Positions 1-64,000 of a DNA stretch of 64,000 nt are shown here, piece by piece. This stretch comes from Sphagnum magellanicum. Its lineage: Eukaryota; Streptophyta; Sphagnopsida; Sphagnales; Sphagnaceae. Each line of letters opens with the position of its first letter. Positions within the stretch are counted from its first letter, which is position 1. Position numbers and translations under genes: made by a program. The notes beneath the pieces were generated by a model that saw only the letters and a program-made list of their open reading frames with translations, ran no database searches and was not told where the DNA came from. The stretch covers positions 20,687,666 through 20,751,665 of the forward strand of contig CM038919.1 in NCBI GenBank assembly GCA_021904315.1, written 5' to 3'.

Positions 1-191
1 AATGTTGAATCTTTAGTGCCTTTCCACTTGAAGGCATTGAAGGATAAAAGATTAGTAAATTTATTTACAAGATTCAATCCTATATTTTATGAATAAAAGA
101 TAACAATGAATCATTCACGTCTTGGCTAATTTACATAATTTCTGTTGTACAATATTAAAATTTCAACATCATTTTGAGTGAATATATATAC

Positions 192-1623
192 CAATGATGC
201 ATCCATGTATCCAAACGTTTTCCTATGTGCTAGGTACATAGAAAGTGATTGATCTTTTTTTTCAAGAAGGTATCGTGCTTCCAAAAATTGTGCAAGCATA
301 GCTTCTTGTAGTGTTCGTGTAAATCTAAGGCTCCATTCTTCGGGCATTTGTGAGGTTGCTGTTGACAACAAGTTTGAAAACGCTGAGCAGACTGCAGAGG
401 TTTTGTGCTTGTCAAAATCTGTAAAAAGTTCCAAAACATTCTCAGATTCAAAACAATAAGTCATATGTGCATAAAAAATATGATCCTCTACATTATCCTC
501 TAGAATATCAATTTGGGTTGGTCAATGGATTTTAATAAAGTGAGGTGTACCAAACCTGTTTTAGAATGTTGCATAGCTCGTGCAAGTACTTTCTCGGCAA
601 AGTCTTTGTTTGATCTACGATCGATTTCATCGCTGAAATATCTGTTAAGGTTTTCTTGAAGAATATGGTATTGGGGGAAAGATGATATTATTAGAACCAT
701 TAGTTCCAAGAAGAGTTCCTCCAAATCCTCCAAGGAGGAAGTACGAGTTTTACACTCCACCACATCATCTATAACAAACATGAACAAGTAGAATTCAAAG
801 GCCCATTCAAGACGAGATAATTCAGCAGTTGGGTGGTTAGAAACAGGTATAATATGAGTGTTCCCTTTCTTGATTTTCTCAAATGTTTCAGGAAGTATAG
901 TGCTTGCAAAATAGTGGTGGTACCATTGTTGGGCAGCTTGATTAGCTTCTTGTTCTAGAGGATTGCGATTGTGACAAAATGGAGGTATGAATTTCGGAAT
1001 AACAAAGTCTTGGAAGACTTGTTGGAATTTCGTGCCCTCCAATTGTATTGGATGTTCCATTTCCTGTATGATAAATATAAAATTGTTTATGGGTTAGTAA
1101 CATGCAATGTATTGATAGGAGGCTAGATAATTGAGAAAGCTTGAAAGCATTAATCAAATGGCAACTTGATCGTTATAAACAATTGTTACGAAGTTTAAAA
1201 AAAATTGATTGTGAACATTAGGATTCAACATGTAGTTGATGCTAGCACCTGATGAACATTGCACTCTTCACATTTGTGATGGTATGGAATCTATGCACAA
1301 TCACATTCAATCTAGTATAACTCAAATAAGATATAAGCTTTTACTCCAAGTGTATGAGTTTATTGCTTATTTGGTGAGATGGTTTTAGAGTTATTAATTC
1401 CATGTACCTGCTGCACATGAGCATGAACAGTAGTCGTTGCCGAAGATGGCGAGCTTGAACCATAAGCTTTCATTTGCCGAAAGCGACTAGTGCATGTTCT
1501 CAACCGAGACGCTTGAGATGAGGAGCTCCTCAACTCCAAAGCCTTGCACGATAGGTTAATGTAGCTGATGCAATTTGCGGAATGTACACTGGTGGTGAAA
1601 GTCTGTGCGAGTGGTACAGCCAT
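192..1623 (-). CDS. Microbial-type terpene synthase-like (MTPSL) gene, 5' three exons; 3' end beyond the left edge
   Basis: Terpene cyclases of this class convert prenyl diphosphates to terpenes by metal-dependent ionisation. Inferred exons on the minus strand: 1408-1623 (72 codons from the ATG at 1623), 556-1063 and 192-418, with GT/AG borders and phases that agree (0, 1, 0), giving 317 codons so far. Exon 2 carries FVIPKFIPPF near its start and the aspartate-rich metal motif in FVIDDVVE. Exon 3 carries the downstream helices (EEWSLRF, SLSMYLAHRKTFGYMDASL) typical of the fold. The NSE/DTE metal motif and the C-terminus are not found; the next exon is probably left of position 1. Exon 1 is rich in Ser, Thr and Arg with one acidic residue, like a plastid transit peptide. 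No stop or frameshift is seen in the three exons, so the gene may be active. The family call rests on motif pattern and exon content, not alignment. Confidence 0.72.
1408..1623 (-). other. MTPSL exon 1, candidate plastid transit peptide
   Basis: The exon starts with ATG at 1623 (MAVPLAQTFTTSVHSANC) and ends at a CAG|GTACAT donor whose GT lies at 1407-1406. Its 72 residues are rich in Ser, Thr, Ala and Arg and contain a single glutamate. Exon 2 resumes in phase 0 at 1063, after an acceptor reading catacag, and begins Glu-Met-Glu-His-Pro. The composition suggests organelle import, but no cleavage site can be placed with confidence. A start at the Met that opens MEHPIQLEG in exon 2 is the alternative and would give a cytosolic enzyme. 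Confidence 0.55.
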
Positions 1624-1850
1624 GATTGATACTCTCGTGAAGAAGTAAATTGGTCTTGGAAGACGTCAAAGTGATTTGCTATGATTCAATGGTTGTATGC
1701 TACTAGGCAACCAACGCCAATTTATCTCAAATGGAAGGCTGTGCTCCAGTTGCAAAAAAAATTCTTTTATGCGTCTAGAAACCCATGATTGGAGGTAAGA
1801 GAATATTCTTAGACTTCATGATGAACACATCGTCACCATAATATCAGAGG

Positions 1851-2237
1851 GGGGCCCACAGTGAACCAGCACCCACCAGTGCACCATCCACTGGATGTCT
1901 GCTATTACTTAGTTGTGGATGAACCTCAACTGAGTTAATATTTGGTTTCATCTTGGTAACCAATCCTGTAGGAAATAGGTCTCATATACAGGCAGATAGG
2001 TAGGAAAATAGACAACTTCTAGGTAAGTAGATGGTTAATACTTAGCTCAAGGCTGTTTTTATTACCTACCTACTAACAACCTGCTTGTGGGTTGTTAGTA
2101 GGTAGGTAGAAAAAAGAAAGTAACTGAGTGAACTACCATGTTTAGCTAGGGAACAGGAAGCAACAGAAAACCGTTTCCTGATCACATACCATTCATCCTT
2201 CATGCTGCGCTGGTGGGTGCTAGTTCACTGTGGCCCC
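1851..2237. mobile_element. MITE-like element, 387 bp, GC-rich terminal inverted repeats
   Basis: The ends are imperfect inverted repeats of 28-29 bp (1851-1879 and 2210-2237). Read inward, both begin GGGGCC and contain ACAGTGAAC and AGCACCCACCAG; they differ by one inserted C and one C/T change. There is no coding capacity. The middle holds a perfect 19-bp stem with an 8-nt loop (2063-2108). The target duplication is obscured by G-runs on both sides. Segments related to its right half recur near 40.9 kb and 62.4 kb. Confidence 0.6.
2063..2108. repeat. Perfect 19-bp inverted repeat, 8-nt loop
   Basis: The arms 2063-2081 and 2090-2108 are exact reverse complements built on ACCTACCTACTAACAACC, with the loop TGCTTGTG. 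The hairpin lies at the centre of the 1851-2237 inverted-repeat element. Confidence 0.8.
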
Positions 2238-3582
2238 GGGGGGGTGGGGGGGGGGGTACTTACACTTAATAAACTGCGGGTTACCAATTGTTACTTCTAT
2301 TGATTTGACTGGTCCATGGCCAATAAATAAAGAAAATTCAAACCTCCCCCTAAATAAAAGTTAATATATAAAATTCTAACATAAATATCCTATTGGAGGA
2401 AAATGATATCAACATTGTAGATTATTTTTATTTATTTATGCTTTCACAGAATTTGATTGGCTGCATGGCCCAAAAGGAGTCTGGGCAAAAAGCTCTTTGA
2501 TGGGCAAATGGGCAGCCAGGGAATAAAAGAGGCAAGCCGTCCCCGTACCATTCTCTCTGTACACCTGCAAGTGCCACGTGTGGGTTCTTTTAAAGTGGGT
2601 CAAGAAATAGTGAGGTGAACATAGAAATCCCAATCCCACTTAAGCTAACTAGTTATCATACCCGCCTAACAAGTTAGGTCAAATGTAAAATTTAAAAGGC
2701 ACGGTGCATAATAATAATTATCCATCTCCGAGCCTAATTCTCAAAAATTTCAAGCTTTTGACATCTTCTTAAATGATGAAACCCTGCCAATCAAATATAA
2801 ACCAAAGCACCCAAAAAAGGGGGAACACAAGGAACAAAATGGAAGGACCCTAAGCCCTTTGGAGGCAAGGAATTTTCATTATCAAAAGAGTCCCAAACAT
2901 ATTTCTTCTTGTGTCTCCATGCACATATTAAGAGATAAAAGAAATGAATGCTCGAAAATAAAAATAATTAAGCAATACCCGTGCGACTAATAAGCCTGGT
3001 GACAAATTAATTTTGTATCTTAGCCTATCCCATGCCTAAATTTTAATTGGCATGGGAGCAGTAGAATCAGTGGGCTTCAACACTTGCAATGGATGAATGA
3101 GCTTGCACGGTAGCCCTCAAACTCCAAGTCCCATGTGATCAATTAATTGATTAGCCTAATTCAATATTAGAAAAGATAATAACCAAAATGCTTTAAACTC
3201 AAAGAAATTCTTAGACACCCATTTGCCTATTGGGCTTTTCCATTATATAGTAATAACATTAACAACAACAACAATAATAATAATTAGGCAGCAAAAGAGG
3301 GTAACTTGGAAGTTGGTAGGCTGGTATGGTATGTGAATAGGACCCAATTCTTAGTATGTGAAGAATAAGTCTTACATGGATGGATGACATGGATGAGCTG
3401 CAGCCCAGCTCTTGCGAAGAGGACTTGGCATGTGAAGACTAGGTACCCACTTTAGCCTGAATTATTATTTTTCTCTTGGAATGAAGCCACATGCCTAATT
3501 ATTTTTGCCTCGTGAGAGCTAGGCTAGTAGTGTTTCAAAGATACCCTGTTGAAAAACAAGAACCAAAGACAAAAGAAAAGCC
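2238..3582. other. Non-coding stretch
   Basis: Only short, stop-interrupted frames are seen. A G-run of about 25 bases with one interrupting T lies at 2228-2255 and could form a quadruplex. No recognisable gene or element. Confidence 0.5.
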
Positions 3583-3775
3583 AATAAAGTGAGGGTGGGT
3601 CCACTTAAGTGGCTTGAGTTGCAAAAACCCTAAGCGAATAAAGTGAAGATGGGCCATGGTGGGGTGGGGGCCACTTAATTGGCTTGAGTTGAAAAACCCT
3701 AAGCCAATAAAGTGAAGATGGGCCATGGTGGGGTGGATCCAGTTAAGTGGGTTGAGTTGAAAAACCCTAAGTGAA
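3583..3775. repeat. Tandem repeat, three units of 54-69 bp
   Basis: Units begin AATAAAGTGA at 3583, 3637 and 3706 and end around AAACCCTAAG. The first unit lacks the internal GGCCATGGTGGGG segment present in the other two. Any open frame through it is a by-product of the repeats. Confidence 0.75.
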
Positions 3776-4562
3776 CCCTAACAAGCTTCTGTTCTGGGCA
3801 TGTGTGGCAACAGTTTTGACTAACGTTTTGCAAAATATTTTAAAAGTAGTACAATAGGATAACTATGCCTATCATTGAACATGCCCCATGAGCTGATGAT
3901 CAAGTGGTCACAAACTGTCCAGCAGTCAAAGCATGCCCCATGACAGAACATCTGGTGAGAGCAAATGGGGTTTTACACTTTTCCAACCCAATATATTCTA
4001 AATGTGTCTAGTCATGGGCATGTGCCATATACCATTTGTTGAAATAAAGTATTCCATCATCTAAAAAAGTTGTTTGATACTAAGTTTAGGGTTGTCATAT
4101 TGCAATGCACACAATCGCACATAAATTCAGGAATATCCTAATGCATGGGACTTTACTTGTTTGATAAAGGGTGTGATTTAGGGTAGATTTACAAGCTTTG
4201 CATCTCATTATGTCAAGGTGGTGTTTGGTGATGGGATCTCGGTTCTCACAATTGAATGCACACCCAAGAACACAAATCTACAAATATCTACATGCATGGG
4301 CTTTTAAGTGTTTGGTTTAGGGCATGCCTCCTAAAATGTGGCATTCTATTTTTAGACGCCACATTTAGATAATATAAGGTTTCCTGGACACCGAAAATAA
4401 GAAGTGAATGTTTTGTCGAAAAACGCTGCGTAGATGTGTCATTGGAGGTGTTCTCATCGTACCTGACGTACCATGTCGCGTAAAACACCATTCCAACTCC
4501 CTCACGCTCTTGAGTTTGGCTTGCTAATCACCGGTCATGACACGAAGACCTTGGTCACTTGA
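3776..4562. other. Non-coding stretch with two related segments of about 85 bp
   Basis: Segments at about 4095-4180 and 4240-4325 resemble each other: both contain AATGCACAC, then ATGCATGGG, then a GTTTG stretch. They look like a diverged duplication, possibly the flank of the hAT-like relic that follows. No gene was seen. Confidence 0.4.
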
Positions 4563-4565
4563 GTG

Positions 4566-6418
4566 ATGTGCCACTTCTGTGCATGCTTCAAATGCGCAGA
4601 ACAACCAGGGGCTAAATGCCAGCAGACGGAGAACACCAAGTACTACTCGGCCCCTTTCCAAAAGGAAAACTATGAAAAACACAATAGTAGTCAACACCAT
4701 GTTGAATGGGAGAAATACAAAAAAGCTAGCAAGGAAGAAAAAATAGAGTTTTTTGAAACAATGAAATATGTTTCCATCGATCGTTTCATCCACACGAGTG
4801 GCGATACCCTCGAATTCATTGTGGATTCGAAGATTGTGGAAGACATCGTTGCACAGCTGTTTTTTTGTCCTGACGATGACTTAGACGCGTTGTCCCTAGA
4901 GAAATCCATGGCGCTTTTCAAGAAAGTGCCCGAAACCACGACCTCATATTGCATCACCATCAAAAACATGAAACAATTTGAACTCGCTCTCAATCACACT
5001 TCAATTGGTTTGTCGTTTCGTCAAACGTCTGTTGTTATTGATCAGCACAAATAGGCGTTTGGGAATGCAAAGCTAGTGGGCCTCAACGATCACATTGTCA
5101 ACCAATATGTCCGCGTGGGTGTCGCCATCAATCTTCAACGCATTTCAGACATCCTGAGCTTTCCTCGTGTGTGGTCGTTTACGTTTACTATTGATAGCTC
5201 CACACATTGATCTGTGTCGTACTTTGACATCCGAATCCGCATTTGTCCCAATGGCTCCCTAGAGAATCTGCACCTGATCGCAGTGCCTTTTTATGATCGT
5301 CATATAGCAGAGAACATTGCTGCCATGATCTGTCACATTCTAGATGCACTATATGCATGCTGGCGATCTAAGATTATTGCTTTCAGCACCGATGGCGAAA
5401 ACACGATGATTGGGCGACACACTAGTGTAGTAACACGAATTGATCATGAGTCTAAGACGAAGCTCATGCGCATCTAATGTGCACCTCATCAAATTGATCT
5501 CGTCATGAAGGACGTCAATCATTCCTTGGATGATGGATTGTTCTGTAAGACCGCCCACGATTTCAGTGTTCATCTGTGCCACCAACAAAACTTGCAACTA
5601 GAAATGGGTATTACGTGCCCTAAAGATACCAATCGATGGGTTCATCTTGAGCGCATGTTATCCTAGATGCTCGAACATCACCGTCGATTGTTGATTTGGA
5701 TTAATGAGAAGAAACCCGCTTTTGCACCGGATGACTCGTGGTGGCTGATGACGGTCGGGGTTCGGCCATTATTCGAACTCGTCAATGTCACCTTGGTAAT
5801 CCTGCAATCTCCTGATATCATTATCTTGTAGCAAACATCAAAGATCAAGAATCTAATCAGCCACTTGGCGAACACAATGAATATGGGACTGGTGGGTACT
5901 AACGATGCATTTGAGGCCATGCAGGCTTCAAAATTCATTATTGTGGATCACTGGCGGGTAAAAATCGAGGATGTATCGCGCCATCTCCACAGCCAAGGAT
6001 CGTGGGCTCGCGATATGTTTTTGGGTTTGGATGCGGTTGATCAAACTTCGATCCTTAAGGAGATTGTGCATTTCGGATTGAAACTAGTGTAAGGTATATC
6101 GGCTATTCAGGCTAAGCACAACTCGAATAACGAGGCTGCGCTCCATCTCGCTCCTCCTATGATGTCGTTCCAGCTTGTTGAGATGGTACCATGCGATTTT
6201 ATCGATTCGGTTCTCAATCCATATCAAAGTCAATTGGCAAAGTTTTGGCCCGATGAGAAGATCGATTTCATTGAACGACACCACAAGAACTCTTCCATGC
6301 TTACAAGAGGGAACTCGCCTCCAAGCTCCTCATTGATAAACAGGATCATACAACGTTCTTCAATACGAGATGGGATGATCTGAAGGGACGTTTTTTTGAT
6401 AGTTTTGATATAATCTAA
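4566..6418 (+). pseudogene. hAT-like transposase with N-terminal zinc finger, six stops in one frame
   Basis: One frame runs from 4566 to about 6286 with stops at 5052 (TAG), 5208 (TGA), 5475 (TAA), 5664 (TAG), 5829 (TAG) and 6090 (TAA). A one-base shift near 6286 then leads to a natural end at 6416-6418. The start has a CHFC pair followed by FQKENYEKHNSSQHHVEWEKY, which fits the Cys2-His2 type finger found at the N-terminus of many hAT proteins. The core has a stretch like the second catalytic region (FSTDGENTMIGRH ... CAPHQIDLVMKDV). The final residues read FFNTRWDDLKGRFFDSFDII. The C-terminal dimerisation domain is absent. This is a dead copy. The hAT call is from motif memory; another RNase H-like transposase is possible. 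Confidence 0.65.
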
Positions 6419-7259
6419 ATGATCCAATTCATTCACATATTGTTTATGCCTATGTTTTTTATGAATTTCATCCAACTTGTTTGTTTAATTGCATTGAGGA
6501 CAAGTTACAAAATTCATCAAATAATTTCAGTGAACATCATTGGACATCAATTTGTATATATACTTGTCTTTTACAAGCTTGCCTCCAATGTAATAATTTT
6601 TATTAACTTTTTTTGTGAGTGTGCTTTTGTGATTGTTTTTGTGACCAACTATTTTGGGAGTGTTTGTGTCATTGTGTTTCAATGTTGTGTTTTTTGTAGT
6701 CAATGAAAAATGAACAAGGAATAAGAATGGCAAAAGAATAAAAGATGATGAGAATGATGTAGACTTGAAAGAGGTGTAATGGCAAAAAAAATGTAATTCA
6801 TCATGTGATACTACAAACCATAAGCTTGACAATCAACATTAAATAATTGAGAAAAAAATAGTGGAGACTTGAAAGAGGTGCAAAAAAGGTTTAGGATTTT
6901 ATAACCTTGCAAAACTAGCAGCAACAACTGTGAATTGTTATTGCACCCTTTGAGTCAAGTAGGTTTAGGGTTTAGGGATGTTGTAGGTATGGACTATAAA
7001 CCCATATTAAAGGTGTTTTTGAATGGGAATAGGTGAACTGAAATACGAAACATGTTTTACATGTTTCCAATGTAATTCACATTAATCATCAGTTACAACC
7101 CAATGCCTTGATATATTATTGCATGTAGGACCTAATGTAAGATGGGTGGGTGATGAAGCTGGGGAGGCAGGGATCATTACCTGGTCCATGATCAACCGCA
7201 CTGCAGTCATAAATGGGGGCTTTGAAGCAGCCCAATCACATCCCAATGATCCATTTAAT
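6419..7259. other. Non-coding stretch after the hAT-like relic
   Basis: T-rich DNA with short frames only. A telomere-like TTTAGGGTTTAGGG motif lies at 6959-6978. No terminal inverted repeat matching the upstream flank was recognised. Confidence 0.4.
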
Positions 7260-8740
7260 TGATTAGGATACTTTAGTCATTGATTTCATAGCCTAGATTG
7301 AAAATCATGTACACAAGTTCATTTTGTAGAGCTTAAAATGACTTACAAATGTTGTAGATCATGTTAAACGTGGGTTCCCAAACACACACACAAATACATA
7401 TATGCAAAATAAATAAACAGTAACATGGAGATCACTTAATTATGTTTCAATCTAGTCATTGACTTCAAACCCTTTAAACCAAACACACACTAATTTGCTA
7501 AAGACATAAACTACACAAAATATTGCATCCACCATATATGGACTTTGGAATTAGTTTGTAACATAAAAAATCAACAAAATCATCATTGACTTGAATTTAT
7601 ATGGTCATTGTTACATTGATTTCAAGGCACATAAATTCATTATGGACAACAAATAAATATTGACAAAGGTGGTAAATCTACACATGGACTCCAAACACAT
7701 AAATATGTAAAATAAATAAATAATAACCAAAATCACTAAATTTTGTTCCAATTCCAGTTTGTAGACTTACAAATGTGTTTAGGATAGGAAACCATTTCAT
7801 TTAACAAAACACACAAAACATTACAAAAATGTTGGATTTGCCATATGGTTCCAAAATCAATATGTAGAATAAAAAAAGATGAACACATCATCATTTAATT
7901 ATGTTTTAGTCTAGTCATTGATTTAAGAGCTTTAATAAATGCATCCAATCCATTTTGCAAAGCTTGTGAAACTTACAAATAAGGTGTAGCCTCCAAATGG
8001 ACTCTCAAAGACATATGCAAAACAATATAACAAGACAAACACATTTTTAAAAAAATAATGTTCTAATCTATCATTCATTTCAAAGCCTTGGAAGGACAAA
8101 AACCATTTCATTTGAAGCAAAACACATAAAACATTAAACAAAAATCATAAAATCTTGCATCTGCCACATGGGTTCCAAAATTTGAATTTGTAAAACATGA
8201 TAAGATGAGTAGATCATCAACTAATTGTGTTCTAATCTAGTCATTGACTTTGAATTATTTTAATAAAAGCACCAAATTCAGTCTACAGAGCTTGTGAAAC
8301 TTACAAATAAGGTGCAACCTCCAAGTAGATTCCTAGAGACATGCAAAATATAAATTAATTTTGTTCTAGTATGGTCATTGATTTCATTATTTTAATAAAA
8401 GCACGAAATTTAGTTTGCAAAGCTTGTAAAACTTACAAATTAAGTGCAGCCTCCAAATAGACTCCTAGATACATTTGCAAAATAATGTTACATGAACACA
8501 TAAGAAAAATTAATTGTGTTCCAATCTATCATTAATTTTAAAGCCTTGGAATGACAAAAACCATTTCATTTGAAGCAAAACACATAGAATAATAAACAAA
8601 AATCATAAAATGTCACATTCACCACATGGACTTCAAAATTTCAATCTACAAAATAGGAGAAGATGAACAAATCATCAATTAATTGTGTTTTAGTTTGGTC
8701 ATTAACTTCATTCCTTTAATAAAAGCACTCTTAATCAACT
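7260..8740. repeat. Degenerate tandem array, about ten units of 150-170 bp
   Basis: The phrase TCTAGTCATTGATTTCAA and its variants recur near 7273, 7454, 7605, 7912, 8066, 8236, 8370, 8523 and 8695. Other shared phrases are AAAGCTTGTGAAACTTACAAAT and CCTCCAAATGGACTC. Units are strongly diverged, so the array is old. No coding potential. Confidence 0.65.
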
Positions 8741-11700
8741 TTAGGTCAAAGGTTTTTCTACTGTTCTTGAGTTGCTTTTTGAGCTTTTATTTGTGGAGCT
8801 TGAGATTGCCGTTGTCGTTCTACAACTTTTTCCTTCTTTGATGGTCCACTTCAAATTATGCACTTGCCTATCTTTGTCCCTATTGTTTCCCATCAACACA
8901 ACTTTGAGCACCCGTGGACAACACGATCGAACTTACCTTGACGGAAAAAATGTGCAAACACAAAATCTACCATTTATTTTTACCACTCACATTTCCTACT
9001 TGAATTCCACCTTTGCCTACTTCCCTCCCAAATTACCTTCTATAAAACCTACTTCCCACCCCTATAATTGACCATGTTAACGTCATCATTATTGTGGGAA
9101 TCAAGCAAGGAAAGGCAATAAAGTTCCTATTTCTAGGAGCCTAAGTAAGGAATCCAATCATATGAACCTCCCAAAAAAACCTTTGAAAACCAATGAACTC
9201 CAAGAACTTTAGGGACTTATGAAAAAATGACTCAATTTTGGCCTTTCAAAAGTCCCTAGTTTAAAAATGGCTAAGATTTTTTAATCAAAATTTTGCAAAA
9301 ACATTTATCATTTCATGTTACACTAGATACTCAATCACTATATGAAATTTGGAATTAAAAACATCACTAATTTTTTAATTTTTTATTGTTCCAGTCAACC
9401 TACCAATCCATATATTTTGATTTTAAAAGTCCATTGTTACGTGTGAAATTACTTTTATCAAAAAATAATTACATGGGTGTTTTTATAATGAAGTTATTAA
9501 TCTATAATCAATTCCCATTTACAAATTTCATAGTTTTTATTATTCATTATAGGTGTCCAAAGGAAAGGCACTTTGTAGAAATGGACTTTGCGATGCAAAA
9601 AGTGAGCCACCTTAATGTGCATCTACCCATTGAGACGTATGGGCATCTTCATTATCATTTTGATTCATTTTTCATTGCTTGTGCATAGATCACTATTGTG
9701 TGTCATCATCGATCTTCTTTAGTCCCTTTGATGCTTGTTTTTTACTCTCAATAGTGCATGTCCATAGTGTTGCAATTTTTCAACGAGTTACACACATGGT
9801 TAGGGTTCTTTTTCTCTTCCACACATCATAGTTAATGCACCTCTGACACTAGCCAATTTGTGGCAAACGACAATTTTTTCATCTCATGTCTTATTTGTTA
9901 TCATTGATTGTCATTTCGTAGCCATGGGTCCTATTTGCACAGGGATTTAAACTTATTTTTGTTGATTGTTTGCTTTTGTTTTTTCTTTGGGTTGTGTCTA
10001 CTTGTGCTTTCATTTGCCTTGTACTTTTGATGGATGGGTCCCATCCTTGATTTTTATATGCATGGTTTTTCTTCTTACTTTGGTTAGGATCAAAGGACCT
10101 TTGTAACAATGTTTTTGGACAAAAAAAAACCATGTACAAAACCACAAAAGTAAGGATCTCTTTAGCAATGACAATGGCAGTGAGGGTTTTGCTACAGTTT
10201 GGGTGGCACTAGTAGTGGTGGTAACAACTTTGCTACCACTATTTCCATTGCTTCTTTGCGCTCACTAATTAACATCGTGCGCAAAAAAAAAAAAAGAGAA
10301 CGAATGACAAAGAGGGACAAACAAAGACAAAAATAATTTTTTTGTGGTTGGGGGCTTTTAAGAAATAGGAAAGAAAGGTTCCAATTCCATTTTAGTATAG
10401 GCCTTGTTGGTAGTTCAATTATAGTTCCATTAGGGGGATTAATTGTAAATCTACTTTTAAAATTTTCACAACATGGTGACACATATGAGGGCAACCACTT
10501 TATAGAACAAAGGAAGAGGATAGTGACGACAATAGCACCAACATCAACATGTGACAAAACAAGAAAGGTGAAGAAGTTAAAGGAAGATGGGTTTTATGTT
10601 TTTTGCTTTTCTTTTATTTGGGTTTTATTTTGTGGTGAGTCTTTTTTATTTATGCTTTCATCAAGCCTATGAAGTTTTGTATCATCAAGAATCTAGTCAT
10701 TATTTACAAATTAAGCACAATAGAGAGTTTTTATTACAAAGAAGATACTTCGCCACAATCTTGTTTTTTTTTGTTTTTGTTACAATCCTAAAGAAATAGC
10801 AAAGGAAAAAGAAAAAGAATTAAAAAAAGGTTGTAAATGTGAACATGTCAATACTTAATGGTTAGTCATTCATCAATATGTTTTCTAGGATATATATTTA
10901 TTTATTTATTTAAGGCAAAAGATTAAGTCTAGGGTGTTTTTTTTATTATTGAAATTGGGTGTTACTTTAGTTAGGTAGTCCAAAGAATAAAAGATTAGAA
11001 GTTTTTGGGCCCATTATTCTTACATAATAGTTTTTTAAAAAAGTGTGTAGGTTGTGTTAAACCTAGTCAAATAAAGATGATGTCGAAGGTTATGACAAAA
11101 TTAAAGTTCGGCTATCTTTTGAAACATGATTTGCTTGTTTGTGATAGTCCACTATCTTTTTTATTTGATTTGTCCAGTCTTATGTGGTTGGCTTTATAGG
11201 TTTAAAATTATCATGTTAAAATAAGTAATTTTTAAAGTGTGGGACTTATTTGCACAATTACAAATAGGTTCCACGTTAATATTTTGGTTTTAGAATGTTT
11301 AGGTTTTGTTGAATCTAGTAGATTAGTGATTGTGACACCCAGGCCTATATTGAAGTTAAGGTTTGGCCTTAGCATAATGCCCTAGCAAAAGACTCCTTAC
11401 AAAGTTTCTTATCTTTTTCCTTTTGTTTCATTTAGTATTGTGTGATTAACTTTGTAGATTTAGGATTGCCTTATAATGATAAGCAAACTTTAGAAAATGG
11501 GGCTAGTGTCACTACTAGAAATTCTGTCATATGCAACCACCATGTTTGCAACTGGGATGCAACTGCCGGTCGCATGCAATTATGTAGGGTTTTTTATGCA
11601 ACTGAAATGGATTTTTGCCCCCTTTTTGGGTGTGTATGCAACTATGGTGCAACTATGATCACCTTCATCCCAACTTTTGGATGATTTCTATGATATACTA

Positions 11701-13056
11701 TCGTATATATTTGATATGCATATACTCATAGTTGCATGTGCAACCAAAATAGGCTAACTATGGTTTTTTGGTAAGCTAGGTACACATTTTTTGTAGGCAT
11801 GTCTAGGATTAGGGTTGCCTACAAATGACAATTCTATTGATAAGGTTTAGGATATAGGTGAAAAATAACCTAATCTATTTTGCCACCTACTTAAAATAGT
11901 GTATCCATCCCCAACTTTTAGTAGCTTGCTCCACAAACATGAAGGAAGACAATTGACAATGGAAGATATCAATTTTACTTACAATAGTTTATCACTTGAT
12001 GAAGCAAAACAATGTATATGTGTATTCAACAATAAGGTCCAATTAATCCCTTCAAGATTATAATATGTGGGTTTGACATGTGGAAATAATCTATTTTATT
12101 CCAACAATTATCTAGTACAAGTGAGGGTCTCATGGCACATATACACCTTATAGTCCATGTAATGCATGAGTTGGTTCCAAAGTCAGCCCTTATAGTCCTG
12201 ATGGGTAGACATGTGAATAAAATATTGTCATTCATCGACTATGAATATCGACAGGATGGTTTCATTACCCCAATCCATAGACTCCAACCCGAATGTAAAA
12301 CAATTTAACAGGTCTGCTTTTGATACACTTGGTTGAGAAGTTTCAATTTAGACTAGAAGAGACCATGAATGCAGTAGGGCGAAAGGAAACCACAAAGGTG
12401 AAAGCATGATATATGGAAAATAGGGGGACCAAAAAAAAACCTGACCTGAAACATAAAACTTTATACACTTTGATATGACAGACTATAAATCACACAACAT
12501 AGTTTGCAGCTGACAATGCAAAACATGGGTATTCTAGTGAAGGTAGCAGCATCAAACGTATTGTTTGCATGAGACCAGAATATCCCTGAACATATGTATA
12601 TATCCAGACGCCTAGAGTAAATTCCAACTTCTCAAAAGGATCACAAAGGGTAATACTTTCAATCAACCAAAACCAAAGTGAACTACATTTCAGCAAAGAG
12701 GAGGCATGACTGCCTATTTACAAAAAGTGATCAAGATGGACTTGATGCACCCCTCAAATAATAATATGCTGGATTTTTGGGGAGGGATCAATTTGAAATT
12801 GAGATTGAAATATCCTAACATGCTTGGATTATTGTTAGGTAGACAATTTGAATCGACCAATAAGAATAGTGGTGATTAACACCAAGTCTAAAAGGCTACT
12901 CAATAGCAACTACAACCAAATAACTAAGTAGAGACTTAGCCTTACAATTTGCATTGCAAACACCACTTAGAAAACTAGCTCAATGTCAAGAACGTCATTC
13001 TAAGCAATGTATTAACATAATAAATATCAAAGGAGAGAACGATGTGTCAATGCCCC
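8741..13056. other. Long non-coding stretch
   Basis: AT-rich DNA with many short frames but none with recognisable domains or long uninterrupted length. The right part (about 12.0-13.0 kb) may include the former 3' untranslated region of the RHM relic on the minus strand. No mobile-element ends were recognised. Confidence 0.4.
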
Positions 13057-13576
13057 TTACTCAATTGTAGCTTGCCTGTTGGGTTCAAATACATACTTGA
13101 TCAAGGATTCCTTGATTGGCAAGACCTCAGGGAACTCCCCCTGTAACTTTGATGCATGAAGTTCATTGTTGCTCCAAGGTGCAATGATGACCTTTGCTTG
13201 CTTTTCTAGGGTGAAATTCTTCCATGAAAATCCTAGTTTGATATATTGTCGATACATCTCCAAAATCTCATTGTGGTTCACCACTCCCGGATTAGCGAAA
13301 TTCCAGATCCCCCGCAAGTTACGCTTTGCCATTTCAATTGAGATAGGCAACGATTCATCCAAGATTGTCATGATGTTAAGGGTGTTCACCATCTTCTAAT
13401 ACCGAGAAATCTTTGTAATAAAATTCCGGGGGTTCTACAGATTTGAAGTGATGGGCATCCGCATGCGCAGGGTGCACACATTGTCAAACTCTTTAAAAAG
13501 CTCTTCAACCTACCCAATATACAAACTAAAATCAGATTTCCACATCTTGGGCATCAATCCTTCAATCTAGAGACGA

Positions 13577-13866
13577 AAATTCTCTGCAATTTCATATATA
13601 TGTGGTAAAGTCAAATCCTTTCCATATGTTTTGGACATGTGGTTCATTGTACCCATTGACTAGACACTGAGAAGAGTATGTACAGATATTCTCCATCTCT
13701 AGATTATAGGACAAAACTTATGGGGCATGGAGAGGTAGTATGGGAGAAGAGTATTAACAAACATTTCCATCTGTAGATTAAAGGACAAACGTTATGAAGC
13801 ATGGAGGGGTAGTTTGGGGGAAAAGTATTAACAAACATTTCCGTCTCTAGATTGAAGGACAAACCT
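13577..13866. repeat. 290-bp direct repeat, copy A
   Basis: Same length as 15485-15774 and differs from it at only a few positions. Starts AAATTCTCTGCAATTTC and ends GAAGGACAAACCT. It lies in the downstream intron of the RHM relic and overlaps the first 168-bp tandem unit. Confidence 0.85.
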
Positions 13867-14045
13867 AGAGACATTGAGACAAAACTTATGGGGCATGGAG
13901 AGGTAGTATGGGAGAAGAGTATTAACAGACATTTCCATCTGTAGATTAAAGGACAAACGTTATGAAGCATGGAGGGGTAGTTTGGGGGAAAAGTATTAAC
14001 AAACATTTCCGTCTCTAAATTGAAGGACAAATCTAGAGACATTGA
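13710..14045. repeat. Two tandem copies of a 168-bp unit
   Basis: Copies 13710-13877 and 13878-14045 are nearly identical. Each is built of two related half-units of about 75-80 bp starting GACAAAACTTATGGGG and GACAAACGTTATGAAG. The array lies inside the 772-bp intron of the RHM relic. An open frame across it only mirrors the repeats. Confidence 0.85.
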
Positions 14046-15180
14046 ATAGCCCAGGAAATGCCCAAATGGTTGACCAATTAACATGTGGACAATGGACACC
14101 TACACCAAACCTAAGCTTTTCAAAGAAAGATAGGGGTTGAGCTCTCAACATGTAAATCCCCTACAATTGTACTAAAGCAAAGCAAATATGGAACATATTC
14201 ATTCCTTCCCACAAAAACAAAATGTTAGATGCAAACAGCTATAAAGGTTCACATCTCACACTAAACAGGTTAAACACTCACCATGGCCTTTGTCTTGGAA
14301 TAGTATGAACCAACAAAATTTGGTGTGTCGTCTTCCTTGAAACCAATTCCATTACCAAGCTGGTGATTTTTGTCATACTTAAAAATGCACCATGTTCAAA
14401 ATTAACGAGCAGCAAGTTGTTTTGCTTACAAACATTTGCCAAAGTCAGAGTACCCACAATGTTTGCCCGGATGGTCTCAACCTTGTGGCTTTCACACCAG
14501 TCCACATTTGGCCAACCTGTCACACCTGGTACATTGAATACATGAGAGGGCTTTGTAGATGCTATATCTGCCTCCAATTGTGCCCGATTCTCCAACCGGC
14601 CAATTCCATACTCATACAGTATCCCTTGTTTTTGGCATATCTTTCCAAGAAGACCACCAATCCAACCAGTGCGTCCATAGATTAGAAATTTCAATTGGTG
14701 TTTTGAGCTGCCATTCTCCTAAACATTCAGTGTGGCATTCCCAGCCTTGTAACTACTATCATTCAAAGATGCATGCTCATTTGGTGTGCCGGAAGTTTCA
14801 ACCTCAACTTTAACTTTAGGGCCTTTCTGAAAATTAGCCACTTTCTCAACCCCAGATATGGACAGCATACGAGGATGGGGAACTAATGTTCCAGAAACAT
14901 CCCCCCACCAGTTAGAGTGGCTGGTGTACCATTGCAATGTCTTCCGCAAGCCCTCTTCCCATGTGGTGCGTTCCTGCCATCAAGCACAAAGTGACAAATC
15001 CCCAAATAAAAGCACAAATCAGGAACCAGACATGAAACACATGCTATCGTCCCCCTTAACAACCATAACCAGACAATATGCAAACCCTGGAAAGTGTTAC
15101 AAGTGGTGGTATATTCATAATGCTAGTCAAATATATACCTGAAAACACATTATTTGCAAGTGGCAGATTCTACTGTTTCA

Positions 15181-15342
<162 letters not shown>

Positions 15343-15484
15343 TCACATGGAACAGTGACCTAAAATGGGCCACTTGGAAGTCCTTCAACCTCAAACCTGA
15401 TACAATTTCCCCTAGCACCTACCCACTCTGATAATGTTATGACTGCATTCATTGTCATGTTGCCTTCAAACTGACTGTTGTGGG

Positions 15485-15931
<447 letters not shown>

Positions 15932-16876
15932 TCAATTTCATAGAACTTCAAGTGAGAGCAATGGTATGAAAAACAGAAACTAATTGAAACATTAGACTAG
16001 TCCTTTCTGCCCAAAGGACCAAAAGCCACAATTAACAATGAATGCAAAAGCACTCACACAGGATGCTTTTAGAAGACCCTGACATTCTCTATGTGTGCAT
16101 GAAGGAGGTCAAATGAATTAAGTTACGGTGTTGTTCTACCAAGAGATCATTACAGATATAACCATAATATAGAGAAAAAAAAAAAAAACCAGTATTAGAA
16201 CATGAAATATAGTCTTGTTCAGCAAGAATCAAAGGAAAGCATAATGTTGTCCTCATCAAGCATCCTAAAACAAAGCTTGGTTGATGATGTGCCATGATAA
16301 CTGCTGCCTAAAGCACAGTTACAAAAGACTAAAAATAGAAGAGAGCAAAAAAACATACGAATTTTGAACTAACTAAACCCTAAAAAATGTAGCACCATGC
16401 AAAAGGCATTCTTTACACAGTCACAAACTCTTCGCCATATCACGCAATCACGAGGTGATCAGATACAACATTTCTTCAACTATCAAGACAAAAGATTACA
16501 CACATGAAAAAAAATATTTTTAGAACGACAAAAAGAGTGGCGAGAGATTAGGACAAAGGGGTAAAAGGGAGGATGAACAATCAGCACTGCATGATGTAGG
16601 CGGGTCCTTTTGAAGATCTTTCAATTCTTTTAGAATTATCTTGGAGGCCATATGGAAACAGTAGTAACAACTTCAAGTCCTTCAAGTCTTAGGTGCAGCA
16701 GCAAAAACGAAGTTGCAAATCTCAATGCGTCCATATAACAACAGTAGCAGCAGGAGCAGGAGTGCCACAACTATGACAACTGGGAGGAAGAGACAACTAA
16801 GAAGAAGAAGAAGCTCTTGGAGAAACAAACCCTGCCTTTTGGGGAGTTTTCGGCGGTTTCACACCGTCCATAATCA

Positions 16877-17215
<339 letters not shown>

Positions 17216-17330
17216 TTACATTAGCCTCAGTCTTTCCATAGACCTCATCTGTGCTCACATGAATGAAGCGGTGGATAGTGCCTGTCACTTTGCATGTTGA
17301 GGTCATCATTTGTATTCATAAGCTTTTTAA

Positions 17331-17795
17331 GGGGGCCATTTTGAGTGTACATTGAGATTTATAACCCAATAGTCTTGTTACAATCTTATTTCTTTCTGAA
17401 CTCATGACATCCTAAAACATCAATGGTAAGCTCAAAATCATTGAGAGCAAAGTTTTTCCCCCATTCACTTGTCTTTCTCTAGTTCGATAGATATGTACGA
17501 AATTTCAGGCAAAATTCAATTGTACAAAAATCTGTTGTCATGAGTTTCTGTTACATTTACAAAAACAACCAAAAGATTGAAGTCTGGCTAGCACTCAAGA
17601 CTGAGTTTCTTCCTGTTGGCTTGGAACTCAAGAGACATAGCAAATGAAAAAACAAAGGTGAAGAGTATCATCTTCATTGATTTAAGCTGCAACAAACTAT
17701 ATTGAAAAGGGTTGACATTGGTAGATGTGAAATACAATAATGACTAATGATGCAACCTAGTGATGAGGACATGTTATTCCCCATAAGACAACTAT
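17331..17795. other. Non-coding stretch between RHM and CACTA relics
   Basis: No recognisable gene. It may hold the lost 5' end of RHM or the 3' terminus of the CACTA element, but no CACTA-type terminal motif could be placed. Confidence 0.35.
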
Positions 17796-19198
17796 TCATT
17801 CAAGGCCAACTTCATCATCACCAGATGACCTTTGAAGCTCTTCAGCAGCTAAAATTGCATAAGTTCCAATCAATTCAATTGCACCAACAAGTGCCATGTT
17901 CCTTGGTACCTCTGGAAATTCTAGATGCACATCTACTCTAATCAAGTTGTCTAGCATGGTAACTTCATCACTATCAGATATTAAGATGCGTTTGGACCTT
18001 GGTTCTTTGTGGAGGACAACCTTCCATCCTGGCATGTTAGGGTCATCTGCATAAAAAACCTGCTGCACCTGGGCTGGAAATACATAAGGTTCATCAACCC
18101 ATGCTTTCAATTGTTGAAAATTTACCAACAAAAACCCATCATCATTGCGCTTATATGTGGCATTTCCCCATCTGTCCAATCCATTTCTTACCCAATCACA
18201 TTTGAACAATATTACTGGTTGGGATATAGGGCCATAGTCTAGCAAAATTATGTCCTTCAATATCCCCACACATTGAAGTGCCCCAAGTCTCGTACCCTTT
18301 GTTGACTGCTGCTCTTGATGGAAAACTGATGCAACTCCAAAATCGTATGTGGCACATGTGTTGCCATAGGTATCTATAAAAAATATGTAATGATTTCCAT
18401 ATGCCTTCATTTTTGTGTACCTTGAAGCAAAAAGGGATGGCAAAACTGATAGATGGAGTGCATCTCGGTCTTCAAGCACACCCCCTTGTGCGATATGGCT
18501 CCAAATTGCTTCACGCACCCAACTTGCCAAGTTTTGCACCTCTTGGAGCTCTGGTGGAAACTCCACATGCCTGCTTGTTGTTCTATGCCCCCTCCACCAT
18601 TGTGCCTCAAATTCTATTCTTAACTGCCTTATCCGAATTGTTTCTTGCTCATACATGCTGCACCCCCAATAGCCAAGCCCCACATTAAGTTTATTATTTT
18701 TTGCTAGTTGTTCAACAAGAAAGTAACTTACCCATGCATCTATGACCTCTTTACAATTTTCCAATAAGGGTTTAAGGGGTTAAGGGTTGTGTACCGAACC
18801 CATGGTGCTAAACATGCCACATTTGTGATAACATATTGATGTGCCACATCTCGTGTTACAGGGTCTAGAGTCAACTTTGTGGTAGCCCCTTCCACAACTT
18901 CACCATAAACCCCCTCCTCTTCATTTGCATCCCAAATTCTAGGTTGAACATGGTGGAAATCTTGTAGATATTTGGTGACAAACCCAATTGTCTCGTCCAA
19001 AATGTAACCTTCTGCCATGGAAGCCTCTGGCCTTGACCTATTACAAACATAACCTTTGAAAACCTTCATGGCCCGTTCTATTGGGTACATCCAATGAATA
19101 TGAACCAGGCCACAAATGTCTAGTTCTTTTACAATGTGCAATGTTAAATGTGACATCACATCAAAAAATGCTCCCAATGTTCTACGGTTGATTAGCAA
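17796..19198 (-). pseudogene. CACTA (En/Spm-type) transposase fragment, DUF4218 and DUF4216 regions
   Basis: The 18740-19198 frame matches the DUF4218 pattern of plant CACTA transposases: LVHIHWMYPIERAMKVFKGY, NRSRPEASMAEGYI and DETIGFVTKYL. The 17796-18764 frame continues into the C-terminal region: FPPELQEVQNLASW, then PVILFKCDWVRNGLDRWG and KAWVDEPYVFPAQVQQVFY, typical of DUF4216. The two are in different frames and overlap at 18740-18764, so a one-base shift separates them. The N-terminal catalytic part is missing; the reading breaks at 19198, where hAT-like coding sequence on the other strand begins. Long open stretches without stops suggest a fairly young copy. It is an immobile fragment. 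Confidence 0.8.
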
Positions 19199-19200
19199 AT

Positions 19201-19392
19201 GCTTTCACCAACACAACAAGCGTTGAGTCGGATTTTAGCATTTTGAAATGGGAAAAAGATGACTTTCAACAATCAATGATGAACCTGACATTGGAGGGCA
19301 CCTTCCAGGCCAAGCAACGCCATGTTGTGATGGGAATTCCTGTTCCGACTGGGTTCGATGATGGTGCTAGGCCCAATAGAACGTGCAATTAA
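19201..19392 (+). pseudogene. hAT-like transposase C-terminal tail fragment
   Basis: An open frame from 19201 to the TAA at 19390-19392 encodes 63 residues including TTSVESDFSILKWEKDDF and SMMNLTLEGTFQAKQ. This resembles the end of the hAT dimerisation domain, where a conserved Ser-Val-Glu-x-x-Phe-Ser stretch occurs. It begins abruptly 2 bp from the CACTA fragment, so it is a broken piece. It may come from the same family as the relic at 4.5-6.4 kb, which lacks this end. Confidence 0.5.
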
Positions 19393-22300
19393 CACTTTTA
19401 CAACTTACGCCACGAAAATTGATTAAATTCAAGGCAATTGCCACTTTTTATTTATTGCCGATTTTGAAGATTTTTGGACGTCGAATTTAAGATAAAAGCG
19501 ATAAAATCGGCATTTGCCATATCTTAGGAGGCCTGGTTTAGGGTGTGTTCTAGGATATATATATATATACAAAATTTTCAATTCATAATGTAATTTAAAG
19601 TGTTTGGTGATGGGAGGTAACCTAGTACATTGAAAACAGTACGACATCATCATAAAGGGTTACTTACCTCTAAAAATTTGCAAAATCAGATTTTGGGGAC
19701 AAAAGGTGCACCTTGTAGTAATCCAACCTAAGAATCAAAAGACACATTGTGAGCTTGGGATATTTCAATGTGAAATCTTTGAACATCACAAGGATTAATA
19801 AAGAAACCCCAATACCTATTTCTTACACGATTTCTCACCAAAAAAATAGCATCACAAATTTCAATTATAAAATGTTTCAATCCAATTGTTAATCTTGACT
19901 CATTTAGTCCTCTCAATTGGGAAGAAATAGGTCCAACATATTAACAATTGTGATAGAAGAGCACCAAAGTTTCTTAGAGATTTTAGTATCTAATGTAACA
20001 TTGTTAATACCAACAACAAAAGAGAAGAACATAGATATGAAAATAGAGGAGTTTGATGAGTGTGAAATCTTAAAAAAAGACAAAATATATAAGGAATAGT
20101 TCATTAAATTTGTATACTATTATTAGATAGTTAAACATGTAGTCCATTAAACAATAAATAGTGCAAGGAAGGTTGGCCATTACAAATTTCAACATGTTCT
20201 AATCTATCATAGCCTAAGATTCACTCCCACAACTTGCACAACATATCAAAATTTGGAGTGAGAAAACTTTGTAAATTTTTTCCATCTCGTTAATACTAAT
20301 ATAATGACACAAGAACATGCTACTCAATCATTTTTTAACATAACTAACCTATTATATTATTCATTTGGTGATTGATCGTAGGAAAGACAAAGGGATACCT
20401 CTTGTGGGGCTTGAATGCACAACCCCCATCTATTGGAGGTTAAGGTGAAAAAGAGCAAAAACAACATGATATTCAATATTGTGTTAAAGAAGAAAAGGAA
20501 CAGCATGGTGGAGTAGTCAAGTATGGACAAAGAGAATGTTTCACTTGAACCTGCATTGCCCATGATATAAATTTCACGAAGAACATAAAAAGAGCCTAGT
20601 ACATGTGTAAGAGGCAAAATGGACAAATGATCAATTAAAAGAGGCCATGGATGTAATGCAAAGAGGGTTGGCATCTTTGAAGAAGGCCAATTAACATTGG
20701 AACATATTACTAAATTGATTATCTAACCATCTAAATGAAAAGACTTGAATTAAAAAAGTTGGCCCATCCTATCTTGCAACTACTTAAAGCATGAGGTTTG
20801 ATTGGTTAGTCCTACAACTCCTATGAAAAGTTTGATTGGCTTGTCTTGTAACTCCTTGTAAACATTTTACACCTTACACAATTACAATGTAGATCACATT
20901 TATAATTCAAATGAAGCAGGAATCCAAGTAGGTAGACAATTCAATGTCATGTTCTAATTAAGTGTGGTTCACAACAAGTTTACATTATCAACCTTAAATC
21001 TCAAGATGCCTAACTTTTAAATATGTGAATTTTTACTAAGATTTTATATATTCAAGGGTGAAAGATCGCAAGATGACTACATTAGATTATGCAATCCAAG
21101 GACTTGCATGATAATGCCCAAGAAGGCTTGGATGACAACATTCATGTTCAAAGAATTTTTAAGTTTCTTCAAAAAAATTATACCAAGTGAGAATTTTCAA
21201 ACATATTGGCATGTTCTAATCCTAAATGGGCATGTATTGTGTATATTATTTTAAAAGCAATAAAGCATGCACAATAGTTTGGGTTATACATTATTACACT
21301 TCCAAGCCATACATTTCACACACATTACAACCCCTAGATATGCCATGTTTCAAGCCTTTCAAAATATTTTTAAATGGAAAGAAATAATGTAATGATCAAA
21401 AAAAATTACTCAAAACTAGACAAAATCATGTTGGATGTGTGGGTAGAAAATGCATTAAATAAAACATTGTCCAAATAGAATACCAAATTTGGATTTATGA
21501 TTACAAGAATTAGGAATTTAACATCCTAACCATGACACAATGAATGACAAGCTTTTGCTTGGTAATTGTATATAACATTAAACAACAATAAAGGAAATGA
21601 AGAAGATTATAGTTTTGTTGATGAAGTTAATGGCAACCCTAGATGGGGGAAAAGTTTGTTGTCGCATTGTTCATGAATGTTATAGGAACAAGTTTTGTAG
21701 AAAAGATTTCCTTTGCCTAAACAAAGAAATGGAAATAAGAAGGAGTCTTATTGCCACATAAGGATTATAAAAAGTCGATGAACTATTGGTTGATCACTTG
21801 GATCAACAACTTTTAGAATCACTACAAGAAACACATAATAAGGCAAACATAACTCAAGAATTGTGCATTGCCAACCTATCGACATTATTAAGTTTGTCAT
21901 TAAGTTTGTGCTTGTAATGTTAATTTGATGTTGTTTTTTGGGGTGAATTGAAATGTAAAATTTATCATGTAGTTGTTTTAAAATTAATTATTAAAATTTG
22001 AGAGTAGTCTACTTTTCATATTTCAAGATTTTCATACGTTTCAAGTGTAATGTCAATAACCCTATGAACTTGTAGAATCTTTTAATAATTACATACTTCA
22101 TATGTAAATTAATTTAATTACAAAATTATATAGTTACATAAAATTGATTACATTAATTAATTTCATAACATAATTACATAAGTATACTATTATAATAAAA
22201 GAAACTATACATTAACATATTTGGAATTTTCAAAAAACCAATTAAAATTTATGAAGATAAAAATTAACTAAAACTATGAAATTAAAGACATGTGAATCTT

Positions 22301-23969
22301 AACTATAAAAAAACAAAAAAAAAATTGATTTCATTACAAACAATTGTTTTTGTAGCCTTGCAATGTAAAAATAAAATCCAATGTGACAAGGTACAAAGGA
22401 TTTTTGTCAAAAAAAAAAACCAAAGTTGCAAAATTTTGAAGGGATTCTTTTTTAAATAACCATAGTTAGACAATGAGTTTTAATAAGTTGTTAAATTAAA
22501 GGAGGTTTGTTGAAATTTTGAACTATCATCTTTGGTTTGTAACCAAATTTGGCTAGAACTTCTTGCAACTACATCACAAAAGTGAAAAAAATTTAATTAT
22601 GAACAAAATCAAATCATTATTTTAATTAAATGTTATACTTGAATTTATGGCACAAATCAAAATATCAAAATCGATTTAATGTTTTGACATTCTAAATTAA
22701 AGTTAAACTAAACTTATGAATTAAATATATATTTAATTAGAATTTTATATTTGAGTTTATAACCCAAATAAATATTTAAAACATTGCCTTTCAATTTTGG
22801 AAGTAATTATTTAAAATTAATAAAAAAATGTTACATTTTAAAATTAAATTCAATATTATAAACTTCAATGTAAATCAAAACTTTAAAAATGAATAAAACT
22901 AAAGACGTGTAATCAATTTCATTAAAAATTTACACATTATGTAATAATGTTGTAATGGGTGAAATTCAAAATAGATGTGTGTTTATATTTTTTGGGATGA
23001 CATTCTTTGTCACCATTCAAAGTGATGATTGGTGGTGTTTGCAAAGTGTAGTGTCTAGTTTTGGACATCACAATGTGATTTTTTTGCACCTTGATGGATC
23101 AAAATGTGTTTCATATCAAATGTTGTTTTAATTTTATGAAAAGGGACTTGATCATATGATTCTTATAATGTAGTGTGACATAAAAATGAAATAATTTGAA
23201 ATTGAAAGTTTGACATCAAATGGCCCAGACTTTAATGGCAGACAAGTTGTAGTATCACAATTTTTATAAAAGTTGGAAATGGACTCAAATTATAATCATG
23301 GTTTGTAATGAAATAACATCATTTTCTTTCCAATAATTTGAGTGTTGATTTGCAATTCAAGGTGACGTCCTCTAAACCACCTCAACATCAATGGAAAGGT
23401 TTACAAACTTTAAATGACACCAAAATCAACAACAATGGTGAAGTAGTTTATCATGTCATGATTTTGTGGATTTAAGAAACTATTTCTTCACAAAGATTGT
23501 AATTAACCTAGGCTATATTAGATGGTCAAATGTCATTGGTTTTTGAAAAAGATGAGTATTTTCACAAACTTACATATTTGGCATGTAAAAAATACCTTGT
23601 TAAAAGTATTATTAGCAATTTCAAAATTCAATCAAAAGTGGTCCACCCACTAGTAGGAAATGCAAGGGTAGTTCATTAGCTTAATTCATTATGGGGTTTT
23701 TAAAGTGAACTCAATTTATGTTAGGTCTATTTCATTGGAGGAATTCACTAAAGGGCCTTAAATGGGAGTTTAATTCACTTAATTGATCCCCCACCCCCAC
23801 TATCATTCCACCATATATATACCTAATTTTTAGTGTTTTGTAAATATTTGCAATTTCTTTGCATGAATATTTTTAAGAACATAGATTCATGAACATAAGT
23901 CTTTTTTAAAACATATTTCCTGATCAAGGATCACATCAAAAACTTGGAATGAGATATGCACAGCTGAGC
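19393..23969. other. Long AT-rich non-coding stretch
   Basis: Strongly AT-rich, especially 21.9-22.9 kb, with only short frames. A phrase shared with the 35.5-kb repeat family (CCAAATTTGGCTAGAACTTC) occurs at about 22545. Nothing else recognisable. Confidence 0.5.
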
Positions 23970-25234
23970 CTACAGCAATGGGTTTCTACAACCAGAACAG
24001 CAAGTGCTTTCGAGGAGCCAAGGGCGGACACATTCAGAATGGAACATGTATTCACAATTTGGCATAGATATGCCAGCGTCGTCGGACATATGCTCCTCGA
24101 AGCAGATTGCGCATCCTGCTTCATTTGCTCGACTTTTGCGCTTGTGGAGAACACTAGTTCTGATCATCCGCGGCTCCTTGGCAGTGATGATCAAGTTTGT
24201 CCAATCCATCATATTTCGATGTCCTTCGCCTTCGTCGAACCTTTCGTATTTGGTGCCGGCATCAAACCAAGGAGTCATCATATCAATGTTTCCTGCGCGC
24301 TTTCTGCCTTCAAACATGCACGTACATTTCCAGAAAGCGCATGTGATGGGCGTGAAAATCTCATGACAAATCGGACACTGGCATTCTTCCGCCACGTTGA
24401 AGACGGTGAATCCCATGGGGCAGATTACCATCTGCCCAAAGGCATCGCATTCCCCGTTCGAACATGTTCATTCCACATTCAAACCCTCCACTGCAGCTCT
24501 CCACAGTGGAGCTTTCTTCGTCAATCTTATCTTCATCAGGGAACCAGTATTCTCCATATCAAAGAAGCGGCCAGTTGGTGGAGTAGCTACTGCAGGACAA
24601 GCACTAGTCCTGAGTGCGTGAGGATCTGTTGATACTCGTGGTAGCTGTGGCTTACAATATGCTCGACCTCCTCTCAACCTTGCCACCAGCTGAAGAGTGC
24701 TTCCAAACACTACATTGCACTCTTGCAATGTTTTGCCATCTTCAAGCTGCTTGCCTTCCAAGATCAACCGTTGTTCACATGGTTTCACACCATAACATCC
24801 CTCGAGATCAGTCTTCAGATCTGCACGCAGAACTGAGTATTAGTCCCAGAGAGCCCTTTCACAAAAAACCGCAAGCATGCGTACCCATGAGCAGCTTTGA
24901 CATCATCATCAAATTCTGATGACCCACTAGCCATCTCCTGCCAATTCCGCGGCAACCCTCCGGTGTTTACACTGAACCGTGGTGTACCGATGTTCCTGAG
25001 GTCCATGACAAGATAGGATACCTTTGCATCATCCCTTAGGATGATCCCACGATATAGCAAAGTCAAGACAGGACGCCCACGCCCCATGTGATTCTCTATA
25101 ACTTTGTTCAATTGTTTCAACGTTTGACAGTCCTCATACACGAAGACCTCTAAGATCTCGCTGTATCTTCGACTCTGAAGATGCGTCACTCGCAGAAAAG
25201 CTGCAAGAGCTCGCATATTTTCACGCTTCGCCAT
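23970..25234 (-). pseudogene. Decaying intronless gene with two ubiquitin-like domains and a RING-H2-like finger
   Basis: Reading starts at the ATG at 25234. Segment 24815-25234 holds a first ubiquitin-like stretch (LEVFVYEDCQTLKQLNKVIE ... LLYRGIILRDD) and the start of a second (YACLRFFVKGLSG). After a one-base shift near 24812 the second domain continues with [20 protein letters not shown] and ends LRGG, as ubiquitin does. An in-frame TGA at 24468 separates this from a cysteine-rich C-terminus: VICPMGFTVFN, CQCPICHEIFTPITC, then a RING (CAIC ... CEYMFHSEC ... CSGC). In the RING the first His ligand of Cys-x-His-x-x-His is Tyr. The layout suggests a ubiquitin-pathway E3-like protein. With a frameshift, a stop and a lost ligand it is most likely a recent pseudogene; read-through or a sequencing error are alternatives. 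Confidence 0.7.
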
Positions 25235-26554
25235 TCTCCTCCTCCTCCTCCACCAGCTGCTGTTGCCGCCTCCTCCGGATCTACACTACCACATGCGCAC
25301 GCAAAAGCACCCGGAATAATGCACTCCTGTAAACCCAAAAATCCTCCAAAAATTCTCGCTAGTGATGCTTTCGGCTACTGGACTGTATTCATTTGTTTTT
25401 AGAAGAAAAGGAGAAAACTTCGGCAAAATTTCGCCAATTCTTCGACACTGGATGCGACACCGAACACCCCAAGAAATTCTGCAACTGAAAATTTCCGCAA
25501 AATTGGATGCGACCGGCCACTGCGCGACCTTCGATAGGAGAAGTACAAAGCCCGAAAGACAGCTGAAGTCACGGGGCAGCCGCCCGCCTAATCTCGTAAC
25601 CTAAATCTAATTAATTAATCGAGTAATTAATTAACTAATTAATTACAGCAGCTAATTAAACCAAATCTAGTGGACCTCCGTACCCTCCATTAATTACTTA
25701 GACCCTTCATTAATCTTTTTTTTAAATTGCGAAATCAAAAGAGTACAAAAACCTCATTTCTCAACACAAACTTTCTCTTTTGGACAAAAAACATATATAA
25801 AAAAGAATGATTCCTTCAGTTCCTTTCCTTCCCTTGTTGGATGTCTAGGTTAGATAAGCTGGTGAGCGAGCATTTAAGAACTCAAAGAAGGTCGAATTCT
25901 CACTCATTGTTACTTTGCTTCTGAAGCTGAAAAATTGCTCAATTCCACAAAAGAATTGGGAAGACATGAGGCATTTGGTGTAAGGGGGTTCAATGTTCAG
26001 TGATGAATGAATTAAAACAAATTAGGATTTCAGACTTAAAATTTTCAATGGTTGCATCTTTGCCTTTGGAATACAAAGAAGTTTTGTAAAGCCCTAGTTG
26101 TCGCACCCATCAAGTTTTTAAAATCATTCATCTTTTTTTGTGTTTTCTTGGTTGCTCCTTTACTTTTGATGCAAAAAAGAACCTTTGTAGCCCTCCATTT
26201 GCACCTCCAATGACACAAAAATCACTCAATTTCATTAATGAATGAGGAAAATATTGAAAAACATTCTAAAAACACGTGTAGTGATGGGCAGTTCTACCCT
26301 AACTACCAATGCAAACTCTAGGGTTCAACAATTAATTTGATACCAAAAATTCCAAAATGTGTGATCCTTTGGCTAGTCAAAATTGAGCTTCCTCTTAGCC
26401 TAGCAGTACCAAATTCCACACACTTCATCCATATCATAGATGGAGGTAGTAACAAGATGATTTCATGCAATGTACCATCACTCAACTCATCTATATCATA
26501 TGGCCTCTCTACTTTTTCCCACATATTTCACACAATATTTCACTTCTAGTAGGT
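25235..26554. other. Intergenic stretch between the UBL/RING relic and eEF1B
   Basis: The part next to the relic (25235-25610) is richer in GC and may be its old promoter and leader. A cluster of TTAATTAA-type palindromes follows at about 25600-25660. No further gene was recognised. Confidence 0.4.
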
Positions 26555-26564
26555 TAGGGTATTG

Positions 26565-26580
26565 TTTAGGGTTTAGGGTA
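26565..26580. promoter_or_regulatory. Telo-box-like TTTAGGGTTTAGGG upstream of eEF1B
   Basis: Two joined TTTAGGG units about 500 bp before the eEF1B start. Telo boxes are established promoter elements of plant translation-factor and ribosomal-protein genes. Against a specific role: similar short motifs occur at several gene-free places in this window. Confidence 0.3.
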
Positions 26581-26976
26581 TTGTTGTAACCATTTAGTTG
26601 TACACCTAAGGTTTATTGGAGTCTATTTCCTCAAAGTAAAGCATGCAAAATAATAAGTACTTGGGCATGATTCTTTGATCCCATGAAGAAAGAAGAATCC
26701 CCACCAAAAATAATAGTAATGATAAAATGAAAGAGAAAGCAATCCAGGTCCCAAGAAAACCAACAAGAGAGAAAAGAAAAGGGGGACGCACAATGGGACA
26801 CGATTTCAGGTCTCAAGAAGAAAAAACAAAAAAACCTGATATGGAAAAGGACATGGTCTTGGGACATCGGAACAAGGTGGCGGAGGGGTTTCAGGTTAGG
26901 GCAATTCAGGTGTTGATAAGATTAGGCCTTGAAGTTGGGATGTGGGGGAGAGAGGCAGAAGAAGAGAGGACGAAGA

Positions 26977-27075
26977 GCTTCTCTCCTCCGCCATCGCTCG
27001 TACCACTCCTCCCTCTCTCTTGTCTCGTTCTCCTTCTGCTTTTTCCTTCCACTAGTGCCTGTGAGATTGTCAGCT
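26977..27075 (+). promoter_or_regulatory. Pyrimidine-rich leader of eEF1B
   Basis: A long C/T-rich tract ends about 20 bp before the ATG. Such leaders are common in mRNAs of the translation machinery. The tract followed by CCACTAG also looks like a splice acceptor, so a leader intron is possible. Confidence 0.4.
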
Positions 27076-27798
27076 ATGGCCATTACCTTCAAGGATTTTG
27101 CCACTGAGGAAGGATTACAGCAGCTGGATGAGTTCGTGAGCAGTCGCGTCTTTATCTCTGGACATCAAGGCTCCCTGGACGACCTTGCAGTTTTTGGCGC
27201 TCTCTCCACTGCTCCGGGCACCGATTTTCCTCATGCCTCTAGCTGGTATTCTAAGGTGAGCCACTCTCTGGGGTCTAGGTTTCCTGGTGAAGGTGTTGGT
27301 GTGCACATTGGCGTTGGTGGCTCTGCAGTGGCCGGTCCAGAAGTGCCGGAAGTTGCTCAGCTCCTCCCCGTTACTGCTGCTGAGGAGAAGGAGAAGGAGA
27401 AAGAGGAGGAGGATGATGATGATGATGACCTAGATCTGTTTGGAGAGGAGACAGAGGAGGAGAAGGCAGCCGCCGCTCAGCGAGAGGCGGCCAAGAAGGC
27501 GTCTGGGAAGAAAGCCGTTGTAGGGAAATCTTCCGTGTTGATGGACGTGAAACCCTGGGACGATGAGACGGACATGAAGAAGCTGGAGGAGCATGTGCGC
27601 GGAATTCAAATGGACGGTCTGTTTTGGGGAGCGTCCAAGCTTGTGCCTGTCGGCTATGGCATCAAGAAGCTTCAAATCATGATGACCATTGAAGATGACA
27701 AGGTTTCGCCTGATAACTTGATCGAGGATTATCTCTCAGTTGAACCTGCCAGTGACTACATCCAGAGTTGTGACATCGTTGCATTCAACAAGATATAA
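27076..27798 (+). CDS. EF1B: Translation elongation factor 1B, beta/delta-type guanine-exchange subunit
   Basis: The 240-residue protein catalyses GDP-GTP exchange on eEF1A in the cytosol. The start at 27076 opens [14 protein letters not shown]; the frame is open upstream but lacks an ATG start there. Residues 1-60 form the N-terminal part with [14 protein letters not shown]. Residues 102-129 are an acidic hinge leading to [12 protein letters not shown], a family hallmark. Residues 153-240 are the exchange domain: [14 protein letters not shown], then [20 protein letters not shown] and the terminal DIVAFNKI. Length fits plant eEF1B subunits (about 225-235) with a slightly longer middle. There is no intron, whereas known seed-plant homologues have several, so it may be a retrocopy or a lineage that lost introns. 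No lesion is seen and constraint looks strong, so it is probably functional. Confidence 0.93.
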
Positions 27799-28788
27799 CG
27801 ATGCAATCGAGTCTTGTGTTTTTGCAGCAGGTTTTAGGGTTTGGAAAGCTCTTCTTCAAAGTGAGCTCTAGCCTCAGGAATCCAGAGGAATGACCAAACT
27901 GCCTTCAATTTTTATTCTGAGTGTTCATATATACAGGCTACAGTGAACAGGACTTGAACCACATTTTTGTCACAGTCACAGTCATGGGAGCATACCACTG
28001 CTCTTTGTGATTTTCAAAGAAGTTGATGGTCAGACACTTTGAGAGGGGCTTTCTGGGAATGTTATTACTTCACTCTTTGTTATGTTGCCTTTGAATTTGT
28101 TTATTGAGCTCTGACTTATAGTCTTGCTGGTCTGCTGCCTGGTGGAGAAGGCACTCATGCAAGCATTTGAATGTTGGGATTCTATTCTAGAGGTGGACCT
28201 AATCTGCTGTATCAAGAATGTTAGGATTATGTTCTAGAGGTGGATGTAACTAGTGATCATAACCACCTGTGCAGATATTTTAGGTCTTAAGTTTTGCTGA
28301 CATGGGAAATTGGGGTTCATGAGTTGGCAGACCATGGACAAGACTATGTGGTTCAGTTTCCAGAGGATTAGGGCTGAGATCATTTTCCTTTGCTTTCAAT
28401 TTTGGTTGGTGCTGGCTACGGCTGTTTTCAATTTGGTTCATGAGAGCTGTAGTATTTGAAGACCACCTCATATGCCCTGTGGTTGTGCTTTAGAATGTTG
28501 AGGGACATTGGTGTGGGGAACTGGGTCCACATGTATGAGGAATAGGGTGATTTTCTCTTATCTTCAAGCCCTGATTTAGATCATTAGTATGAAATGCAGC
28601 AGCAGGCATCTTGTGAATCAGCAGAAAACCATGAATGTGCACAATACAAATGCATCTCTATTTTATTGACTGCAAAAGTCACTTTAAATTCACAAATGGG
28701 AGGGGACATAAGACAAGATATAGGCAAAGTTGAATTGCACAGACAAAAACCAGAATCTCAGCAATAGATAGAATTGTCCATGATATTT
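27799..28788. other. 3' flank of eEF1B
   Basis: Presumably contains the 3' untranslated region. No AATAAA signal or poly(A) tract stands out after the stop, so a retrocopy tail is not visible. No other gene. Confidence 0.4.
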
Positions 28789-30120
28789 CACAATCACAAG
28801 CAATCTTAAGGTTGTTTCACAAGTGCTCCACAATCACAAGCAATCTGAAGTTAGTTCACAAGAGCTTCAAAGTTGCAGAGGCTTCAGATTTGATCTCTTG
28901 GCTGGATTTCTTATTAGACAATTTGTTTCTTTGTTTTGGTCAGGGTGTTTATAGACAATGCATTGGTATCCCCATGGGTACAAATTGTGCGGTCTATTTG
29001 GCTAATTTCTATCTCTTCACCTATGAGTTTGATTTCATTAAGCGTCTCTTGAGAGTAACACTTGTCCTGTTGTGCTTCGTAGCTTGTCCTTGGTTCGTAG
29101 GGTTGTGGATGATCTTTTTGTTCCTAATTTACCAGATTTTGAGAACTTCATGTACCTTAACCAAGACTCTTTTGGTAGCGGCATATACCCAAAAACCTCT
29201 TGCAAGTTGACTTGTACATCTAAAGGCTTCTCTTGTAATTTCTTGGATCTAACTGTGAGCCAGAGTCCTCAAGGTTTATCCTGTGACATTTTTGACAAAC
29301 GCTCTCAACCAGAGTATGCAGGTATTGAAATGATTAGAATGCCTCATGTTCATTCCAATATCTCAATGACTGCGAAGCTAGGGGTTATCAATAGTCAATT
29401 TTACAGATTCGACTTTGTAGTTGTGAGAAGTTTTTTGTCTTCCAGATGGTCAGTCTTATTGTCTTTCTGAAGGCAAAAGGCTACCCTTTTAAAGTTCTTC
29501 TTAAGAGAACTAGAGGGTTGGTTCTTAAAGAAAAATTCCTGTTTGGAATATCCGCTTTTGGCATTTTCAGAATGATTTTGCTTCGGGTCATGTAAGTGGG
29601 GAGCTTCCTGTAAGCCCACTTGTTCTTAGTCCTTCCCTGTTCTTTTCCCTTTCTGTCTTTCTTTGTTTCTTTGTCTAGTCTTTGTTGTGGGGTCTGTTGC
29701 TAGCCAGTAGTATGGCTGAGTCTTCCCGTTGCTTCCGGAATTGCAGCAGAAACTCAGTTCGCAGGATGGTGCTTGTCACTGGCCTTTACCCACTGTAGGG
29801 AGCTGATGAAGTCAGTGGGGAAGCTGTGATAGTTAAGTCACTGTCATACACACTGCTGTTGAACAGGTGTGAGACTGGCACTTTTGTTCATACCACTAAT
29901 GTGTTTTTTGTTTTTTGTTTTGTTTTTTGTCTCCCCTTGTTTGGTTCTTTCTGTGACTTCCTGAGGAAGTGTTAGCCTTGCTGTTTCTTCTTCATCGTGA
30001 GAACGGAGATTTCTCTATTCTTATGAAAGATATTAGTTCACAAGAGCTTCACAATTACAATCAATCTGAAGTTAGTTTCACAAGTACTTTGCAAACACAA
30101 GCATGCAATCTGAAGGTTCA
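28789..30120. repeat. Tandem array of a 40-bp unit, split by the Penelope-like insertion
   Basis: Units beginning CACAATCACAAGCAATCT lie at 28789 and 28829. The pattern resumes at 30050 with CACAATTACAATCAATCTG and continues to about 30120. Removing 28870-30032 plus one 19-bp repeat restores an unbroken array of about four units. Confidence 0.75.
28870..30032 (+). mobile_element. 5'-truncated Penelope-like element with reverse transcriptase remnant
   Basis: A 1,163-bp insertion flanked by a perfect 19-bp direct repeat (28851-28869 and 30033-30051; TTAGTTCACAAGAGCTTCA). It encodes reverse-transcriptase motifs in three frames: YRQCIGIPMGTNCAVYLANF about 28955-29015, then the active-site region RRVVDDLF after a shift near 29070, then CNFLDLTVSQ, CDIFDKRSQPEYAG and HVHSNISM, and after another shift near 29405 a thumb-like LKAKGYPFKVLLK. 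The IPMGTNCA motif and the order of blocks fit Penelope-like elements rather than LTR or LINE reverse transcriptases. The palm's first aspartate region and any GIY-YIG endonuclease are absent. Truncation at the upstream end fits target-primed insertion. Dead copy. Confidence 0.75.
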
Positions 30121-30619
30121 AAGGCGTTTTATAAACACGACCAAGAAGCAATCCAGCAAGAAGAGCAAGAGAGAAGAAGCTCACATGTTCAAAAAATTTA
30201 GAGACTGAATTCTGTTTCCATATCTACACAATCAGAAGCAACAAAATGTTTTTTAAGTTCATCTACCTCTCTTTCCCTCTCTGTGTCTCTCACTCTCTCT
30301 CTTCGTCTCTCTCGGAGAGCATGGCAACAAATTCCTCTTGATCTGAAACAAGTGCTGCGTATTTCTTTCCGGTTGTTGTGCATGGCCTGTTGGTCACTGC
30401 AGAGATGTTGGAAGGAAGTTTTTGCAACTGGCAACTGCAGAAGATAATGTGGTAAGAAGTTTGTGAGAGTTTTTGAAGCTTGTGGTGAGCTCCTGCCGCT
30501 TCTTGGACGAAGGGGAAAAAATGTAGAGATGGTGAGGAGGGTGTGAATCGATAGATAGGCCTGAAGAGATTTTGATGAGTATGAGGAAAGAAAGAAAGAT
30601 CTGCAGAAAGATCTGCAGG
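30052..30619. other. 3' flank of the coiled-coil gene
   Basis: The part next to 30620 should hold the minus-strand gene's 3' untranslated region. A CT-rich tract (CTCTCTCACTCTCTCTCTTC type) lies at about 30268-30315. No other gene. Confidence 0.4.
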
Positions 30620-31966
30620 CTACCATTTGAAGGAGCCACCGAAGTGCCGGAGTGGGTTTTGGAGTCTTTTCACCTTCATGAGAGCTTCTTCGTGTTGTGC
30701 TTCCGTCTCCGCAAGTCGAATGCTCATGACGAAGAAGCGATCACGAATGTCCTGCAGCTCCGAGTCTTGTTTCTTGAGCTGCAATTTGAGCTGCACCACT
30801 TGGTCGTCATGGGTAACTGCCGCTTGCACATTCTCTTGCTCCGCGAAGGCGGTATGGAGCTGCGATTTGTACAGATTGTTCACTTCTACAGCCTCTGCCA
30901 ATTCGGTTTCCAACGAGACTATCCTCTCTAGCAGCATCTTGCAGCAGCAGCTCCCTCCTCCCACCACCGCCTCGGCGCCCGTCTCGGAGTTCTGATCCGG
31001 CAAGAGTCTCCTCGTGTCCAGCTGCAATTGCTCGTTGAGCTCTTGCAGATGCTGAACCTCTTTCTGTAACATGTCCTTGGTGCTCAGCTGGAATTGAAGC
31101 TCTCTCTCTCGCTGTGCCAACAGTGTGTTTTGCTTCTGGAGTCGAGTAAGCTCCATCTGCAGTTGTTCCATTCCTGAGTTCTCGCCGCCGGCTAGAAGCT
31201 GCTCGTTTGCAAGCTCTAAGCACTCGATTTTGTCGAGTAGATTGTTCTCCATCTCCTGAAATTCCTGCTTCATGGCCTCCACCTCCATAGCTTTCGCCTT
31301 CAAAGCTGCCTCCAGGAACTTGTTCTTCTCCCGCATGTCCACCAGTTCCTGCAACCCGCAGGAGGAGCTGGAAAGACTAGCAGCTGGGGATATGGGTCCG
31401 ACAAAGCTCGGCGACCTGGTGACCAGAATAGAGCCACTGTTGTTGCAGCAGCTGTGCAGGCGCATCATCCTTCCAGCTCCAGCTTGTCTCTCACGACCCA
31501 GCAGCTTGTCACCGACTTCCGGAAGCTCTGATTTCTTTTCTCCGCTGCCTGCAAGAGGTGGCTTCTTGGCCGAAGAACACATGAGCGCATCCTTGCAGAT
31601 ATCGAGCGCCTCAACTGCAACGCTAGTCATCTTCAAGCTCGCCGTCTGCTGATCTTCTTCTTCCTCCTCTTCTTCTTGCTCGGGAATTCGTCTATGCTTC
31701 TGCCAAGTAACACGCTTGATTTCAGACACCGGATCGACTCCATCTACTGGCAGCTCCTCCGCAGCACCACGATGCTCATGATCAGCCTCTAGATCAACAG
31801 GCTTCTCCTCCTCCGGAAACTCATAGATATCTGCAGAATCTCTGATCTTCTCCAAGCTCTCGACTTCCTTTAATGTTCCAGGTACTCCGCCGAGCTTTTC
31901 AGGGAACGGCTCGAAACCCGCCGATGCAGCAGCAGCAGCAGGTGGGCGCTCCTCCAAAGTCCCCAT
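30620..31966 (-). CDS. Single-exon coiled-coil protein, 448 residues
   Basis: The ATG at 31966 (MGTLEERP) opens a 448-codon frame without intron, ending TAG at 30620. Residues 1-200 are low-complexity: alanine run, acidic patches, a glutamate run at about 97-105, and a Ser/Cys-rich stretch. From about 205 to 435 there is a long heptad-rich coiled coil (LQELVDMREKNKFLEAALKA onward) with Gln/Leu/Glu-rich repeats. The C-terminal block (about 405-440, with DIRDRFFVMSIRLAETEAQ) resembles the end of plant myosin-heavy-chain-like coiled-coil proteins, but the NT-C2 domain of that family is not present. The last residues are PLRHFGGSFKW. Expected to be a scaffold or cytoskeleton-linked protein; the function is not known. 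No lesion. The leader is CT-rich, as in expressed plant genes. Confidence 0.72.
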   Translation of the reverse strand: MGTLEERPPAAAAASAGFEPFPEKLGGVPGTLKEVESLEKIRDSADIYEFPEEEKPVDLEADHEHRGAAEELPVDGVDPVSEIKRVTWQKHRRIPEQEEEEEEEDQQTASLKMTSVAVEALDICKDALMCSSAKKPPLAGSGEKKSELPEVGDKLLGRERQAGAGRMMRLHSCCNNSGSILVTRSPSFVGPISPAASLSSSSCGLQELVDMREKNKFLEAALKAKAMEVEAMKQEFQEMENNLLDKIECLELANEQLLAGGENSGMEQLQMELTRLQKQNTLLAQRERELQFQLSTKDMLQKEVQHLQELNEQLQLDTRRLLPDQNSETGAEAVVGGGSCCCKMLLERIVSLETELAEAVEVNNLYKSQLHTAFAEQENVQAAVTHDDQVVQLKLQLKKQDSELQDIRDRFFVMSIRLAETEAQHEEALMKVKRLQNPLRHFGGSFKW

Positions 31967-32700
31967 TGCCGCTACTGGCAAAGAGATCAGCTCTTGCGGC
32001 TTCTTCTGAGCTTGCTACAAAACGTTAGAGACTTTCCTCACCGCATCGACATGGGAAAGACAGAAATAAATAAAGAAACCAAAATGCCGCCGTAAAGAAG
32101 TAGACAGACCCACAGCAGCAGCCTGCAGCACAAGGAGAAACAAAAAGCTGAATGATGTTCACAAAAAACTGCACGAGCTTCTTCTTCTTTACTCAACTCC
32201 CAAGAAAATCCGTGATCAGTTGTTCCTCAACTATCTGAAATCATTCCGAAAGTTCCCCTCTACCAACCGCCGTAGAAGCTCAGATCGTTCAACGACCACA
32301 AGTACCGACTGACATTATCTGCAATGCAACAACCACCGCGGGGAGCGAGAGCAGGAGGTGGAGATTCAAAGCCAGGAAATCCATGACGCGCAATTGCGGC
32401 CGGATGCTTGGAGAAAACCAGCAATTCCGACATTAGATTGGAAAGCGCGCGAGAATGTAGAAAGAGAGAGAGAAGGGAAGAGACAAGAGAAGAAGCGCGC
32501 GCGAGAGAGAAAGAGGTTTGATCGCTTGCTTGCTTGCGCCGAGGCGCGATAGTTTCGCAGTGGAGCGTGGTCGAGCCCCGGCGCAACGGCGCGGCAAAAT
32601 GACATTCACGCCGAGGCAGCTCCCGGGCTCCGGCATTCCAGCGACGGCTCGTGACGCGCCCGTCCACACCCACCCCCTCTCTTTAGGGCTAGTTATTAAT
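31967..32700 (-). promoter_or_regulatory. GC-rich 5' region of the coiled-coil gene
   Basis: This is the most CpG-rich non-coding stretch in the window. On the minus strand a CT-rich tract (GA-rich as written, 32457-32520) suggests a pyrimidine patch near the start of transcription. TTTTGTAG before CAAGCTC at about 32018 could be the acceptor of a leader intron. The exact start site is not determined. Confidence 0.45.
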
Positions 32701-32809
32701 TCCTCGTTTTAACCGCCGGATCTAAAGGGATATCGTTACATGATTTTCTTCCCTCTAGGACTCGGAAGTCCCTAACTTTTGGATCATTCCATTGGTGTCT
32801 AATTTTTTA

Positions 32810-33044
32810 CCAGTGTTGGGCGGTTCTTAGAATGAGGGGCAGATATTCTCCGGATATAAATTTGGGTATATATCCCCTTACGCATGGGTTTTCAAAATTC
32901 TCAAACAACCGGTTTTTGTATAAAAATCATGATTCTCCAAATTTTTAAGTCAAAGAACCCAAACAGGCGGTTCTTTGATTTTGAAAGTATTTGAAGAACC
33001 AAAACCAGAGGTTCTTTAAAAATCAAAGAACCGCCCAATACTGG
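32810..33044. mobile_element. MITE-like element, 235 bp
   Basis: Ends are imperfect inverted repeats: CCAGTGTTGGGCGGTTCTTA at the left and its counterpart TAAAAATCAAAGAACCGCCC then AATACTGG at the right. Internally GGTTCTTTGATTTT and its complement recur. No coding capacity and no clear target duplication. A related end (TTTTAAGAACAGCCCAACAC) occurs at 34573-34600. Confidence 0.55.
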
Positions 33045-34030
33045 TTTCAACCAGTCGAATTTTTTATAAAAATAAATAAATTCGTTTTTAAAATTTTGAG
33101 TCCATGGAACTTACCAAAGAAGCTTCTTATATTTATTGCTGGAATGCTGAAATGTTATTAATTATTAATTTTTATTGCAAAAGTGAATTTTTAAAAAAAA
33201 AACTCAAGTGCAAAACTGAAAAAAGATACTACAGTGTTAGTATAGAAAGGCTATGTACACAACCGACTCTCTTTGTAAATTCAGGGTGTATTTTGACAGA
33301 TCTCCCCCAAGAGAAAAACCCTAAAGAGGTGTTATGTTGTGGGTGGCCGGAGAGCCTCCTATTGTTATACACCATTGCCCAAGTTCAGTTTCCACATTGA
33401 CAAAACAAATAAATTTTTTTTTCAAAAAATGAATTCAGTTTTAATTTTGAAATTATATATCTTTCCATCATCTATTATTATAATATTGTGATATGAGCAG
33501 TGAAATTATTTAGAGTGTGGCCTATGATAATTAAGTTATGACGATTTCCAACATGTCAACTTCATATTTTCACAAAATTTCTTTTCACTATTTAGAGGAT
33601 TATTTAATGACAAATTTGACCTTAGGATGATAAGGTATTTTCTCACATTCCATTCCCATGGAGTAAAGAGAAAGAGAAACCCTAAACTTAATATTAAACA
33701 ATCACCCATTTAAAATTGGGTGCCACCTAAGATGCCACCTAGATTTTCACTTAACACTGACTTAACATTCGGTGTGAATGCACCTTTTTGAAAGGTGTGT
33801 AAAAAGAAATATGTGAGATTCTTAGAATGGAAGCCTTGGTTTGTTTGGAGAATTTGTAGTAAACTGACACTTTGAGTGTTGTAATAGCCCCCCCTACCCA
33901 CCCCCATCATGGGCTGGTAGTAGATAGCCTAATTGTGAAGAGAAACAAATATGGCCAAAGAGATTCTTCAAATTTATGTTGGTGTCATGTTTTTGTTTCC
34001 AATAGTTGCCATGAAACTAGTACTTAAATG
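33045..34030. other. Non-coding stretch
   Basis: AT-rich DNA; short frames only. Nothing recognised. Confidence 0.4.
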
Positions 34031-34072
34031 TTCCATGTCTTTTGCATGTGGTCTTATGCAAAAGACATGGAA
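34031..34072. repeat. Perfect 17-bp inverted repeat, 8-nt loop
   Basis: Arms 34031-34047 and 34056-34072 are exact complements (TTCCATGTCTTTTGCAT), with the loop GTGGTCTT. Confidence 0.8.
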
Positions 34073-35560
34073 AGTGCAAAGACATTTAATAAGAATTTGG
34101 AGCTTCTATAATAACATGCTTCTCTCATTTGACTGAGGGGTCCACAAATCTTCAGGATTTCTTTATAATATATTTATGTTTTTTTATTTTTATTTTTATT
34201 TTTTAACTATTTCAACCACCTCCTAAGATCAACAGACAGGGCTCTAGCACATTTATTGTGCAATTTTCTCGAAGGTTTGCTTGGGTTTTATTGTTTCCTC
34301 TAGGTATCATCAAGTTCAAGAAGGAACCTTCAGTTCAACTTTCCCCCTTCAAACACCCTCACAGAACTGGCAGTTTTCATTTGGCTATTTGACCCATGCT
34401 TAGGTTTTTGAGAACCATGGTTATATACCTCCAAGTTGGTTCTTTGACTTTTCCAGAACTGCACTTTTATTTATTTATTTATTTATTTATTTAATGGAAT
34501 ATATATAGGTTTTTATTTTTAAAAATTGGAGAACCATGGTTATATATCCTTGAACAACTGGTTAATTGATACCAGTTTTAAGAACAGCCCAACACTGCTG
34601 TTTATATACTGTTTACCATGATACAAGTGTGGATGTAATTCACCCAAGGTTAGTTTTTCCACAACTTTGGATGAATGATTTTACCAGGGAACTTTACTCC
34701 ATGTTAAGTGACCAGTTGAGTGGGTTAGTTATTATGGTTATGGGCTAGGTTATATGAACTATTTATGTGTGAGTTGAAGACACAACTACTTACAAGGTGG
34801 CCACTCAATCCTCATTTAATGTGATCCAACTGGTTTTTTTTCCTTTATTAGGGTTTGACATTTCCACAAATTTCCTTGTGCATTATTTGAAAGGAAAAGA
34901 GTTCACATTGATGAAGTACCTAAAACTCTATTTATTCTGTTTGATTTCTTGGGTGTGTGGGGGCTGTGGCCATGATTTCTTGCATTGGTCAGACCTCATG
35001 GCCATTGAATGAAAACTTTGATTTCAAGGGATGGCCCATGGAGAGTTCTTGTCCAATGGTGTGCTGCCTTTTAAAATTTGAAGTTCTCTAAGGCTTCAAT
35101 GATTTCTATTCCAACAATTTTTTTGCAATTTTGTGACCTGAAAAATGTCATTTCAACTCAGCATCTTTTTCAATTTTGGGGGGTCATGTGCCAAAAGAAT
35201 TCCAGTGTGACTCATACAGAGGGTTTTTTGTGAAAAAAATGCACCAAAGTTATCAGAATTTTTTTTCTAAATCATCTTACCTAGACAATAGGTTCTAGCA
35301 AGTCACCAAAATATATCAGGAATGTTTTTAAAAATCTACTTTCCTCCCTGAACTTATAGCCATGGCTAATTTCTCTTGTGGATGATCAGCAATGTTGCAA
35401 CTCACCACAACCCTGTTTCACCCCATATAAAGGTTTTTTTTTAAAAACTTGTACAACTTGCCAAATTTTGAAAGGAAAAAAAATTGGGATATTTCATTAA
35501 GAGCTTCCAGTAGGTAGAAGGATGCTTTCTTTTTTAACTTCCATATCTTGTTTATAGCCA
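34073..35560. other. Non-coding stretch with MITE-like end and repeat-family segment
   Basis: A (TTTA)n microsatellite lies at about 34470-34496. Two copies of GAGAACCATGGTTATATA occur near 34410 and 34530. 35150-35400 resembles the arms of the 44.5-kb inverted-repeat element. No gene. Confidence 0.4.
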
Positions 35561-35760
35561 AATTTGGCTAAATCATCTTTTGAATGATCACCACTTGGAC
35601 TGCATCACCAAATTTGGCTAAATCTTCTTTTGGATAATCACCACTTGGACTACATCACAAAATTTGGCTAAATCTTCTTTTAGATAATCATCACTTGGAC
35701 TACATCACAAAATTTGGCTACATCTTCTTTTGGCTAATCACCACTTGTACTAAATCACAT
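35561..35760. repeat. Tandem repeat, four units of exactly 50 bp
   Basis: AATTTGGCTA recurs at 35561, 35611, 35661 and 35711, each followed by a CTTCTTTTGGATAATCACC-like stretch and CACTTGGACTACATCAC. Units differ by a few bases. The core belongs to the AGCCAAATTTGGCT repeat family. Confidence 0.85.
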
Positions 35761-38700
35761 GTAGTGTTTGTTTTATTGGTGAAATTTTGCCAAAAAGTGA
35801 TGTTCAGAATCAAATTTTCAAAAAAAAAAAAGTGGGGGAGGGAAGCGACTTTGGAGGTTTTTAGTTGCCAGAAGTGAGAAGGAAAAAAGAACAAAATTCA
35901 CCATATTCATATATTCAGCTTTCATTGTGGAGCTAAAACATATAGAAAGATTATTTTAAAATTTTACTTTATGTCTGATTTATAGCCATTTTTGGCTAAA
36001 TCTTCCAAGGGATGAACACCACTTTTCCACATCTTCCACACATCTTTAAGAGTGATACATGTCACCTATTATAACCAAACACTCAAATGTTGACAAATGA
36101 ATGTTACCTACCCATCACCAAAATGGATGAAGCACAAAAAAAAAACCCAAACATAGTCCTATGTTTTAAAACATTCACATTTGTATGTGCAACAAAGATT
36201 TAAACTAGGGAGGCGCTTAGGAATTCATGGTCATGGGTGTTTCAAGGTTCCACGAAACTTAAACCCTTGAACACACATGGGTGCCATCTCAAGTCTATGA
36301 CCATGGTGGGTTGTATTCTTGTGGAACCAATGTTCTATTTAGTTCCAAGGGGGACACTAAGTGTTAAAACTTTGCACTACCCATCTCAAACAACCTATTG
36401 TTTAAGGTATTATGTGGGGGGAAAAAAAAATCTTAAAAAATCTTATTACTACTTTTTTTTTTTTTTTACTATGCACATATTTAAGTTGCCCTAATTTTGT
36501 GTTTGTATCAAAATTTTATACCCTATATTTAAATTAATATTTTTAGTTTCAATGTTTGAAGTTGTGAGAAATGATGAGGATGCAAGTTGCAATTGAATAT
36601 CATAAGATCATGTGATTGGACTATTATTTTTTCAATATATCTTATGTATTTAATGCATTTTTTAACTAAGTAATTGCGAGGTGGAAGAACAAAACATTTT
36701 GTCAAGTGTAAGTTTTTTCAAAATTATTCAGTTATCAATGGTGTGAAGGGATTTTTCATTTCATGTTCCTCCATGTTGGGTTACTAGTTCATTTATCAAT
36801 ATTTGTTCATTTATTAACCTATTAATTGAACCTACAATTTATAATGCCTATATACACACACACACACAAAAGATTAATGCACACCTTATATTAGTTACAT
36901 CTTTTTTTTAATAAAAATAATTATATTATAAAATTAAATGTATAATATTTTTGAACCTACAACCAATATATGGGACCTTTTCTTTTATTTTTTTATTTTT
37001 TATATTAAGAAAAAGTGTGCAATTGTGATGCATCCCCAAAGATTTGCCACAAAGTATTAAAGAAATTTTTTTAATACAATTTGTAGTGCATGTAGTGGTT
37101 TTTCGTTTCCACCATTTGACCCCCCTTACTTTGGAGGGTAGCATCTGACTCAAATCTTCACTTTTTTCAACGATTCAAGTTTCTGTGGGTGCGCAAATAG
37201 TAGGGCTACAATTCTTCTTTGGGCATGAAATTCAAAGGAGCACTCTCCAGAAATTTGCAGACTTCTGAGACACTATGTGTTCGGTGACCGGCCTCGCTAC
37301 CCTAATGCTCAAAAGGAAACTCCCACACATTGTCTATTGACCTATGTCCAAAGTTGTTCTTGTTTGGGAACTTTTTTGTAGGGTTTGGAGCAAGTGGGGA
37401 AAACCTCAAATTGCCAATCTCTTTTGGTCTTTTGCTCTCTTGGGTGAGATTGTTATCAAGACTAAAGATGATGAACCCTTCATGCATTAACAACCCCCAT
37501 CTTGGTAGTCTCACTCTTTGGACATTTTATGCAATTTTGTCTTGTATTTTCTTTGGATTGAAAGGTGTCAACACCATTTTGATGATTAGTGCTTTAATCA
37601 CAAAAAATTTAAATAGGCTTGGACCAACATGGTGGAAGTGGGGATGGCCACTTGGAGAGCCATCAACATTCATAAGATTCCTAAGGACATTAACAATCAT
37701 GCTAACATTGACCTTAAATTCAGATATTAGTGGTGCCATTTTGGAATTTTGGGGGTTAATGAGCCCACTATTAGGTCGTGCTTGCTACCCCATGTGTATT
37801 TCCTTGACTATGTTTATTGCTAATGTGGTTTTCCCCACCTTCCCTTCTAAGGTTTTTATCCATGACTAACTTACACAACCACTTTATCTTTGTTTGTAGA
37901 GAATGTTTATGTGGGCAATGTGTGTGGGTGATGTGTATGGGCTATGAAAATTTGTGATTTTAAAGATTTTTTGACATCACTAACAATGGTGAAGACTATT
38001 GCAAGTCTAGATTTTATTTATGAATAAAAAATCCATTAAATTATTGGTCTTATTCGTGGGAAGAATTCATAATGATAGCTCAAGGCTATGAAATCTGAGC
38101 CTGGGGAAGTGGAAATGCGATTTTTTGAAAATTGGAATCATGAAAAAAATCATCTCAAGGTTTTTTTTCTCAATTTGGAGAAATCCAAAGGTGTTCATTA
38201 GTGCCCAATAATAGAAAAGAAAAAACCTCTTTCAAAAATTTAATAATTAATTTTTTGCAACCAAATTACTACCATCCTCATGAACTTTTGTAACTTCAAG
38301 ATCATCACTAACATCTTTTGCTTCTACCAATCCAAGACCGCCTCTTTTATCTCATATTCAACTTCGACCAAAATCAAGACAAGGTTCGTAAGGTTCAAGA
38401 GGGTGGCAACAACTTTGTTCTTGTCAATTTCTCAATTAGTCTCACATGTTCACAAGAAGGTGGGATGTAGGAAATGAAGATGGGGTTGACCTTTGAAAAT
38501 ATGCTTCTTCCACAAAATCCCCCTAGTCATCAAAACACAATTTTGTATTGAACCTTAAAAAGATTGTAAAGAATAAAGTTGAGAAACAAAAACAAGTTGC
38601 AAAATACACCAACTTTGCTAACTCCATGCATAGTAGAATGTCATGCATGCAAACAAGTTCTTAATGTTAGGAACAATAGACTTTCCAAATGTTGCATCAT

Positions 38701-40356
38701 CATTATCCTTCCAATGTTGCATAACTAAGGTCCATGCAACTATTATTGTATCTTCCTCATTGGTTACCACACATGGTGGCCTAAATTTAATGGACCTTTT
38801 ATTGCCATTTATATGGTTCATAAGGGAGTTTGTTGATAAGTTCCATGACCTACTTGGGCTCTCCCCAATGAATGTTATTTCTTCCAATGCTTCAATTGTT
38901 GATTTGCCTCTTTTGGTTATTATAGGGACTTTATTAACATGTGGTGATTTATTTCAATTTTCTTTATGTGTGATGCAAATTGAGGGGGCACTTTTTCTTT
39001 GTTCAATGTTGGCTAATTGAGCATGTTGCTTCATCATTTATGAGGCACATTCAAGTTCATGGCGGTCCCACTCTTCTTGGCCCTTGCTTCCACAAGTGGG
39101 GAACATGTGTTAAATGGCCCCATTAGGGGGTCTGGCCTTTATTTTCTTGAACACAATCCAATTTTTTTTTTAATTGGTTAAATTGTGATATGTTAGTGAT
39201 GCATGTGATTTTAGGTTTCAATACAAGAAATGGAAATATAAACGTTTGAAAAATCCTCTCACATTAAATTGATGTTTTGTTGTTGATGAATAAACTATGG
39301 GACCTTTTGTTCTAGAACGGGGGACTACAAAATATCGTTGGACCCAACAATAATATAAAAATTTCTTAAACCTATCATTATAAAGATTGCTTAGGACTTT
39401 AATTCTTATTTCATGAAATGCATTTGGCACTTTTAGATTTGGTTTTTACAATCCCACATTTTTCTTTCAATTATGAATTTTCCTCTTCAAGATGCTCAAT
39501 TTTTAGAACTAGCTTTTGAAATTTTACTTCTACTTTTAAAAGCTCTCCAATGGTATCATTATCAAACATAAATAAAAATGTTCCCTTACACCATCTACAA
39601 ATATGAAATTTGAACAATTATTTAGTATGACACCATTTAAATATCAACATGTGGGCCAATCGTTGTGACCAACGAATTAAAGGTAGTCATTTGTTCATAC
39701 CACACTTCTGAAAGAAGACGATATTAAACGCAAAAATTTGATGTCGTAATGACTTTTCAAATTATGATATTGTTGTTAATCATCGAATTTAGTGATACAA
39801 TCCACTACTACTAGAGATGCTTTTGGTTGTGACTTTTTCTCTTCTACATGGTCGACTTTTAAATCTATTCATAAACTTTGTATTATAGTTCTTAGCACTA
39901 CTACACTAGAAATTAAGATTTTAAAAAATAATAAAGCTCAGCTAGTACATTAGTTGGGAGGGGGGACATACATTTAGAGAATTGAAAAGGGTAAAAATGA
40001 AAGAGTTGATGTTTAAATGAATTCTACTTTACAAATAGTAACTTGTTTTTGGGACATTTTGTTTTGCTAAGAATGCAAAGTGAACAACATTGGAAGGAAT
40101 TTACAAAGGTGTGTTTAAAGGTCATATTGTGTTTATGGCTAGTTTTAATTGCCTTTGGTCACTAACCCACTATGTCCATGGTATTATATGCATTATGGTG
40201 CATTCACACTTGATGTTAAATCAGTGTTACAAGAAAATCTACGTGGCATCCTTGGTGGGAACCAATATTAAATGGGCACTAGGTTACTGTTAAGTGAATG
40301 TCAACTTAACATAAAATGTTCATGGTAAGTAAGTGTAAGTCTTAAATGGCTAGCAT
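35761..40356. other. Long non-coding stretch
   Basis: A 179-codon frame on the plus strand (37330-37869) and a 125-codon frame (38643-39020) are open, but neither shows a domain, and the translations are hydrophobic and low in charge, as expected of chance frames in T-rich DNA. A (CA)n tract lies near 36853. No gene is supported. Confidence 0.4.
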
Positions 40357-40392
40357 GGTGTTAGGGGACTCAACACTAGAGTCCCTAACACC
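40357..40392. repeat. Near-perfect hairpin, 14-bp stem with one bulged G
   Basis: GGTGTTAGGGGACTC pairs with GAGTCCCTAACACC around a 7-nt loop. Confidence 0.65.
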
Positions 40393-40889
40393 AAGTGTGA
40401 AGGCACCTTTGAAACTCCTTTCTTAAAGCATTATGGCCATAATGTTGTGTTGAAATGGTCATGGCCCCATGGGCCCCCATTATTATGTGATACTATTGAA
40501 CTATTCCTACATGTTCTGAGCTTGTATCATGCAGAATTAAAATCACAGCAAGTTACATTAAAGAGGGAGGAATGCAAAATACCTAGGTAGTTAGTTGCCT
40601 GGAGCATGTTAACCCAGACCAGAGTTAGATCACCCTAACTAACCCATATTGGCTTTTAACTTATCTGAACATACAGACATCTTGCTGCAAGTGAGCCTAC
40701 CTAGGGTTAGGGTTGACACTTGACAGGCTGAAATTTTGTTGAAGGTTTGTTGTATTTCATAATCATGCATATTTTGCAGTTGTCAAGCACAAATTCATTA
40801 TTACCCTCCCAACTAGATATAACTGGATTCTTCTGAAAACCCATCAATGAAAATAGGTAGTCTACTACGAGAAACTTGCAGAGAGAGCT

Positions 40890-41060
40890 TGGGAAGCACA
40901 CCTTGATGGATGGATGAATGGATGGGTGGATGGATGAGAGGTGGACAGGAAACACTTTTGCATATTTGGGTTCCAGTTCCCTACTTAACCATGGTTGTTA
41001 GCTCATGAGTTGCTGTGTTTACTACCTACCTAGTAACAACCCATTTGCCCTAATTTATAC
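40890..41060. repeat. Dispersed relative of the 1.85-kb element, with GATG microsatellite
   Basis: A GATGGATG-type run at about 40900-40940 is followed by GGACAGGAAACA, TTCCCTACTTAACCATGGTT and ACTACCTACCTAGTAACAAC. The same order occurs on the minus strand of 2070-2205 and on the plus strand near 62365-62500. Confidence 0.5.
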
Positions 41061-41409
41061 TCCAACCATTCACATGCATCTACATAGGTACTTAGTACAA
41101 CTGAGTCATACATAACAAGCTTCCAAGGGACGTTGGGCTGTGCGGCATGGGACGGGTATTAGAAATTGCACCACACCCTTGCTGGGTATCAAGCTGGGTA
41201 TCAAAGCTGATAACCATGGTTTGAATTAAAATCAAATACTCACTTTTTGATACATGTCCACGGTCATCAAAAACTTGAATGCCCAGTTATTTTATATATC
41301 CACAGGTTCTCAAAAAAGATTTGAATCAATCAAATACCTGGCTTACACTGATGGGTCTTTGCCGGGTCTTTCCTGAAACCCGTTAGTTCTTTGCATCTGA
41401 TTTGTTGCC

Positions 41410-41495
41410 AAATACCCAAAACTGACGTCTCTTTGATTCTGAACATTTTCAAATACCCGAAACTGCCGTTTCTTTGATTCTGATTTTTTTTTCAC
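41410..41495. repeat. Tandem pair of a 41-bp unit
   Basis: AAATACCC followed by AAACTG and CTTTGATTCTGA occurs at 41410 and 41451. Confidence 0.65.
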
Positions 41496-43410
41496 ATACT
41501 TGGAACCGATGGGTATTACAAAAATCAAATACCCACCCTCACACCAATGCTGTTGGCTGTTGAATGGCTCTGGCCCATATCTTGAGTAAGAAATTGTCTC
41601 CATCCTGAAGTTGTTGTATTTGGTGCATTTCGAAACCTAAACCGCAACAAACTTTGGGGTTGAACAAGCGGGCTAGGGTAAGCCAACACCCACACTAGTA
41701 CCTTCACCTTTGTGAGTGAGGTCTCTTTAGTGACTTTCTTTAACTTAGGAAAATGTTAAATTTTACGACTCAAAAAAACCTTGATTCGATACTAAAGAAG
41801 CAACTTCACAAAAAAAAAGACTTGAAATTTTACCATGGTACAAGTATGGGTGCCAATTCACCCAATCGGGGCAATGGGTTTCTTAAAAAGGGAGGTTGTT
41901 TTTTAACCATGGTACGAGTGTGGGTCAACTGTGAAGACACACAAATTGAATGAATGAATGAATGAATCTTGTTCAACTACAGAACCAGGGATTTGATAGT
42001 GTACAACCTGTTCAGTTCAGTTCACTTGGCCCCTCTCCAAAGTATGTAATTTATTCAGCAATTTTTGTGTGTACATAAATTTTGGTATCCAAGGGATGGT
42101 GCTGAATAATTTTTAACACAAATCCTTGAAGTCACTCATAATAACTCTATGGCTAATCTTACCTTCAAATGGACTCTCCAATATAAATTTATTCTTCTAT
42201 AGCCAGAAATTTCAGCGTTTGTTTTTGCGGCAAATTATTTGCCATTTTGCCATAACACAATTTGATTTTTGACTCATACAAAGGATTTTTTTGTTGTAAA
42301 ATTGCCAGATTTTTTTTTCTACCGGAGGTTCTAGTAGGTAGCTAAAATATAGCAGGATTCTTTAAAAAATGTCTAGTTTCATATCTTGTCTGTAGCCAAA
42401 TATGGCTGAATCCTCTTGTGGATAATTGCCAATATGGTTACATCAAAAAAATTGAAAAAAACAAAAAAGAAATCCCTGGCAGGAATGTTAGTATAAAATT
42501 TGTGGATGATGGGTGATGTGTGGAAGAGTAGTGCACTGCCTATTGAGGGGAGGGACAACAGCTGCCCCCCCTGGCTATTGTGACTAGAGCATCGAATAAT
42601 GAACTGGCTATTGTGAGTGAGTAGAGCATTGAATAATGAATGATCGCCCAAGAGTATCTTTTGCCTGCATGTTCTCATCAAAATATGTTTACGTGTATTT
42701 TGTCATGAACAATTGATTAAACTTGTCAATGTAGGTATAAGTTTGTCGAATTTCAGTGCATTTTGCAGCTTTCCAGAAAGAAAGAGAAACAACAAAACAA
42801 AATACCCTGTAACAAACAACAAGCTCCCTTCCAAGGCCCTCAAAAGACAATAAATTTTTGTGCCATTTTGTTGGTGCTTATCAGTTTCCCCACTCAAGGC
42901 CAGGCTTCTTGTTCATTACCTACATTCCAAGGCAATGTTATCCTCCTCCTCCTCACTCCTACTCTCTTTGTGAACAACTTAACATTGATTGTTGCCTGCC
43001 CGAGTTGTATTATATGGTGGGGGGCCGCACTTGGCAATTGGTGGAGTAATATGCAATAGACCTCACAATTTGCAAAGCACTTCGATTTGAACCAACATCA
43101 ATCAATCGACGATTCTTCAACATATCTCTCATGAGTTGAGCAACCCATGTATGTCGTCAAGAAAAAACCTTCGACAAGGTGGGGTTTTGGGCCTTGCCTA
43201 TCCAGGCAAGGATATTGTGCTTAGATTCATTACAGAGTACACTAGCTGAAGGGATTTTGATGGCCCCTACATAATATGTCTATTTTTAAATAAGGATTTT
43301 GGAAAGATGATATTTTGGCTTGTGTTGAAACTTGAGATTGGTTATCTACTATCTATAAAGAAATGGGTGTCGGTGGCTTGATGCAAAAATTCATGATTGG
43401 CTCGAGCCCC
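41496..43410. other. Non-coding stretch
   Basis: An (AATG)n run lies at about 41948-41968. 42240-42440 resembles the 44.5-kb element arms (TAGCCAAATATGGCTGAATC). No gene was recognised. Confidence 0.4.
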
Positions 43411-43590
43411 TCACACCCCCCCCCACCTTTCCCTTGAGGGCCCCAGTGAAAGTGAGCGGATGGTGAGGGATGGTCAACATAATGAAACCAAGGAAACCCC
43501 CCCCCCCCACACCTCCCCCCTTTCCCTTGAGAGCCCCAGTCAAAATGAGTGGATGGTGGGGGATGGTCAACGTAATGGAACCGGAGAAAA
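43410..43590. repeat. Two tandem units of about 90 bp with C-runs
   Basis: Each unit has a C-run, then TTTCCCTTGAG, GCCCCAGT, GATGGTCAAC and TAATG. A third, partial copy lies at about 44190 (CCATCCCTTGAGAGCCATG). Confidence 0.65.
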
Positions 43591-44463
43591 CTGAAATCCT
43601 CTAAATCCCTCACCCCCCAAACTTAAAAGGAAAGAATGCAAGGCACATTCAGTGTGTCCTTGGGCCTTCACATTGGCTGCATGAAATTTCTCCTCCCAAA
43701 ACAATTTATCAACGTTTTTGGCCTGACCTTTACCCCTCACAAGTCCAACTTTTTTTTATTGAATTTGATTGGCCCCGGAAAAAAAAATTGAAACTATGAA
43801 AGGTCACAAAAATTGAAGATTTTATGGACAAATGGAGTGCCTCCCCCTTTGGCCCATCGATATATCTGAAAAGGGGAGGAGGGGAAGACTTTGAGCAAAA
43901 CATTTGGGATTAAAGCAAGGTGCGATTGGGAACACCCATGAGGAACACATTGGGAACCTGTTGAAACAAAGAAAAAATGAAAAAAAAAATTCTCTTTCTC
44001 CGCCCCCTCCCCTCCCCTCCCCCCCCAAAACTTAAAAGAAAACTCATGAGAAACACATTGTGAATCTGTTGAAACAAAGGGAAAGAAACCTAATCATTTT
44101 GCTTGCAAAATGGGTTCACATACTAGTCTACTTATTTAAAATAATTGGTGTCCGCACATGCTTGATTGGGTAATTCATGATTGGCTGGAGCCCTCACCCC
44201 TCCATCCCTTGAGAGCCATGAGTGGAAATATGTGGGCTCTACATCCTAGTAGAGTTATAATATATCTTGAAGGACTTTGGTTTCATTTAGAGGATTATTT
44301 GAAGATTATATTTTTGTGTGATGAAATATTTGAGTTTTCGTAATTCTTCTTTCTCCTTAAGATGATGATGAAACCTTGCCAACCATAAATTAACCAAAGC
44401 ACCTCAAAAAATCTTCTTTTGCCTTCAGATATTTTTTCATGTAAATGGCAAGGCCACGGTCAA
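43591..44463. other. Non-coding stretch
   Basis: A short duplication (AACACATTG ... CTGTTGAAACAAAG) occurs at about 43943-43972 and 44050-44080. C-rich run at about 44000-44026. No gene. Confidence 0.4.
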
Positions 44464-45393
44464 GCAGTGTTTTTTTTTTTTGTTGGCAAAATTTCGCCAA
44501 ATTTCGACCTGAAAAATATGATTTTGATTATACAATGGATTTTTTTTTCCATGAAAAAAATGGCCCAAATTCGCCAGATGTCCAAAAAAAAACGTTTCTA
44601 GATTCTCAGATTTTTATGATAAGTTCCAGTAGGTAATTAATTACCAAGAATATAGAAGGATCCTGTTTTTTTTTTTACTTTCATATTTATTCTATAGCCA
44701 AATCTGGCTAAATCATCTTATGGAGTAAAATCAAGGAAGAAAAATATGGTGAAAAAAATTCCATTTTTCTTTTCCAAAATTTGGAGATTTTTTAAATTTG
44801 CAGACAAATGAAAAATATTGTGACAGAATATTCCCCCTGAAATTTTGCACCAACAAAACACTGACCCTAGGTTTCTGGGCTGTTCTTTCATTATTATTAT
44901 TATTATTATGTCAAAATGATGAATATATATCAAAATTGTTTCTCTATTTTAAAAAAAAAAAAGGATATCAGTGTTATGAGATTAAAGAACTGCATTATAA
45001 GTGGTGGGAATTTGGTGCAATTTCTGATACCTGCACTACAGGGTTTTTTTTCTCACTTTTGTGATGTAGCTGAAGTGGCAATCATCTATAAGATGATTTA
45101 GCCAGATTTGGCTACAGACTACATATGAAAGTAAAATTTATAAAATTTATAAAATTAATTTATAAAAAAATTATTAATTTTTTTATTAAAAAAGACAACA
45201 GAATGCTTCTATATTCTTGGCTACCAAATGGAACTTGTCATAAAAATCTGGTGATTTGGATTTATTTTTTTTCCTTCAAAATTTGGTGAATTTGGGCCCT
45301 TTTATTTCATGAAAAATCTTATGTATAGATTGAAATCATATTTTTTCAGGTCAAAATTTCATGAAATTTTCGCCAAAATAAAAAAAACACTGC
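44464..45393. mobile_element. Foldback-type element with long inverted repeats, about 930 bp
   Basis: The two ends, read inward, both give GCAGTGTTTTTTTT followed by a variant of TTGGC(A/G)AAAATTT and GACCTGAAAAA(A)TATGATTT. Similarity continues inward for about 270-320 bp to the AGCCAAATCTGGCT core (left, about 44696) and AGCCAGATTTGGCT (right, about 45100). The middle has no coding capacity. The target duplication is not evident. Long arms suggest a Mutator-like or foldback non-autonomous element. Confidence 0.6.
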
Positions 45394-48300
45394 TGCACAA
45401 CACTGGTTCTAATACCCACTTTGAGGAGATATCACACATAGATGGTACCAGGTAGACTCAAATCTGAAAGAAGTTTTGAGTTTTGACAAATAACAATTTG
45501 TCTATGAATTTGGGTGCTTCATTATTGGCATGCTGAATATCAAACATCTACCGTAATGCCTTGGCAACTTTAACACATGATTGTTGAATAATTAATTAAA
45601 TTTAAATTTTCATTTCAACAAAGAAAATTAATTTGAAATTTCAATACTTTCCTTCACAAAAAAAAATTATTTGATTTTTTGGGAAAACTTTCAACATTTT
45701 AAGAATAATAACTAGTGTCAAAGCTGCCAAGGTAGCAGGGTATTGATGAGATTGCATGAAGAACTCCATAATAATGCATCAAAGACTAACCAATGTGTTA
45801 ATTCTAGTGTTGTGCAAGTATATCATTTGTCTAGATATACATGTTGGGTATGGGTAGGATATATTATTTGTCTTACCTTATTTTCTCAAAATCAATACAT
45901 TTTAATCAAATGTATATTCAAAAGCATGTAAATTTGAAAAAAAATTACCCATTTTATAACCCTGGATATATCTCAAATATACTCATAGTCAAAGTCCAGT
46001 ATGCTTTCAAACCTAGGTAAAACTCTTTAGGATAACTCTTACCTAAACCCTAAAATTGTGGTTATTGTTATGTGTGATTGTTGTGCAAAGGCTCCCCTAT
46101 TCAGAAAGAATGTGATGAGCTATGTGTTTGCTTTCATTGTTATTGAACCTTGGGTTGGAACTGGAGTTTGAAGATTCATTAGATCATTATGTTAAACTTG
46201 TTGATATGACAAATTTGCATTTTTGAATTTGCATTTATGTTTAGTAGAGCAAGTGACATGTTATTCAATTTGATCTCAATGGCCTCTCATTTTATGTATG
46301 TTTAAGAACCAAAAATTGAAACATTTTCATATGATTTTATTATTGTAATATGACATACATGTGTGCATTGTCCCACTAGATTTAGGCTTATGAAAGTTGG
46401 GTAAATAATTTCAAAATGTGAAAAAAATCATAATATATCTTTACCCATGGGTGAATAAATTGAAATTTTATATATACCCTTATTCTAGGATACATAAACA
46501 CAATATACCCGTACAACATTGGTTAATACATGCAAAACCACAAGAATTATGATCGTGGTCATAAGTGCTAATGGGTGGTTTTTTTTTATCTTGTTATAGT
46601 TTTATAATCAATGTTGGGTGGATAAATTTATTACTCTCATTTCTCACCAGTATATTATTGGGTAATTATATATCCTATTCAAATGGTAAATATTTTAGGT
46701 TTTATCTCATTTTTATTTTACTTGGTTAGTATATGGTTGTGATTCACCCTTACCCAGTGGAAGGTAGTTGTTTTGAAGCGGGTTATATAGAAGGTATATG
46801 CCAAAATCATTATATAGCATATACACATTTTTGTATTTTGTAATGCAAGTGGTTGTGATGGATTTGTTGAAACGGTCATGACTAATAATTGAATATATTT
46901 GCTTTTGGAATTTTAATTTTACTCATTATATTAATTACCCTTTGAAAGAACTCTTACTATATGCTCTTCTAAACCATTTAGGTTCCCTTTTTTCCATTAT
47001 TAAAAAATGCTTTGAATATATTTTTGACATTATTAATGCATTTGAGAAAATCTTGTTAATTTTTGGATAGGATGTTATAAATTTCATGTGCTCATGTTTG
47101 AAATGCCAATTGGACAAGTATACTAAAATGGACATACATGCCCAACAATGGTTATAACCTCTAGTTCCAGGATTTTAGTACAGGGGCAGCTTCAATACAT
47201 GTTTGTTGAATAATTAATCATTTAAAAATATTTAAATATAAAATATTATCTGAAAATTTCAAAAAAAATCCTATATTCATCACACACACAAATCTTTGAA
47301 AGAGGTAGATTTTTTAAACTTTCAACATTTTTACAAATAATATAATTAGTATTGAACCTACAAAGGTACTATGGTATTGAGCTACATCAGGATTAAGGCC
47401 AACCACCTAGTATCTAAGCTCAAGCCACTCTAGTGGTTTGTGCAACTACTATACTTCAGATTGAAGGACACTTCTAGGGGGCAACAAATGAAATATAATT
47501 ATAATATCTTTATGTAAAAAGGATGTTGAACCATTGTTGGGACGGTACCCTTTTCTCACCATATGCCCATTTGGTAAGCCCAACAAGGATATATTAGTAT
47601 ACTCTACCTTAGGTATACCTTAGGTAGTGAAACATACCTTGACCTTTACCATAGTCTAGGGTAAAACAAGGGCGATTTCCTTGTACAAACCATAGGTGGC
47701 TTTTGTTGAGAGTGTAGTCTTTGAAAACATATCCTATATATCCTAACCTTGAAGGTAGGCAAAATCATTAATACTCTTTTGTATAATTTTGTTTCACAAC
47801 ATCTTCGTGTACCCATTTAAAGGTTTAGATTTTTTTTCTTTAGTATATGTCACCATGAACATTTTCAACTATGAAATATGTAAAAATTCAAAAAGAGATG
47901 CAAGCATTCATCCCTCTTCTTGCTAGTTGCTAGCAAGCACAATTTCACACACCACATTTGAATGATCAACCATTGTGTTATTCAATGGCTTTTTAACTCA
48001 TGTAGTAGTAACTCAAACTCACTTAAGGTTAGACAACCTAGGCCAAGCATATTTCTCCACTTTTTCTCATAAAATAACAACAATTATAAGAAGATTTACC
48101 CAAAAAGCTAGAAATGTTCTCATATGGGGTGAATACTCTTGGTTTTAATTTACATTGTTCTCGAGGCCATGGAATATATATGTCTTCTTCCATCCATGTA
48201 TTTTCTGATTCATGAGTAAAATGGGTTTGTTTCCCCATCCATGCTTGCAACCATACTCATGATATTGCCAGTACACTCCTAACCCAATGCTGAATATGAA

Positions 48301-48618
48301 CTCAAGATTCACCCCAGATCTCATTAGCGCATGTCAGCTAGAGTCATGCTTTCTAGCATGATTCCTATTGCTACGGTTTTAGTTTCATTTCTTCACATGA
48401 TGCTCATTTGGGTGTGCAGATCCTCCATCCCTCTATAGCTAGTCTTCATCTTTGCAGACTTGTGCCTGCAAGTCTTTGGCTCAAGTCATCTTTGGCTCTT
48501 CACCTGGATTTGGACTAAACATCAAAACCCATTCTGGCTAACAAAAGAATTGGCCAGAGGCACTTGGAAGCAAGTCTGTGGTTTCTCTTTTGTTTTGGAG
48601 ACAAAGGAACAAAAGATG
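45394..48618. other. Long AT-rich non-coding stretch
   Basis: Short frames only. At about 47590-47630 ACCTTAGGTAT-type phrases are repeated. No gene or element ends were recognised. Confidence 0.4.
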
Positions 48619-49402
48619 TCAATTGGGAGTGGTGGGATGCAACATAAGATACAGTGTGCAACATAAGATCAATGTGCTGCTTATTAATCCAGCTGCAATT
48701 CCTTGTGGGTGTTTTGTTGGGTCCTTCTTCCTTATGAAATTCCCAGCTCTCAACACTCCAGAAGCTTTTGCCATCATCATCTGTGTTTGCCTTCTAACTC
48801 CAAGCATGTCCCATCATGTCCACAGAATGCTGTTTTGAAATTTTTCTTCATTTATATCCAAGTTTGATGGAGTTCTCCTTTGATTCACTGAGTCTTGGGC
48901 AAATTGTGATTCAAGGAAATTGTTGTCATCGTCGTCATCTTCATGACCTGCAAACTCTTCCAGGCTTTGTGGAGGAAACTGTTGAAACACTGCCTCAATA
49001 TACTTCAAGAAATGTTCAGAACCCGTATGATAATCTGCATCCTGGACCTGTGAAATCTCTGGGAAGAAGTCATCTTCAGAAGTTCTATGAGGATTCATAT
49101 GTGACTGGATCTGTAGTAGCTGTTCTATTTGCTGATCCTTTGCCAGAGGTTTAGATGAGTCAGATTGATTGCCTTGCAGAGTTGTGTTCTTTGTATAATA
49201 AGCTGGGTTTGGCAACCAAGTGCTGCTGCCACTCATGTTTTGTCATGGCAACAATCTTGTCCAAGACTTGCACTGCCCACAAAACTTCTGGATCAGAAGA
49301 AGAAGCTGAACCAGAATCTTGTTGAGCATGGTCCAGCAGCCTGTCAGACCATGATGGTGGGTCAATCATCTTCAAGCTTTTGCAAATGCTTGATGTCAAT
49401 CT
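48619..49402 (-). pseudogene. Undeciphered degraded reading frame
   Basis: I do not recognise the protein. On the minus strand, 49160-49402 reads LALRLTSSICKSLKMIDPPS, then WSDRLLDHAQQDSGSASSSD and EVLWAVQVLDKIVAMTKHEW. A shift within 49160-49236 leads into 48814-49236, a hydrophilic acidic stretch (SEDDFFPEIS, FAGHEDDDDDNNF). After a TGA at 48814 the same frame continues to 48619 (SGVLRAGNFIRKKDPTKHPQ). The mixed, charged composition differs from the surrounding chance frames, which is the main reason to list it. It may be exons of an unknown gene or a dead fragment. Confidence 0.3.
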
Positions 49403-50701
49403 GAGTGCTAAATTACTAGGATTTTGTCAACCCTCCATGTCTGCTTGCAAAAAACCCTAAACATTAAACCCTGGACTCACTGGTATAATCTGCAAAGAAT
49501 TGGAAACAACTTTCCTGTTTTGATCTCTGATCTGTGCTCCTTAGAAATCATTGTGTGCAACTTACAAGCATTGCATCCTCTTGAGGCTCAGACAGGTCTG
49601 CAAGTCACTCATGATTCCTGCAAATTTGTTGCTCATGGGTTTGGACTTAGTATGCAATGCTGCGTGTGTGCTAGAGAGCTGTACATTGGAATTAGTCTCT
49701 GTTCAGAGTTCTCTTTAACTTGAACCATCAGCAGAGGTGCCTACAACAGATCAAAAAAAAGGTGGAGGAATCTCCACACATCAGTACTCTTTGTAAAGCA
49801 GTTAGTGATCATCACAAAAAACCCAAAAGAAAATCTGCAAAACTCTGTTCTCAAAGCCTGGGCCGGAGTTAAAGAAAAGGGGTCTTGACCCTTGCAGCAA
49901 TCGATATTAATCCAGCTTCCAAAGAAATTTGCCAAGAGATAGAGAGGAAATGGAAGAAGAACATGAAGAACAAGATTCACAAGAAGGCAAGAGTTCTGAA
50001 TTCTCAGAATCCTCATGTAGGTGTTGTCAAGAAAAATCATGAGCAGCAAGAGGACCTTCATGAAGAGGTTTTGGGAAAGCTTCCAGGAACTCTCACCACC
50101 AACAGCAAAAGCAGCAATAAGTAAATGTTGGAACCCTAAACCCATCACCCAAAAGCTTCAAGAACAGCTAGTTAGAACTTGGTGCAATGTACACAAGAAT
50201 CTGATTGTCACTTAGGTTTAGGGTTTAGGGTGTCATTGCCCATCACACACATTTTGATGGGCAAAGAAAGGCAAAATAAAAATACAAATACAAATACAAA
50301 TTGTCAGTCAAATGTAAGGCAACAATTTTTTTTAAAAGAAAAAAGGAAAAAAATTTGCCTGTTAATTTTTTTATTGAATGCTTTTCACATGAAACACAAG
50401 GGGGGAAAAAAATGCTTGTCACTTGAAATTTGCAATATTAAAAAAATTTGATAAGAAGGATACTCAAATTGTGCATATAATAAAGAAGGCTGAAATTTCA
50501 AATCCCAAGTCCGAAGAGATTCTGGCCTTTACCCTAATCTTCTTTAGGGCCAAATGCATGTGACCCTAAACCCTAAACCCATGGACATAGAACTCGGGTG
50601 TGATTGTGACCCAAGTCTGACCAATGGCTATTCGTCATGACCCTCGGCCATGAGCAATTAGGGTAATTGGTCAGACCAGGGGTGCTCATGGCCACAGCCA
50701 A
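49403..50701. other. Stretch with possible coding remnants and telomere-like motifs
   Basis: Plus-strand frames at about 49885-50215 contain charged text (EIERKWKKNMKNKIHKKARV; KLQEQLVRTWCNVHKN) but in different frames and with no recognised domain. TTTAGGG-type motifs lie at 50217-50230 and, reversed, at 50564-50580. Confidence 0.3.
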
Positions 50702-50827
50702 GTGAATGGCCATTGGCCAGACTTGGGTCACGACCACACCCGAGTGAATGGCCATTGGTCAGACCTAGCTCATAGCCACAACTGAGTGAATGGCCATTGG
50801 TGAGACTTCGTCACGGCTGGCGCTCTT
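50702..50827. repeat. Three tandem units of 42 bp
   Basis: GTGAATGGCCATTGG recurs at 50702, 50744 and 50786, followed by variants of AGACTTGGGTCACGACCACA. Similar but weaker units extend left to about 50620. Confidence 0.7.
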
Positions 50828-52749
50828 CAGTGGTGAGCTGGGTCTGACCCTAAACACTAAACCCTAAACCAAAATTGACCAGAAATTTTTTTTAGTGTGA
50901 ATAGTGTTTTATATAGTGACTTTCCTGCCACGTGAGATTTTTGGTCTTGGGATAGTAAACTTTAAGGTTTGTAACATTATGCCATGTGTGAATGGAATAA
51001 TACCTTATGCTTTCTCAAAGATAACCCATCTTCATTTATTCCTTTTCACACAATGACTTTCATTTTGATATGTATTTCTTTTAACTCTTGGAATCACATG
51101 ACAAATAGTGTCCTATCAAAAAGAAATGAAATCCATTCCCCGAATTAAGATTCTAAAATCTAAGAACCTTAAATCTTATTTAAACTTAGGATCTTAGCCC
51201 ATACCTAAATCTATGACCTAGACCTTGTAAAAAGCTTTTATAACTCACATGGTTTAGTTTAAAGGTAGGTCTAGCTTCATGTAGACCCATTGGGCCTATT
51301 TCTAAGGTGGGTCTAGGTCTGTGGAAATTCACTAGGTCAAGTTTTTAGAAACGTGTACCCAACCAACATTAGTTTGAATCAATGTTTTTTCATTTTGTGT
51401 AATTATTACTTCCAATTTTCATTTTTGGAATTTTTTCAAAAATAAAGAAACCATGGGTTGGGGGTTTTTTTTCTTTGAAAATTTTCAAAGAATCAACTAG
51501 GGTACTACAATATTATACGTATGCCTATTTACCCTGCACTTACCCTACTTATAATCCATGGGTAGATTATGACATTTACTCAAACACCCTAAGCCTTAAA
51601 CCATTGGCTTCATAGGTCTATTTATTTACTTGAGCCTACCTACCTATCTACATAGGTTTAGGTTAGGGAGGTCTATATAAATAAGTAGGCTTAGTAAGAA
51701 GATATCTACCTATTTATTTCTAGGTGGACCTACATATTTAGACTTAAACCTACACATAATTTTAGATAGGGACACATGCCAACAAAATATTGTTTAGATT
51801 TTTTGCCTAGACATAATTTTGAGTAGGATAATTCATGAAATTGGAAAATAATTGAAAGTTCAACTTTGAAATTTGGACAAGGTGGATGAGTTTCATCCAA
51901 AAGTTGAAAATGTTCCGTCAACTAAAATGGTCTATCAATTTCAACTAAAATCTTGTCACCTCAATGTTGGTTGAAAAATTGACACATGTAGGTAGGTTTC
52001 GATTGTGTTGTGGGTTTGACTCAACATTATTAATTATTTTGATAGACAGTTCAAAATGTCATTTTGAGTTGAAAAAAACATTTTATAGTTGGAAGTGACG
52101 TTTTCAACTTTCGAACATAGTTGAAATGTAGTCAAAACCATAGTTGAAAACCTTGATTTTTCTCTTAGTGGACTTCCTTCAAAAATGTAAGGTTTCCCAA
52201 GTTTGGCCTTTTCTACCACTAAACCATTCACCTCTTTCAAATGTTTGGTCAATAACCATTTGGCAAAATATGTGACAATGCAAGTGCCAACTTTACACTA
52301 CCATTTCAACCCATCCTTAATTCATTATTTGTCCTTCCAAGCCATATTAAAACAATCTAACCCACCACTTTTCAGTCAAAAATTTGTATTGGGAATGATC
52401 TCATCATTTGAATTACGAAAAATCATCATAGCTAACTTTGATTGCTTGATTCAACTTTTAGTTCTTATGGAACAACATTTTGTTCCCTAAGTCTTAGTTG
52501 TGATGGAGTAACATTTTGCTTCCCAATTGCTAATTTTGATGAAGCAATATTTCTGAACTTTTTAGATACCACCAAGTTTTTTTAATTTCCTTCCTTTAAC
52601 CATTACAACCCTAAACATTAAAAAAAACTACGGGATCATTGTCATTTTATTGGGGAGTAATAAGTAATTTCACAAAAAAATGTAGTGACAAAATATTTTT
52701 TTGGAAATGGAATATATGTTTGCAAATTCCTTATTTTTGCAAGACCTTT
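50828..52749. other. Non-coding stretch
   Basis: AT-rich; short frames only. Nothing recognised. Confidence 0.4.
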
Positions 52750-53335
52750 AAACCCACGTGCATCGTCTTCTTCCTTGTTATGAAGAGTAATGAAGACAAC
52801 AACAACAACAACAACAACAAAACCGCGTATTGTCATCTTCTTAAATATAAGGAGTTTTGAGGACAACATCAAGAAGAAGACTAAGAAAAATGAAAAGCGG
52901 TGAGCACAATAGTAGTAAGAAAAAAACTAAGAAAACGACGATGTGTGCATTGTAATTTTCCTGGCTTTGAGGAGGTGTGAGCACATCAACAAGAAAAAGA
53001 CCAAGAATATGATAAAGTGAGTATCATCATCTTTTTTGTTGTGAAAAGTTGTGAACATAGTAATAACAAGAAGCAGATTAGACTAGGAAAACAATGATGC
53101 GTGCGTTGTTGTCTTCGTGGCTGTGAAGAACTATGAGGAGTTGTGAGCATAACAATAACAAGAAAACCACGAAGACGATGACACACATGTTGTCATTTTC
53201 TTGGTTGTAACAAGCTGTCAACATAATAAAAATAAAACTAGGAAAAGTTATGAGGACAACATCAAGAAGAATTAGACCAAGAAGATGACAACAACAACAC
53301 ACTTGTCGTCATCTTCTTGGTTGTGACAAAAAAAC
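52750..53335. repeat. Degenerate repeat array rich in GAAGATGACAAC and its complement
   Basis: Phrases such as TTGT(G)GTCATCTTCTTGGTTGTGA, GTGAGCACAATAGTA and AACAAGAAAA recur every 80-100 bp. An (ACA)n run sits at about 52798-52820. Complementary phrases within it could fold on themselves. Confidence 0.5.
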
Positions 53336-55000
53336 AACTTCACAAAAAAAAAACACAAATAACAGTTAAAGGGTTCACCTTTTAATGTTGTTATTTGCAA
53401 CTATTCCAACATTCTCCATAGTTGTTCCAATGTTCTCCATAGCTTTACATAATTGCAAAGGTCTCTTGAGTTACAAAGTTCCATACTTGTAATGGATTTA
53501 GAAAATGAAGTTAGGATTTACAGTGGTTTATAGGGTTTAAGTAGAAAGAGTAGGTAGGTAGGAGCAAGTAGGTATGTATGAAAAAAAATGTTGAAGTGAA
53601 GGGGGCTTACAAAATGTTAGGCAGGGAGGAGGAAAATAAAAATTGCCTACTTGGATGGGTTTGGGTTCATCCCAAAATGACCTAAATGGCCTCATCCTGA
53701 ACTGGTGCATTGGTGGTTGTTGGTTCACTTTGGCCCCACAGTTGTGAATGTTTTTTTTACCCTACATAAATTCAACATAATTCCCACACAATTCCCATAC
53801 AACCCCAACACATAGCTATTCGAATTACTATTGACCACTCTTGAAATCTTTAGGAGTTTTCATCACTTCTTTCAATGTGACCCCTAAATCTACTATCACT
53901 TCTATTCCCTTTCCTTTAAAGTGTATGCCATAGTGGAAAGAAAACATGTCACCAAAGGCAAGGTGATTAGCAATAACCAAACGTTCTTCTCTTGTTGTCC
54001 TTCTAATGTTCTAAAAATTGTCAAACTATCCTCGTCCTTCTCAAAAACCACACATCTTCTGCAAACATAAAAAAAAGAATAATTTAGCTTCATCCCCCAA
54101 AATATATTTGTGTCGCCATTCATATATTGTGAGTCATCAAGCTCTAGGATGAACATCCTCCCAAAACCTAGCATAGCAACATCTTGATAACTACTCAAAC
54201 TCATTTAGAAATCAACACATCAAACACAACACCAATGCCAAGCATAGTTAAAACACCCAATCACCATTATAATGCCATCGCACATAACTTGCAAGAAACA
54301 AATCACAGAAAAACAAAACAAACTATCCACTAAAACACCTCCTCCTTTCACCATCAACTCCTGCACATTTGTCATCTTCCGCTTTTGACAATTGATAGCA
54401 CTATTACATCCAATTAGGGTTTCGTCAACCCTAATTCTGGGTCACACCAGGTCTCATTCTTCCCAAAATCCAAACCAGTTGCAGTTTGGTTCTTACCAAC
54501 TAGAACGGAACGGTTTTTGCTTCTTACCCACCAAAGTGGGTATCAACCCAATAGTGGTATATGCCTGGTATTGGTAACCTGATACACAACTGATATGACC
54601 TCAGGTATGGTTCTTGAGACCAATAGACCAGAGACTAGGCCTGGACTATGCACACCAGGTGTATTATTGCCAGACCAACACTGGTTTGGTTACTAGCCAC
54701 CAGGGATGAACAAGTAGAACTAAGCTTCTTCTGTGCAAAGGAATAGGATAAATTATAATAATAATATGATATAATATAATAATATTATTTATTTCTAAAA
54801 AATTAATTTTATTAATTTTATTTATTTATAATAATTGGGTTTATCCATATATGTGCATGATGCTCCTCCTCTCCTGCACCCTGGCTTTACTTTCAATTCT
54901 CTCTGCCACATTCCAAACAACTTTGGCCATCACATGCAAGTGCACCACATGGTAGTAAGCAAAGCAAGCAAAGCAGTGCAGGCCCAGTTCTGCCATTCCT
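53336..55000. other. Non-coding stretch
   Basis: At about 53705-53745, GTGCATTGGTGGTTG and GGTTCACTTTGGCCCC resemble one terminal repeat of the 1.85-kb element. No gene. Confidence 0.4.
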
Positions 55001-55011
55001 CACAGTTCTTG

Positions 55012-55045
55012 CCTGCCTGCCTGCCTGCCTGCTTGCTTGCTTGTC
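55012..55045. repeat. (TGCC/TGCT)n microsatellite
   Basis: About eight tetranucleotide units, TGCC changing to TGCT. Confidence 0.8.
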
Positions 55046-56091
55046 AGCTTCCTCTTGCTGGGCCTAACTTTTCTGCCATGCAACACACCCATGTCCCTCC
55101 CCTCACTCCCAATATTTATTAGCTTTCCCAAAGTAAAAACCAAGTCTGTCACCAAACCCATGCCCTTATCAAAGCTCTCACATGCTCCCTTTGTGATCAT
55201 GCCAGGTTTTTTTAAAATATATATTTTTAAGCAAATAATTTTCTAAATTTTTTTTAGAAATTTGTGATGTAGGTGAACTGGTGATCATCCATTATATGGT
55301 TTAGCTAAATCTGGCTATGAAAAAAGATATGAAAGTAAATAATTTTAAGATTCCTTCACATTTTTGGCTATGTGCTAAAACCCAATAGAGAAATGTGGTG
55401 ATATATATATATATATATAACTGTAGAAATTTGGTGATTAGAGAAAAAAAAAATAATAATAAAAATTTAGACATTTTGAATTTAAAAAAAAACCCATCCA
55501 CTAAATTTAGCCAGAAAAAAAGGGTCTGGATCATGCACAAATGGTGGCGCTAAAACTTTGCATGCTTTCACCTTTATGATTGGACACAAATGTACTTCTT
55601 GTGATGAACTTTCAATACCCAAATACTCATACCCATCCATCCATGCATCCATGATCCATCCTCCATCCATCCATCCACTCCTATATTCATCCATGGACTT
55701 TTTTCCCCTTCCCTTTGAGAAAGTGGGTGTGACACCCATGACACATTCCCCCACAAAAATGCTCTGTTTTTTAATAATTAACTTCTGTTACTACACCTGA
55801 CTTATGACATCATTCTAAATCTTCCCAATAGAAGAAGCTCATCCTTTTGTTCCCAATCATCTCTGCCAAATCTCTGAGTTTTATGCTGCCCTAAACCCTA
55901 AACCCTACAATAGAGATTCTCTTACACTTTGCTACATTTTGTTACATTTTGCTACATTTTATTTGCCTAAAGAAAATATGTAATGGTCCTGGGATATTAA
56001 TATGGCTAATCTAGGCAGCATGCTGCACATTTGAATTTTAATACTTAATAAGTACTCTGTGCCCTTATTGCAAATATTTGATGATATATTA
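55046..56091. other. Non-coding stretch with repeat relics
   Basis: 55260-55500 resembles the right arm of the 44.5-kb foldback element (TGGTTTAGCTAAATCTGGCT). A (CCAT)n tract lies at 55637-55682. CCCTAAACCCTAAACCCT lies at 55889-55906. No gene. Confidence 0.4.
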
Positions 56092-56472
56092 GAGTTATCC
56101 GTAAAGTCAGGCGATTAGGGGGCGAGAATGGTCAGTTTCAGCATAATAGGCACGAAACACATAACTGGGAATGAAAATTTTACAAAAGGAAATAACTGGG
56201 ACCCAAACTAGTTTTTCCACCAATTTTGGTCGTGAACTGAGTTTCATCTTGTCTTTCCTTTTTCCTGAGCGTCTCCACTGCTGCTAGATATATTTTCACT
56301 GCTCCTACCTGTACAACTACTATAATTAGTACATATATTTTCACTACTTCCAGCATTTCATACCCAGATTTAATAAAATTTCCTTGCTTTGTGGATACCA
56401 CTGAAAGAGGGGATAGGGGGTGAAAGCAGAGGAGATAGGGGGTGAAACAGAAGGTGACTTTACGGATAACTC
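56092..56472. mobile_element. Tc1/mariner-type (Stowaway-like) MITE, 381 bp, copy 1
   Basis: Perfect 18-bp terminal inverted repeats (GAGTTATCCGTAAAGTCA at the left) flanked by TA on both sides (56090-56091 and 56473-56474), as in Tc1/mariner insertions. No coding capacity. A diverged second copy of almost equal length lies at 58615-58996. Confidence 0.75.
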
Positions 56473-56474
56473 TA

Positions 56475-57546
56475 TTATTATTAGTATTGTCAAACCTATC
56501 TTACAAGTACTACTACTATATAGAACATGCTGAAGAATTGTTGAGGCAGAATTGCAGCTAAGGGTGGGTATGGGCAGATTTTTTTTTTGCAAGACTCCAA
56601 AAAATCATCTGAAACAGGATGGTGATTGGAATTGTTTTGTAGATGAATTCTGAGAACTGTCTGTCGATAACTATACAATAGCCATACAATAGCCGATTAT
56701 TGTAATACATGATCAGATTCAGCACTGAGGTGTTGAATAATTAGTATAATTTATTAAAATGCATTTTGGCATATAGCATTTTTTTGGGTGAAGATTTTGG
56801 CTTATTATTTATGTGCATCTTTCTCACAATTCTTTTTAGGGAAACTACTTCTCTCAAGCAAAAGTATGGCCTATGTGCTTGCATTCTTTGTTATGCTCCC
56901 TAGCCAATAAACGATGCATGCTAACCCCCTCATCCCATTGCACCATGGATACGCACTCACATAGGTGCACATTTCTTTAAATCAAAGCACTCACTAGTTA
57001 TGCCATTTGCTTTGGTTCCAAGCTCAAATTTGCATATTGAAAGGCATTGATATTAAAGATTCACACAAGCATAAAGGACCATTGGAATAGGCTTGTGCCT
57101 AAGTGTGAAGAAAAGACCTTTTGGCTATTGATACTTGTGAGAATTCGTGATAAATAATTTGAGAAAAAATTGATTAAAAAAATTTTAGTGTGTATTTGAC
57201 TAATTTTTCTAAATTTTGGTCAAAATTTCCCATAATTTCGATATTAAAAAATGAAAAAAACAGCATAATTAAGCCACTCAGATCATAGATTCTATTCCCA
57301 ACAATAACTTTCCATTTTGTTTGTTCTAACTAGCTATGCTCATAGTCATCTCATAACTCTACCAGTCAAGCATTGACCAAATGGGAAGTTGCTCGACCCA
57401 TGGGTCAAATTATGAATCATAATAAAATGACATCTGTCATTTCCTTCCAATTAAAAATTCTTTAGAAAGTTTGCTACAAATAAATTGTTCCCAAAGTTCC
57501 TAACATTCATTATCCACAGATTTTCAAACCTGTTGAGGCTCTCCAA
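56475..57546. other. Non-coding stretch
   Basis: Short frames only. Nothing recognised. Confidence 0.4.
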
Positions 57547-57674
57547 TGGAAAGTGCCAATGAATGTCGCAAGAAACAAGGCCCCATTTCAATGGCTTTCC
57601 AGTAAGCTGATGGAAAGCGCCTATGTATGTAGCAGGAAACAAGGCCCCATTTCAATGGCTTTCCATTAGGCTGA
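57547..57674. repeat. Two tandem units of 64 bp
   Basis: Units start at 57547 and 57611 and share AACAAGGCCCCATTTCAATG followed by GCTTTCC. Confidence 0.8.
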
Positions 57675-57715
57675 TATGATCACAACATGTATAAGTTGTG
57701 ATCACATTGGCCTAA
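57665..57715. repeat. Imperfect hairpin, about 22-bp stem
   Basis: ATTAGGCTGATATGATCACA pairs with TGTGATCACATTGGCCTAAT with about four mismatches; the inner TGATCACAAC/GTTGTGATCA pairing is perfect. Confidence 0.65.
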
Positions 57716-58614
57716 TGAAAAAGAGACCCTTAGTCACTTCCATGATGTTCAAAGGTAGTACAATTTTGTAATTGTTAGTCTATTTTTTCTTAAATGTTAA
57801 TGAAGATTGTAACTGTTAGTCTATTTTTTTCTATATGTTAATGAAGAACTCCAAGTCTTCCTATACCATGTCTTCATTATTCATTTCACAAATTTTGAGA
57901 CCAGTCGAGCAAAAATTATTGGAATTAGAGTGATTTTTAATCTCTGAAAATTAAAAATGTCAATTATTGAATGGTGAAAACCAAGCGATCCAAGACTTGA
58001 GCAACTGGGTGACTGATTTCTCAGGTATTGAAACGGGTATCACAAAGGTATCTGAAGTGGGTCTCACCACCTAACACCTATAGAGACAAAAACTCAAGAG
58101 AGTAACATGATATCATATAAATTGGAGTATAACTTAAAAAGCTCATTATGTGTCATGAAGCATCTTTGGTTGGGAGCAACTTTGCTCCAACCATATATAC
58201 CTATTTGACCGTCTGCCATAATTATTGTTCATTTGTATAGAATGCTTTGCGGTTTACATTAGCCCCCCTCCCCAACCCCCCTCCCAACACAATCGATCGA
58301 TAATTGTGGTGCCCCTTATTATTTCATACACTAGATTCCTTCTTATTCAGTTTGCTCGATTATTACAATTTGTCACTTATAGACCATTTGGGTGCCTTAG
58401 AGAAAAATATAACCTCAATGATTCAATCGAGGGGTGGGGCAAGCCAATCAATTACTATGTTATTGAGGACCTACCGTTAGCTTTTTACTCCGGAAAGGAC
58501 ATCCTCTTACTCCTTTTACATTTACATGTATTCACCGGAGAGAAGCCTAGGGCTTTGGGCTTCCCCCCCACCAACCCCAAAGTGAGGGGAAAAAAAAAAA
58601 AAAACATATATTAA
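57716..58614. other. Non-coding stretch
   Basis: A TTAATGAAGA-containing phrase is duplicated at about 57780-57850. A 129-codon plus-strand frame (58225-58614) has no recognised domain and ends in a poly-A run; chance is more likely than a gene. Confidence 0.4.
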
Positions 58615-58996
58615 AAGTTGTCCTTAAAGTCACCCTGTCTTTGAGCCCTAGTTTGATCCTGTAATCTCAGTTTCATCCCCAATTTGAGTGTAGCCAGAAA
58701 GTGAGCGAAACTGGATACTGTCTAATGAAACTGGGTATCAGTTCTCAAGATTTGTAGGGTTTTTATTCTGACAAGACTTGATTTAGTGAAAAATATGACA
58801 GCAAGAATCCAAAACTGGGGGCGAAACTCATGTGAGGACCAAGTTGTGGAAGTGAGAAAACCAGTTTGGTCCTCTCTTTTTTTTCTCTGTGTTTTTTTTT
58901 CCCCTCTTTATGTACTGTTTTCATCCCGACTTTTCATTTCATCCTCAGTTTTAACAAAACTGGGACCCTCAATTTGGGGTACTTTACAGATAACTC
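58615..58996. mobile_element. Tc1/mariner-type (Stowaway-like) MITE, 382 bp, copy 2
   Basis: The right end (ACTTTACAGATAACTC then TA) and left end (AAGTTGTCCTTAAAGTCAC) match the termini of the 56092-56472 element with a few changes, and the length is the same within one base. The interior is diverged. Confidence 0.65.
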
Positions 58997-59845
58997 TATT
59001 AGTGCCAAACATTGAACCTTACAAAATAGATCTTAGGGAACTTTGGGAACATTTGGAATGGATTGCTCGAAGAACAATAGCAATTATTTTGTTAAGAACA
59101 CCACAAAATCTGGCACCTAAAATGTGTGGAAAACAATGATACATGACAAAATGTGGAGAATTTTTGGGGACAACATTATGGAAGAACTTATGGAGAAACT
59201 TATGGAGAATTCATGGGCAAACATTATTGGGAAATCATTATTGGGAACAATCCCTCTAGACAATTCAAAGGCTGGGAAAACCTTTCTAAAATCTAGGTTC
59301 TCCTCATGTATTTCTAAAGGGCATATTTTTTAAAATAAAAATAAAATAAAATAAAAATTTAAATTTAAAAATAAAAACACTTGGTCTTCATTGAGGAGGT
59401 CCACCACCATCCTTGCCTAGTACAACTGATGGGAAGTTAAAAAAAACTCAATTGCACCCACTTACTAAATCCTTTAGTTAATTTGAAATTTCCATTGTGG
59501 GTGTGGATTGCAAGCATCTTCCACCACTAGGAGGGTTGAGTGGGGAGGGGGGGAAGGGTATTTTATGAGGAAAAAAAAACTCTAGACCAAAATCCAATTA
59601 TGAAATCCAAAAAAACCATTTGTGGGACCTAAAAGATGAATTATTATTTCATTTGTGGTCTTCAAAGGAGAATTATTTTGTGGTCTAAAAGGAAAAAGCA
59701 TTTGTGGGTTTTGAGGTATTTTTTGGTGTTACAAGGGGATGGTGGGTCATTGTGCAAGGGAGCAAATTGTGACAATTTTTTTCGCTTGCTTATCGCAAAA
59801 AACTGTGGTTGGTTAGTTAACCCTCTAGGTTCACCAAATCCCAAA
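58997..59845. other. Non-coding stretch
   Basis: An (AAAAT)n run lies at about 59333-59372. G-run at about 59541-59556. No gene. Confidence 0.4.
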
Positions 59846-60295
59846 GAAAAAACTCCCATTGGCAAAGAAAGCAACCAAACATCTTGGGGTTGAGGGTGTT
59901 GGGTGTTGTTAGGGTTTTGAATAAGAAAAAACTCACATTGGCAAAGCAGCCAAAGATCTTAGGGTTTTGGGTGTTGTTAGGGTTTTGAATAAGAAAAAAA
60001 CTCCCATTGGCAAAGAAAGCAACCAAACATCTTGAGGTTGAGGGTGTTGGGTGTTGTTAGGGTTTTGAATAAGAAAAAACTCACATTGGCAAAGCAGCCA
60101 AAGATCTTAGGGTTTTGGGTGTTGTTAGCGTTTTGAATAAGAAAAAAACTCCCATTGGCAAAGCAGCACCAAAGATCTTAGGGCTTAGGGTTTTGGGTGT
60201 TGTTAGGGTTTTTGAATAAGAAAAAAAACTCCCATTGGCAAAGCAGCCAAAGATCTTAGGGTTTAGGGTGTTGTTAGGGTTTTTGAATTAAGAAA
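59846..60295. repeat. Six-unit tandem array with alternating 79- and 69-bp spacing
   Basis: ACTC(C/A)CATTGGCAAAG occurs at 59852, 59931, 60000, 60079, 60148 and 60228, giving spacings 79, 69, 79, 69 and 80. The 148-bp pair is therefore the repeated unit. Each unit carries GTGTTGTTAGGGTTTTGAAT, with AGGGTT motifs. Confidence 0.85.
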
Positions 60296-60398
60296 AGAAA
60301 AAAATTAGCTAGTGTCTTATTTTCTTCACCTTCATACTTTTTACCTCAATATTTTTACCCAAGTGACAAAAAATTTCTGCTATTTCATGTCTCTGCAG

Positions 60399-60549
60399 AC
60401 ATGTGCGGTAATAGTTTAATGAATACCCCTGCCCCCCCTCCCCGGAATTCGGCCGCCAACAAAATGATGGATCGGTACAGGCGTTGCAGGCGTCCAAACC
60501 GCACGGCAGACAGAGTATCTGCCAAGGCGAGTGCTCGAGCACACATTTG
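60399..60549 (+). other. Exon-like 49-codon frame in a GC-rich patch
   Basis: A pyrimidine stretch and CTCTGCAG acceptor-like site precede ATG at 60401. The frame is basic and arginine-rich (MMDRYRRCRRPNRTADRVSA) and ends TGA at 60547. No family is recognised. It lies in the only GC-rich patch of the right half. Could be chance. Confidence 0.2.
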
Positions 60550-60616
60550 ACTGTACAGAATGGGGGCCACTAAAAGGCCGTAATTCAATTCTTGTGAAGA
60601 AGAATATATTCCAGGT

Positions 60617-60673
60617 TCGACTCGACTCCACTCCACTCCACTTGACTCCCCTCGACTCGACTCGACTCGACTC
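60617..60673. repeat. (CGACT/CCACT)n pentanucleotide microsatellite
   Basis: About eleven pentamers, a mixture of CGACT and CCACT with one CTTGA-type interruption. Confidence 0.8.
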
Positions 60674-61187
60674 TTATGGTTCGGCGGTCATAGTCTTGGT
60701 CGGCAAGCATGACTAGTGACGGAACAAAGAGTCGGGTGAAGAATGCCTACTAGTGGAGTAACCAGAGGGTCAGGTTGTATTTTGTTGTGGCAAAAGGGCG
60801 ACACTCGACTCCTGACTGCCTGCCTGCCTGCCTGCGCGGTTCCAAACTCTGGGGGGTGCACGGTTGGTCGGCCTGCCTGCGTGCCTGCCTCGAGAGTGCG
60901 TTTTTAGTTAGCTTTTTGATAATTCTCTAATGCAGGTGGTCGTAATTTTGTTTTCTGTACAATCACATGTGCCCTCCTGCAACCCCCTCATTGTTGTGGC
61001 CATGATTCCGAAACCGTAAAAAAAAGTAATTTTGGCATTATTATTATTCACCTTTTGTGCTGAAATTTGAGCCGGAAATTACGGAAGGGAGTAGTACGTA
61101 GTAGTTTTGGCAAAACCCCAGAGTACCATACCTACTACACAACTGATTTTCAACCCAAAAAAAATAAAAATCTCAAAAGGTGTAGCC
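60674..61187. other. Non-coding stretch
   Basis: GCCT-type short runs lie at about 60821-60836 and 60871-60890. No gene. Confidence 0.4.
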
Positions 61188-61225
61188 AAAAATAAATAAA
61201 TAAATAAATAGTATTAATATTTTCC

Positions 61226-61295
61226 GTATTTGTCGAGAATTGAACCCTCAACTTGTGAAAAAATTGTATATTGTCCTAACCACTGGGTTAGATTT
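61226..61295 (-). repeat. tRNA-like SINE head (degenerate)
   Basis: On the minus strand TAACCCAGTGGTTAGGAC resembles an A box and D arm. TTGAGGGTTCAATTCTCGA forms a T arm with a five-base-pair stem and a B box (GGTTCAATTCT). The acceptor stem and a proper anticodon arm are missing, so it is not a working tRNA. A tRNA-derived SINE head is the likeliest explanation; T-rich (TTTA)n follows at its 3' side. Confidence 0.45.
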
Positions 61296-61417
61296 ATTCC
61301 CCAACTATTGAAAATTTTGAAAAATTAAATTTGATACCGTCAAACCTTCATTTGTAAAAGAAATAACTATTTCACAAAGAAGTGCCAATTATGAGTTGTA
61401 CGTATGGTAATAGTCAC

Positions 61418-61439
61418 CCCCCCCCCCCCCCCCCCCCCC
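61418..61439. repeat. Poly-C tract of about 22 bases
   Basis: Uninterrupted C-run. The minus strand could form a G-quadruplex. Also a likely place of sequencing-length error. Confidence 0.8.
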
Positions 61440-61740
61440 AGGCCTCCTTTTTACGTAAGCATCTAATTTTGTATGTAAAACAAGGATAGTAGTGGTAGTA
61501 ACATGAAGCAATTTGTTTGCAAAAAACCCTAAACCCTTCACATGAGACGGAAGAAGGAAAACTTCCACATTTGGTAGTGAAATGATCATGAGAAAAAAAT
61601 TTCACTTGAAGCAAGCCGTAATAGCTATGTACTTGTTGGTAATCCCACCATTGGCCCACCACCTCGGAAAAACCCCTTGTGTATTTGATGGCCTATTTGT
61701 TGTGGGTTCCGTTCAATATGTTGGTACTACTACTAGCACA

Positions 61741-62043
61741 TGTAATTCTTAGGGTATGGTTTTGAATAGCGTTTAGGGTTTTACACCTTAGACTCTAAAC
61801 CCTAAACCCTAAAGCACATCTATAAGTACTTAGATAGATGTAAAAGATTTTTTGTCTACTTGCTTGATACAAAGTTCAAAGTTTCATTTGCATGTAATTC
61901 TTAGGGTATGGTTTTGAATAGTGTTTAGGTTTTAGACTTTAGACTCTAAACCCTAAACCCTAAAGCACATCTATAAGTGCTTAGATCGATGTAAAGGATT
62001 TTTTGTATACTTGGTTGGTACAAAGTTCAAAGTTTCCTTTGAT
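61741..62043. repeat. Tandem duplication of 152 bp containing telomere-like motifs
   Basis: Copies start TGTAATTCTTAGGGTATGGT at 61741 and 61893. Both contain CTCTAAACCCTAAACCCTAA followed by GCACATCTATAAGT. They differ at about ten positions. Confidence 0.85.
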
Positions 62044-63148
62044 TTGCTTCCTAACTAAGTAGTTCCCAAGGAAACTTAAACTAGGGGGTGTTTTTTGGAT
62101 GGCACAAGTGTAGTAGTAGTACAAGAAAGGTTGAGGTAAGTTGTGGGTGCGGAGTTAGATTCCATTATTTTCCATGATACTCGAGAGCTGCAAAAGTGTT
62201 TGTACTCGGTACTTAGCCCACCAAAGTTGCTTATCAAGCAAGTGTTTGATGTCATATGTCTGAACTTGTAAGTAACAAAAGGAAAGGAAATCATGCGAAA
62301 AGCTCACAACAGCTGATCATACCACAACTTTGATACATCCACACCTTAGGAGCAATTCGCCAGAGTTGATGGATGGATGGATGGTGGAGATGGGAAACAA
62401 TTTTTTTCATTAGGTTCCCAAGCCTTTATCTAACCATGGTGAGAAGCTCAATTGCTAGTTTTACTAGCTACTAACGAGTACTAACAACCCCATAGGAACT
62501 TAGGACCCTTTGGGTTGTTCCTATGGAGCCAAGCTAACAATGGGTGTGTGTGTGTGTTATGCTAGATCCTTGATTGGGTAGATAGATTGCTTCATTTGGA
62601 TGACATAGTTGGAGCCTTTTAAAATATATATTAAAAAATAGCTCCTTTTTTATAGAGTTATTTGTGTGGCAAATTTTTTAAAAATAAAAAATGGAATCAC
62701 TATTCTGGAAACAACAATTTTCATGTGTGGGTTGAGCATCTCATTGATAGATTTGACTCATTGATTTGAGAGAGAGAGAGAGGGAGATGCAAGAAAGAAC
62801 ACTCTAAAAAGGGTTAAAGGGTTAGAATAAGCCTAGTGAGTCAAACTATTGAAAAATAATTGTGAATGGAGTGGGATTTTTTTGTACTTATTTCCATCAA
62901 ATGGGTCATGTATATGTACATGACAAGTTTTTGATTTGAAACCTTGAGTTCCTAATGCTACATCATTGTGGGCATTATGGGTTGGATTGACCACATCATT
63001 GGTACGAATTTGACCACAAGGGTTGGCATATGACTCACTCATAGTGGACATATATATGAAGCTAATTTCTTAGAATATTTGGAGGGCATCTTATATTCAT
63101 CAATATCCTTGCTAGCAAAGAGGTAGGATATTACATTTACTTCTCAAA
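62044..63148. other. Non-coding stretch
   Basis: 62365-62500 is another relative of the 1.85-kb element (GATG run, GGGAAACA, TAACCATGGTGAGAAGCTCA, ACTAGCTACTAACG). A (GT)n tract lies near 62546 and an (AG)n near 62769. No gene. Confidence 0.4.
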
Positions 63149-63198
63149 GAGTGGGAGGGATCTTATGCCAATAAGTTGGCATAAGATCCCTCCCACTC
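63149..63198. repeat. Perfect 23-bp inverted repeat, 4-nt loop
   Basis: Arms 63149-63171 and 63176-63198 are exact complements. The left arm begins GAGTGGGAGGGATCTTATGC and the loop is TAAG. It is the strongest hairpin noticed in the window. Confidence 0.9.
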
Positions 63199-63867
63199 AT
63201 AATGAGTACATGGAATAAACCCTCCACCTCGAGCATTGCATGATCTATATGTGTAAAGTAATGTATGAGCAAGATGATGTTCTAAAAACTTAGAAAAACG
63301 CACCCCCAACAACAATGCCATGTATTTCAAAGTCTTGTCAATGTACTTATTATTTATGTACGTTGGGACATGTTCATGGTTGTCTTCAAAGGAAATCCAA
63401 TAGACTTGGTTCCATGGTCATTGGCAATATTCTTTATTCTTTTCATCACATTTTACCAAATATTCATTGCCATGAAGATCACTTTAAATGGACAAAAAAA
63501 TGAGGAAAAAATAATGTTTGGAATTAGTGTTCAATTTGACATGATAAGCGTTTGGTATGTTATGGTGAAAGCTTGGAGCTCAAGATCCTTGGGCGTAGCT
63601 TGATTGCTTCTAAAGTTCAAAAAATGATTATAGAGCTCAAGTTGGTGCACCCATATTTTTGAAAATTATTCAAAACAAACATGATAACAATATGAAGCTT
63701 GAAAATGGGGAGGTGTAATGCATTTTTTCCTAACATTTTGTTTTTGGACAATCCTAAACCTTAAACCCTTGCTCATTTTCTTCTTTCTTTTTCATTGCTT
63801 AGTTGCCTCCGGAATTCAAAGAAGTTTTGTAGATTTGCACTCAACACACCCATAGCCATGAAAATGG

Positions 63868-63907
<40 letters not shown>

Positions 63908-64000
63908 TGAATAAGTGTTCTATTACCAACTTGTGTTTAGTGATGAGTGTGTTTACCTTATCACTCTCAAAAACCAATTGGGATCATAAAATCGATCAAT
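63199..64000. other. Non-coding right edge
   Basis: Short frames only. An (AT)n microsatellite of about 17 units lies at 63870-63904. No gene. Confidence 0.5.

Follow-up and report, generated by a model that had tools for sequence, protein, structure and literature searches.

Insertion site and target duplication

The DNA analysed here is a 64-kb stretch of a moss genome (the window; C13:20687666-20751665 in the own-genome assembly searched, which comprises 439 Mb in 31 contigs). A 290-aa open frame on the plus strand (26926-27795) contains an EF-1 guanine nucleotide exchange domain (E 4.8e-33), and this eEF1B-type gene ends ~1.07 kb upstream of a retrotransposon copy on the same strand (Table 1). 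The copy is bounded by two exact occurrences of the 19-mer TTAGTTCACAAGAGCTTCA, which are the only two in the 64-kb window; the other strand of the window has none. Within the neighbouring intervals 28400-28850 and 30052-30500, the next-best matches are 15/19 at 28812, itself an adjacent array unit, and 14/19 at 28433. Because the nearest array unit reaches only 15/19, the perfect identity of the two 19-mers goes beyond the ordinary likeness of array units. Joined without the insert, the flanks form a 40-bp tandem array of 3.4 units (82% matches, TRF score 175), which makes the rejoined target a minisatellite of ~135 bp. The initial annotation of this DNA had described a perfect 19-bp duplication around 1,163 bp whose removal restores a 40-bp tandem array, and both observations are borne out; its own proviso, that the repeats might be mere neighbours in the array, was checked and does not apply. 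"Satellite", its word for the target, is too strong for an array of only ~135 bp.

Table 1. Features of the insertion locus, in window coordinates
Feature	Position	Strand	Details
Left part of the 40-bp minisatellite (insertion target)	28787..28869	.	
Left copy of the 19-bp target-site duplication	28851..28869	+	exact repeat
Insert: 5′-truncated, frameshifted Penelope-like retrotransposon copy (1,163 bp)	28870..30032	+	
IPMGTNCA motif of reverse transcriptase	28968..28990	+	relative's motif aligned with the animal fragment taken as Penelope-like
142-aa open stretch: RRVVDDLF (catalytic DD) and downstream reverse transcriptase region	29042..29467	+	frame differs from that of IPMGTNCA
3′ non-coding region of the element	29593..30032	+	ends at the fixed 3′ end, ...TTATGAAAGATA
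Predicted 3′-terminal RNA stem-loop	29995..30026	+	z -2.98 (29991-30032), -3.66 (29951-30032)
Right copy of the 19-bp target-site duplication	30033..30051	+	exact repeat
Right part of the 40-bp minisatellite	30052..30103	.	

The IPMGTNCA motif lies close to the 5′ end of the window copy and arose in 0/100 shuffled sequences. Compared by tblastn with the 727-aa frame of a longer relative (L010), the window copy matches residues 476-542, 545-707 and 666-727. These pieces fall in different frames, and the window copy is therefore a 5′-truncated, frameshifted remnant; judged from its reading frames, it is a dead fragment. The insert had been annotated as encoding an IPMGTNCA-type reverse transcriptase (RT): the motif is present, and intact coding is not.

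A multicopy family with a fixed 3′ end

The DNA search of the genome scored 40 of 952 candidates, the window copy among them, so that the family has at least 40 copies and all counts are lower bounds. Every one of the 40 scored matches reaches position 1161 or 1162 of the 1162 query positions. Flanks were examined for these 40 copies, that is, for 39 loci and the window copy. Family homology ends 3′ at ...TTATGAAAGAT(A), and the sequence beyond this point varies by eye from copy to copy. GAAAGAT is found at the 3′ end in 37 of the 39 loci and is changed by one base in L044 (GGAAGAT) and L012 (GAAAGAC), while three copies (L009, L029 and L032) carry extra TA units between the 3′ end and the target-site duplication (TSD). 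At the 5′ side, homology breaks off at a different place in each copy, and the lengths bounded by TSDs range from 976 to 3,551 bp. A non-autonomous family of fixed length was suspected, as 34 of the 40 matches (window counted) spanned the query bar at most one end base, and was rejected because those copies run on upstream by different lengths.

TSDs with a score of at least 11 are present in 27/40 copies and measure 11-21 bp (19 bp in the window copy). Under the same rule, such a score came up in 1/300 control pairs of mismatched flanks, a sample of the 1,560 possible ones. The script returned no TSD score of at least 11 in 13/40 copies; one of these, L047, has a perfect 15-bp TSD farther out, beyond the searched range. 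A copy on contig C16, described below, has a 16-bp TSD with one mismatch when read by eye (8 bp by script). The targets are T-rich, with T at TSD positions 2, 5 and 6 in 21/27, 18/27 and 20/27 copies, counts that are subject to an ambiguity of at least one base in the TSD start of some copies. Over the last 960 bases, the K2P distances among the 40 copies (780 pairs) have a median of 0.048 and a range of 0.0096-0.117, and the nearest relative of the window copy is L009 at 0.017.

Pseudo-LTRs were sought in the longer copies. No match to the 3′ region was found upstream of L054, L055 and L056, which may fall short of full length, and the upstream DNA of the copy read as L047 plus L049, possibly partial as well, showed no match to its own element. 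L035 has, ~100 bp upstream of its 5′ end, a stretch that matches the 3′ region at 74%.

Reverse transcriptase of the family

The motifs FDFSTLYT, IPMGTNCA and DD mark Penelope-like elements (PLEs). Exact matches to IPMGTNC, VDDLFV and FDFSTLYT are found in 28, 32 and 23 of the 40 copies, respectively, and L010 combines a CxC motif (GCAC), FDFSTLYT, IPMGTNCA and RRFVDDLF in its single 727-aa frame. By BLAST, the family RT matches an animal fragment from a mussel-symbiont bin (L052; E 4e-14, 54% identity across 48 aa). The FDFSTLYT motif forms another block that aligns with this fragment in the same order. We take this fragment to be a PLE on the strength of its motif. The RT part had no RT match in Pfam, NCBIfam, PHROGs or PADLOC and nothing of use in the PDB, and protein and motif scans of IMG/VR returned no relatives.

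A motif scan of GTDB gave three records, namely a chance match (L051) and the animal-looking fragments L052 and L053. Both fragments (L052 3246-3582, minus strand; L053 1-85) carry PLE-like RT sequence with IPMGTNCA, and their presence in the mussel-symbiont bin and in a Thioglobus MAG bin, respectively, is probably due to host DNA within these bins.

Endonuclease and domain order in longer copies

A GIY-YIG-like endonuclease (EN) lies ahead of the RT in all three copies that reach far enough 5′ (L037, L047 and L054). Trimmed to the domain, all three have GIY-YIG as their best Pfam match (E 3.2e-4, 4.9e-4 and 7.6e-4), with scores of 20.2-21.4 bits, below the Pfam gathering score of 22.6. The untrimmed frames of L054 (E 0.0076, 17.0 bits) and L047 (E 0.0022, 18.7 bits) also stay under the gathering score, and the untrimmed 518-aa frame of L037 has no Pfam match at E<=1. 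The protein search of the genome scored 61 of 1,319 candidates and yielded at least 71 matches; among the matches listed are older relatives with identities as low as 58 and 48%. The match at C16:6366346-6368274 sits in a 951-aa open frame that has no internal stops and reaches into the RT. L054 is the upstream part of this copy and carries GVIYVIYSV...LYVGQT...ERFQEH; by coordinates, its EN stretch shares a frame with the C16 RT match, the middle stretch being inferred from coordinates only. In L037 and L047, the GIY-YIG open frame lies upstream and is broken before the RT.

The Arg and His that follow YIG (ERFQEH) are conserved in all three EN-bearing copies, and no Cys lies between GIY and YIG in L054 (GVIYVIYSVKNSRMLYVGQT), L037 (GIIYVIYSVDNTIMLYVGQT) or L047 (GVIYVIYSVNNSRMLYVGQT). 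A CxC motif of the HSGCAC type occurs as an exact pattern in 13/40 copies, L047 included, many of the copies being too short; the EN-bearing L037 reads HSGCACFRF. In L010, whose RT frame ends at residue 727, residues 178-727 gave no GIY-YIG match, and beyond residue 727 there is just one sense open stretch of at least 60 aa. No hammerhead ribozyme was matched in Rfam at E<=1 in window positions 28000-31000 or in L010, L037, L047, L048 and L049; the other Rfam rows, SpR10 (E 0.55) and a sodium riboswitch (E 0.5), were set aside as far below their gathering scores.

In L047 (379-720) and L054 (1343-1440), a stop directly before ELANFH precedes the EN frame, and from there to GIY-YIG no ATG occurs. 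The sequence CTAAT...CTGCTCAG ahead of the EN frame of L047 resembles a 3′ splice site, and because of this resemblance one might guess at an upstream exon or a non-AUG start.

A predicted 3′-terminal stem-loop

The 3′ terminus of the element is predicted to form an RNA stem-loop, and 0/200 shuffles fold as well. An alignment of 39/40 copies, from which L012 was omitted because its stretch had slid, showed no significant covariation in the stem-loop, and the last 40 bases show no stronger conservation than the remainder of the 3′-terminal 960. The predicted structure may serve as a recognition site.

Classification and alternative explanations

PLEs of the Naiad and Chlamys type have their domains in the order EN - RT, with an N-terminal GIY-YIG endonuclease and, separating the two domains, a CxC motif; the RT of N-terminal-EN PLEs contains an insertion-in-fingers domain. 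To our knowledge, N-terminal-EN PLEs have no canonical hammerhead ribozyme. Chlamys elements are not known to have the CCHH cysteines in the part of their EN that separates GIY from YIG. Craig et al., in 2021, reportedly described the Chlamys and Naiad PLEs with their permuted domains. In the moss family, the EN stands before the RT with CxC between them, a permuted order that leads away from Penelope/Dryad-type elements. The insert is very probably a dead-on-arrival copy of the PLE kind that has an N-terminal GIY-YIG endonuclease (Naiad/Chlamys type). Two sequence features point tentatively towards Chlamys: no hammerhead was found, and the stretch from GIY to YIG holds no cysteine pair.

The Penelope-like identity proposed in the initial annotation is supported by the RT motifs, by the BLAST match to the animal fragment taken as a PLE (4e-14) and by the linked GIY-YIG. 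Its proposal of a 5′-truncated insertion with a real target duplication likewise agrees with the staggered 5′ ends, the fixed 3′ end and the frequency of TSDs (27/40 vs 1/300). That reading had the class right and missed the N-terminal endonuclease of the parent. A search of the same genome for full-length copies, which it had suggested, returned longer copies with EN ahead of RT, none of them proven to be full-length.

A canonical PLE of the Penelope/Poseidon or Dryad type, with a C-terminal EN as in conifers and perhaps acquired by horizontal transfer, would account for the IPMGTNCA and FDFSTLYT motifs that the family has in common with the animal fragment taken as a PLE. Canonical PLEs also show 5′ truncation and TSDs, according to PMC3846280 and PMC8969392. 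However, the GIY-YIG upstream of the RT in longer copies contradicts the canonical Penelope/Dryad order, and L010 argues against a C-terminal EN, with no GIY-YIG in residues 178-727 and one sense stretch of at least 60 aa beyond; we regard such an origin as improbable. Still less probable is an EN-minus (Athena/Coprina-like) PLE, as in Selaginella and conifers, that heals chromosome ends or breaks. The window copy itself is devoid of an endonuclease, and the distance to a contig end is ~22-80 kb for five protein matches (C1:32338375, C4:79524, C6:46375, C7:20907755 and C17:19805025), but all 40 DNA matches lie at least 0.73 Mb from any contig end, 27/40 copies have TSDs, and the longest copies carry GIY-YIG.

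The monomeric copies, the 5′ truncation, the variable TSDs and the fixed 3′ end also give the family the look of a LINE or other non-LTR element, and the missing RT family match weighs neither for nor against a LINE. The linkage of GIY-YIG to the RT and the presence of IPMGTNCA and FDFSTLYT argue against such an element, which we hold to be very unlikely. That no insertion took place at all, the 19-bp repeats being adjacent array units and the middle an old unrelated sequence, is scarcely credible. The repeats do sit in a 40-bp array, but its nearest unit matches them at only 15/19, and the same 3′ boundary recurs at 39 other loci, 26 of which have a TSD score of at least 11 of their own.

Comparison with known elements and a proposed mechanism

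Read as an N-terminal-EN PLE, the moss family shares with Chlamys and Naiad elements an N-terminal GIY-YIG, CxC, a C-terminal PLE-type RT and the lack of a detected hammerhead. Unlike them, it showed no pseudo-LTR and no tandem or inverted copy in its longest copies, which may be incomplete. The family is dispersed at T-rich sites in a moss, whereas the Chlamys/Naiad elements of spike mosses are in rDNA. In the brown alga Ectocarpus, 27 of 4,782 copies of Chlamys-group PLEs are intact, according to PMC12477816. The moss family resembles these elements in having few intact copies, with none proven intact among the copies read; the host groups differ, and the likeness to the account in PMC12477816 is one of description rather than of sequence comparison.

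Plant PLEs have a patchy distribution and are listed for conifers and Selaginella in PMC9033089. Like the Dryad and EN-minus PLEs covered there, the family is a plant PLE with 5′ truncation. It differs from both in its N-terminal EN, since Dryads belong to the Penelope/Poseidon group with a C-terminal EN and EN-minus elements have no endonuclease (PMC9033089). The target duplications of rotifer PLEs measure 8-10 bp in PMC3846280, against 11-21 bp in the moss family. A literature search that included the available parts of PMC9033089, PMC11630846 and PMC8775202, and that left subscription papers mostly outside, found no moss PLE. The permuted EN-RT arrangement appears to be little documented in land plants, and we make no claim to a first report. 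A moss family of permuted PLEs would go some way towards closing the gap that separates green algae and spike mosses from seed plants, and its fixed 3′ end comes so far without sign of the tandem structure that is usual in PLEs.

The 27 clean junction pairs make the insertion reaction readable. The mechanism that we propose draws on these junctions and on the analogous Poseidon enzyme of Anolis, which cleaves AT-rich DNA and initiates reverse transcription within its RNA (PMC11167929). The family would share with this enzyme an AT-rich target and a fixed RNA start site, whereas Poseidon (PMC11167929) differs in its tandem pLTR, C-terminal EN, hammerhead and initiation inside the ORF start. In the moss family, the element protein would nick T-rich DNA with its endonuclease, and the element's own RNA would be reverse-transcribed in a target-primed reaction from the fixed 3′ end, AAAGAUA followed in some cases by a few more UA, the 3′ stem-loop perhaps being recognised at priming. 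Synthesis that stops early would leave 5′-truncated copies, and a cut in the second strand 11-21 bp away, followed by repair, would produce the target duplication. The window copy would have landed in the short 40-bp array ~1.07 kb 3′ of the eEF1B-type gene and acquired its frameshifts later. More tentatively, and with considerable doubt, we consider that the family might represent a bryophyte lineage of N-terminal-EN PLEs that is sister to Chlamys and Naiads and lacks tandem pseudo-LTRs. Such a lineage would insert as LINE-like monomers, with a fixed, (UA)n-tailed and possibly stem-loop-marked RNA 3′ end and TSDs of 11-21 bp.

Other features of the window

A DUF4216 open frame (E 5.8e-12) lies on the minus strand at 17799-18779; we take this domain to be common in plant CACTA-type transposons. 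The tandem arrays at 13669-14045 and 15577-15782 consist of 74-bp units that look similar by eye, and the former contains two 168-bp units that are 98% alike. In the arrays at 59847-60304 and 61739-62041, the longer units contain AGGGTTT/CCCTAAA pieces of the plant telomere type.
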